A stretch of DNA of 30,721 bases from positions 1-30,721 of the IMG/VR virus record IMGVR_UViG_3300025102_000009; one strand, 5' to 3'. The stretch is from a virus. The notes under the pieces are model-generated. The model searched no databases. It was not told the origin of the DNA and was given only the letters and a program-made list of their open reading frames with translations. This document shows positions 1 through 30,721 of this stretch, in pieces; the first letter of the stretch is position 1; every line of letters starts with the position of its first letter. The translations under genes were made by a program, and so were the position numbers.

Positions 1-34
1 ATCTTAATATTAAGTGGTTATTTCAAATATTATG
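1..34. repeat. Direct terminal repeat, left copy (circular-assembly overlap)
   Basis: The first 34 bases are identical to 30688-30721. A coding frame runs through the join without interruption when one copy is collapsed. The simplest reading is an assembly overlap of a circular or circularly permuted genome of 30,687 bp. A true short terminal repeat cannot be excluded from sequence alone. Confidence 0.9.
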
Positions 35-257
35 TTTTGTTGCTGGTATTAGCTATTATGGTGTGCGTATGGAAAATAGGATTGCTAGGCTTGAAACTGA
101 ACTTATTAGTGCGGAGACAACAATTAAGGATTTACTGGCAAAGCATACAATGGAAGAAGAAATAAAACGGCAAGAGTTAGAAGAAAAAATTATGTTTTAT
201 GAGAAAGAATTAAAAATCAATTTAAATCCAATGAGTTGGAAAAAGAGAAAGAAATAA
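1..257 (+). CDS. 3' part of join-spanning membrane/coiled-coil protein (i-spanin-like candidate)
   Basis: This is the downstream part of a gene that starts at ATG 30627 and crosses the join. The complete protein is 105 aa (61 nt from 30627-30687 plus 257 nt here, stop TAA 255-257). Residues 1-24 are polar, about 25-42 form one membrane segment (WLFQILCFVAGISYYGV), and about 43-92 are a charged heptad-rich coiled coil, followed by a basic tail ending KKRKK. An N-in membrane anchor followed by a coiled coil is the layout of inner-membrane spanin subunits. The next gene starts at 258 with no gap. A shorter internal start at 69 (MENRIARLE) lacks a Shine-Dalgarno and would lose the membrane segment, so the join-spanning start is preferred. 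The spanin role is inferred from topology and neighbours. Confidence 0.75.
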   Translation, partial: LNIKWLFQILCFVAGISYYGVRMENRIARLETELISAETTIKDLLAKHTMEEEIKRQELEEKIMFYEKELKINLNPMSWKKRKK

Positions 258-581
258 ATGGATATGATGGCCATATATGGCGAAGCAGGAATGATAGGTA
301 TATGCGGTGCGTTGCTTGTATATCTAGTTATGTCTTTGTCAAAGAAATCAGAGGCTCAACAAGAATCTCTAAAGAATTTAGAAATAGAGAATAAGGGCCA
401 ATCTGAAAGTATTAACAATATGGAAGGGATGATTATAAAGCTTATCTCACGATGGAATGACAGTGATGCGGTAAGAGATAGAAGGTATGAACAAACTATG
501 GAAGCAATAAGCGACTTAGAGAAACAATTATCCAGAATGGACGGTATTATGTCCAGAATGAACGGAAATGGGAGGCACTAA
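258..581 (+). CDS. Small membrane protein with coiled-coil tail (holin-like candidate)
   Basis: The protein is 107 aa. It has a short N-terminus, one hydrophobic segment at about residues 9-27 (GEAGMIGICGALLVYLVMS), then a long charged coiled-coil-like region to the end. It starts directly after the stop of the preceding gene, and its stop overlaps the next start (TAATG at 579-583). One N-terminal membrane segment with a charged tail resembles BhlA/UviB-type holin-like proteins. Its position between a spanin-like gene and an XhlA-like gene, about 0.9 kb before the endolysin, fits a lysis role. No specific motif proves this. It could instead be a structural or accessory membrane protein. Confidence 0.6.
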   Translation: MDMMAIYGEAGMIGICGALLVYLVMSLSKKSEAQQESLKNLEIENKGQSESINNMEGMIIKLISRWNDSDAVRDRRYEQTMEAISDLEKQLSRMDGIMSRMNGNGRH

Positions 582-793
582 TGGATAACCAAGAGTATAG
601 AACAATATACGCAAGGCACGATGAAAAATTAAAAAATATATATTCTACTTTAAATAGGATAGAAAAACATTTAGCTAAATTAAATGGCTCTGTAGGGAAG
701 CATGAGGTTAGTATTGCTAAAATGCAAGTTTGGGGAGGGATTGCTCTTGTAGTTCTTCCTATAATCGTAAACACAATAATGAGGTTAATGTAA
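581..793 (+). CDS. XhlA-like holin/haemolysin candidate
   Basis: The protein is 70 aa. Residues 1-45 form a polar amphipathic coiled coil (RIEKHLAKLNGSVGKHEVSI), and about 50-67 form one C-terminal membrane segment (VWGGIALVVLPIIVNTI). An N-terminal coiled coil with a C-terminal anchor is the arrangement of the haemolysin XhlA family, which acts with a holin in host lysis. Stop/start overlaps (TAATG) join it to both neighbours, so translation is probably coupled. The family call rests on layout and composition only. Confidence 0.6.
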   Translation: MDNQEYRTIYARHDEKLKNIYSTLNRIEKHLAKLNGSVGKHEVSIAKMQVWGGIALVVLPIIVNTIMRLM

Positions 794-969
794 TGTTAAA
801 GAAGATGATAGCAGATGAATTACTAGGCGATTCAACTAAGGATGAACTGATCGATGAGATCAATAGGGCGGTTGATATCCCTATTATTTCAGAAAAAACT
901 GAAAAAGCAATCTTAGAGGCTTTATGGAAAGTAATTAAAAAAGTACTACTTTCTAAATTAGGTGTATAG
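793..969 (+). CDS. Small conserved-looking protein of unknown function
   Basis: The protein is 58 aa, read from ATG 793 within the TAATG junction. An upstream extension in the same frame to 730 has no ribosome site and lies inside the previous gene. The N-terminal half is acidic (LGDSTKDELIDEINRAVDIP). The C-terminal half is an amphipathic basic helix (AILEALWKVIKKVLLSKLGV). It sits in the lysis module. I recognise no family. The C-terminal helix could bind membranes or a partner. Confidence 0.6.
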   Translation: MLKKMIADELLGDSTKDELIDEINRAVDIPIISEKTEKAILEALWKVIKKVLLSKLGV

Positions 970-1253
970 TGGTTAAAGACCCTAGATTAAAGAAATTTGG
1001 ATTAAGTGGCTATAATAAACCAAAACGCACTCCTAATCATAAGACTAAATCCCATATGGTTCTTGCAAGAGCTGGTAGTAAAGTTAAATTAATTAGATTT
1101 GGCCAACAAGGTGCTAAGACTGCAGGTAAACCGAAAAAAGGCGAGTCTGCTAAGATGAAAGCTAAAAGAAGGTCGTTTAAAGCTAGACATGCAAAGAACA
1201 TCGCAAAAGGGAAAATGAGTGCTGCGTATTGGGCAAATAAGGTGAAATGGTAA
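969..1253 (+). CDS. Small basic protein of a marine-phage family (DUF6321-like)
   Basis: The protein is 94 aa and starts at GTG 969, which overlaps the preceding TAG. It is strongly basic throughout, with segments FGLSGYNKPKRTPNHKTKSH near the N-terminus, IRFGQQGAKTAGKPKKGES in the middle and FKARHAKNIAKGKMSAAYW near the end. I remember these segments from a small protein frequent in marine phages, possibly Pfam DUF6321; this is from memory. Function is unknown. The charge suggests nucleic-acid binding. It is followed by two even smaller Lys/Arg-rich genes through TAATG overlaps. Confidence 0.75.
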   Translation: MVKDPRLKKFGLSGYNKPKRTPNHKTKSHMVLARAGSKVKLIRFGQQGAKTAGKPKKGESAKMKAKRRSFKARHAKNIAKGKMSAAYWANKVKW

Positions 1254-1384
1254 TGGCAAAAAGAGTAAGTTGGATGTTTGGTAAAAAAAGATATTACGGA
1301 ACATTAATAAGAGAAACTAAAAAGTATAAGTTCGCTAGAACTTCAAATGGTAAAATAAAGAAAATAAGGAAGAGAGGTAAATAA
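1253..1384 (+). CDS. Basic 43-aa mini-protein
   Basis: ATG 1253 overlaps the preceding TAA (TAATG), and the stop at 1382-1384 overlaps the next ATG in the same way. About 40 percent of residues are Lys or Arg (MAKRVSWMFGKKRYYG at the start, KIKKIRKRGK at the end). No family is recognised. Coupling on both sides and the conserved packing argue that it is a gene rather than chance. A DNA- or RNA-binding role is inferred from charge alone. Confidence 0.6.
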   Translation: MAKRVSWMFGKKRYYGTLIRETKKYKFARTSNGKIKKIRKRGK

Positions 1385-1470
1385 TGCCAAAAGGAAAAGG
1401 AACATATGGTTCAAAAATGGGTAGGCCTAAAAAGAAAAAGAAAAAAGTGGTAAAGAAAAAAAAGAAATGA
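1384..1470 (+). CDS. Lys-rich 28-aa mini-protein (MPKGKGTYGS type)
   Basis: This 28-aa peptide starts MPKGKGTYGSKMGRPKKKK and ends in an almost pure lysine tract. The start at 1384 lies in a TAATG overlap, and its TGA overlaps the endolysin start (ATGA at 1467-1470). Peptides beginning MPKGKGTYGS are familiar to me from marine phage genomes, but their function is unknown. GRPKKK resembles an AT-hook core (GRP followed by basic residues), so minor-groove DNA binding is possible. Confidence 0.65.
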   Translation: MPKGKGTYGSKMGRPKKKKKKVVKKKKK

Positions 1471-1952
1471 TTTACCCTTTGCAAATGCTAGCCCTTATTA
1501 AAGAAACATTGGAAGATATGGGCGATAAGTATTATTCTCACGATGCTATGATGTTAATATATAATACAGGGCTAGTTGAATCTAAATATAAATACCTTAT
1601 GCAAAAAGGTGGTAATAATATAGCAAGAGGTTTTTTCCAATGTGAGCCATGGGTTGCAGTTTCTGTTTGTAAAGATTATTTACAATACAGAGATAAATTA
1701 ATGAAAAAAGTTGGTGAAGTTTGTTATTTAGACTGGAAATATTTTATCAGCCCGAATAATGATGACTGGAAAAAAATCCTAACAACAAACATTACTGCTC
1801 AAATAGTCTTTTGCAGATTGCATTATTGGAGAGTCCCTAAGAAACTACCTAAAACAATAGATGAACAGGCTCTATATTGGAAAAAATGGTACAATACAGC
1901 AAAAGGCTCTGGAACTGTAGAACATTTTAAGGAAATAGTAAATGATTCATAA
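1467..1952 (+). CDS. Lysozyme/transglycosylase-like endolysin
   Basis: The protein is 161 aa. The segment around Glu38 (YNTGLVESKYKYL), followed by ARGFFQCEP at residues 53-61, matches the pattern of soluble lytic transglycosylases and goose-type lysozymes: a catalytic Glu before Ser, then a Gly-Phe-x-Gln-x-x-Pro strand. The C-terminal phrase YWKKWYNTAKGSGTVEHF is one I associate with marine phage peptidoglycan hydrolases. There is no signal peptide, so it would need a holin. The start overlaps the preceding TGA and lacks a clear Shine-Dalgarno, which suggests coupled translation. It closes the lysis module. A virion-bound role is also possible because tail genes follow. Confidence 0.7.
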   Translation: MIYPLQMLALIKETLEDMGDKYYSHDAMMLIYNTGLVESKYKYLMQKGGNNIARGFFQCEPWVAVSVCKDYLQYRDKLMKKVGEVCYLDWKYFISPNNDDWKKILTTNITAQIVFCRLHYWRVPKKLPKTIDEQALYWKKWYNTAKGSGTVEHFKEIVNDS

Positions 1953-3015
1953 AGATAGTATCACAAAATTTTACAAAAATGAGCATGGCTTTTTGATGGG
2001 CTGTCCTCAATGTTTATCCCCTAATTTAGTAAAATTTGGTCTCCAAGCTTTCGTAAATAAAGAAGATAAACAGAAGTATAAGTGTAAAGAATGTGGAGCA
2101 GTATCACACGCATTAAGAGAACTAAAAGATGAGGACACTTTCGAAGTCCCTTCAGCTAAACCTGAACCCGAAATGTCTGTTGATGACATTATAAAGTATA
2201 GGGTTAAAAAGTTTAAGATCAAAAACAATGTTCAGGAATATTACAATCTCACTCATGTTAATATTAAAATTGATGGGGTAATAGGGATATGCCATTTTGG
2301 AGACCCTCATGTGGATGATGATGGAACTGATTTAAGTGAACTATTCGGGATATGCGATGTTATTAAAAATACAGAAGGAATGTTTGCTGGGAATTTAGGA
2401 GACGTTCAAAATAATTGGGTAGGTCGGTTAGCTGCTCTTTATAGTCAACAAAGTACAACTGCAAAAGAGTCATGGAAACTAACAGAATACTTTTTAAACA
2501 AACTACCATGGCTTTATTTAGTAGGTGGGAATCATGATGTTTGGTCAGGTGATGGTGACCCTATAGAATTTATAATGAGAGGTAACACTAGAACCACTTA
2601 TGCAAATCATGGAGTAAGGTTGAATTTAAACTTTCCAAATAAATCATCTGTAAGGGTAAATGCTAGACATACTTTTAAGGGCAACTCAATGTGGAACTCT
2701 GCTCATGGTGTCAGTAAAGCTATCCAGATGGGTTGGAGGGATCATATAGTAACTGCTGGACATACTCACGTTTCTGGTTATCAAGTTTTAAAAGACCCCA
2801 GTTCTGGTTTAATTTCTCATGCCCTACAAGTTGCATCTTTCAAGAGGATGGATGAGTATGCAAATAGATTGGGATTAGATGATAAGAATATTTTCAACTG
2901 TCCAGTTACTATAATAGACCCTAAATATTCAGATGATGACAATAGAAAAATAACAACAATATTTAACCCTTATGAGGCGGCAGAATACCTAAAATGGAAA
3001 AGGTCACAGAAATAA
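1942..3015 (+). CDS. Metallophosphoesterase with N-terminal zinc ribbon
   Basis: The protein is 357 aa. Residues 21-51 form a four-Cys zinc ribbon (CPQC at 21-24, CKEC at 48-51) like those before transposase or DNA-binding domains. A calcineurin-like phosphoesterase fold follows, with all metal-binding motifs visible: Asp121/His123 (GDPH), Asp154 (NLGD), Asn197-His198-Asp199 (GGNHD), His243 or His255, and His274/His276 (GHTH). Such enzymes hydrolyse phosphodiesters with two metal ions; relatives include Mre11/SbcD nucleases. The ribbon suggests a nucleic-acid substrate. It overlaps the endolysin by 11 bp and has an AAGGAA ribosome site. Its position between lysis and tail genes implies late expression. 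Substrate is unknown. Confidence 0.85.
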   Translation: MIHKDSITKFYKNEHGFLMGCPQCLSPNLVKFGLQAFVNKEDKQKYKCKECGAVSHALRELKDEDTFEVPSAKPEPEMSVDDIIKYRVKKFKIKNNVQEYYNLTHVNIKIDGVIGICHFGDPHVDDDGTDLSELFGICDVIKNTEGMFAGNLGDVQNNWVGRLAALYSQQSTTAKESWKLTEYFLNKLPWLYLVGGNHDVWSGDGDPIEFIMRGNTRTTYANHGVRLNLNFPNKSSVRVNARHTFKGNSMWNSAHGVSKAIQMGWRDHIVTAGHTHVSGYQVLKDPSSGLISHALQVASFKRMDEYANRLGLDDKNIFNCPVTIIDPKYSDDDNRKITTIFNPYEAAEYLKWKRSQK

Positions 3016-3221
3016 CCACCAAAGAAAAAAATTCAAGTGCATTCGATGTCATAATGAGATGTAAGGAGTTTGCAACCCAAATAGATATATCCAATATTAT
3101 TTTGGATAATACTTGTATAGATGAAAAAGAAATGTTAATAAATGTTATCGAATCGCTAAGAGATTTAGAATTAGAAATAATAGAAATAAATCCCAATTTT
3201 ACCTTTGAGGCCGAAGCATGA
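2994..3221 (+). CDS. Small acidic protein, unknown function
   Basis: The protein is 75 aa. It overlaps the end of the phosphoesterase by 22 bp and the next gene by 4 bp (ATGA at 3218), so the gene chain is continuous. The sequence is acidic and helical (DEKEMLINVIESLRDLELEIIEI near the C-terminus), with two Cys (residues 23 and 41). No family is recognised. It is placed immediately before the connector gene and may be a small head-tail accessory protein. Confidence 0.6.
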   Translation: MEKVTEITTKEKNSSAFDVIMRCKEFATQIDISNIILDNTCIDEKEMLINVIESLRDLELEIIEINPNFTFEAEA

Positions 3222-4207
3222 GTACATACCAAGAAAGCTATTGCAATATAACATCAGATCTACTATTTATTGATCCAAATCTAAGTGAATACGACGGTAA
3301 AAAAGTATTGGCTAGTAATTGGTTGAGTTCAGGAGTTTCTCATCTATTTTACTTATATAATACTGGAGATTGTAGCGGTCAAGTTTATAGGGATGGAAAA
3401 GAATTAACATCAACAACAAGTCAGCCAAGTTCAAATGACGAATATAGATATAACGCCAGTACAGATTTATTAGAATATTATAGTTCAGGAGGAAGCGCAA
3501 ATACTTTAAATAGTAGTGTGTTTGAATCTTCTAGGGATTGGGTAGAATTAAAAACTGAAGCAGTAAAAAGGGCAAGTGATTTTATTCGATCCGCTTTACC
3601 TTTTCCTATATATCCGAATAAGGGTGTAGGAACTCAGGATGCAGTTGGTAATGATTACCCTGAAATAATTGTTAGAAGTACGGCTATAATGGCGGTCGAA
3701 TCACTTGTAAGACCTTATGATGTAGAAAAAGCAGATACAATTAGATCGCAGGCTATGAATGACGAGGGAACTGGTTATTTAGATATGCTCAGGAAGGGTG
3801 AGATGACACTTTATTCAAGCGAAGGTGAATCAAAGCATAAAGGCATATTAAGAATAGTATCTGTAAATAGCAACACAACCGGTTCCATAGTTGATGTAAG
3901 AGGCAGGTCTACATATCCATGGGATATTATAAAAATAAAAATAAGTAATGGCGGTACAATAACTGCTGGAACAGCAAATACTACAGTAAAATTTGATTCC
4001 TTAGTAGGTAATGAAAATGGATTAAAGTTAGAACCTATGGCAACTGATGAGATTATAGATTGTTACTGGCAGCTAGTAGGACATGATATGTATATCAGAT
4101 TTTCTCCTGGTGTTTATGCAACTAATGATGAATGGGAGCTAGAAGTAAGTGGAGAGCTAGATCAATCTTTTTCTGCAATAAAAACTGTTAGAACAACGAG
4201 GTATTAA
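3218..4207 (+). CDS. Head-tail connector/adaptor-like protein
   Basis: The protein is 329 aa. Its central part (about residues 100-200) is helical, with the run AVKRASDFIRSALPFPIYP followed by STAIMAVESLVRPYDVEKA, like the multi-helix head completion adaptors of HK97 gp6 type. The N- and C-terminal parts are beta-rich (for example IVDVRGRSTYPWDIIKIKIS). It is longer than a minimal adaptor of about 100 aa, so extra domains are present. A GAGG ribosome site precedes ATG 3218, and its stop overlaps the tail-terminator start. The role is inferred from position just before the tail terminator and tube genes. Confidence 0.55.
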   Translation: MSTYQESYCNITSDLLFIDPNLSEYDGKKVLASNWLSSGVSHLFYLYNTGDCSGQVYRDGKELTSTTSQPSSNDEYRYNASTDLLEYYSSGGSANTLNSSVFESSRDWVELKTEAVKRASDFIRSALPFPIYPNKGVGTQDAVGNDYPEIIVRSTAIMAVESLVRPYDVEKADTIRSQAMNDEGTGYLDMLRKGEMTLYSSEGESKHKGILRIVSVNSNTTGSIVDVRGRSTYPWDIIKIKISNGGTITAGTANTTVKFDSLVGNENGLKLEPMATDEIIDCYWQLVGHDMYIRFSPGVYATNDEWELEVSGELDQSFSAIKTVRTTRY

Positions 4208-4629
4208 TGCCTACAGATTATACAAATATTATATACAGTGAGATCATGGAGAATCTTGCTAATCTAATCAACGGTGAATTTGCAATACCAGTTTACTATG
4301 ATGAACATAAGGGTAATCAGTCCTTTTTATTTAAACCTCAAGCGGATAACCTAGTAACTAAATTATCTACGGGTTCACAAAGAGAATATGAAGTCCTAAT
4401 TAGTTATCAATTAAAAACGGGTGGTCAATATACTAAAAATAATTTAAACCAAGTAAGTCAAATCATGGAAAGAATGAAAAGACTTGTACATAATAACTCA
4501 TCCTACTCTAATGGTTCGGAATGGTTTGATGCAAATATATCATCTATTGAATATGAAGTAGATGAGGATGATAATTCTTTGAATAGAGGAATCGCAATTT
4601 TTAATTGTCAGAATATAGAGGTTGTATAA
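4207..4629 (+). CDS. Tail terminator-like protein
   Basis: The protein is 140 aa. The pattern of an N-terminal helix (YSEIMENLANLINGEFAIPV), a beta strand with Tyr-Asp-Glu, a central ISYQLKTGG strand, a second helix with basic residues (QVSQIMERMKRLVHNN) and final strands (GIAIFNCQNIEVV) fits tail-terminator proteins of the gpU type. These cap the tail tube and join it to the head. It lies between the connector and the tail tube gene, as is usual. ATG 4207 follows GAGG and overlaps the previous stop (TAATG). Confidence 0.6.
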   Translation: MPTDYTNIIYSEIMENLANLINGEFAIPVYYDEHKGNQSFLFKPQADNLVTKLSTGSQREYEVLISYQLKTGGQYTKNNLNQVSQIMERMKRLVHNNSSYSNGSEWFDANISSIEYEVDEDDNSLNRGIAIFNCQNIEVV

Positions 4630-4820
4630 TGAAAATAAAAGCAAGATTAAATAAAATTCATAGAGTAAATCCCAATGGAATTCTTTGTGATAATAGTTCG
4701 CTTGATAAACTCAGGTCAGGCGAAGTTGTAGACGTTACTGAGGAAGTGGCTAACGAGCTTTTAAATATGGGGTTCGTTGAAAAAGCTGTAATTAAAAAAA
4801 GTAAAAAAGGAGTCAAATAA
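4629..4820 (+). CDS. Small tail-module protein, unknown function
   Basis: The protein is 63 aa, read from ATG 4629, which overlaps the preceding TAA; a start 24 bp further upstream lies inside the previous gene. It has a KIKARLNKIHRVNPNGIL beginning, then SGEVVDVTEEVANELLNMG, a phrase typical of small phage proteins that follow or precede tail genes. It ends in a Lys-rich tail (KKSKKGVK). Function is unknown. Its last codons carry the AAGGAG ribosome site of the tail tube gene. Confidence 0.65.
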   Translation: MKIKARLNKIHRVNPNGILCDNSSLDKLRSGEVVDVTEEVANELLNMGFVEKAVIKKSKKGVK

Positions 4821-5911
4821 TGGCTGATACAAGAGTCCTTCCCGTAAGTAGTGTCAAATACGGCTTAAAAGCTGAGACAGCTTTCGGGGTAGGTTTAGAT
4901 ACCGATGGAGGTGCAAACGGAACTAATTTCTTAACACAACCAGTTGTACAAGCACAAAAACCAACATTTAATATTCTTAGAGAATCTAGGTTATTAAGTG
5001 GAAGAGGTAGCGTTAAAAATGCTGCAGATACAATAGTAAACAAAAGAGGCGGTACAGTTACTATGCCTTTTGAAATGATAGCAACACCAAGAACCTTAGC
5101 ACAACACGTTTTATTAGTTGGGCAAGAAAATGGACAGACAGGCAGTATTGTTCACGAAATGGAGATAGATGGAGAGAGTAATTCTACATCTATGGGAGGT
5201 ACTATATCAGGTGGTCTACCTCACAGTGTTAATCTTGCTTACTATCCAGCAGCAGGCGAAGGCGTACTGGTCACTGGAGTAGTTTGTTCAGATTTGACAA
5301 TTACTGGCGATGTAAGTGCAAATAATGGACTTTTGAGTATTTCTGGAAATTATTTCAGTGGCTTTAGCAACCCAGTTATTGATAATACTGGAGCTACAAA
5401 ATTAGAGCAGACTTTTGATGGAACTTGGGTGGACCCTGAAACAACCTACTTTAATATTATGGATGCAGATGTAAGAACTTTAGATATTGAAGGTCATGAT
5501 GATCAGGCATTTATAATGAAAGCATTTTCTTTCAATATTGCTAATGGAGTTAATAGAGTAGGCGCAGACACAAATGGAAATGCAGAATTATACGCTATGC
5601 CTGAATATGTAGTTACAGGAAGCTTAACAATTAAATATGATGATGAATTTGATTATGGTGCTGATAACAATGTTATTCAATCTTTTTTAGATGGAAATAC
5701 TATGAGCCTAGCTATTAAGATTGGAGATGGAACTGTAAGTTCTGAAGGTGAAGTAAATATCCTAGCTGAGATACAATTTACTGGAGACCCTGGGCAAGAC
5801 TTGAGCGAATCAGGTGTATTTCATACGCTAGAGTTCGAGTGTGTAAAGAACGTTACAGCAGAAGCGTTTAAAATAAGCACGTTTAAAAATGAAGCCATAA
5901 CAGCTTGGTAA
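4820..5911 (+). CDS. Major tail (tube) protein
   Basis: The protein is 363 aa and beta-rich. It begins ADTRVLPVSSVKYGLKAETAFG, a typical tail-tube opening, with LLSGRGSVKNAADTIVNKR further on and a repeated strand pattern to the C-terminus. It follows the tail terminator and precedes the frameshifted chaperone pair and the tape measure, which is the classic siphovirus order. A strong AAGGAG lies 8 nt before ATG 4820, in keeping with a highly produced protein. It forms the DNA channel of the tail. Confidence 0.8.
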   Translation: MADTRVLPVSSVKYGLKAETAFGVGLDTDGGANGTNFLTQPVVQAQKPTFNILRESRLLSGRGSVKNAADTIVNKRGGTVTMPFEMIATPRTLAQHVLLVGQENGQTGSIVHEMEIDGESNSTSMGGTISGGLPHSVNLAYYPAAGEGVLVTGVVCSDLTITGDVSANNGLLSISGNYFSGFSNPVIDNTGATKLEQTFDGTWVDPETTYFNIMDADVRTLDIEGHDDQAFIMKAFSFNIANGVNRVGADTNGNAELYAMPEYVVTGSLTIKYDDEFDYGADNNVIQSFLDGNTMSLAIKIGDGTVSSEGEVNILAEIQFTGDPGQDLSESGVFHTLEFECVKNVTAEAFKISTFKNEAITAW

Positions 5912-5934
5912 ACAATAAATAGCGGGAGGTTATT

Positions 5935-6210
5935 TTGATAGTAACAACAAAACACGGTGATTTTGAGTGTAAGGATATTACACGAAAAGAAAGAAGAGAT
6001 CTTTATAAGGATGTTAAAGCGACCTTTCAAGATTTAAAGCCGGATGAGGTGCATGATCTAGCAGACAAGTTTGCATTATTGGCTTTTGGCTCTGAGAAAA
6101 AAGTAGAAGAAGCATTAAAAGGCCTATCTGCTTTAGCTGAAGATGAAGTTCTAATGGAAATAATAAACTCTTATATGGGTTTCAATGACCCAAATGGACT
6201 TGGGGGCTGA
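5935..6210 (+). CDS. Tail assembly chaperone, short form (gpG-like)
   Basis: The protein is 91 aa, acidic and helical (KDITRKERRDLYKDVKATF, then LADKFALLAFGSEKKVEEAL). It starts at TTG 5935, supported by a GGGAGG 5 nt upstream; no ATG or GTG is suitably placed. It lies between tail tube and tape measure, where siphoviruses encode tape-measure chaperones in two forms. Some ribosomes should shift -1 at 6189-6195 and make a 222-aa extended form. This is the normal-termination product, ending NPNGLGG at TGA 6208-6210. Confidence 0.8.
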   Translation: MIVTTKHGDFECKDITRKERRDLYKDVKATFQDLKPDEVHDLADKFALLAFGSEKKVEEALKGLSALAEDEVLMEIINSYMGFNDPNGLGG

Positions 6211-6602
6211 GTTATGCCGTTTGGTGTCACGTCGAAGGATGTTCACCAAGATTCGATAACCTCCCATATCAAGCTCAGTCCCCAGTTGATGGAAAAAGAA
6301 AAGAGTTTAGAACGAAAGAACAGATTTATGATGAGATAAAAAAAATAATAGATACACCATCAACTAAGAAAGTAGGTTTAGGGGAAACTCTTTTTTTGAA
6401 CTTACCATTTTTCTGTAATCCATATTTTGTTATTAAGGAATGGCATATTGAGATGATAAATGATTATAATATAAGCAAGAAATTTAATGTACCTTTAGGT
6501 CAGGATTTAGATTCTTTAAGTGCTTTTAAAACAGATTGCTTTATCTTAATAGAAAATGAAATGAACAAAATAAAAACATATAAGAGCAAACAAGATGGCT
6601 AA
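5935..6602 (+). CDS. Tail assembly chaperone, -1 frameshift product (gpGT-like)
   Basis: The -1 frame is open from 6189 (just after TGA 6186-6188) to TAA 6600-6602. It has no good internal start with a ribosome site covering its whole length. A shift at 6189-6195 joins the 87 residues of the short form to 135 more, giving 222 aa. The first residues after the shift are WTWGLSYAVWCHVEGC, and the extension ends KIKTYKSKQDG. It overlaps the tape measure start (6595) by 8 bp, as is usual for this gene. By analogy with lambda G/GT, the long form binds tail tube subunits while the G part coats the tape measure. A GTG- or ATG-started independent downstream ORF (for example from 6432) is the less likely alternative. 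Confidence 0.75.
6189..6285 (+). promoter_or_regulatory. Programmed -1 ribosomal frameshift signal
   Basis: The heptamer C CCA AAT (6189-6195) matches X XXY YYZ in the zero frame. It lies between the -1 frame stop (6186-6188) and the zero-frame stop (6208-6210). About 4-6 nt downstream begins a stem: 6202-6211 (GGGGGCTGAG) pairs with 6274-6283 (CTCAGTCCCC), with one G-U pair, and can extend to 6200/6285. A nested hairpin pairs 6221-6226 (TTGGTG) with 6244-6249 (CACCAA). Slippery site, short spacer and stem form a full frameshift module. Confidence 0.75.
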
Positions 6603-8703
6603 AAATATAGTTCTAAAAATAACTCAAAAAGGTGCAAGAAAAACTGGTCAAGCTTTAAAAGGAGTAACTACTTCTGCTGCAGGTTTAGCCACAAAAGTTG
6701 GATTAGTCTCAGCTGGTTTTGGAGCGTTATCTGTTAAACTTGCAGGTGATTTTCAAAAGTCTTTATTAGAAGTATCCACTTTAATGAAGAACACAAACTC
6801 TGAAACTCTGCCAAATCTAAGTAATGAATTAAGACAAGTAGCAGGTGCTAGTGGATTAGCCCTTAGCTCTTTAAGTAAAGCAAAATATGATATTGTTTCT
6901 GCTGGTTTTTCTAAGGCAGCCGAATCAGCAAAAATATTAGACGTATCTACTAAACTTGCTGTTGGGGGAGTAACAAGTGCTGCAGCTGCAGCTGACTTGC
7001 TTACAACTTCTTTAAATGCTTTTGGATTTACTTCTGCAGAAGCAGACAAAGTTTCAGATTCTCTATTTACTACAGTGAGACTTGGTAAAACAACAATGGA
7101 AGAATTAGCATCGAGTATGGGTCAAGTTTTACCTTTTGCAAAATCAATGAATCTAAGTTTTGAGGATGTTGGTGCATCAATGGCTACTCTTACTGCTAGT
7201 GGTATTAGTACGGCAGAAGCAACTACTGCTCTAAGAGCTACAATAACTGCTCTATCAGCTCCTTCTGATGGTGCAAAAAGAGCTATGGACGAAGCTGGAA
7301 TATCAGTTAAAAAGTTTGATGATGGAACAGTTGATTTAATCTCTACAATAGAACAATTTAAAGGAGTAGACCAAGAGACAATAAAAAAGTTTATCCCTAA
7401 CGTAAGAGCAATTTTAGGTGTTCAAACTTTAGCAAATAATTTTAATGTACTTAAAAAGAATGTTAAAGAATTTGCAGACGATTCAGCTGGAGCTACTGAT
7501 TTGGCTTTTGATAAAATGGCAAAAGGTTTTAATACTACTTTTAATAGATTGAAAAACAATATTCAGTCTGTTATGATTGAAATAGGTAATGTAATTATTA
7601 AAGTAATTCAGCCAACTTTAGAAGCGGTGAATACAGAGTTCTCTAAATTAGGAAAGATTGGTTTTGATATTTTAGGGATAGCTGTAAAAAATCAACTTCC
7701 TGTAATCTTAGATACATTAAAAAAAGCTATTGATTTAACTTTAAATGATATTGAAAGAAGGCTTGATTTAACTGCAATGAAAATAGTTGATGCTTTTAAC
7801 CCCTTTCAAGATGCAACTGATAAAATAGCAAGGCAGACTAAAAACGTAGCAGAAGCAACTAAAATCAGTAATGAGCTTATTACTTTATTATTTAAAGATA
7901 TGTATGCAAGCATCGTAGATGATGCCGAAATGTCTGCTATGCGTCAAAATGAAATCAATAAAGCTCTTGAAGAAAGCGAACTAACAAGAATGGCAGAAGA
8001 GTTAGAAAGACTTCAAGCTCACATAGATAGTAAAACTGAAATAACAGATACCGAGGATAGTGAAAAAGAAAATAAAGCAAATAAAGCAGTTGAATATATT
8101 TCGATGGAGCAATTTCAGAGAAATCAATTAGAGCTAGATATGCAGAAACAGTTAAGTCAGTACGAGACTGCTAATGTAAGCCAAAAAGATATAGATAAAG
8201 CGTACACTACTGCATTTCTTGGGCTAAAGCAAAAGCAAAGAGAAGCAAATATGTCTTATACTTCTGACGTTTTAAGCTTGAGTAAAACATTAGCATCAAA
8301 AAATAAAGAATTTGCTTTAGTAGAAAAAAGAATAGCTCAAGGAGAAGCGGTAATAAATACATATTTGGCAGCGACTAAAGCATTTGCAAAAGCTGGAGGC
8401 TATCCAGCAGGTATACTTCCTGCAGCTCTTACTGTAGCAAATGGACTGGTTATGGTAGGAGAAATAGAAAAACAATCTTTTGCAGATGGAGGAATTGTTC
8501 AGGGTTCGGATACAGGCCAAGGAGATACGGTTCCAGCTATGCTAACCCCAGGAGAAGTGATTTTAAATCAAGCTCAACAAGAAAATCTAGTAGAATCTAT
8601 GGGAACAATAAATATAAATATTAGTGGAAACGTAATAGGGAATGAAGAATTTGTAAGGGATACTCTTATTCCTGAAATACAAAATGGAATAAAATTTGCA
8701 TGA
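6595..8703 (+). CDS. Tail tape measure protein
   Basis: The protein is 702 aa and mostly helical. The N-terminal part (about residues 60-320) carries the repeated Ala/Ser-rich helices of the TP901-type tape-measure core (SVKLAGDFQKSLLEVSTLM, then AAAADLLTTSLNAFGFTSAE). The middle is charged (DTEDSEKENKANKAVEYIS). The C-terminal part has a hydrophobic stretch (AGILPAALTVANGLVMVGEIE) and the common ending ADGGIVQGSDTGQGDTVPAM with LTPGEVILNQ. It sets tail length and may help DNA entry. At about 1.5 angstrom per residue, the value known from lambda, the tail would be near 100 nm. It overlaps the chaperone gene by 8 bp and the next gene by 4 bp. Confidence 0.9.
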   Translation: MAKNIVLKITQKGARKTGQALKGVTTSAAGLATKVGLVSAGFGALSVKLAGDFQKSLLEVSTLMKNTNSETLPNLSNELRQVAGASGLALSSLSKAKYDIVSAGFSKAAESAKILDVSTKLAVGGVTSAAAAADLLTTSLNAFGFTSAEADKVSDSLFTTVRLGKTTMEELASSMGQVLPFAKSMNLSFEDVGASMATLTASGISTAEATTALRATITALSAPSDGAKRAMDEAGISVKKFDDGTVDLISTIEQFKGVDQETIKKFIPNVRAILGVQTLANNFNVLKKNVKEFADDSAGATDLAFDKMAKGFNTTFNRLKNNIQSVMIEIGNVIIKVIQPTLEAVNTEFSKLGKIGFDILGIAVKNQLPVILDTLKKAIDLTLNDIERRLDLTAMKIVDAFNPFQDATDKIARQTKNVAEATKISNELITLLFKDMYASIVDDAEMSAMRQNEINKALEESELTRMAEELERLQAHIDSKTEITDTEDSEKENKANKAVEYISMEQFQRNQLELDMQKQLSQYETANVSQKDIDKAYTTAFLGLKQKQREANMSYTSDVLSLSKTLASKNKEFALVEKRIAQGEAVINTYLAATKAFAKAGGYPAGILPAALTVANGLVMVGEIEKQSFADGGIVQGSDTGQGDTVPAMLTPGEVILNQAQQENLVESMGTININISGNVIGNEEFVRDTLIPEIQNGIKFA

Positions 8704-11150
8704 GCTTAATTGTACCTGAATCATTTAAAAGACCTAATATTATAGAAAATTGGGTGGTACTTCTAGGTCATGGAAAAGGAATTACAGATTCAGGAGAAAC
8801 AACTGCAGAGGTTGTAAACTCTACTGAAACTGAAATAGACGTAACAGATGGAAGTAAATTCGCTAGTGGCGATATTATACTTATGAATAATGAAAGAATA
8901 AAAGTTGTTTCTGTCAGTTCTAATACATTAACAGTTGTAAGAGGTCTTAATAAAACTGCTGGAGGGGATTCCATATTTAATGAATTAATCTATCACGATA
9001 ATTTTAAATGTATATCTTTTGCAGATACAAATTTTGAAGGGGAATATAGTCATGGTGTAATAAGTTCAGAGCCAAGTATTAGAGAATCCATTAATATAGA
9101 AAACTCTACAGCAAAAACTGGAAATGTCTCTATTACTATATCTAATTTTAATTATCAAGGAAGTCCTTTCAGCAAAGAATTATTTGGAGGGACCAGGACT
9201 TATATTAATAGACAATGCTTAATATACATAGTTCCTAATAGTGCTACATTAAAATCTGATAGCTTATTAATTTACAATGGTAAACTTCAAGACATTAGCC
9301 ACGATAATGACTCTATAAAACTTTCTATTGTGTCTAAAAGTCCTGTAGATGGCGTGGAAATTCCACAGACAAAGACAAGTAAGGATCATTATTTTCCTAT
9401 AGCTTATGGGGATTATACACCAAGTACTGCTAGTTTAAATTTTGGTTCAGGTTCAGATGCAGACGATTATAGAAAAAGAAAAACCCTTTATCCGATTCCA
9501 GTAGAAGAAAGAAGAAGAGACACTATTTTTTCATTAACAGGAACAAGAAGCACAGGTGCAAATGCTTTTCCTAACTATTATGAAAAATCAACAGATACAT
9601 TCCATCCCTTAGCTAATGATAGTTCAAATCCAGCATCAGTTGATTCAGGAAACGAAGTTTATGAAGATGGATATGCAGTAAGATTCCATCAAAATTTATT
9701 AAAAAACGGATTATTTAAAGTTGTAGAATTTGCAAGTAAGACCCAGGGAACAAGGCTTAACTGGGGAGGTAATGAAGAAAATGCTTTTGATGGCGAATTT
9801 ATTAATACAAGCAGTCATGTTGAATGTACATTTGACGGAAGTTTTGTTTTAAATGATAGTGCATCAATAGAATATGGACTCCCTCAATTAACTGGTTATC
9901 CTTCTTTAATTACTACGAATTTAGTTATTCAATCTAATTTTACTTTAAGCGATATCGGCACAACCTCAGGAGAAATTAGACTACAGCTAATAGATGAAAG
10001 TTTTGGTGCTTCCGATATTAAGGGGTATTGGTCTTTAACAGGTGCAACAAGTACAACAACTTTTAATATTACTGGAGCTGGTACTCTAAGTACGGCTGGA
10101 GTTGCATATTTAAGCGATACCACTAACAACTCAAGTGAATATTTAGCATCAGGAAATGGTTGGGGAGAGACTGTTAAATTAAAATTAAAACTTATAAGGC
10201 AGTCTGGAAATTTGGACGGAAATATTCTTGGATTTGTTAGGATATATGATATAGCAGTACAGACTAGAACTCAATTAGATTTTTCAGAAACAACAAAAGC
10301 TGGTAAAACAGTAGCTTATCAAACTTTAGATGATATTGAATATGTTTATAGTGGTGCAAATGGTCTTACTGATAATGGTTGGGCTGGTAGCAGTGCAATA
10401 ACAGAAATTCACGAAGCTCATAGGGATTTATTGCAAAGATTTACAAAATTTACAAATAGAAACAATTCGGATTACAATTTAGGAGTTAATCCTAAAAATT
10501 GGACTTTAGGCACTAACATAAATAGCATCAAAGATTGGAATATCAGATATTGGATCAATAGACCAACTTCATTAAAAAAAGTTTTAGAAGAGTTACAATA
10601 TAATGGAGGTTTTATCGGAAGATATAATAGCCAGGGAGATTATGAGTATATTTTTATTCCTGATTCAATTACTGCAAATCACACTTTGACTAAAGAGGAT
10701 ATTTCAAAAATTGATATATCACTAACACCTTTTGATAAAGTTATTACTAGTATGGATATAGAGTACGAAAAACACCCTGCTACGAGTGGATATGTTTCTG
10801 AAGTAAATTCTAGTAACTCTTCATCTATTTCAGCCTACAATGTAGATTCTAAAGAGAACAAGAAACAGATTAAATTAAATGCTCTAGTATCCGCTCCAGC
10901 TAGTAGTCCTTCTAGTAATCCTAATGACGACTTTTACACTTATTATAATAATATTCTTGGAGGAGTTAAGCATTTAGTTAGTTTCACTGTTGTAAATCCT
11001 ATTAAGTATGGTATGGATGTAGGTGATTTTATAGTATTTGATAATATGAGCGTCGAGCCTTTCGGAGGAAGTTGGTCAGGTAAGAATTTTATAGTAATCT
11101 CTATAACAAGGAAAAGAGGTCAATTAAATATTAAAGCGAGGGAAGTTTAA
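8700..11150 (+). CDS. Large tail-tip/baseplate protein
   Basis: The protein is 816 aa and beta-rich. Near the N-terminus (about residues 35-90) is a small domain seen in many tail proteins (STETEIDVTDGSKFASGDII, then SSNTLTVVRGLNKTA). A jelly-roll-like middle follows, and the C-terminal third contains SLKKVLEELQYNGGFIGRYN and KIDISLTPFDKVITSM. That C-terminal part recalls tail hub or tip proteins that process peptide strands around the tube end. It directly follows the tape measure (ATGA overlap), the place for distal tail or hub genes. No catalytic motif is visible. The exact tip role (hub or receptor-binding scaffold) is inferred. Confidence 0.6.
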   Translation: MSLIVPESFKRPNIIENWVVLLGHGKGITDSGETTAEVVNSTETEIDVTDGSKFASGDIILMNNERIKVVSVSSNTLTVVRGLNKTAGGDSIFNELIYHDNFKCISFADTNFEGEYSHGVISSEPSIRESINIENSTAKTGNVSITISNFNYQGSPFSKELFGGTRTYINRQCLIYIVPNSATLKSDSLLIYNGKLQDISHDNDSIKLSIVSKSPVDGVEIPQTKTSKDHYFPIAYGDYTPSTASLNFGSGSDADDYRKRKTLYPIPVEERRRDTIFSLTGTRSTGANAFPNYYEKSTDTFHPLANDSSNPASVDSGNEVYEDGYAVRFHQNLLKNGLFKVVEFASKTQGTRLNWGGNEENAFDGEFINTSSHVECTFDGSFVLNDSASIEYGLPQLTGYPSLITTNLVIQSNFTLSDIGTTSGEIRLQLIDESFGASDIKGYWSLTGATSTTTFNITGAGTLSTAGVAYLSDTTNNSSEYLASGNGWGETVKLKLKLIRQSGNLDGNILGFVRIYDIAVQTRTQLDFSETTKAGKTVAYQTLDDIEYVYSGANGLTDNGWAGSSAITEIHEAHRDLLQRFTKFTNRNNSDYNLGVNPKNWTLGTNINSIKDWNIRYWINRPTSLKKVLEELQYNGGFIGRYNSQGDYEYIFIPDSITANHTLTKEDISKIDISLTPFDKVITSMDIEYEKHPATSGYVSEVNSSNSSSISAYNVDSKENKKQIKLNALVSAPASSPSSNPNDDFYTYYNNILGGVKHLVSFTVVNPIKYGMDVGDFIVFDNMSVEPFGGSWSGKNFIVISITRKRGQLNIKAREV

Positions 11151-12200
11151 ATGAGTTATAATAGGATAAAAACACCTAGGGTTTATACAGACCTGATAAG
11201 CCAAAGTTTAACTAGTAGCTGGAGGGATTTGAGCGATATAACAATAAAACAAGACGATGGCTCAACTTCTGTTACTTTTAATAGCGGTACGGAAGCGGGA
11301 TTATTTGATTTAAAACCAGCAAACTCTGTAAATATAGCAAAGGAAAATCAATCATTTTACATACAATTTGATACTGGACTTGATACAAATGCATTAGCAG
11401 AATCTAATTACCTAGCAATATTAAATCATAATTTCCATAATGCAGACGCAGTTTTAGTGGTTGAGATTAGTGATAATGCAGATATGTCAAGTGCTACAAA
11501 AGTTTCAACAACTTCTAACCATACAAAATTAATAAATGCAGATGCAAATGATACTGCAGGTGAAATTGACCCCCAACAAAATGGATGGACCCTTATTACT
11601 TGGAACACACAAACTTCGAACAATAGATATTTAAGACTAACTATATCTGACGATGGAGGAACTGGACAGAATTTCGCTACTAATGTTATAATAGGTTCTA
11701 TTATGTATGGTGAATATTTTGAATTTCCTAATGCTCCAGAAGTAGGAGTAACTACTAAAATAGATTATGACGGTGTAAAAACTAAAAATTCTTTAGGTGG
11801 AAATACTTATGCAACTGCTACAAATTTAGGACAACCTGACTGGGATAAAACAATAGCTTGGAACAATAATTCCAGTACCAATACAAGTGGTAATATCTAT
11901 ACAAAAAGAACGGGAAGGATGAACCATTCCTTAAAATTTAATTATTTAAGTGATACAGATGTCTGGTCTAATAATTCTGCATCTAGCAACCCTACAGAGT
12001 GGTTTAATACATTAACAGCTCATAATTCTTTTTACAATAAAGTAGTGGGTCAGTTACATCCCTTTTTATTTAGTATAGATAAAGATTCTACTTCAGAAGG
12101 AGATTATGGGATGTTTAGACTTAAAGACAAAAGTTTTAAAGCTACACAGGTTTCTGATAGGATTTGGAGTATAGCTTTTAATATTACTGAAAGTTGGTAA
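11151..12200 (+). CDS. Tail-tip protein, putative receptor-facing beta-sandwich
   Basis: The protein is 349 aa. Residues about 60-185 look like a galactose-binding-type beta-sandwich (SFYIQFDTGLDTNALAESNY, then NNRYLRLTISDD and IIGSIMYGEYFEFP). The C-terminal part includes RTGRMNHSLKFNYLSDTDVW and DYGMFRLKDKSFKATQVSD, resembling distal tail components. It starts immediately after the preceding stop and is the last gene of the late operon; a 239-bp non-coding gap follows. A role in tail tip assembly or carbohydrate contact is inferred. Confidence 0.6.
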   Translation: MSYNRIKTPRVYTDLISQSLTSSWRDLSDITIKQDDGSTSVTFNSGTEAGLFDLKPANSVNIAKENQSFYIQFDTGLDTNALAESNYLAILNHNFHNADAVLVVEISDNADMSSATKVSTTSNHTKLINADANDTAGEIDPQQNGWTLITWNTQTSNNRYLRLTISDDGGTGQNFATNVIIGSIMYGEYFEFPNAPEVGVTTKIDYDGVKTKNSLGGNTYATATNLGQPDWDKTIAWNNNSSTNTSGNIYTKRTGRMNHSLKFNYLSDTDVWSNNSASSNPTEWFNTLTAHNSFYNKVVGQLHPFLFSIDKDSTSEGDYGMFRLKDKSFKATQVSDRIWSIAFNITESW

Positions 12201-12248
12201 ATAATCTATGATTATATATAGAAAAACATATTAAGTTTATCCCCTGCA

Positions 12249-12316
12249 GGCAGAGGTGTATCAACGATTTGCTCCTATGTTCGTTGTAGTATTCACAATA
12301 TAAAAACGCCTCTGCC
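12249..12316 (+). ncRNA. Predicted three-way-junction RNA element at end of late operon
   Basis: Three stems can form together. P1 is 12249-12259 with 12306-12316 (GGCAGAGGTG against CGCCTCTGCC plus one T-A pair). P2 is 12262-12267 (CAACGA) with 12281-12286 (TCGTTG). P3 is 12289-12293 with 12297-12301. The P2 loop holds GCTCCTAT, which recurs just after P1 at 12317-12324. CTCCT is complementary to Shine-Dalgarno sequences. No long U-tract follows P1, so a plain terminator is not the best reading. It is not a tRNA: there is no T-arm or anticodon arm geometry. It may be a small RNA, a 3' end stabiliser or an attenuator. Confidence 0.5.
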
Positions 12317-12343
12317 GCTCCTATTTTATACCGTTAATTAACC

Positions 12344-12377
12344 CTTTATTTTTTTAAATAAAGTGTTTTATTTCTGG
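12344..12377 (+). terminator. AT-rich hairpin with U-rich tail (weak terminator candidate)
   Basis: CTTTATTT (12344-12351) pairs perfectly with AAATAAAG (12356-12363) around a TTTT loop and is followed by TGTTTTATTTC. It lies between the structured element and the promoter-like leader. The stem is almost all A-T, so termination efficiency is uncertain. The flanking T-rich sequence on both strands would allow either direction. Confidence 0.4.
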
Positions 12378-12378
12378 A

Positions 12379-12439
12379 TTATCTTTATTAATATACATAT
12401 GTGAATACTAATTACTTAATAAAAAAAAGGAGCTCCACA
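12379..12439 (+). promoter_or_regulatory. Promoter/5' leader A of the early operon
   Basis: This segment aligns without gaps to 19824-19884, sharing about 55 of 66 positions when the first codons are included. Shared blocks are TTATCTTTATTAA (12379-12391), TGTGAATAYTAATTACTTAA (from 12400) and AGGAG before the ATG. The matching copies in front of two separate gene starts mark it as regulatory. TACTAAT is a possible -10. The -35 is unclear. The ribosome site sits in a short palindrome, GGAGCTCC (12429-12436). Confidence 0.6.
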
Positions 12440-12631
12440 ATGGATAATTTTAACGAAATGGATCTAGGCCTATTAGATTCTTTGCTAATGGAAAAGCTTG
12501 ACAACCTTAATAACAGATTGAATAATGAAGAGTTATCTGACTGGCAAACAAATAAACTTGAAGAAGAAAAAGCTAAATTATGGACTTTAAAAACTAAGTT
12601 GTTTTCAGGTTTACTTAAAGGAGGTAAGTAA
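12440..12631 (+). CDS. First gene of early operon, small helical protein
   Basis: The protein is 63 aa. ATG 12440 is chosen over the in-frame ATG 12401 because AAGGAG lies 7 nt upstream and the earlier codons fall inside the duplicated leader. The sequence is charged and helical (LLDSLLMEKLDNLNNRLNN, then WQTNKLEEEKAKLWTLKTK), probably a coiled coil. It ends GGK at a GGAGGTAAGTAATG junction shared by four gene ends in this operon. The second leader, at 19824, also precedes a short helical protein. Function is unknown. Confidence 0.65.
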   Translation: MDNFNEMDLGLLDSLLMEKLDNLNNRLNNEELSDWQTNKLEEEKAKLWTLKTKLFSGLLKGGK

Positions 12632-12798
12632 TGGATAAAGAGCAAAGAAAGTTACTTATTGAGCTTGTTAGGGTAGAAAAGAGAAGGCTTGGTTTTCTTC
12701 GTAAGAATTTTTATTCTCATACTAAAGATGGAAAATCAATAAGATTAGAAATTTTATTATGTAATGAAACTTTAAAATCTTTAGAAGGAGGTAAGTAA
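12631..12798 (+). CDS. Small basic helical protein, unknown function
   Basis: The protein is 55 aa (MDKEQRKLLIELVRVEKRRL at the start, LEGGK at the end). Its ATG overlaps the preceding TAA, with GGAGG 7 nt upstream in the last codons of the previous gene. Its own end repeats the same junction at 12787-12800. The helix-loop-helix charge pattern hints at a small binding protein. It shares helical character with the gene before it and may be a distant duplicate. Confidence 0.6.
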   Translation: MDKEQRKLLIELVRVEKRRLGFLRKNFYSHTKDGKSIRLEILLCNETLKSLEGGK

Positions 12799-13019
12799 TG
12801 TCTTTTATAGGAAGTGTTAATGATTGGAATCAATTTTCAGAAGATGTCAGAAGTTCTAATAATCAAAACCTTGAGGATGCACAAAGTAACGTAAAGGATT
12901 ATTGTTATAAGTGCGACAAAGAAACACTTGGGTGGGAAGATACTTGGATTTGTCCAGTAGACGGAAGGCAGTATGAGTTTTATTGTTATAAGTGTTGTGA
13001 AGATGAAGGAGGTAAGTAA
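12798..13019 (+). CDS. Small zinc-ribbon-like protein
   Basis: The protein is 73 aa. Cys pairs YCYKCDKET and FYCYKCCEDE, with a further Cys in TWICPVDG, form a likely zinc-binding ribbon in the C-terminal half. The N-terminal half is polar. It ends GGK at the third GGAGGTAAGTAATG junction (13008-13021). No family is recognised. It may bind nucleic acid or host protein. Confidence 0.6.
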   Translation: MSFIGSVNDWNQFSEDVRSSNNQNLEDAQSNVKDYCYKCDKETLGWEDTWICPVDGRQYEFYCYKCCEDEGGK

Positions 13020-13330
13020 TGATTGAACTTCCTTATGATTTTAAGTACCATGCTGAGATAAGATATGAGACTGAAGACTGTTTTAATTTCACAAATGCTA
13101 ATGGGAACACTATTCCTGAGTTTCAAAAAGATGTTTTAGAGGTCTGTAATAAGTATTCAAAAAGAAACCCTAAGATAGTAACTATATTAGCTAGGTCTAT
13201 ATATAACCCTAATCAGATAACTGAAAGAATATATCAGTTTGCTAACACTACTTTCTTTACAGAAAATGAGAGTCTTAAGAACGCTTTAAAACATATAACC
13301 AAAGAGGATAAAAATGCCAGTACCATTTAA
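13019..13330 (+). CDS. Hypothetical early protein (103 aa)
   Basis: It starts in the TAATG of the third GGAGG junction and overlaps the next gene by 17 bp. It contains VLEVCNKYSKRNPKIVTILA and IYNPNQITERIYQFANTTFF, giving a mixed alpha/beta prediction. No motif or family is recognised. It is placed among early small genes, so a host-takeover or replication accessory role is possible but unproven. Confidence 0.6.
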   Translation: MIELPYDFKYHAEIRYETEDCFNFTNANGNTIPEFQKDVLEVCNKYSKRNPKIVTILARSIYNPNQITERIYQFANTTFFTENESLKNALKHITKEDKNASTI

Positions 13331-13721
13331 TCAAAAACTTGAAGAACATACTGAAAAACAATATTTAGAATTAGAAACTAATTATTTAAACCTTTTTTAT
13401 TTTACACAGAGTCTTTTAACTATAACAGAAAATAAAGATATTGATTCTGATAGTCAAAAGATTATTCATTTTAATGCTTTGACCATTAGACTTAATGAAG
13501 GCTTAAGAAGGTTTGAAAAATTTACAAAAGACCTTCGGAGTAATGTAATCTCAAGGAACTCCGCATCTTCCGACTCCGAAGGCAACCCTTATGAAGTTAG
13601 AATACTAACATCCAAAGAAGAAAAGAAACTGATTATAGAAGCTTTAGAACACATGGCTAATAGCTATCCTGATTTAAAAGTTTCTGACCAGTTTCAACAA
13701 ATAGCAAATGATATAAAATAG
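13314..13721 (+). CDS. Hypothetical early protein (135 aa), helical
   Basis: The start has AGAGGA upstream. The N-terminal 90 residues look helical (EKQYLELETNYLNLFYFTQS, then FNALTIRLNEGLRRFEKFTK). A Ser-rich link (SRNSASSDSEGN) follows, then a helical end. The Ser-rich link is encoded by a more GC-rich patch holding a 10-bp inverted repeat (13532-13582), which is odd in an AT-rich gene. Function is unknown. Confidence 0.6.
   Translation: MPVPFNQKLEEHTEKQYLELETNYLNLFYFTQSLLTITENKDIDSDSQKIIHFNALTIRLNEGLRRFEKFTKDLRSNVISRNSASSDSEGNPYEVRILTSKEEKKLIIEALEHMANSYPDLKVSDQFQQIANDIK
13532..13582. repeat. 10-bp inverted repeat inside a coding region
   Basis: CCTTCGGAGT (13532-13541) and ACTCCGAAGG (13573-13582) are exact inverse complements separated by 31 nt. 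The spacer holds a further ACTCCG (13558-13563) that could pair instead with CGGAGT, so two alternative hairpins are possible. The patch is GC-richer than its surroundings. Confidence 0.7.
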
Positions 13722-13730
13722 GAGTAATCA

Positions 13731-13955
13731 ATGAGTCAGAGTAAGCAAATTAAGCATTATTTAAAATCCGGTGGTAAATTAACACAATTAGATGCTTTAC
13801 AAAAATTCCAATGTTTTAGATTGGCAGCTGTTGTGCATATACTTAGAGAGGAAGGATTCGAAATAAAAACAAAAATGTTAAAGAAGGGTAATAAATCTTA
13901 TGCAGAATATTCAATGCAAACTTCAGGGGATCTGGATCTTTTTGGAGGTAAGTAA
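13731..13955 (+). CDS. Helix-turn-helix protein (HTH_39-like)
   Basis: The protein is 74 aa. The pattern GGKLTQLDALQKFQCFRLAA followed by VVHILREEGFEIKTK matches the small phage/prophage helix-turn-helix family Pfam PF14090: Leu-x-x-x-Asp-Ala-Leu, then Arg-Leu-Ala, then Leu-Arg-x-x-Gly. A basic wing (KMLKKGNKS) follows. It may be a transcriptional regulator or DNA-binding accessory. GGAG lies before ATG 13731. It ends LFGGK at the fourth GGAGGTAAGTAATG junction. Confidence 0.8.
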   Translation: MSQSKQIKHYLKSGGKLTQLDALQKFQCFRLAAVVHILREEGFEIKTKMLKKGNKSYAEYSMQTSGDLDLFGGK

Positions 13956-14101
13956 TGATAATATTGAATATTGCAGAATGGATAGTTAATTTTTTAATTT
14001 TAGGATTGTCTGGTTTAATATGGTTTTTAGTAATATTTGGCTTTGCAATGATCCTATCAGTGGCAAGAAGAGTAATACAGGAGTTTACAGGAAATGAATA
14101 A
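13955..14101 (+). CDS. Small membrane protein
   Basis: The protein is 48 aa. Residues about 9-36 are strongly hydrophobic (WIVNFLILGLSGLIWFLVIF and on), enough for one long or two short membrane segments, followed by a short basic/polar tail (ARRVIQEFTGNE). Translation is coupled to the HTH gene by the TAATG junction with GGAGG upstream. The next membrane peptide overlaps its end in another frame. Function is unknown. Early expression argues against holin; superinfection exclusion or membrane targeting are options. Confidence 0.6.
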   Translation: MIILNIAEWIVNFLILGLSGLIWFLVIFGFAMILSVARRVIQEFTGNE

Positions 14102-14207
14102 GTATGAAAGAAAGTTAGAGTCATTTTTTAATTTTTGTGAAGGTTTGTTCTTTATATTAATAGGAATGACTATGCTAAATTTATTTTTTCAATTAATAAC
14201 AAGATAA
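14094..14207 (+). CDS. Small membrane peptide overlapping its neighbour
   Basis: The peptide is 37 aa, starting at ATG 14094 within the last codons of the preceding membrane gene and in a different frame. AGGAG lies 10 nt upstream. It has a charged start (MNKYERKLES) and one hydrophobic helix (GLFFILIGMTMLNLFFQLI). Two tandem overlapping membrane peptides suggest they act as a pair. It is short, so it could be chance. Confidence 0.45.
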   Translation: MNKYERKLESFFNFCEGLFFILIGMTMLNLFFQLITR

Positions 14208-14216
14208 GGAGTAGTA

Positions 14217-14834
14217 ATGTTTTTACAATTAAAAAAGTCCACTCATATAGATAAAACTCTCAGCGTACAGTTAAGAGTAGACCCTATACAAATTAATGGC
14301 AAAATGAACAAATTTGATAAATTAGAATATGATTTACCAGTTACAAATGTAGGTGATAATTATTCCGCTGAAAAATGGAGTGATAAAGACCCTATAACAT
14401 TTAAAAAAGGAGACCATTTTAATTTTAAAGTTTCATCTGCTTTATATGGAAAATTATCTGATTATTCTAAAGGTGAATTGGTTGATATTACGATGCTAGC
14501 AACAGACAGGGGTATTACTTATAAACTTAATCCTTCTGTGATTACTTGGGATAAACCAGTATACGACGAAGGAGTTACATCCAAACCTTACGGATATGAT
14601 TCTGTTAAAAATAGAGATAATGACAGGTCTTTAGAAATAAAATGGGGAATGGCTTTTAACAATGCAACTAGACTACTTACTCATTCAAACATGCCATATC
14701 ATGAAAAAGTTGAAGCGATAGAAAAAATAATGCCAAAAATGTTTGAAATTGCTTGTGGAATGAAATCACTTACTGAAACAGAAACACCTAAAATTAAGGA
14801 GGAAAATGAAAATGAAAATGATTTACCATTCTAA
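14217..14834 (+). CDS. Single-stranded DNA-binding protein-like
   Basis: The protein is 205 aa. It ends in an acidic tail with the tip NDLPF, the hallmark of bacterial and phage SSB proteins, whose DDIPF-like tip recruits replication partners. The N-terminal 110 residues are beta-rich (LSVQLRVDPIQINGKMNKFD, then ELVDITMLATDRGITYKLN), consistent with an OB-type fold. A helical segment (MPYHEKVEAIEKIMPKMFE) comes before the tail. It sits between early regulators and the replication gene. AAGGAG precedes ATG 14217. The fold is inferred; the tail is directly visible. Confidence 0.7.
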   Translation: MFLQLKKSTHIDKTLSVQLRVDPIQINGKMNKFDKLEYDLPVTNVGDNYSAEKWSDKDPITFKKGDHFNFKVSSALYGKLSDYSKGELVDITMLATDRGITYKLNPSVITWDKPVYDEGVTSKPYGYDSVKNRDNDRSLEIKWGMAFNNATRLLTHSNMPYHEKVEAIEKIMPKMFEIACGMKSLTETETPKIKEENENENDLPF

Positions 14835-15006
14835 GAAAAATGAACCAAGTCAAAGTGGTTTAATAGGTAATATGCATAAAAAATCCACTTTAAACTGCTA
14901 TATAAAATTTTATATGAATTTATTATCTGCAGGTAAAGTAGATGCAAAAGGTGGGGCATACAAAAGATTAGTAGAACTGCAGGAAAGAAGAGCGAGTATT
15001 CTATAA
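14812..15006 (+). CDS. Small basic protein, unknown function
   Basis: ATG 14812 is preferred because AGGAGG (14797-14802) lies 9 nt upstream; in-frame ATGs at 14806 and 14818 are alternatives. The protein is 64 aa, basic, with GLIGNMHKKSTLNCYIKFY and GGAYKRLVELQERRASIL. It overlaps the SSB-like gene by 23 bp and ends in TAATG with the HNH gene. No family is recognised. The position suggests a replication accessory. Confidence 0.6.
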   Translation: MKMIYHSKKNEPSQSGLIGNMHKKSTLNCYIKFYMNLLSAGKVDAKGGAYKRLVELQERRASIL

Positions 15007-15368
15007 TGAAAAAAGCGGAGAAAGTAAAACTGAATAAGCTTGTTAGGGAGTTGTGTTTACTTAGGGATAAGTGTTGTTTGAGGTGTGGTAAAACTACCAC
15101 ACTTCAAGCTTCCCATATTTATCCTAAAGGTAAATTTCCTAAAATGCAGTTTAATCCTGAGAATGTTAAGATATTATGTGTAGGTTGTCACTTATATTGG
15201 TGGCATAAACATCCCATAGAGGCTCATAAATGGGCTGAAAAGACATTAGGTAAGGTAAGGTTAAATAAATTAAAAAAACACTCAAATACGATAAATAAAA
15301 CTATTTGGGATTTCAAAGAAATACAAAGTAAATTAATAAAGCAGATAGGAGAATTAATAAATGGCTAA
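15006..15368 (+). CDS. HNH-type nuclease / NinG-like recombination protein
   Basis: The protein is 120 aa. A treble-clef zinc site is visible: Cys24-x2-Cys27 and Cys58-x2-Cys61, with His37 (ASHIYPKG) before an Asn-rich strand (NPENVKILCVGCH) and His62/His67/His69 after it. This is the layout of small HNH nucleases and of NinG/Rap, a phage structure-specific recombination nuclease. It lies between an SSB-like gene and the replication initiator, which supports a recombination or replication role. An 8-10 bp perfect hairpin (15081-15104) is embedded in the coding sequence. Whether it cuts DNA here is inferred. Confidence 0.7.
   Translation: MKKAEKVKLNKLVRELCLLRDKCCLRCGKTTTLQASHIYPKGKFPKMQFNPENVKILCVGCHLYWWHKHPIEAHKWAEKTLGKVRLNKLKKHSNTINKTIWDFKEIQSKLIKQIGELING
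15081..15104. repeat. Strong short hairpin inside HNH gene
   Basis: GTGTGGTA (15083-15090) pairs perfectly with TACCACAC (15095-15102) around an AAAC loop, and the stem can extend by one G-T and one A-T pair. It is one of the strongest short hairpins noticed inside a coding region here. It may be a regulatory RNA hairpin or a DNA cruciform site. Confidence 0.7.
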
Positions 15369-16155
15369 GAGATTCATAGATACTAAAATTTGGGACAAAG
15401 CTTGGTTTAGAAGATTAAGCTTAAAAAATAAATTATTTTGGATTTATTTATTAGGTAGATGTGACCACGCAGGAATTTGGGATATTGATTGGGAAGCAGC
15501 GGAATTTATGATAGGTGAAAAAATAAAAAAAGAAGAACTTCCGCAAGTGATTAAAGATAAGATGTTGTATATAGAAGGTAAGGATCAATATTTTATTCCC
15601 TCCTTTATAGAATACCAATATGGAGAGCTAAGACCTAATTCTAAACCACATATGAGTGTTATTAAAAGGCTTAATGAAAAAGGATTATATAACCCTAAAA
15701 AAAGAGTTAACTTAACCCTTAAAGATAAAGATAAAAATAAAGATAAGGTTAAAGTAAAAGTAAAAACTAAAGAACTTAGGGAATCTGAATTTAGAGTTAG
15801 ATCTCTTCGTATTGGTAAGGACTTAAAAAATATAAAAGGAAACACAATAGGCTCATTTATTGATTATTGGACTGAATCGAATATGAATGGTACGAAAATG
15901 AAGTTCGAAATGCAAAAAACCTTTGACATTAAGAGGAGATTATTGAAATGGTTTAATAATGAAAAAGAATGGACTGTTCAAAAAGAAGGAAAAGTCCCAC
16001 TTGAAGCAACTTTTAAAAAGACCCCTACTGGTCTATATAAAGCATACTGCTCTAAGTGCGGTAAAAGGGAATTGCCTAATAATAGCTGGCAATTAAAAGA
16101 GGGTAGTAACTGTTGCAGAGTGGATTACGTTCCAGAGAAATTTGAAAATGCTTAA
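15361..16155 (+). CDS. Replication initiator-like protein (lambda O / DnaD type)
   Basis: The protein is 264 aa. Residues 1-95 look like the winged-helix start of phage replication proteins (KIWDKAWFRRLSLKNKLFWI, then LLGRCDHAGIWDIDWEAAE). A Lys-alternating linker follows (about residues 121-138, coded by hexamer repeats), then a helical domain and a C-terminal zinc finger (YCSKCGKRE, then NCC). Such proteins bind the origin and load the host helicase. No helicase, primase or polymerase is encoded, so this would be the phage's main replication gene. It overlaps the HNH gene by 8 bp. Family assignment is moderate; some relatives are annotated only as hypothetical. Confidence 0.55.
   Translation: MAKRFIDTKIWDKAWFRRLSLKNKLFWIYLLGRCDHAGIWDIDWEAAEFMIGEKIKKEELPQVIKDKMLYIEGKDQYFIPSFIEYQYGELRPNSKPHMSVIKRLNEKGLYNPKKRVNLTLKDKDKNKDKVKVKVKTKELRESEFRVRSLRIGKDLKNIKGNTIGSFIDYWTESNMNGTKMKFEMQKTFDIKRRLLKWFNNEKEWTVQKEGKVPLEATFKKTPTGLYKAYCSKCGKRELPNNSWQLKEGSNCCRVDYVPEKFENA
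15721..15774 (+). repeat. Imperfect hexamer repeats in replication gene (possible origin)
   Basis: Nine successive hexamers of the type AAAGAT/AAAGTA run in frame with the Lys-x dipeptides of the protein linker. The tract is very A-rich on one strand. In lambda the origin lies inside the O gene at the same relative place, so this is a candidate origin. It may equally be just a codon-biased linker. Confidence 0.35.
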
Positions 16156-16438
16156 AGACGATAGACATATAATAGATTATATCTTAGACGCAACCGATAA
16201 TGAAAAGCAAAAAGCTCATTTTAGCCATAGGAATAAAGTAATTAGGAAACAATATAAAAAAATACCTTTGGATCAGCAGTTAAAATATTGTGCTAAATGT
16301 AAATGTTGTTGGATGATTTTAAGAAAGTATATGGATAAGAGTAGTTGGGTAAAATACCCGAAAGGTCATATTCCTACAATAGGAAAAGAAAGAGAATTAT
16401 GTAAATTATGTAAAGGAGAAAAAAATGAAGATAGTTAA
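16148..16438 (+). CDS. Cys-rich zinc-finger-like protein
   Basis: ATG 16148 is preferred to a TTG 6 bp upstream. The protein is 96 aa. A basic N-terminal half (AHFSHRNKVIRKQYKK) is followed by two Cys clusters, YCAKCKCCW and ELCKLCKGE, that could bind zinc. It overlaps dUTPase by 14 bp and carries that gene's AAGGAG in its last codons. No family is recognised. DNA binding is plausible. Confidence 0.6.
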   Translation: MLKDDRHIIDYILDATDNEKQKAHFSHRNKVIRKQYKKIPLDQQLKYCAKCKCCWMILRKYMDKSSWVKYPKGHIPTIGKERELCKLCKGEKNEDS

Positions 16439-16865
16439 AACGAGAAAAGTTAGGACCCCAGAAAGAGTAGGTAAAAATGCAGGGATAGATTTTTTTGTTC
16501 CAAGTGATTTTAGTCCAATGCTTTTAATATCTGGGGGTCGTGTAAATATACCCTCAGGAATACATGTGAAAATGCCAGATGGTTATTGTTTAATAGCTTT
16601 TAATAAAAGTGGTATAACATCCAAGTATGGTCTCCAAGTTGGTGCTTGTGTTGTGGATGAAAATTATACTGGGGAGATACATTTAAGTTTAATCAATAAC
16701 ACTTTACAAAATGTAGCTATAAATCCTGACCAAAAAATAGTACAGTTCTTAGTTCTAAAACCTAATTATGTTAATATAGAAGTCTTTGAAAAATTAAATG
16801 ATATATATAAGCTAACAGATCATTTAGAAAGAGGGTCCCAAGGTTTCGGGAGTACAGGTGAGTAA
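16425..16865 (+). CDS. dut: Deoxyuridine triphosphatase (dUTPase)
   Basis: The protein is 146 aa, the usual length of trimeric dUTPases. All five motifs are visible: AGIDFF (19-24), NKSGITSKYGL (60-70), GACVVDENYTGEIHLSL (73-89), DQKIVQF (102-108) and the P-loop-like ERGSQGFGSTG (135-145). Motif 2 has Asn-Lys in place of the common Arg before Ser-Gly. It hydrolyses dUTP to dUMP and pyrophosphate, keeping uracil out of DNA and feeding pyrimidine synthesis. It opens the nucleotide cassette (dut, DUF6378-like, ThyA-like, dCMP deaminase, AsnB-like). A strong AAAGGAG precedes the start. Confidence 0.92.
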   Translation: MKIVKTRKVRTPERVGKNAGIDFFVPSDFSPMLLISGGRVNIPSGIHVKMPDGYCLIAFNKSGITSKYGLQVGACVVDENYTGEIHLSLINNTLQNVAINPDQKIVQFLVLKPNYVNIEVFEKLNDIYKLTDHLERGSQGFGSTGE

Positions 16866-17056
16866 TGGTTTTCGAAGTTTGTAAATTTGGTACGGGAATA
16901 TCTAAAAAATGTTCTTTTTGTGGTTATTGGGAAAAGGATCTATATTGCGGGATAGCAAAAGGCGGTCTTGGAAACGTTAAGATAGATACGCTTATTAAAT
17001 GTCCCCTAAAGGATAAAAGTATAAACAAAAAAAAGAAAGCAAAAAAGGAGTATTAA
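16865..17056 (+). CDS. Small Cys-rich protein
   Basis: The protein is 63 aa. CSFCGYWEKDLYCG near the N-terminus and a later Cys (IKCPLK) suggest a zinc site. The C-terminus is Lys-rich (KSINKKKKAKKEY). It overlaps both neighbours with TAATG and carries the next gene's AAGGAG. Function is unknown. Its place inside the nucleotide cassette may be meaningful or just filler. Confidence 0.6.
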   Translation: MVFEVCKFGTGISKKCSFCGYWEKDLYCGIAKGGLGNVKIDTLIKCPLKDKSINKKKKAKKEY

Positions 17057-17358
17057 TGGATATATTAAAAAAAGCTCATGAGATTATTTATGAGAGATCT
17101 GAAGAAAAAGAAAGACAATATGGACCTATGTCTTTATGTAATAAGAAAGCTGCAGTAATAGCTACCATTCTTTGTAATAAAAAAATATCTGTAAAGGATA
17201 TATATATGATGCAAATATCATTGAAATTAGCTAGGGAAAGCCATTCCTATAAAGAAGATAATCTATTAGATTTAGTAGCTTATATTGCTGGTTATAATAA
17301 TTACGAAAATAATACTAAAATAGAAAAAAAAGATATAATAAGGTCAGAAGATGAATAA
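17056..17358 (+). CDS. DUF6378-like protein, possible nucleotide pyrophosphohydrolase
   Basis: The protein is 100 aa, all-helical. The pattern Arg-x-x-Gln-Tyr-Gly (ERQYGPM), then KAAVIATILCNKKISVKDIY, then MQISLKLARESHSYKEDNLL and DLVAYIAGY matches a phage family I know as DUF6378: R..QYG, ISxxD, K-x-A-R, DN-x-x-DxxxY. The DN-x-x-D end recalls the metal-binding helices of MazG-like dNTP pyrophosphatases. Catalysis is therefore suspected but unproven. It lies between dUTPase and the ThyA-like gene, which supports a role in dNTP handling. Confidence 0.65.
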   Translation: MDILKKAHEIIYERSEEKERQYGPMSLCNKKAAVIATILCNKKISVKDIYMMQISLKLARESHSYKEDNLLDLVAYIAGYNNYENNTKIEKKDIIRSEDE

Positions 17359-18067
17359 AGAGATTCAACAAGCATTCTCTATATTGTACTATAGTGGAAA
17401 AGAAATTAAAAGCGAAAAATGGCAAGCAGTAGAAAGTCCTGATAGTATGTTGGAAGTTTCTAATTTATTTTTCACATGCCAGATACCTGGTTCTATAGAG
17501 ATATTACATAAAGAAACAATGGCAGATCTACCGTGGTCCGAGGATCATTTTCAGGAAAGAATAGGGGGAGAACCTCTAAACCCTGGTAACCAATATAAAA
17601 ATTGGCCATATTATAGATCTAATTTAGATAATAATAGATTTAAATCCCATCAGGGGGATAAATTCAGCCATACTTACATGGAAAGATATTGGCCCCCTAA
17701 GAATAAAAAAGGCATTAGGTATAACAATGGGGATCTTTTAGATATAGTGGAAAGATTAAAAAAAGATAAATACACGAGACAGGCATATTTTTCTATATGG
17801 CACCCCGAGGATCATAGTAATAACAGTGTACGTTTACCTTGTACAATAGGTTATTGGTTTAATTACAGAGATTCTAAATTAAACTGTACGTATCATATTA
17901 GAAGTTGCGATGCAGTAAGGCATTTTAGGAATGATATATATATGACAGGTAGATTAGTACAATATATTGCTGAAAAAATAAACGTAGAGGTTGGTTCTTT
18001 ATCTATGTGGGTAGGTAGTTTCCACATTTTTAAATCTGAAAAATGGAAAATAAAACAAAAAGGTTAA
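17351..18067 (+). CDS. Divergent thymidylate synthase-family enzyme, possibly dCMP-specific
   Basis: The protein is 238 aa. Core features of the ThyA fold are present: Arg143 (TRQAYFSIWHPED), catalytic Cys164 (RLPCTIGYWF), the phosphate/dNMP motif IRSCD (183-187) and His225 (GSFHIF). The N-terminal RTGT loop of classical ThyA is absent; instead PWSEDHFQERIGGEPLNPG appears, as in a phage subfamily. Asp195 lies where E. coli ThyA has Asn177 (eight residues after the RSCD Asp, without a gap). Asn-to-Asp there is known to switch preference from dUMP to dCMP, and dCMP hydroxymethylases have Asp. It may therefore make 5-hydroxymethyl- or 5-methyl-dCMP, or still be a thymidylate synthase. It overlaps the neighbouring genes on both sides. 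Confidence 0.75.
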   Translation: MNKEIQQAFSILYYSGKEIKSEKWQAVESPDSMLEVSNLFFTCQIPGSIEILHKETMADLPWSEDHFQERIGGEPLNPGNQYKNWPYYRSNLDNNRFKSHQGDKFSHTYMERYWPPKNKKGIRYNNGDLLDIVERLKKDKYTRQAYFSIWHPEDHSNNSVRLPCTIGYWFNYRDSKLNCTYHIRSCDAVRHFRNDIYMTGRLVQYIAEKINVEVGSLSMWVGSFHIFKSEKWKIKQKG

Positions 18068-18480
18068 GTAAAGATAGTTATTTTATGGGAATGGCCATTC
18101 TTTCTTCGCAGAGAGGCACCTGTTTAAGGACTAAAGTCGGATGTGTTATTGTTTATAAAAATAGGATTAAAGCAGTAGGATATAATTCTAGCCATCCAGG
18201 AACAGAACATTGTGAGGAAGTGGGTTGTTGTATAGAAGGAGGGCATTGTATAAGGACATTACATGCGGAGGAAGCAGCTGTATTGAATTTAGAAAAAAGA
18301 TTTAATAAGGGTTTAGAGGCTTACATAACACATGAACCATGCTTACATTGCCATAAAATATTAGCAGCAGCAGGTGTAAATAAGGTTTATTATTTAAATT
18401 CTTATGGTAATTTCAGCAATAAAGAAAAAAGTATTAAAGACACTTTAGGATGTGTTTTAGTTAAAACAAAGGAGGAATAG
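18043..18480 (+). CDS. Deoxycytidylate (dCMP) deaminase
   Basis: The protein is 145 aa. The zinc-dependent deaminase motifs are His74-Ala-Glu76 (RTLHAEEAAV) and Pro99-Cys100-x2-Cys103 (HEPCLHCHK). A Cys/His-rich insertion (EHCEEVGCCIEGGHC) before the active site is typical of dCMP deaminases of the T4 type. RTKVGCVIV is the usual N-terminal strand. It converts dCMP to dUMP. It overlaps the ThyA-like gene by 25 bp, so the two probably act on one pool. If the ThyA-like enzyme uses dCMP, this deaminase would set the balance between dCMP and dUMP, as in T4. Confidence 0.88.
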   Translation: MENKTKRLSKDSYFMGMAILSSQRGTCLRTKVGCVIVYKNRIKAVGYNSSHPGTEHCEEVGCCIEGGHCIRTLHAEEAAVLNLEKRFNKGLEAYITHEPCLHCHKILAAAGVNKVYYLNSYGNFSNKEKSIKDTLGCVLVKTKEE

Positions 18481-18483
18481 GGA

Positions 18484-19803
18484 ATGTGTGGGATCTTGAT
18501 ATATAATAAAGACTCATTACCAGGGATAAAGCTAAATCATAGGGGAATAATAAGTAGTTCTACTAGGAAAGAGGATTGGGTATTAGAGCATCGTTTGTTA
18601 CCTATACAAACAAATAACGAAAAGGGATTACAACCCATTCAATTAAAAGGGGATAGGTATCTATTATTCAATGGGGAGATCTTTAATTTCTATAAATTTG
18701 GGGATTATACTAATGACACTTCCTATTTAAAAGACTTTTTTGACGACTTAGAATGGAGGAAGAATATTAATGAAATAAACAGATGGTGTGGTTTTTGGTC
18801 CATAGTTATATATGAGGAGAAGGGTTTTACGGCCTTTACGGACCCGTTAGGGAAGAAACAGCTATATTATAATGAATATATGATAAGCAGTGAAATTAAA
18901 CCGTTATTAAGGAATAATCCTTTATTAGGGACCCCTAAGTTATTACAACCTACGGGTAATACCCCTTTTCTTGGTGTACGTAGGATAAAACCTAATAGGA
19001 TATATAGATTACAACCACATCTTAAGACAAGGGTGTTTGATGTTTATATAACTGGTATGAAATATTATAATATATATAAAAACGAAAGTAAAGAATCTTT
19101 ATACCAAAGGATGCAAAATTCTACACAAGATAGGTTGATTAATAAGATGGATGGTATTACTATGTTTGTAAGTGGGGGTCTAGATTCTACTATAATATTA
19201 CACCATCTTTTAGAGTCCCCCATCCCTAATAATAAGATAGAATTATTAACAATAGAAAACGGCGAGGAAGAATATATAGAGATAATTGAGAAATATTATA
19301 ATGTAAGTGTCCGAAGAATACCTATAGAAGAGAATTTGTACAGAGAAGCAATTCTAAGTTATGAGCATTATCTGGATTATGGTAGTTTACTGCCCCAATA
19401 TTGTTTATTCAAGAACTCTAGTAATACAGTAGTATTAACAGGGGATGGTGCAGATGAATTATTTAGTGGATACAATAGAGCACAATTATGGGACACTCAA
19501 AAATACGATGTAAGAACGGAATTACCGTATTATCACCATATTCGATTAGATAGGTGCAGTATGGTACATACAAAAGAAGCTAGGAACCCTTTTCTATCCA
19601 AGGACGTAATATCTTATGCTATGAATTGTGCATATAAAAAAAGGAAAGGGAAAAAGGTATTAAAAGATAATTACATGGGTTATATACCTAAACAAATAAT
19701 AGAAAGAAAAAAACTACCGCTAAGGGATGGTAATAAGGATCTTTGTAGGCAAAAAGCATATAGAGAATTTGTTAATATATTCAAAGGGTATAATAACCCT
19801 TAA
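18484..19803 (+). CDS. Asparagine synthetase B-like glutamine amidotransferase
   Basis: The protein is 439 aa, shorter than E. coli AsnB (about 554), but both domains are complete. Class II glutaminase: Cys2 nucleophile (MCGILIY), Arg37 (EHRLLPI), Asn63-Gly64-Glu65 (FNGEIFN). Synthetase: ATP-pyrophosphatase loop SGGLDS (230-235), GDGADELFSGY (320-330), and a C-terminal GKKVLK ... IIERKKLPLRDG segment like the Lys/Arg motif of AsnB. Such enzymes move ammonia from Gln to an adenylated carboxylate, usually Asp. AGGAGG lies 8 nt before ATG. As the last gene of the nucleotide operon it may supply asparagine, or amidate a modified nucleotide; the second is speculation. Confidence 0.85.
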   Translation: MCGILIYNKDSLPGIKLNHRGIISSSTRKEDWVLEHRLLPIQTNNEKGLQPIQLKGDRYLLFNGEIFNFYKFGDYTNDTSYLKDFFDDLEWRKNINEINRWCGFWSIVIYEEKGFTAFTDPLGKKQLYYNEYMISSEIKPLLRNNPLLGTPKLLQPTGNTPFLGVRRIKPNRIYRLQPHLKTRVFDVYITGMKYYNIYKNESKESLYQRMQNSTQDRLINKMDGITMFVSGGLDSTIILHHLLESPIPNNKIELLTIENGEEEYIEIIEKYYNVSVRRIPIEENLYREAILSYEHYLDYGSLLPQYCLFKNSSNTVVLTGDGADELFSGYNRAQLWDTQKYDVRTELPYYHHIRLDRCSMVHTKEARNPFLSKDVISYAMNCAYKKRKGKKVLKDNYMGYIPKQIIERKKLPLRDGNKDLCRQKAYREFVNIFKGYNNP

Positions 19804-19812
19804 TTAGGGGTT
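19795..19812 (+). terminator. Weak hairpin at end of early operon
   Basis: AACCC (19795-19799) pairs with GGGTT (19808-19812) over an 8-nt loop containing the AsnB-like stop codon; TTACTTT follows. The stem is short and the U-tract is broken, so termination would be partial. It lies just upstream of leader B. Confidence 0.35.
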
Positions 19813-19823
19813 TACTTTAGTTG

Positions 19824-19884
19824 TTATCTTTATTAAGTTTGACATGTGAATATTAATTACTTAACAAAAAATAGGAGTTCTAAA
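19824..19884 (+). promoter_or_regulatory. Promoter/5' leader B (paralogue of leader A)
   Basis: The segment shares TTATCTTTATTAA (19824-19836), TGTGAATATTAATTACTTAA (19845-19864) and AGGAG with leader A, all at the same spacing. Here TTGACA (19839-19844) is also present and could serve as a -35, with TAACAA 17 nt further as a weak -10; TATTAAT is the alternative -10. Leader A lacks TTGACA, so the conserved blocks matter more. Confidence 0.6.
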
Positions 19885-20091
19885 ATGGAAAAAGAAATCA
19901 TAAATCTTTTACAAAAAGAGTATAACAGTACACTAGAAGAAGCAAAAGATGCTTATAATAAATTCTATTATGCTGCTAAAAATTATAGTGACCCATCACC
20001 ATCTTTAAAAAATCAAGTCGTATTAATACAACATTGGTATCAAACATATAATAAAACTTGGGGAAAAAAGTTAAGAGATATTAATAGGTAA
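19885..20091 (+). CDS. Small helical protein behind leader B
   Basis: The protein is 68 aa. ATG 19885 follows AGGAG (19873-19877) by 7 nt; an in-frame ATG at 19846 is inside the leader and is rejected. Charged helices (NLLQKEYNSTLEEAKDAYNK) are followed by an aromatic second half. It is a single-gene unit between leader B and a strong terminator, so it can be expressed separately from the long operon. No family is recognised. Confidence 0.65.
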   Translation: MEKEIINLLQKEYNSTLEEAKDAYNKFYYAAKNYSDPSPSLKNQVVLIQHWYQTYNKTWGKKLRDINR

Positions 20092-20111
20092 AGATAACAT
20101 AGAAGCCAATC

Positions 20112-20133
20112 AGCCCCTTAAATGGGGCTTTTT
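20112..20133 (+). terminator. Intrinsic terminator T1
   Basis: AGCCCC (20112-20117) pairs with GGGGCT (20124-20129) around TTAAAT and runs directly into TTTTT. It is a classic rho-independent terminator ending the unit that starts at leader B. Confidence 0.85.
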
Positions 20134-20172
20134 GGGTATGAAGAATAAAATATCTAATATAAGGAGTAAAAT

Positions 20173-20313
20173 ATGTATAGTGATTGCTGTGATGCTATGA
20201 TAATACTAAATGATATCTGTTCCGATTGTAAGGAACACGCAGATGTTTATGACGAACCCTCAAATTTTGATGAAGAAGAAATGGACTTGATATATACAAA
20301 AAATAGAAATTAA
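20173..20313 (+). CDS. 46-aa zinc-binding mini-protein
   Basis: ATG 20173 has AAGGAG 6 nt upstream. MYSDCCDAM at the start and DICSDCKEHA in the middle give two Cys pairs, a probable small zinc ribbon; an acidic end follows (NFDEEEMDLIYTKNRN). The pattern DICSDCKEH is common in tiny phage proteins of unknown function. It sits alone between terminators T1 and T2, so its transcript is probably short and independent or arises by read-through. Confidence 0.7.
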   Translation: MYSDCCDAMIILNDICSDCKEHADVYDEPSNFDEEEMDLIYTKNRN

Positions 20314-20326
20314 CCAATAAACCCCT

Positions 20327-20359
20327 AAAAAAAGCCTCAATTAATTTTGGGGCTTTTTT
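20327..20359 (+). terminator. Intrinsic terminator T2
   Basis: AAAAAAAGCC with TCAA (20327-20340) pairs with TTTTGGGGC and the following T-tract (20345-20359) around TTAA. The A-tract/T-tract around the GC core allows bidirectional function. It marks the border between the early units and the late head genes. Confidence 0.85.
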
Positions 20360-20415
20360 ATTTTATTAAAGCACTATATTTTTATAAATTACAAAGGACA
20401 AATAGAGCATAAAGT

Positions 20416-20595
20416 ATGAGTAAACCTAAGGATGGCATTGCACTTACTACTGAATTAGTAGGTATTAGAAACTTAAAAACAACTGGGAACTATAGATTAG
20501 AATTTGATGTATTTGAAATAGATTCTCCTAAAGTGGCAGATCTAATCTTGAAATTAAACAAAGCTTTTATGATGGGTTTAGTAGAGATCGATTGA
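20416..20595 (+). CDS. Small protein preceding small terminase
   Basis: The protein is 59 aa (MSKPKDGIALTTELVGIRN at the start, KLNKAFMMGLVEID at the end). Its TGA overlaps the next ATG (TGATG at 20593-20597). A mixed alpha/beta composition is predicted, with no motif. It is the first gene of the late module, directly before terminase. Function is unknown. A late promoter must lie between T2 and this start, but none is clear. Confidence 0.6.
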   Translation: MSKPKDGIALTTELVGIRNLKTTGNYRLEFDVFEIDSPKVADLILKLNKAFMMGLVEID

Positions 20596-20924
20596 TGGAA
20601 AATAAACAAACGGAGAACAAACGCAAAGACGGCAAATTTAAGAAAGGTAATAAGATTGGTAATAGGTGGAAAAAAGGAGAATCTGGTAACCCTAATGGTA
20701 GACGTAATGCTTATACTGATCTAATTAAAGATTTTAGTTTTAAAAAGAATGGGGATAGGGAAAGAAGAGAAGTTATAGTGTCTAAGTTATTCCAATTAGC
20801 TGAAAGGGGTGACCTTAGAGCTATGCAATTTATTATTGAAAGACTAGAAGGTAAAGCATTAGAAAGACAAGAAAGAACAACTAAGTCAGAACCTATTCAA
20901 GTCATGGTGATAGAAGATGATTGA
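20595..20924 (+). CDS. Small terminase subunit-like protein
   Basis: The protein is 109 aa from ATG 20595, which overlaps the preceding stop; a TTG one codon earlier is not needed. The basic N-terminus (KFKKGNKIGNRWKKGESGNP) with NPNGRRN is the DUF5681-like beginning found in many phage small terminases. A helical part (FQLAERGDLRAMQFIIERLE) with EGKALERQE follows. It overlaps the large terminase by 8 bp. It would select phage DNA for packaging. Confidence 0.75.
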   Translation: MENKQTENKRKDGKFKKGNKIGNRWKKGESGNPNGRRNAYTDLIKDFSFKKNGDRERREVIVSKLFQLAERGDLRAMQFIIERLEGKALERQERTTKSEPIQVMVIEDD

Positions 20925-22119
20925 GTGGACTGTTAATAAAACTAGGAGGGAAATACTTAACGACCCTTCTAGATTTAAAGTAATCGTAGCAGGTCGGAGA
21001 TGGGGTAAAACAGTATTAAGCTTAATGTATTTATTAAAAGATGAATTTAAACCAAATGAGCGGCGTTTCTATATCACACCCACTTACCGTCAAGGGAAAA
21101 TGATTGTGTTTCCTGTGTTAAGGCAAATGTTTAATGGATTTGTGGGTGCTAAATTAAATGAATCAGAAATGAGTGTTCTTTTTGACAACGGTGCAGAGCT
21201 ATCAGTTAAAGGAGCCGATAACGAGAATAACTTAAGAGGTGTTGAATTAACTAAATGCGTTATGGATGAGATGGCTTATATTAAACCTCATGTATGGGAG
21301 GAGATCATATATCCTATGTTAGCAACAACACAAGGGAGGGTTCTATTTATAGGGACACCTAGTGGTTATGATATGATGTACGAATTATATAATAAGGGCC
21401 AAGCAGATCCGGAATGGAAAAGTTGGCAGTTTAAAACCATAGAGGGTGGGTTTGTACCTAAAGAAGAAATAGAAAGGGCAAAAAGAACAATGGATGAATC
21501 TGTATTCAGACAAGAGTTTGAAGGTTCTTTTGAAACTACAGGTAATAGAGCTGCTTATAATTTTGATAGGGATATTCATATCAAAAGAGCTAAAGAGCTT
21601 TCTAAGGATCTATGGTGGGGTGTTGATTTTAATGTAGATTACATGACCGCTACTTTAGCATGCACCTATTCAAATTCGACAATACACTTCTTTGATGAGT
21701 TGAGATTAAAGAATAGTAATACTGAGGAACTTGCTATTGAGATGAAAAAAATTGCACCTAATATAGAGTGCTACCCAGACCCAGCTGGTAAAGCTAGAAG
21801 CACAACTTCCAGACGTTCAGACCATCAAATACTAAGAGACCACGGTTTTTTAATTAGAGCTAAAAAATCTCATCCTAGTCATATAGATAGATTGAATGCT
21901 TTAAATAGGAAATTGAAAGATGCTGAAGGTAAAATAGGTATGACTATTGACCCAAGTTGTATATATCTAATAAAAGATTTGGAACAATGTCAGAGGGATA
22001 GAAGAGGGGGTTTAGCTAAAGATAACATGGAACTTACTCATGCTTTGGATGCTTGCTCTTATGGTATTAGTCATAAATTTCCTATTAGGAGAATGATAGG
22101 TAGGAGTGTAAGTTGGTAG
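20917..22119 (+). CDS. terL: Terminase large subunit
   Basis: The protein is 400 aa. ATPase domain: Walker A GRRWGKT (26-32), Walker B CVMDE (114-118), then the coupling segment LFIGTPSGYD (143-152). Nuclease domain (RNase H-like): Asp237 (WWGVDFN), Asp288 (CYPDPAG) and Asp378 (THALDAC), the three expected metal-binding acids. It pumps DNA into the capsid at the portal and cuts it. It is followed by a possible mini-ORF and the portal. The packaging type (cos or headful) cannot be read directly; circular assembly suits either. Confidence 0.95.
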   Translation: MIEWTVNKTRREILNDPSRFKVIVAGRRWGKTVLSLMYLLKDEFKPNERRFYITPTYRQGKMIVFPVLRQMFNGFVGAKLNESEMSVLFDNGAELSVKGADNENNLRGVELTKCVMDEMAYIKPHVWEEIIYPMLATTQGRVLFIGTPSGYDMMYELYNKGQADPEWKSWQFKTIEGGFVPKEEIERAKRTMDESVFRQEFEGSFETTGNRAAYNFDRDIHIKRAKELSKDLWWGVDFNVDYMTATLACTYSNSTIHFFDELRLKNSNTEELAIEMKKIAPNIECYPDPAGKARSTTSRRSDHQILRDHGFLIRAKKSHPSHIDRLNALNRKLKDAEGKIGMTIDPSCIYLIKDLEQCQRDRRGGLAKDNMELTHALDACSYGISHKFPIRRMIGRSVSW

Positions 22120-22184
22120 TAAATAGATTAGGAACTGCAAGGGGAAAATTGCTAAACAATACAAAAGGAATTAAAGATGTATAA
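22113..22184 (+). CDS. Possible 23-aa ORF between terminase and portal
   Basis: TTG 22113 is preceded by AGGAG (22102-22106) at 6 nt spacing, within the terminase end. The frame reads MVVNRLGTARGKLLNNTKGI and ends KDV, overlapping the portal start by 8 bp. The residue mix looks protein-like, and it fills the only gap between these two genes. It is very short and could be chance. Confidence 0.3.
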   Translation: MVVNRLGTARGKLLNNTKGIKDV

Positions 22185-23547
22185 TTTTGGAAAATCCGTA
22201 AATAGAGTAGTAATCCCTGAACTATCTGAACAAGCAGTACTTCAAAGCGTTAAGGATGCTGGTAGGAATTATGTTGAACAAGAACACTATAATCTAATGG
22301 AATCCTTGGACTTTTACTATAATCAAAACCTTGATTCCCATTTAGAACCTTGGTTTGCTAGTGAGTCCCTAAGTCAAGTACCTCCTTTCATTAGCTCTTG
22401 TGTCCCTAGGTTTGCAAAAGCTAGGATGATGATATATAAGCAAGATCCTAAAAGAATTATTGGTGGAGAGAAGAACGATCTGTATAACGAACTTGCTTAT
22501 AAATTAAATTCTAAAACAAGAGAATTTGCCGAGTTATCTTGGTTGTTAGGTTGTTGCTACCTCAAATCAAGATTTAACGATAGGTATCAAAGGTTAGAAT
22601 ACGAGGTACTACCTAAAGTGCAAGAATATTATTTTAATGGGGAATCAGAGCCTTATGGTTATTCTTACGAAATAGAGAGTTATGAGTACGATAATAAAAG
22701 ATTTGTATTTTGGTCTGAAGATAGAGATGGTGTTCAAGGTATGCATTTTGAATATGATCAAAAAGGTAGAAGATACGCGGTAGAAGGTAACCCTGATATG
22801 ATTAATCCTTTTGGGATCATACCTATCAGTAAAGTTGAAATGACTAAAGGCAGCTATGATGTAACTAGAACTGCGCTTCATATTGCAATTGCTATGACCG
22901 AAATTGCTTTATCCGTTAGGTTTAGATTGGGTCAAGCTGTGTTTACAGGTATAGAAGAAGGGCAAAGCAAATTAACTGCGGGTATAGATAATGCATATGT
23001 GCTACCAGAAGGGGCATCCTTTAATTATGTAACTCCTGGTGGTAACTTAGTTGAGTTAATAGAAGCTACTAAATCTATGGCGAATCAAGTAGCAGAGAAT
23101 AACCAATTAAGGATTAGATGGGGTGATTCATCTGGTAACGCACCAAGTGGAGAAGCTCTAAAAATATTAGAGATAGAAAACCTAGAAGCAAGAGAAAGTG
23201 ATATATCTTACTTTAGAGAATGGGAAAATAACAGATATAATATTGACAAAAGGATCTTAGAAACTTATAATGTAATTAACTTACCAGAGGATTATTATGT
23301 AGATTTTGCTGAAGTCTCCTTCCCTGTTTCACCCAAAGAAGAGCGTGAGTTCTTAAGTTGGAAACTAGATAACAATGTAATGACTCAAAAGGATCTATTA
23401 TTGTATTTTAATCCGGACATGTCTGATGAAGAATTAGAAAGCAAAATGGCTGATATAATGCAAGAGAACCAAGTGGTTGCAGCAAGTAAGCAGCCACCGT
23501 CAACATTTCAAAGAATATTAAATGGCACAAATACAACCAGCAGTTGA
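22177..23547 (+). CDS. Portal protein
   Basis: The protein is 456 aa. It follows the large terminase and shows the portal pattern: an N-terminal helical part (FYYNQNLDSHLEPWFASESL), a wing region with many aromatic strands, the stem helices around residues 230-260 (ALHIAIAMTEIALSVRFRLG), and MANQVAENNQLRIRWGDSSG with GEALKILEIENLEARE of the crown. It forms the twelve-part ring for DNA entry. It overlaps the next gene by 26 bp. AAAGGA precedes ATG 22177. Confidence 0.85.
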   Translation: MYNFGKSVNRVVIPELSEQAVLQSVKDAGRNYVEQEHYNLMESLDFYYNQNLDSHLEPWFASESLSQVPPFISSCVPRFAKARMMIYKQDPKRIIGGEKNDLYNELAYKLNSKTREFAELSWLLGCCYLKSRFNDRYQRLEYEVLPKVQEYYFNGESEPYGYSYEIESYEYDNKRFVFWSEDRDGVQGMHFEYDQKGRRYAVEGNPDMINPFGIIPISKVEMTKGSYDVTRTALHIAIAMTEIALSVRFRLGQAVFTGIEEGQSKLTAGIDNAYVLPEGASFNYVTPGGNLVELIEATKSMANQVAENNQLRIRWGDSSGNAPSGEALKILEIENLEARESDISYFREWENNRYNIDKRILETYNVINLPEDYYVDFAEVSFPVSPKEEREFLSWKLDNNVMTQKDLLLYFNPDMSDEELESKMADIMQENQVVAASKQPPSTFQRILNGTNTTSS

Positions 23548-24214
23548 TTCCTTTATAGAAGAAATAAAAGCTATAGAGAGTTCCTTTGATAAAGACTTAC
23601 AAAGACTTGCGGTTACTTTAAAAAACGCAACTGAAACTGAAGTAATAAACGCAACTAGGCAATTGAACTTCTTACAAGAGTTACAGGCTAAAGGCTTGGG
23701 AACTGCTTTAGATAATTTTGATGCTGAATATACTAAGATGCTACAATTAGCAATTGAAGAGGCAAGAAAAAGAGGACTTCCTGCTTTTACTGGAGCAAGT
23801 ATTGAAGGTTTAGAAGTTTTAAGGGATATTAATTATGAAAGGCTTTTAGGTCAATTTAAAGAATATTCAGAAGCTACCAAATTTAGCTTATTTCGAGGGA
23901 TTTATGCTAATGAGTCTGTAAATTCGATTACTTCTGGATTGGCTCAAACTGGTATGGTTTCACGCCAATTAAACTTAATTGCATATGATGGCCTAAAGAT
24001 ATTCGATGATATGTCTAGATATAAAGTTTTCCAAGGTCAAGATGTTAGATGGACTTACGTGGGACCACAAGACGCTTTTACGAGGGATGAATGTCAAGCT
24101 ACGAAAGACAATGAACCTAAAGGTGGTTATACCGAATCAGAAGTAAGTTCTTCAGATACTCCATTTGGAGTTCGTGGGGGTTTTAATTGCAGACATAGTT
24201 GGGAGGTAAAATGA
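23522..24214 (+). CDS. Minor head / head morphogenesis protein (SPP1 gp7-like)
   Basis: The protein is 230 aa. Long helices occupy the first 150 residues (LDNFDAEYTKMLQLAIEEAR). The C-terminal end has WTYVGPQDAFTRDECQATKD and GVRGGFNCRHSWEVK, the Cys/His-containing end typical of the MuF/SPP1 gp7 family that binds the portal and enters the capsid. It is located immediately after the portal, as in that family. No toxin domain is fused. Confidence 0.75.
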   Translation: MAQIQPAVDSFIEEIKAIESSFDKDLQRLAVTLKNATETEVINATRQLNFLQELQAKGLGTALDNFDAEYTKMLQLAIEEARKRGLPAFTGASIEGLEVLRDINYERLLGQFKEYSEATKFSLFRGIYANESVNSITSGLAQTGMVSRQLNLIAYDGLKIFDDMSRYKVFQGQDVRWTYVGPQDAFTRDECQATKDNEPKGGYTESEVSSSDTPFGVRGGFNCRHSWEVK

Positions 24215-24696
24215 AAAACTTTAAACCTGAAAAAATTATAAAGCATAAAAAGAGTGAATGGCTAAAGTTAGGCGGTAAATTAGTGACAAGAATAATATTA
24301 GATGCAGATAAAGGTATAAGCCAAGACCCTGATGGTAAAAAGTTTCCTCCATACAAAGAATCTTATGCAATAAAAAAGAAAGCTGGAAAGGCTACACCTA
24401 AAGGTGTTTCATCGAGTAGGCAAATAAATCCACCAAACTTACGAGCTAGTGGAAAGATGCTTAACTCAATATCTGCTAGGAGAGCTACAAAAGACTCTGT
24501 AGAAATACATTATAGAGAAGGTGAAAAAGTGCAAGGAAATGCAAACCCTCCAGCTAGATTTAAAAAGAAAAAAAGAAATATTTATGGATTAAATGATAAC
24601 AACTGGGAATTTGTAGCTGATTTTTTTGATAATCGTATTGACGAAAGAATCGTAAAGTTCAATAAGAAGGATATTATTTTAGAAGTAAAAATATGA
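24211..24696 (+). CDS. Neck / virion morphogenesis protein (gpG/gp10-like)
   Basis: The protein is 161 aa from ATG 24211, with GGGAGG 4 nt upstream; a TTG 12 bp earlier is unlikely. It contains DPDGKKFPPYKESYAIKKK, then NLRASGKMLNSISARR, the pattern of the phage virion morphogenesis family, which has a D-x-x-G-x-x-F-x-x-x-x-x-x-Y segment followed by L-x-x-S-G-x-M-x-x-S. These proteins act at the head-tail junction or tail completion. It overlaps the preceding gene by 4 bp. Confidence 0.75.
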   Translation: MKNFKPEKIIKHKKSEWLKLGGKLVTRIILDADKGISQDPDGKKFPPYKESYAIKKKAGKATPKGVSSSRQINPPNLRASGKMLNSISARRATKDSVEIHYREGEKVQGNANPPARFKKKKRNIYGLNDNNWEFVADFFDNRIDERIVKFNKKDIILEVKI

Positions 24697-24758
24697 TTAT
24701 ACGTGTTTCAAGAGACACCAACATTTATTTAAATTTAATTAACTAAAAAGAGGACAGT

Positions 24759-25295
24759 ATGTCTGAAACTACAACAGAATCAGTGCAAGATAACGCACAA
24801 GAGGTGACTCCTAATAGTCCGAATGAAACTAATGAACAGCCTGATGTCAATAGTTTTATAGCAGAAAGCAAAAAGTATAGAAGTAGGGCACAAGAAGCAG
24901 AAGCTCAGTTAAGTGAATTAAGGAAGAGTCTTGAAAAACAAGAGGAAGAAAAATTAGTTCAACAAAATAAGTGGGAAGAATTAGCAAATAAACGCCAGTC
25001 CGAATTAGATTCTATTAAATCGGATTATGAAAGGTTGATGACTGCTGAACAAGCTTATAAGGAAGAGCTTCTGGGCACTTTAAGTGAAGAAGAAAGGGAA
25101 TCTTTTAAAGATTTATCTACTACTCAGCTTAAAGTTATTACAGATAAAATTAACAATCAATCTCAAGATGTAGTGGCTACTAGTTCTACTCCTGCTAGAT
25201 CATCTAACCCAGGTAATAAAGATTGGGTCAATATGTCTTCTGAAGAAAGAAGAGCTAACTGGGGAAGTATAATACAAAGCTATGTTAAGAGATAA
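24759..25295 (+). CDS. Capsid scaffolding protein
   Basis: The protein is 178 aa, acidic, with a disordered start rich in Ser/Thr/Glu/Asn, a long coiled coil (about residues 36-110, ESKKYRSRAQEAEAQLSELR and on) and a C-terminal helix after a Ser/Pro linker (SSEERRANWGSIIQSYVKR). This build and its place just before the major capsid gene fit a scaffold that is lost or digested after shell assembly. AGAGGA precedes the start. The 62 bp before it hold no convincing gene. Confidence 0.85.
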   Translation: MSETTTESVQDNAQEVTPNSPNETNEQPDVNSFIAESKKYRSRAQEAEAQLSELRKSLEKQEEEKLVQQNKWEELANKRQSELDSIKSDYERLMTAEQAYKEELLGTLSEEERESFKDLSTTQLKVITDKINNQSQDVVATSSTPARSSNPGNKDWVNMSSEERRANWGSIIQSYVKR

Positions 25296-25312
25296 AAACT
25301 TAAGGTAAAAAA

Positions 25313-26209
25313 ATGGCAAAACATTATCAAGGTAGTCCTGTAACAACTACAACCGATCAACATTTCATACCCGAAATTTGGGCGGACGGGATCTATAAGT
25401 TCTTTGAAAGAAAAACAGTTTTTAGAGGATTGATAGATGATTATTCTGCATTAGTTGGTTCCAAAGGTTATGGAGACGCAATTAATATTCCAGAAATGAG
25501 TTTAATCAGTGCTAGTGATAAATCAGCAGGTTCTGATGTATCCTACGATGCAACTGCAACAACTACAACTCAATTATCCATCAATAAGCATAAGTATGTA
25601 GCAAAACTTTTCGAAGATGTTGCTCAAATACAAGCCGAGGCAGATCTTGTTTCTAAGTACTCAAGGATGATGGGTGAAGCTTTAGCTCGTCAGGTTGATG
25701 CTGATATATGGGCAGAATTAGACGGTTTAAATGCTTCTCAAGCATTATCTGCTGATGATACATTAACTGCGGCAGTCTTCGAATCAGCTCTTGCAACATT
25801 AGGTGAAGCGGATGTTCCTTATATGGATGGTGAATGTGCAATGGTTGTTAATCCAACTCTATTTGCAGATATATTAAATCCTAGTGCTGGTATCGCTCAG
25901 TATTTTATTAGAAATGATGCAGTCGGAGAAGGTAACCGAGGATTAAGATCAGGAATGGTTGGTTCATTATATGGAATTGACGTATATATGAGTAATACTG
26001 TTTCAACTGCTGGTACAAGTTCTACCATACCTGGAGCAATCTTCCACAAGAGTGCTGCTGTATTTGCTTCCCAGCAGGAAGTAAGAGTTCAATCAGAATA
26101 TTCTGTTGATGCTTTAGGAACAAAAGTTGTTTCTGACTTATTATACGGAGTCAAATTAATTGACGATTCTGACAACAAAAAAGGTGTTAAATTTACTAAC
26201 GTAGATTAA
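25313..26209 (+). CDS. Major capsid protein
   Basis: The protein is 298 aa. It follows the scaffold and shows the HK97-type layout used by marine phages: an N-arm (TTTTDQHFIPEIWADGIYKF), an E-loop-like part (GSKGYGDAINIPEMSLISA), a spine helix (SKYSRMMGEALARQVDADIW), and a final A-domain with SLYGIDVYMSNTVS and ASQQEVRVQSEYSVDALGTK. There is no N-terminal protease or delta domain, consistent with the separate scaffold. It is a late gene of high output. A stem-loop follows 23 bp after the stop. Confidence 0.9.
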   Translation: MAKHYQGSPVTTTTDQHFIPEIWADGIYKFFERKTVFRGLIDDYSALVGSKGYGDAINIPEMSLISASDKSAGSDVSYDATATTTTQLSINKHKYVAKLFEDVAQIQAEADLVSKYSRMMGEALARQVDADIWAELDGLNASQALSADDTLTAAVFESALATLGEADVPYMDGECAMVVNPTLFADILNPSAGIAQYFIRNDAVGEGNRGLRSGMVGSLYGIDVYMSNTVSTAGTSSTIPGAIFHKSAAVFASQQEVRVQSEYSVDALGTKVVSDLLYGVKLIDDSDNKKGVKFTNVD

Positions 26210-26232
26210 CACATAGGTTGACAAATGAATCT

Positions 26233-26260
26233 GGGGGAGTGGGTTGGCTCTTACTCCCCT
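26233..26260 (+). terminator. Hairpin after major capsid gene (attenuator candidate)
   Basis: GGGGAGT (26234-26240) pairs with ACTCCCC (26253-26259) with a 12-nt loop, plus a G-T pair at the base. It is followed by TAGTTTAATG rather than a full U-tract. It could reduce read-through from the capsid gene or protect the 3' end of its mRNA. Confidence 0.5.
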
Positions 26261-26278
26261 AGTTTAATGGAGAAAGAA

Positions 26279-26497
26279 ATGCAATACTGGTTAAATAAAA
26301 TCACAAATAGAATGGAAAGATTGGAAGATGAATTACTTGAAAAACATCCCGAAAAGCTTGAGTATTTAAAAAGGCATAGTTACATAAGGGTAATTAGTGA
26401 AAACAATCATCAGCCATATAAAAAGAGCTCCAGGGCAGCATCTATAAAAAAATCTGTTAAGAAAGTTACTAAAAGAATAACAAAAAAGAAAAAATAA
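26279..26497 (+). CDS. Small Lys-rich protein after capsid
   Basis: ATG 26279 is preferred (72 aa) because GGAG lies 8 nt upstream (26269-26272) and the in-frame start at 26225 would be translated through the capsid hairpin; 26267 is another option. The N-terminal part is a helix (YWLNKITNRMERLEDELLEK). The C-terminal part is a basic tail (SRAASIKKSVKKVTKRITKK). It may bind DNA or the capsid interior. No family is recognised. Confidence 0.55.
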   Translation: MQYWLNKITNRMERLEDELLEKHPEKLEYLKRHSYIRVISENNHQPYKKSSRAASIKKSVKKVTKRITKKKK

Positions 26498-26498
26498 C

Positions 26499-26530
26499 AC
26501 AAAGCATAGACGGTCTCGCTCACGCTTTGT
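26499..26530 (+). other. Hairpin in leader of the small virion gene
   Basis: ACAAAGC (26499-26505) pairs with GCTTTGT (26524-26530) over an 18-nt loop. No U-tract follows. It lies between two late genes and ahead of a good ribosome site (AGAGAGGAAG), so an mRNA-stability or spacing role is likely. Confidence 0.45.
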
Positions 26531-26553
26531 CATAGCTTAGAGAGGAAGAAAAA

Positions 26554-26898
26554 ATGGCAGACTTACATACCTATTCAGTACAAGAATCACTTAATGCAAC
26601 AACAGGCGGTCAATGGACAGTCGCGAGTGCTGGAACAGCAGGAAGCTCGGCAGATGTTGCTAATACAATCCATAAATCATTATTAAGTAACACAGGGACA
26701 CTAGGTATCTATAGTGCAGTAGAGATTTATTTTAATTTTGCTGCAGCAGAAACCAATGTGAATGCTAGTAATGACTTAATTATTCCAAAGAACACAATGG
26801 TATTTATTACAGTTCCTAGAGGACTAGGGAACACAATTTATTTTAATTACAATTCTACTAGTACAACTACTGGTGCAGTTAGATTGGTGGAGTGCTAA
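26554..26898 (+). CDS. Small virion protein, head decoration-like
   Basis: The protein is 114 aa, rich in Ala, Ser, Thr and Asn and lacking charge clusters, with alternating strands (TVASAGTAGSSADVANTIHK, then NTMVFITVPRGLGNTIYFNY). Such composition is typical of capsid decoration or fibre-base proteins. It lies between capsid and fibre genes and ends directly before the fibre ATG (TAAATG). It could anchor the fibre. The role is inferred from composition and place. Confidence 0.55.
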   Translation: MADLHTYSVQESLNATTGGQWTVASAGTAGSSADVANTIHKSLLSNTGTLGIYSAVEIYFNFAAAETNVNASNDLIIPKNTMVFITVPRGLGNTIYFNYNSTSTTTGAVRLVEC

Positions 26899-29844
26899 AT
26901 GCAGAGTTCTATGATAAAATCTATTACTGAGGACTTTGGTAATGGCGGTACAATAGATGGTGATTTAACTATATCAGGAGACCTAACTGTAAGTGGCGGT
27001 GGTTCACTATCTTTTGATGAGATAGTACAAGGCACATCTACAATTAAAGTTACAGACACTAACGCTTTTTTAGTTGAAAAAGCAGATGGAACAGATGTTT
27101 TTGTTGTGGATACGACTAACACTGAGGTAACAATTTCAGGTTCACTTGGAGTAGGTGCAAGTCCAGTATCAAGCTTTCCAGCTCAAAACGTAACTATAGA
27201 AGGTGCAACTGCTGGATTAGTATTAAGAGACACAACTGGAAGTAATCAAGCAACACAATTTTTTACTTTGTATTCTAGTAATGGCGATATTATTGGAATG
27301 TTTGATGATTCAAAAAGTTTAAAGTTTGGTCATGCTGATGATGTAGTAGGTACTAATTATGAAGATGTTTTAGTTATTACTAGTGATAATAGAGTAGGCA
27401 TAGGAACTTCTTCTCCATCAGTATTAGCTCATTTTTCATCTTCTTCTGCTAATCAAGTTAGAATTGAAAGAACTACTGGTGGTAATACTGCTTTACATTA
27501 TAAAAATACTGGCGAAGATTGGTATTCAGGTGTTACTTCTACTAGTAGTTTTTCTATATCTACAAATGCAGATATAGCTTCAGGTACAGATTTTGTAATA
27601 ACTAACTCAGGTAATGTAGGTATAGGAACTGCTTCTCCCCAATCTAGCCTCGAAATCGAACTAGGTGGAGATACAGGCACATACTTTGAGGCTGGTGGAA
27701 ATGGAGCAAGTTCAAGTGAATCAGATGCAAGACATTTAAAAATGACAGCATCAACAACTACTAATGCTGGTGATACACATAGTATTAATTGCGAATCTTC
27801 ATCAGGAGTATTGAAATTACAGACCGCTGGAACAGATAGATTAACCATAAATTCTACATCAGCCACATTTGCTGGTGATGTAACTGTTTCTAAAAGTGGT
27901 AATGCTTTTCTCAATCTTACTTCTACTGGTGGTGGAGCAAGGATAAAATTAACTGGTCAGGCAAACGAGACTACCAATGGATTATTGTTTTATGAGGCAA
28001 GTAATCAAAGAGGTCAGATTAATTATAATCACTCAGACCAAAAGATGGAATTTAAAACTGGAGACAGTACGACTCTTGCTCTTACTTTAGACTCCAGCCA
28101 AGATGCTATATTTGCCAATACTGCAATTTTTCCAAATAATAAAAGTATTAATTTTTTAAATACAAGTGGAGCTGAAAAAGCAATAATTTCATTCGACAGC
28201 TCAAATATTACTAAAATTGGAGATGCAAGTAGTAGTGGTACATTACAATTAAATTCAGGTGTCGCCACATTTGCTAATGCAGTAATGATAAATAGTTCCT
28301 CTGCAAACTACGCTGATTTGACAGTTGGGGGAACTGGTGATATAGTTGCTTTACGAGCCAGTAGTGGAACTGCTGGATTCACAATGTACGAAGCTGGAAC
28401 TGGTAGATTTAATATGACTACTTTAAATGGTTCAAATGGTATTGCTTTTAAAGTTCCAACAACTACTGCGCTAACTATTGATAGTTCTGCTGATGCCACA
28501 TTTGCTAATAATTTAACTGTTAATGGTGATACTCTTTCACTTGTTAAATCTAATAATAATGCTTTTTTAAAAATAGAATCTACTGCTGGTGGCGAAGCCT
28601 TTATTGATATGAGGTCAACTACAAATAAAACAAATGTAATTAGATTTTTTGAAGGAACTACTCAAAAAGGTTCAGTCGTTTATTCTCATGCATCTCAATC
28701 TCTAACATTTAACACAGGAGATAGTGCAACATCTAAATTAGTTCTTGATGATAACTCACGAATCTCACTAAGTAATAATGATAGTGGTTCTAATAATACT
28801 ATATTTGGTAAAAGTGCATCTCCAAGTCAAGCTGGTAGTAATAACACTATTGTGGGAGAAAATACAGCTCTAGCTATGGATGGTGGAGAATCTCATAACA
28901 CTGTTATTGGTAATAATGCTATGAGAGGAGCAGATGAAGGTGCTAGTGGTAGTATAGATTTTAATGTAGCAATAGGTAGTAGTGCCTTATGGGGTGGAGT
29001 ACTTTCAGGCACAAACCAAGTAACAGGAAATATAGCTATTGGCTATCAAGCATTATATAAAACTGATGACACTAATCCAAGTATTGGTCAAATTGCCATA
29101 GGATACCAATCTCTTAAAGGCTTGACTTCAGGTGAAAGAAATACAGCAGTTGGGTTTGAGTCTCTTAAATCAAATACAATAGGTGATAAAAATACAGCAG
29201 TAGGTTATCAAGCACTTGAATCATTTAATGCAGATACAGATGGACATGGAAATAATACTGCAATTGGTCATAATGCGATGCAAGGAAATAACACAGGAAC
29301 TGATAATGTTGCAATAGGTCATATGAGTGCTTTTTCTGGTACAAATAATATGACTTCTGGAGATAATAATACTTTTATTGGTTCGCTATCAACCCCAAGC
29401 TCTGGAACACCTACAAATCAAACAGTAATAGGTTATAATGCAACAGGGCAAGCAGACAACTCAGTAACTCTAGGGAATGCAGATGTAACTGCTGTTTATA
29501 TGGCTCAAGATGGTGATGCTGTAATGTATGCTGATGGTACAATTAACACTTCAGATAAAAGATTAAAAGAAAATATATCTGATTCTGATTTAGGATTAGC
29601 ATTTATAAACGAATTAAGACCAGTTAGCTACAATCTCAAAAGTAAAAAACATTCAGCAAAATTAAAATATGGTATTGTTGCACAAGAAGTGAAAGAAGTA
29701 TTAAAAGAAAGTGGAAATGAAGATTTTGCTGGTATTACAGATAAAGGCGAATATTTAGGTGCTGATTATGTGCAATTCATTGCACCATTAATTAAGGCAG
29801 TACAAGAGTTAACTGCAAAAGTAAAAGAATTAGAAAGTAAATAA
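26899..29844 (+). CDS. Large fibre protein with S74 intramolecular chaperone
   Basis: The protein is 981 aa. The N-terminal part has DGDLTISGDLTVSGGGSLSF and repeats of the type LTIDSSADATFANNLTVNG. A 70-residue beta-module occurs twice (around 27880-28110 and 28535-28765), with a third related stretch between. From about residue 640, some fifteen repeats of the type Asn-Thr-Ala-Ile-Gly-Tyr-Gln-Ala-Leu follow, a trimeric beta-roll shaft. Residues 884-981 are a peptidase S74 domain (TSDKRLKENI, FINELRPVSYNLKS, KYGIVAQEV) that folds the trimer and then cuts itself off, normally before Ser885. It is a receptor-binding or virion surface fibre. Its place next to the capsid genes leaves open head or tail attachment. 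Confidence 0.88.
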   Translation: MQSSMIKSITEDFGNGGTIDGDLTISGDLTVSGGGSLSFDEIVQGTSTIKVTDTNAFLVEKADGTDVFVVDTTNTEVTISGSLGVGASPVSSFPAQNVTIEGATAGLVLRDTTGSNQATQFFTLYSSNGDIIGMFDDSKSLKFGHADDVVGTNYEDVLVITSDNRVGIGTSSPSVLAHFSSSSANQVRIERTTGGNTALHYKNTGEDWYSGVTSTSSFSISTNADIASGTDFVITNSGNVGIGTASPQSSLEIELGGDTGTYFEAGGNGASSSESDARHLKMTASTTTNAGDTHSINCESSSGVLKLQTAGTDRLTINSTSATFAGDVTVSKSGNAFLNLTSTGGGARIKLTGQANETTNGLLFYEASNQRGQINYNHSDQKMEFKTGDSTTLALTLDSSQDAIFANTAIFPNNKSINFLNTSGAEKAIISFDSSNITKIGDASSSGTLQLNSGVATFANAVMINSSSANYADLTVGGTGDIVALRASSGTAGFTMYEAGTGRFNMTTLNGSNGIAFKVPTTTALTIDSSADATFANNLTVNGDTLSLVKSNNNAFLKIESTAGGEAFIDMRSTTNKTNVIRFFEGTTQKGSVVYSHASQSLTFNTGDSATSKLVLDDNSRISLSNNDSGSNNTIFGKSASPSQAGSNNTIVGENTALAMDGGESHNTVIGNNAMRGADEGASGSIDFNVAIGSSALWGGVLSGTNQVTGNIAIGYQALYKTDDTNPSIGQIAIGYQSLKGLTSGERNTAVGFESLKSNTIGDKNTAVGYQALESFNADTDGHGNNTAIGHNAMQGNNTGTDNVAIGHMSAFSGTNNMTSGDNNTFIGSLSTPSSGTPTNQTVIGYNATGQADNSVTLGNADVTAVYMAQDGDAVMYADGTINTSDKRLKENISDSDLGLAFINELRPVSYNLKSKKHSAKLKYGIVAQEVKEVLKESGNEDFAGITDKGEYLGADYVQFIAPLIKAVQELTAKVKELESK

Positions 29845-29861
29845 CAAACAAGGAGTCAATC

Positions 29862-30071
29862 GTGGCAAAAAAAGAAAAAAAACCAGTATTGAACTTAGAT
29901 GATAAAGAATATATCATTGAGGATATGACTGATGAGCAAAAAATGATGGTAAATCATATTAACGACATTCAGAACAAACAGAACAGTAATCAGTTTATTG
30001 CTGACCAATTGTCTGTTGGTAAAGAGGCGTTTATCAATATGCTCAGAGAATCATTAGCTAAGGAAAAGTAA
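29862..30071 (+). CDS. Small conserved marine-phage protein
   Basis: The protein is 69 aa, starting at GTG 29862 with AAGGAG 7 nt upstream. YIIEDMTDEQKMMVNHINDI followed by DQLSVGKEAFINMLRESLAK is a two-helix pattern I recall from small proteins next to tail fibres in marine phages. Function is unknown. It ends in TAATG with the next gene. A fibre chaperone or tail accessory role is possible. Confidence 0.7.
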   Translation: MAKKEKKPVLNLDDKEYIIEDMTDEQKMMVNHINDIQNKQNSNQFIADQLSVGKEAFINMLRESLAKEK

Positions 30072-30361
30072 TGCTAGTAAGGAAATGCGCTCAAAATCAC
30101 GATATAGCTATTTTCAAGAATACTAAACCAAATATGGTAAAGAAAATTCTAATGGCAGATGAATCCGTAATAACTATTACTTATCCTAATTCTAAAGATT
30201 ACTTTGTATTAGTTGATGGTGAAATAGTGAAAAGGACTGACTCATTCCAAACTGCCGAAGAGTGTTATTTGGAAGAGAAAGGAAAAAAGAATATTAGTGG
30301 TCATGGGCGCATTGACATTGTGCAGCACAAATTAATTGAAAATATAGTTGTAGATAGATGA
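30071..30361 (+). CDS. Hypothetical protein between fibre and lysis genes
   Basis: The protein is 96 aa, mixed alpha/beta (MLVRKCAQNHDIAIFKNTK, then ITITYPNSKDYFVLVDGEIV). It overlaps the previous gene by TAATG and a possible mini-ORF by ATGA. No family is recognised. The position suggests late expression. Confidence 0.6.
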   Translation: MLVRKCAQNHDIAIFKNTKPNMVKKILMADESVITITYPNSKDYFVLVDGEIVKRTDSFQTAEECYLEEKGKKNISGHGRIDIVQHKLIENIVVDR

Positions 30362-30459
30362 ACAAAATAATAAAGAAAATAAATGGAGACTTTGAAGTTG
30401 TATATGAAGATAGCAACGCAAGTTATAATATTAAGTTTAATTATATCTATGTTGGGTAG
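30358..30459 (+). CDS. Possible 33-aa ORF overlapping lipoprotein start
   Basis: ATG 30358 overlaps the preceding TGA (ATGA). The frame reads MNKIIKKINGDFEVVYEDSN and ends IKFNYIYVG. It overlaps the first 77 bp of the lipoprotein reading frame in a different frame. The start lacks a Shine-Dalgarno, so coupled re-initiation would be needed. Weak case. Confidence 0.25.
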   Translation: MNKIIKKINGDFEVVYEDSNASYNIKFNYIYVG

Positions 30460-30634
30460 TTGCTCAAATGGTTGGTCAGTAGGCAACCTTTCTGAAGATT
30501 CAACTACGTATTCATATATAGAAATTATAGATCAAGATTCTACAAGTCATTTTTATGCAGATAAAGTAAGAATTAATTCAGATAATTGGTGTTTTACACA
30601 TAACCAGTGGGAAGCAGTAAAGGAATATGAGTGA
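30383..30634 (+). CDS. Lipoprotein (candidate o-spanin)
   Basis: The protein is 83 aa from ATG 30383, or 76 aa from ATG 30404, which has GAAG 6 nt upstream and gives a more regular signal peptide. The hydrophobic run IATQVIILSLIISML ends in a lipobox Leu-Gly-Ser-Cys, so Cys27 (Cys20 in the short form) should be lipidated. The mature part is short, polar and acidic, with one more Cys (NWCFTHNQ). A small outer-membrane lipoprotein next to a membrane/coiled-coil protein in a lysis module fits a two-component spanin. Here the lipoprotein gene comes first, unlike the common order. It overlaps the next gene by 8 bp. Confidence 0.65.
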   Translation: METLKLYMKIATQVIILSLIISMLGSCSNGWSVGNLSEDSTTYSYIEIIDQDSTSHFYADKVRINSDNWCFTHNQWEAVKEYE

Positions 30635-30721
30635 AAAGACTGCTAGAAGCTATCGCGCTGATGTTATCGATGACAACTTTAGTATACATCTTAATATTAA
30701 GTGGTTATTTCAAATATTATG
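30627..30721 (+). CDS. 5' part of join-spanning membrane/coiled-coil protein
   Basis: ATG 30627 has AAAGGA just upstream and overlaps the end of the lipoprotein gene. The frame reads MSEKTARSYRADVIDDNFSI and runs into the membrane segment that continues at base 35 (base 1 if the repeat is collapsed at 30687). The 3' part, to 257, completes 105 aa. See the entry at 1-257 for domain layout and role. The frame being unbroken through the join confirms the circle. Confidence 0.8.
   Translation, partial: MSEKTARSYRADVIDDNFSIHLNIKWLFQIL
30688..30721. repeat. Direct terminal repeat, right copy
   Basis: Identical to bases 1-34; see the left copy. One copy should be dropped when the genome is drawn as a circle. 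Confidence 0.9.

Follow-up and report, generated by a model that had tools for sequence, protein, structure and literature searches.

The phage RNAs sar and OOP are transcribed antisense to their targets. Sar RNA of P22 and OOP RNA of lambda limit the translation or stability of phage mRNAs, and in the structured c4 antisense RNA of phages P1 and P7 (RF01695), short stretches within loops are complementary to the surroundings of a phage ribosome-binding site; c4 is thought to block translation (PMC12197685). In E. coli, the trans-acting small RNA OxyS makes two separate short contacts with fhlA, one of them at the ribosome-binding site (PMC2946933). The conserved phage element described here appears akin to c4 RNA or OxyS in its working, yet our analysis indicates that it is no c4 member. 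As in c4, exposed segments are complementary to a phage ribosome-binding region, and the target specificity varies between relatives; however, c4 controls one antirepressor mRNA, whereas this element would target at least two separately promoted operon leaders, one of them approximately 7 kb away. In OxyS-fhlA, the second contact lies in the coding sequence, whereas here it lies at the mRNA 5′ end, the sequence is unrelated, and the phage's own operons are targeted. Sar and OOP each act on one phage mRNA (ant and cII, respectively), whereas this element is trans-encoded and pairs briefly and imperfectly with several leaders. The c4 model RF01695 gave no match at E ≤ 5 over positions 12150–12460 of the window, that is, the whole stretch of 30,721 bases analyzed, and none at E ≤ 2 in six relatives (L231, L233, L244, L240, L245, and L003).

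The window has identical 34-bp ends, is a complete-looking phage genome record, and carries all its assigned genes on the + strand. The late set begins with the terminase gene (20917), continues through the capsid gene (25313) and across the ends to the tape measure gene (6595), and closes with a gene ending at 12200. The early genes begin with the ATG at 12440 and include thymidylate synthase, dCMP deaminase, and asparagine synthase. The element lies between these two sets, as the initial annotation had stated, and relatives carry it at the equivalent place. No Phage_integrase was detected within the window. The terminase, queried twice against the genome_contigs collection (GTDB species genomes), gave no relative, the closest terminase of a cultured phage was approximately 41% identical, and the protein at 22177–23547 had no match. 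The carriers are a group of uncultured viruses of bacteria; they are apparently marine, judging from a distant pelagiphage-like capsid and a general reading of the metagenome records rather than from a habitat table. The asparagine synthase-like protein of the early region (18484–19803), which has a glutamine amidotransferase domain, is unusual cargo for a 30-kb phage.

The core of the element spans 12244–12324 on the + strand, as do all the parts that follow. Helix P1 (12249–12258 with 12307–12316) comprises 10 bp plus one, and compensatory changes on both sides were found in nine of its 10 pairs; in P2 (12262–12267 with 12281–12286), they were found in five of six. The minimum free energy of the element in the window was −26.9 kcal/mol (z −4.3), with P1 and P2 present, and none of 200 shuffles was as low. 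In the covariance-model alignment of the members, 99.6% of the P1 cells and 88.6% of the P2 cells were paired, and for both helices together 95.7% of cells paired versus 77% in shuffled and 42–56% in slid controls, although an alignment fitted by such a model favors the structure. RNAalifold, run freely on the 29 members, also predicted P1. The initial annotation had proposed a three-way junction of P1, P2, and P3 and had named compensatory changes among relatives as the check. The first two helices were borne out by covariation. P3 appeared in the minimum free energy fold of the window's element alone; it was absent from the RNAalifold consensus of the 29 members, which returned P1 alone, and was rejected as lying outside the consensus fold. 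The bases in this region are constrained because they hold the conserved antisense segment, not a helix.

Two parts of this fold are exposed. The P2 loop GCTCCTAT (12271–12278) contains a CTCC that is invariant in nearly all members, with an unpaired probability of 0.83 in the window and a mean of 0.97 over 24 members. Behind P2 lies the antisense segment GTATTCACA (12289–12297), the exact complement of TGTGAATAC in the early-operon leader and complementary to leader 5′ ends. As had been noted initially, GCTCCTAT recurs after P1, at 12317–12324. This second copy, with its CTCCTAT, belongs to a pyrimidine-rich 3′ tail (12317–12329) that is C/U-rich in all members and is not a canonical terminator. 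The tract, CUCCUAU in the window, is retained as a pyrimidine tract by all members.

A covariance model built from nine members, as the initial annotation had recommended, detected new syntenic members left out of its building, with E values from 4e-12 to 5e-4. Altogether, 29 records matched (27 distinct rows in the resulting alignment, A4), all at the same syntenic late/early junction and on the same strand. In L003, in which the upstream gene is 78% identical, the element stands at the equivalent place. No family member was found among 99 unrelated loci carrying the short sequence pattern, and the element was absent from two pelagiphages with approximately 27–29% similar capsid proteins. Three weak matches containing TATTCACA (L246:3957–4035, L245:3911–3984, and L243:2451–2522) were left out of the count as lying outside the early/late junction, and they are probably chance or coding; a minus-strand match (L043:4989–5038) was, as expected, a leader read in reverse complement. 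The initial annotation had recognized no Rfam family, and none matched 12150–12460 even at E ≤ 5; membership was rejected for the window and the tested relatives alike. The RNA family is apparently undescribed, within the open papers that the literature search covered. A catalog of viral structured RNAs has reportedly been published by Fremin and colleagues, and the motif could already be listed there.

Two leaders in the window match the element. Leader A, of the early operon (12400–12439, +), comprises TGTGAATAC at 12400–12408 and AGGAG at 12428–12432 before the ATG at 12440. When the element was paired with 48 translation starts, leader A gave the best duplex. Leader B, at the head of the genes that precede the terminase/late operon (19845–19884, +), came second; it comprises TGTGAATAT at 19845–19853 and ATAGGAG at 19871–19877 before the ATG at 19885; its region is a 91-nt repeat of the leader A region, 76% identical. 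On the + strand of the whole window, TGTGAATA occurred only at 12400 and 19845, that is, in the two leaders, and TATTCACA occurred only at 12290, inside the element. In both leaders, UGUGAAUA is reverse-complementary to the nearly invariant RNA segment UAUUCACA, and the CUCC of the P2 loop is complementary to their GGAG Shine–Dalgarno sequence. The two contacts are ordered in an antiparallel-consistent manner, so that one RNA molecule could hold both sites. The matches to the ribosome sites in the initial annotation were exact: leader B has ATAGGAG (19871–19877), the complement of CTCCTAT, and leader A has AGGAGC (12428–12433), that of GCTCCT. Its proposal of a small RNA regulating both leaders gained strong comparative support, with the P2 loop as a second, weaker contact; the decisive pairing, between UAUUCACA and UGUGAAUA, had been overlooked.

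In the promoter region of leader A (12366–12399, +), aligned leaders shared a T-rich −35-like block near −33 and a TAnnTT-like −10 box ending approximately 5 nt before TGTGAATA. From this spacing, TGTGAATA most likely represents the first transcribed bases of the leader mRNAs. Nearly all members had a TTAAnTTTCTmCCC-like block approximately 10–14 nt ahead of P1, and it resembled the −10 region of the leaders; in the window it includes the putative −10 box TTAAGTTTA (12231–12239, +). This conserved block suggests that the RNA has its own promoter; no conserved −35 sequence was found upstream of the element across the members. The protein encoded directly behind leader A had no hit in a PHROGs search. 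This first gene (12440–12631, with equivalents in L010, L060, L075, and L226) was wholly different between phages while the leader was kept, as if small genes were swapped beneath one RNA-controlled leader.

Among the relatives, the antisense word and leader A changed together. In place of the RNA/leader pair TATTCACA/TGTGAATA, there was TTCATA/TATGAA in L253, L257, L259, L260, L261, and L018, ATTCGCA/TGCGAAT in L226, L229, L223, and L230, TAATCACA/TGTGATTA in L240, and GATTCAC/GTGAATC in L236; flanking bases were matched too, e.g., C/G in L246. The protein tree shows five or more changes of the word, and leader A changed along with every one of them. Scanned by word, CACA elements had 21 TGTGAATA leaders and no others, CATA elements nine TATGAATA and one TGTGAATA, and CGCA elements five TGCGAAT, two TGTGAATA, and one TATGAATA. 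The fit of each RNA to its own leader was 10.36 of 14, versus 9.48 (SD 0.18) for re-dealt partners, a value reached in none of 20,000 shuffles, although the leader cores were picked by eye from the core pattern and kinship among the sequences inflates such tests. An independent count of the duplex gave 90.8% paired cells versus 83.4% when shuffled and 35–46% when slid, with 31 compensatory cells versus 9.5 (none of 500) and five pairs changed on both sides. The leader B-type sites approximately 7 kb off mostly followed the changes of the RNA word, with a fit of 8.62 of 9 versus 8.09 (none of 20,000 shuffles). For the P2 loop and Shine–Dalgarno sequence, the fit was 6.57 for own and 6.10 for re-dealt partners (five of 20,000 shuffles as high), and the base after CUCC tended to match that before GGAG (CUCCA/UGGAG, CUCCU/AGGAG, and CUCCG/CGGAG in L240), a weaker signal; with CUCC and GGAG almost constant, this contact offers few changes that are independent of one another. 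Exceptions were a partial fit of the leader A core TGTGTTTT in L035, a CUCCG/AGGAG mismatch in L010, L091, and L243, non-pairing at the final position of the antisense word in six of 28 leaders, and poor following by the distal leader of L060. Judged by comparative sequence analysis, the fold, the pairing, and its co-evolution with distal leaders are established, and the RNA–leader pairing is strongly supported by covariation.

We therefore consider it very probable that the element is a phage-encoded, trans-acting antisense RNA of approximately 80 nt that pairs with the leaders of the phage's own operons and most likely represses their translation. P1 would close the molecule, with CUCC exposed in the P2 loop and UAUUCACA exposed in the unpaired stretch that follows P2. 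These segments would pair with UGUGAAUA, at the 5′ end, and with the GGAG of at least two phage mRNAs, those of leader A and leader B, and with extra leaders in some relatives. With both sites covered, each operon would most likely have its first gene repressed at the level of translation, and whole operons might be lowered through polarity or decay. Because both the Shine–Dalgarno sequence and the mRNA 5′ end are covered, and the leaders are scarcely structured around the former, repression is the natural reading, and a positive effect by opening the Shine–Dalgarno sequence is unlikely. We infer that the RNA is transcribed as a discrete molecule from a promoter of its own, and its repressive effect and the timing of its action are inferred likewise. 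The element shares with trans-acting base-pairing small RNAs a complementarity to mRNAs encoded elsewhere, with compensatory changes; the intrinsic terminator with a U-rich tail typical of Hfq-type small RNAs was not found in 12000–12600, and the tail is mixed C/U. The alternative role suggested initially, an attenuator ending late transcripts, was rejected, since 12000–12600 holds no canonical or terminator-like site and leaders approximately 7 kb off co-vary with the element.

The words could instead be DNA operators: three sites, made up of TGTGAATA and the reverse-complement copy carried by the element, would bind a single phage repressor or activator, and the element would be a terminator that contains one of them by chance. 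Such sites would likewise change together among phages, and the words do lie at transcription starts. However, the element always carries its word in antisense and at a fixed place in a covarying RNA fold, and the P2 loop co-varies with the Shine–Dalgarno sequence, which an operator does not need. The tolerated mixes are moreover of the G–U type (CATA with TGTGAATA in L023; CGCA with TGTGAATA in L047 and L050), whereas the A–C type, a CACA element with TATGAATA or TGCGAAT, was seen in none of 21, small as these numbers are. We regard operators as quite improbable.

The constant position of the element, between the late genes and leader A and close to the latter, would also suit an element acting in cis, present only on readthrough late transcripts and masking the leader A ribosome site that follows approximately 100 nt further along that molecule, and a c4-like cis arrangement appears to occur in the distant relatives L231 and L233. 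Separately promoted leaders approximately 7 kb off, however, share the sequence and mostly the compensatory changes, which makes a purely local action very unlikely indeed. It is just as hard to credit that the RNA is a positive trans regulator whose pairing with the extreme 5′ end, the main contact, shields leader mRNAs from 5′-end-dependent decay: the second contact covers a Shine–Dalgarno sequence that is already largely unstructured, so that pairing should block ribosomes.

If the element is a repressive antisense RNA, small phages without a recognized protein repressor may time their early and late operons by one such molecule. The evolutionary evidence for RNA–mRNA pairing is unusually clear, with compensatory changes across two separate molecules and at several places per genome, and the family supplies orthogonal RNA/leader pairs as a natural panel. 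An unlikely extension is that the antisense/leader classes (CACA, CATA, CGCA, GATT, and AATC) are orthogonal specificity groups, in which the RNA would silence co-infecting phages of the same class and not those of other classes; if true, this would amount to RNA-based superinfection exclusion or incompatibility among phages without a detected integrase.

Other hairpins were seen in relatives. The distant relatives L231 (2899–3011), L233 (320–460), and L235 (1480–1595) lack the main element and have another hairpin, in which TATCATCTCC is complementary to the upstream GGGGAGATGATA of the transcript and to the downstream ribosome-binding site GGAGATGATA(AAATG), which recalls c4. On reading these sequences, the hairpin antisense UAUCAUCUCC appears to match the 5′ copy lying upstream as well as GGAGATGATA downstream, which provides a lead. 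L244 carries tandem hairpin RNAs (1294–1356 and 1422–1496); in the second, GTTGTTGTTATCCATA is almost complementary to TATGGAAACAACAAC in the following leader, which suggests that this hairpin is a retargeted version.

Follow-up and report, generated by a model that had tools for sequence, protein, structure and literature searches.

The window analysed here is the whole of the virus record IMGVR_UViG_3300025102_000009 (30,721 nt), and one gene, encoding an AsnB-like amidotransferase, takes up ~4% of it. The gene ends a run of pyrimidine nucleotide genes, raising the question of what such an enzyme does in this company. Hypermodification of their DNA is a major counter-defence of phages and also yields enzymes useful in DNA chemistry. 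The known pathways mostly start from 5-hydroxymethyl handles, which receive sugars, carbamoyl groups or amino acids, or from the recent 5-carboxymethyl handle. Comparison of the cassette proteins with their relatives leads us to propose that the cassette probably encodes a cytosine hypermodification pathway, with C5 one-carbon transfer to dCMP followed by Gln/ATP-dependent amidation.

Layout of the genome and the cassette

Bases 1–34 are identical to bases 30688–30721, forming a 34-bp terminal direct repeat (no strand assigned). Because its two 34-bp ends match, the 30.7-kb contig appears to be closed and completely assembled, supporting its earlier description as a 30.7-kb genome. A scan of the larger ORFs against PHROGs found no match to a DNA polymerase, in agreement with an earlier reading made from the letters alone (the sequence-only reading), which held that the genome lacks even a polymerase.

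The cassette covers ~3.4 kb of the plus strand, and all of its genes lie head-to-tail, overlapping or nearly touching, in the order dUTPase, 63-aa Cys-rich ORF, DUF6378 protein, ThyA-like enzyme, dCMP deaminase and AsnB-like enzyme. The place, direction and families of the gene run in the sequence-only reading stand, except that the 63-aa ORF was overlooked. The dUTPase (16425–16865; 146 aa) is of the trimeric type (PF00692, E = 9.5e-16; phrog_135, 2.7e-25). The Cys-rich small protein (16865–17056; 63 aa) overlaps each neighbour by 1 base and has no family match above cut-off in the family search. The dCMP deaminase (18043–18480; 145 aa; PF00383, 1e-20) carries HAE and PCxxC zinc motifs, taken from the translation, and matches TIGR02571 (ComEB) at 1.3e-33, yet under the curated cut-off.

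The DUF6378 protein (17056–17358; 100 aa; PF19905, 1.8e-10) is predicted to be all-helical (pLDDT 92), and its gene is present at 39 of the 90 viral AsnB loci. Its identification as a MazG-type dCTPase was rejected: its profile matched neither the cluster MazG nor the dimeric dUTPase, and the predicted model has no structural match in the PDB.

A megablast search of the cassette region against phages returned no match. The order of the DUF6378, ThyA-like and AsnB-like genes is kept in many contigs and, since the terminases of these contigs are only 24–29% identical to that of this genome, it is far beyond chance.

Catalytic motifs and the Asp specificity residue of the ThyA-like enzyme

The ThyA-like enzyme (17351–18067, plus strand; 238 aa) matches the thymidylate synthase (TS) family PF00303 at 9.1e-14, and its best profile match among solved structures is the CMP 5-hydroxymethylase MilA. 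In the alignment, Cys164 (codon 17840–17842), the predicted catalytic nucleophile, corresponds to E. coli TS Cys146, while the pyrimidine-specificity residue Asp195 (codon 17933–17935) corresponds to E. coli TS Asn177 and T4 gp42 Asp179. An alignment of 58 sequences has Asp at TS position 177, Cys at 146 and Thr or Ser at 147 in all 43 AsnB-linked proteins and all 15 other relatives. In the enzyme of this genome the residue in place of His147 is Thr, an FRND string is common to it and T4 gp42, and the C-terminal tail that in TS lies over the folate is absent, the protein stopping 13 residues past His225.

A single Asn to Asp change switches TS to dCMP, and Asp177 marks the ThyA homologues of metagenome contigs with modified cytosine (PMC8670742). 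With Asp at position 177 in all relatives examined, the ThyA-like enzyme is expected to modify dCMP instead of adjusting pools, and we predict that it is a dCMP C5 one-carbon transferase. The claim that the first four genes set dCMP/dUMP pools is thereby corrected, as is the remark that no known hypermodification transferase is seen, the Asp177 ThyA-like enzyme being a predicted modification enzyme.

The cassette might instead serve ordinary thymidine supply, with the ThyA-like enzyme making dTMP and the dUTPase and dCMP deaminase feeding it; these three activities are a common phage trio, and both Pfam and PHROG label the protein a thymidylate synthase. The Asp at 177 in place of Asn, the loss of the tail in a protein of 238 aa, the Thr in place of His147 and the fact that Asn to Asp alone redirects TS to dCMP (PMC8670742) make this very unlikely.

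In T4 dCMP hydroxymethylase, Asp145 activates the attacking water and is needed for hydroxymethylation (PMC6400193). In the ThyA-like family this place is held by Arg161 (codon 17831–17833), invariant in 58 of 58 aligned sequences, and the water-activating Asp is thus not matched. Because of this replacement, the product may be other than hydroxymethyl. It also counts against the proposed pathway that AsnB is lacking beside many of the ThyA-like relatives; Arg161 and His191 (E. coli Gly173) were each rejected as AsnB-specific markers, since both also occur in such relatives.

The virus-only AsnB family and its ThyA-like linkage

The 439-aa AsnB-like protein (18484–19803, plus strand) joins a glutamine amidotransferase domain (GATase_7, 1e-7) to an ATP-pyrophosphatase domain (Asn_synthase, 2.2e-25). 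The protein is intact, keeping the invariant N-terminal glutaminase nucleophile Cys2 (codon 18487–18489), the SGGLDS ATP-pyrophosphatase loop (PP-loop; 19171–19188) and the GDGADE motif of the synthetase site (19441–19458). In the glutaminase domain, Asn63 and Asp78 are conserved in addition to Cys2. The Arg expected to bind the glutamine carboxylate in E. coli AsnB is absent from 34 of the 44 members that lie next to a ThyA-like gene, and in the protein of this genome it is displaced, so glutamine as the ammonia source is predicted with less certainty.

A single-sequence scan of viral contigs retrieved one near-identical contig only, and an alignment-based scan retrieved at least 377; no close homologue was found in 50,697 phage records. 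The best cellular relatives are 23–29% identical. In the tree, the viral sequences are monophyletic (support 1.0) on a long stem, and the AsnB-like protein is a member of a virus-only family.

Among characterised proteins, the asparagine synthetases human ASNS and E. coli AsnB are the best relatives in both sequence and fold. Together with the intact glutaminase Cys, PP-loop and GDGADE, this suits an auxiliary asparagine synthetase feeding the infection, its pyrimidine neighbours sharing an early operon with it. A DYGS loop (19375–19386) lies where E. coli AsnB has TIRA, so that the aspartate-site TxR is DxG here; we concluded that this loss does not prove the protein incapable of making asparagine, since TxR is likewise missing from its nearest cellular relatives. 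Against asparagine supply stand the virus-only clade on its long stem, a score of 131.7 bits against the asparagine synthase model TIGR01536 (curated equivalog cut-off, 267.1) and a link to the ThyA-like gene that persists at about 100 kb separation and across phages between 30 and 430 kb in size. We regard asparagine supply as unlikely, and as less likely than cytosine hypermodification.

A neighbourhood survey, suggested by the sequence-only reading, shows this link. A ThyA-like gene lies within 6 kb of the AsnB-like gene at 35 of 57 non-redundant loci, another 21 have a nucleotide-kinase-like gene only, and the remaining 1 is on an incomplete contig; these association counts ignore tree kinship and are inflated by related contigs. 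All 10 AsnB-bearing contigs above 200 kb encode a ThyA-like gene (45–48% identity) far from AsnB, compared with 0 of 9 unrelated large control phages with a match above 32% identity. In addition, AsnB and ThyA-like distances are correlated (r = 0.74; Mantel p = 0.0005). The partners at AsnB loci are nucleotide enzymes, namely thymidylate-kinase-like, MazG, dimeric dUTPase, dCMP deaminase and dUTPase proteins.

The pairing of AsnB-like and ThyA-like genes in very different phages points to phage DNA with an amidated cytosine that has yet to be described. Of the two proposals in the sequence-only reading, DNA-base modification is favoured over auxiliary asparagine metabolism, as the virus-only AsnB travels with an Asp177 ThyA-like gene; for the exact chemistry we have inference only.

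Proposed pathway and relation to known systems

The domains, the catalytic motifs, the Asp specificity residue, the virus-only AsnB family and its link to the ThyA-like gene rest on sequence and statistics. For the cytosine hypermodification pathway, we infer as follows what each enzyme makes, in which order the steps run, which group serves the AsnB-like enzyme as acceptor, and a protective role. The pathway would act mainly at the nucleotide level, the dUTPase and dCMP deaminase rebalancing the pyrimidine pool. The ThyA-like enzyme, with its Asp195, would take a one-carbon unit from methylene-tetrahydrofolate and place it on C5 of dCMP; its product would be 5-hydroxymethyl-dCMP or another, related 5-substituted methyl. 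With ammonia drawn from glutamine, the AsnB-like enzyme would act on the modified cytosine, either as a nucleotide or as a base already in DNA. It would activate this substrate with ATP, release AMP and PPi, and turn the substrate into an amide or amine form. Insertion into phage DNA is assigned to the host polymerase because no polymerase is seen in this genome, and the modified cytosine would then protect the phage DNA.

Ammonia transfer to a carboxylated pyrimidine is plausible for the AsnB-like enzyme, but hydroxymethyl-dCMP carries no carboxylate, which would leave the reaction with no evident acceptor and counts against our main reading. An acceptor would exist if Arg161 allowed glycine, or another nucleophile with a carboxylate, to attack dCMP at its C5-methylene. 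A dCMP of the 5-(carboxymethylaminomethyl) type would then leave the ThyA-like enzyme, its carboxylate would be amidated by the AsnB-like enzyme with Gln and ATP, and in the larger phages the adjacent kinase would phosphorylate the amidated nucleotide before a polymerase inserts this undescribed cytosine. We consider this route quite unlikely.

GMP synthetase is also among the fold-search matches of the AsnB-like protein, and the ATP-pyrophosphatase-fold enzymes GuaA, TilS and MnmA adenylate ring carbonyls. By analogy with GMP synthetase acting on XMP, the AsnB-like enzyme could aminate a carbonyl of the pyrimidine ring (C4 of dUMP or 5-substituted dUMP, or C2 of dCMP), making or editing cytosine itself. 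However, its nearest fold relatives are, as we take it, all carboxylate activators, the ThyA-like enzyme is already predicted to prefer cytosine, and the dCMP deaminase of the same cassette works in the opposite direction, making ring amination decidedly doubtful.

A literature search for a published phage AsnB/ThyA pair turned up only the paper on CmoY of phage S-B43, an AsnB homologue and amide ligase acting on 5-carboxymethylcytosine (PMC12783734). A comparable route here would carboxymethylate cytosine C5 in DNA with CmoA and CmoX-type enzymes before the AsnB-like amide ligase acts; one CmoY cluster includes a glutaminase domain (PMC12783734), and a homologue of C5-methyltransferases bearing GHPEC or GHTEC occurs at some of the AsnB loci. 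Nevertheless, it is the ThyA-like gene that is the constant companion. CmoA (Cx-SAM synthase) was found in 0 of 24 records (23 with this AsnB family, the 30.7-kb genome itself being outside the set) with positive controls, and a CmoX-type C5-methyltransferase in 0 of 18 large AsnB-bearing records. No homologue of the cluster methyltransferase was found in the 30.7-kb genome, though a divergent one occurs at 10 loci. We give this route the slightest of chances.

If the cytosine hypermodification pathway is correct, the pair of ThyA and AsnB homologues, which occurs in hundreds of viral contigs and in phages whose sizes span 30 to 430 kb, would add another route to modified DNA, joining one-carbon chemistry to glutamine-dependent amidation, and would account for the 4% of a 30.7-kb genome given to an amidotransferase.

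The ThyA-like enzyme resembles T4 gp42 in its TS fold, Cys nucleophile, Asp for cytosine, FRND string and lack of the TS C-terminal tail, and in being phage-encoded beside other nucleotide enzymes. It differs in having Arg161 for T4 Asp145 and His191 for a T4 Gly, and its partner is an AsnB-like enzyme rather than a glucosyltransferase. MilA, the top PDB profile match, likewise uses an Asp (Asp186) for cytosine but is a ribonucleotide enzyme with Ala176 and Lys133, whereas the ThyA-like family keeps the deoxynucleotide-type Ser and Arg. The phage 5-hydroxymethylcytosine carbamoyltransferase system also combines an Asp177 ThyA homologue, a dCMP deaminase, a phosphoribosyl-ATP-pyrophosphohydrolase-type protein and a tailoring enzyme, except that its tailoring enzyme uses carbamoyl-phosphate and the one here is a Gln/ATP amidotransferase (PMC8670742).

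With E. coli AsnB and human ASNS, the AsnB-like protein shares two domains, the Cys nucleophile, SGGLDS, G(E/D)G(A/S)DE and the synthetase-site Lys and Arg; unlike asparagine synthetase B, it has 439 rather than 554 aa, scores below the curated cut-off, has DxG for TxR and belongs to a family that has often lost the glutamine Arg. In CmoY and its uncharacterised glutaminase-bearing cluster, too, an AsnB homologue is tied to cytosine modification in a phage, with proposed ATP-dependent amide formation from Gln-derived ammonia, but the partners of CmoY are Cx-SAM and a DNA methyltransferase, whereas the partner here is a ThyA-like enzyme predicted to act on dCMP.

The cassette in its genome

Bases 1–34 of the window, a virus record with a GC content of 0.33, are identical to its final 34 bases; this suggests that the window is a complete, closed genome of 30.7 kb, as the sequence-only reading had taken it to be. 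The cassette (16425–19803) contains, all on the + strand and joined by overlaps or a 3-base gap, genes for a dUTPase (16425–16865), a 63-aa Cys-rich protein, DUF6378 (17056–17358), a ThyA-like enzyme (17351–18067), a dCMP deaminase (18043–18480) and an AsnB-like enzyme (18484–19803), the last preceded by a strong ribosome-binding sequence, AAAGGAGGAATAGGGA. Family searches bear out the gene names and, together with ORF reading, the closely packed run proposed earlier. The cassette is real and conserved. A search for a solved-fold neighbour of DUF6378 found none.

Two small Cys-rich proteins without a known family are encoded at 16865–17056, within the cassette, and at 16142–16438, just before it. 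In addition, a 24-nt repeat, GTAATGGCGGTACAATAACTGCTG, occurs once near 3.9 kb (3945–3968) and twice in the tail spike gene (26939–26962 and 27611–27634).

The ThyA-like enzyme

Alignment of the ThyA-like enzyme with E. coli ThyA and T4 gp42 shows that the catalytic Cys, Tyr94, Arg126, Arg166, Ser167, Asp169 and His207 are all kept, and that the C-terminal tail of thymidylate synthase (TS) is absent. The position of TS Asn177 is occupied by Asp in all 43 AsnB-linked sequences and all 15 other relatives. The best PDB match of the family profile is the CMP 5-hydroxymethylase MilA, and the second is L. casei entry 1njc, an Asn229Asp variant engineered to use dCMP. The Asn-to-Asp substitution at position 177 switches the TS substrate from dUMP to dCMP and marks ThyA homologues from contigs with modified cytosine (PMC8670742); the same Asp is present in MilA and T4 gp42 (PMC5175136). 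Judged from this key residue, the ThyA-like protein is a predicted dCMP enzyme, and the suggestion that it merely sets dCMP/dUMP pools gives way to a predicted C5 modification of dCMP.

T4 gp42 requires Asp145 for water activation (PMC6400193), whereas the ThyA-like family has an invariant Arg there (Arg161; 58/58 sequences). We therefore call the protein a putative dCMP C5 one-carbon transferase rather than a T4-type hydroxymethylase.

Other relatives (L004–L013), 52–58% identical, lack an AsnB neighbour; in one of these loci, L004, a C5-methyltransferase and a primase gene follow the ThyA-like gene. In a 430-kb contig (L295:5003–6916), the ThyA-like ORF runs to 637 aa, and its halves match the query around residues 157–167, next to the catalytic Cys; this in-frame insertion at the active site is probably an intein.

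The AsnB-like family and its partners

The AsnB-like enzyme retains Cys2, NGEIFN, Asp78, SGGLDS, GDGADE and the synthetase Lys/Arg residues, so that both glutaminase and synthetase motifs are intact and its earlier description as complete holds. Its AlphaFold model (pLDDT 88) matches the folds of asparagine synthetase, beta-lactam synthetase, the hydroxyamidotransferase TsnB9 and carbapenam synthetase, and the protein scores 131.7 bits against the asparagine synthase profile (cut-off 267.1). Relatives are encoded by no fewer than 377 viral contigs; cellular relatives reach 23–29% identity at best. In the tree, all 71 viral sequences group together (support 1.0), to the exclusion of the cellular ones. 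The AsnB-like enzyme is thus an intact, separate family. The TxR of the E. coli aspartate site is replaced by DxG; since TxR is missing from the nearest cellular sequences as well, this loss does not decide the substrate.

The expected glutamine-carboxylate Arg is kept in 77/77 cellular sequences and in 26/26 viral sequences without a ThyA-like neighbour, versus 10/44 ThyA-adjacent members, most of which have Ser or Leu in that column. In the window, an Arg lies one residue before the expected position (residues 36–39; 18589–18600). The ammonia donor may, judging from these residues, be changed in ThyA-adjacent members.

The AsnB loci, reduced to 57 with less than 90% mutual identity, fall into three groups: in 35 a ThyA-like gene lies no more than 6 kb away, in 21 there is just a P-loop gene, immediately upstream and weakly thymidylate-kinase-like, and the remaining one is a contig beginning next to AsnB. 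ThyA-seeded loci show the constant order DUF6378, ThyA-like, AsnB-like, with terminases just 24–29% identical to that of the window. Six loci (L042, L063, L064, L066, L091 and L095) have the P-loop, AsnB-like and ThyA-like genes grouped side by side, which led to the prediction that large AsnB-bearing phages carry ThyA-like elsewhere. In a first test, ThyA-like was present in 2 of 22 AsnB-bearing records, the only two above 200 kb. In a new sample, it was present, at 45–48% identity, in 10/10 AsnB-bearing contigs above 200 kb, a count that includes the two from the first look and represents at least three backgrounds rather than ten independent events, neighbourhoods being common to many. The Arg/Cys/Asp pattern was re-read at nine or all ten places (the L295 frame is interrupted), and all ten contigs encode dCMP deaminase. 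None of nine unrelated large phages searched had a ThyA-like match above 32% identity. Distances among AsnB proteins correlate with those among ThyA-like proteins (r 0.74, Mantel p 0.0005), but also with terminase distances (r 0.81, 14 loci); the former correlation therefore shows joint inheritance and no more.

In several large-phage genomes, ThyA-like lies behind conserved genes for an MGS-like domain protein and a calcineurin-like phosphoesterase (L286:4694–5068 and L286:5068–5721).

Companions of AsnB include MazG pyrophosphohydrolase (34/90 loci), dimeric dUTPase, dUTPase, dCMP deaminase, a DNA amino-methyltransferase homologue and a divergent C5-methyltransferase homologue in which GHPEC or GHTEC replaces PPC. 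The nucleotide enzymes fit a pathway that, like that of T4, acts before polymerisation. C5-methyltransferase homologues separate or flank the ThyA-like and AsnB genes at L033:4873–5991, L040:4880–6016, L042:8093–9283 and others.

Predicted pathway and known systems

The sequence-only reading left the choice between base modification and auxiliary metabolism; ThyA-like linkage and the virus-only AsnB clade favour base modification, and asparagine supply is less favoured. Most likely, the ThyA-like enzyme would convert dCMP and methylene-tetrahydrofolate to a 5-substituted dCMP, the AsnB-like enzyme would amidate it with Gln and ATP, and the amidated nucleotide would be phosphorylated and then incorporated. 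Since a hydroxymethyl group has no carboxylate, the AsnB acceptor is the step lacking a chemical explanation. The ThyA-like product could bear a carboxylate, something that the Asp145-to-Arg replacement would permit; the ligase could work on a ring carbonyl; or an additional enzyme could act between the two steps.

In the CmoA/CmoX/CmoY pathway, 5-carboxymethylcytosine is made in DNA and glycine is then ligated by an AsnB homologue; a soluble form of the glutaminase-domain cluster of CmoY-like ligases was not obtained (PMC12783734). The AsnB homologue is common to both systems, but CmoA is absent from the records searched (0/24, a set separate from the window; 23 of them carry the AsnB-like family). 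C5-methyltransferase was found in 0/18 large AsnB-bearing records, again separate from the window, and the window itself has no homologue of the methyltransferase of the CmoY-like cluster. We found no paper on the AsnB/ThyA pair in the open-licence literature. The phage 5-hydroxymethylcytosine carbamoyltransferase system shares the Asp177 ThyA, dCMP deaminase and pyrophosphohydrolase but has a different tailoring enzyme. With its predicted chemistry, the cassette would be a novel form of phage cytosine hypermodification built on an AsnB/ThyA pairing.
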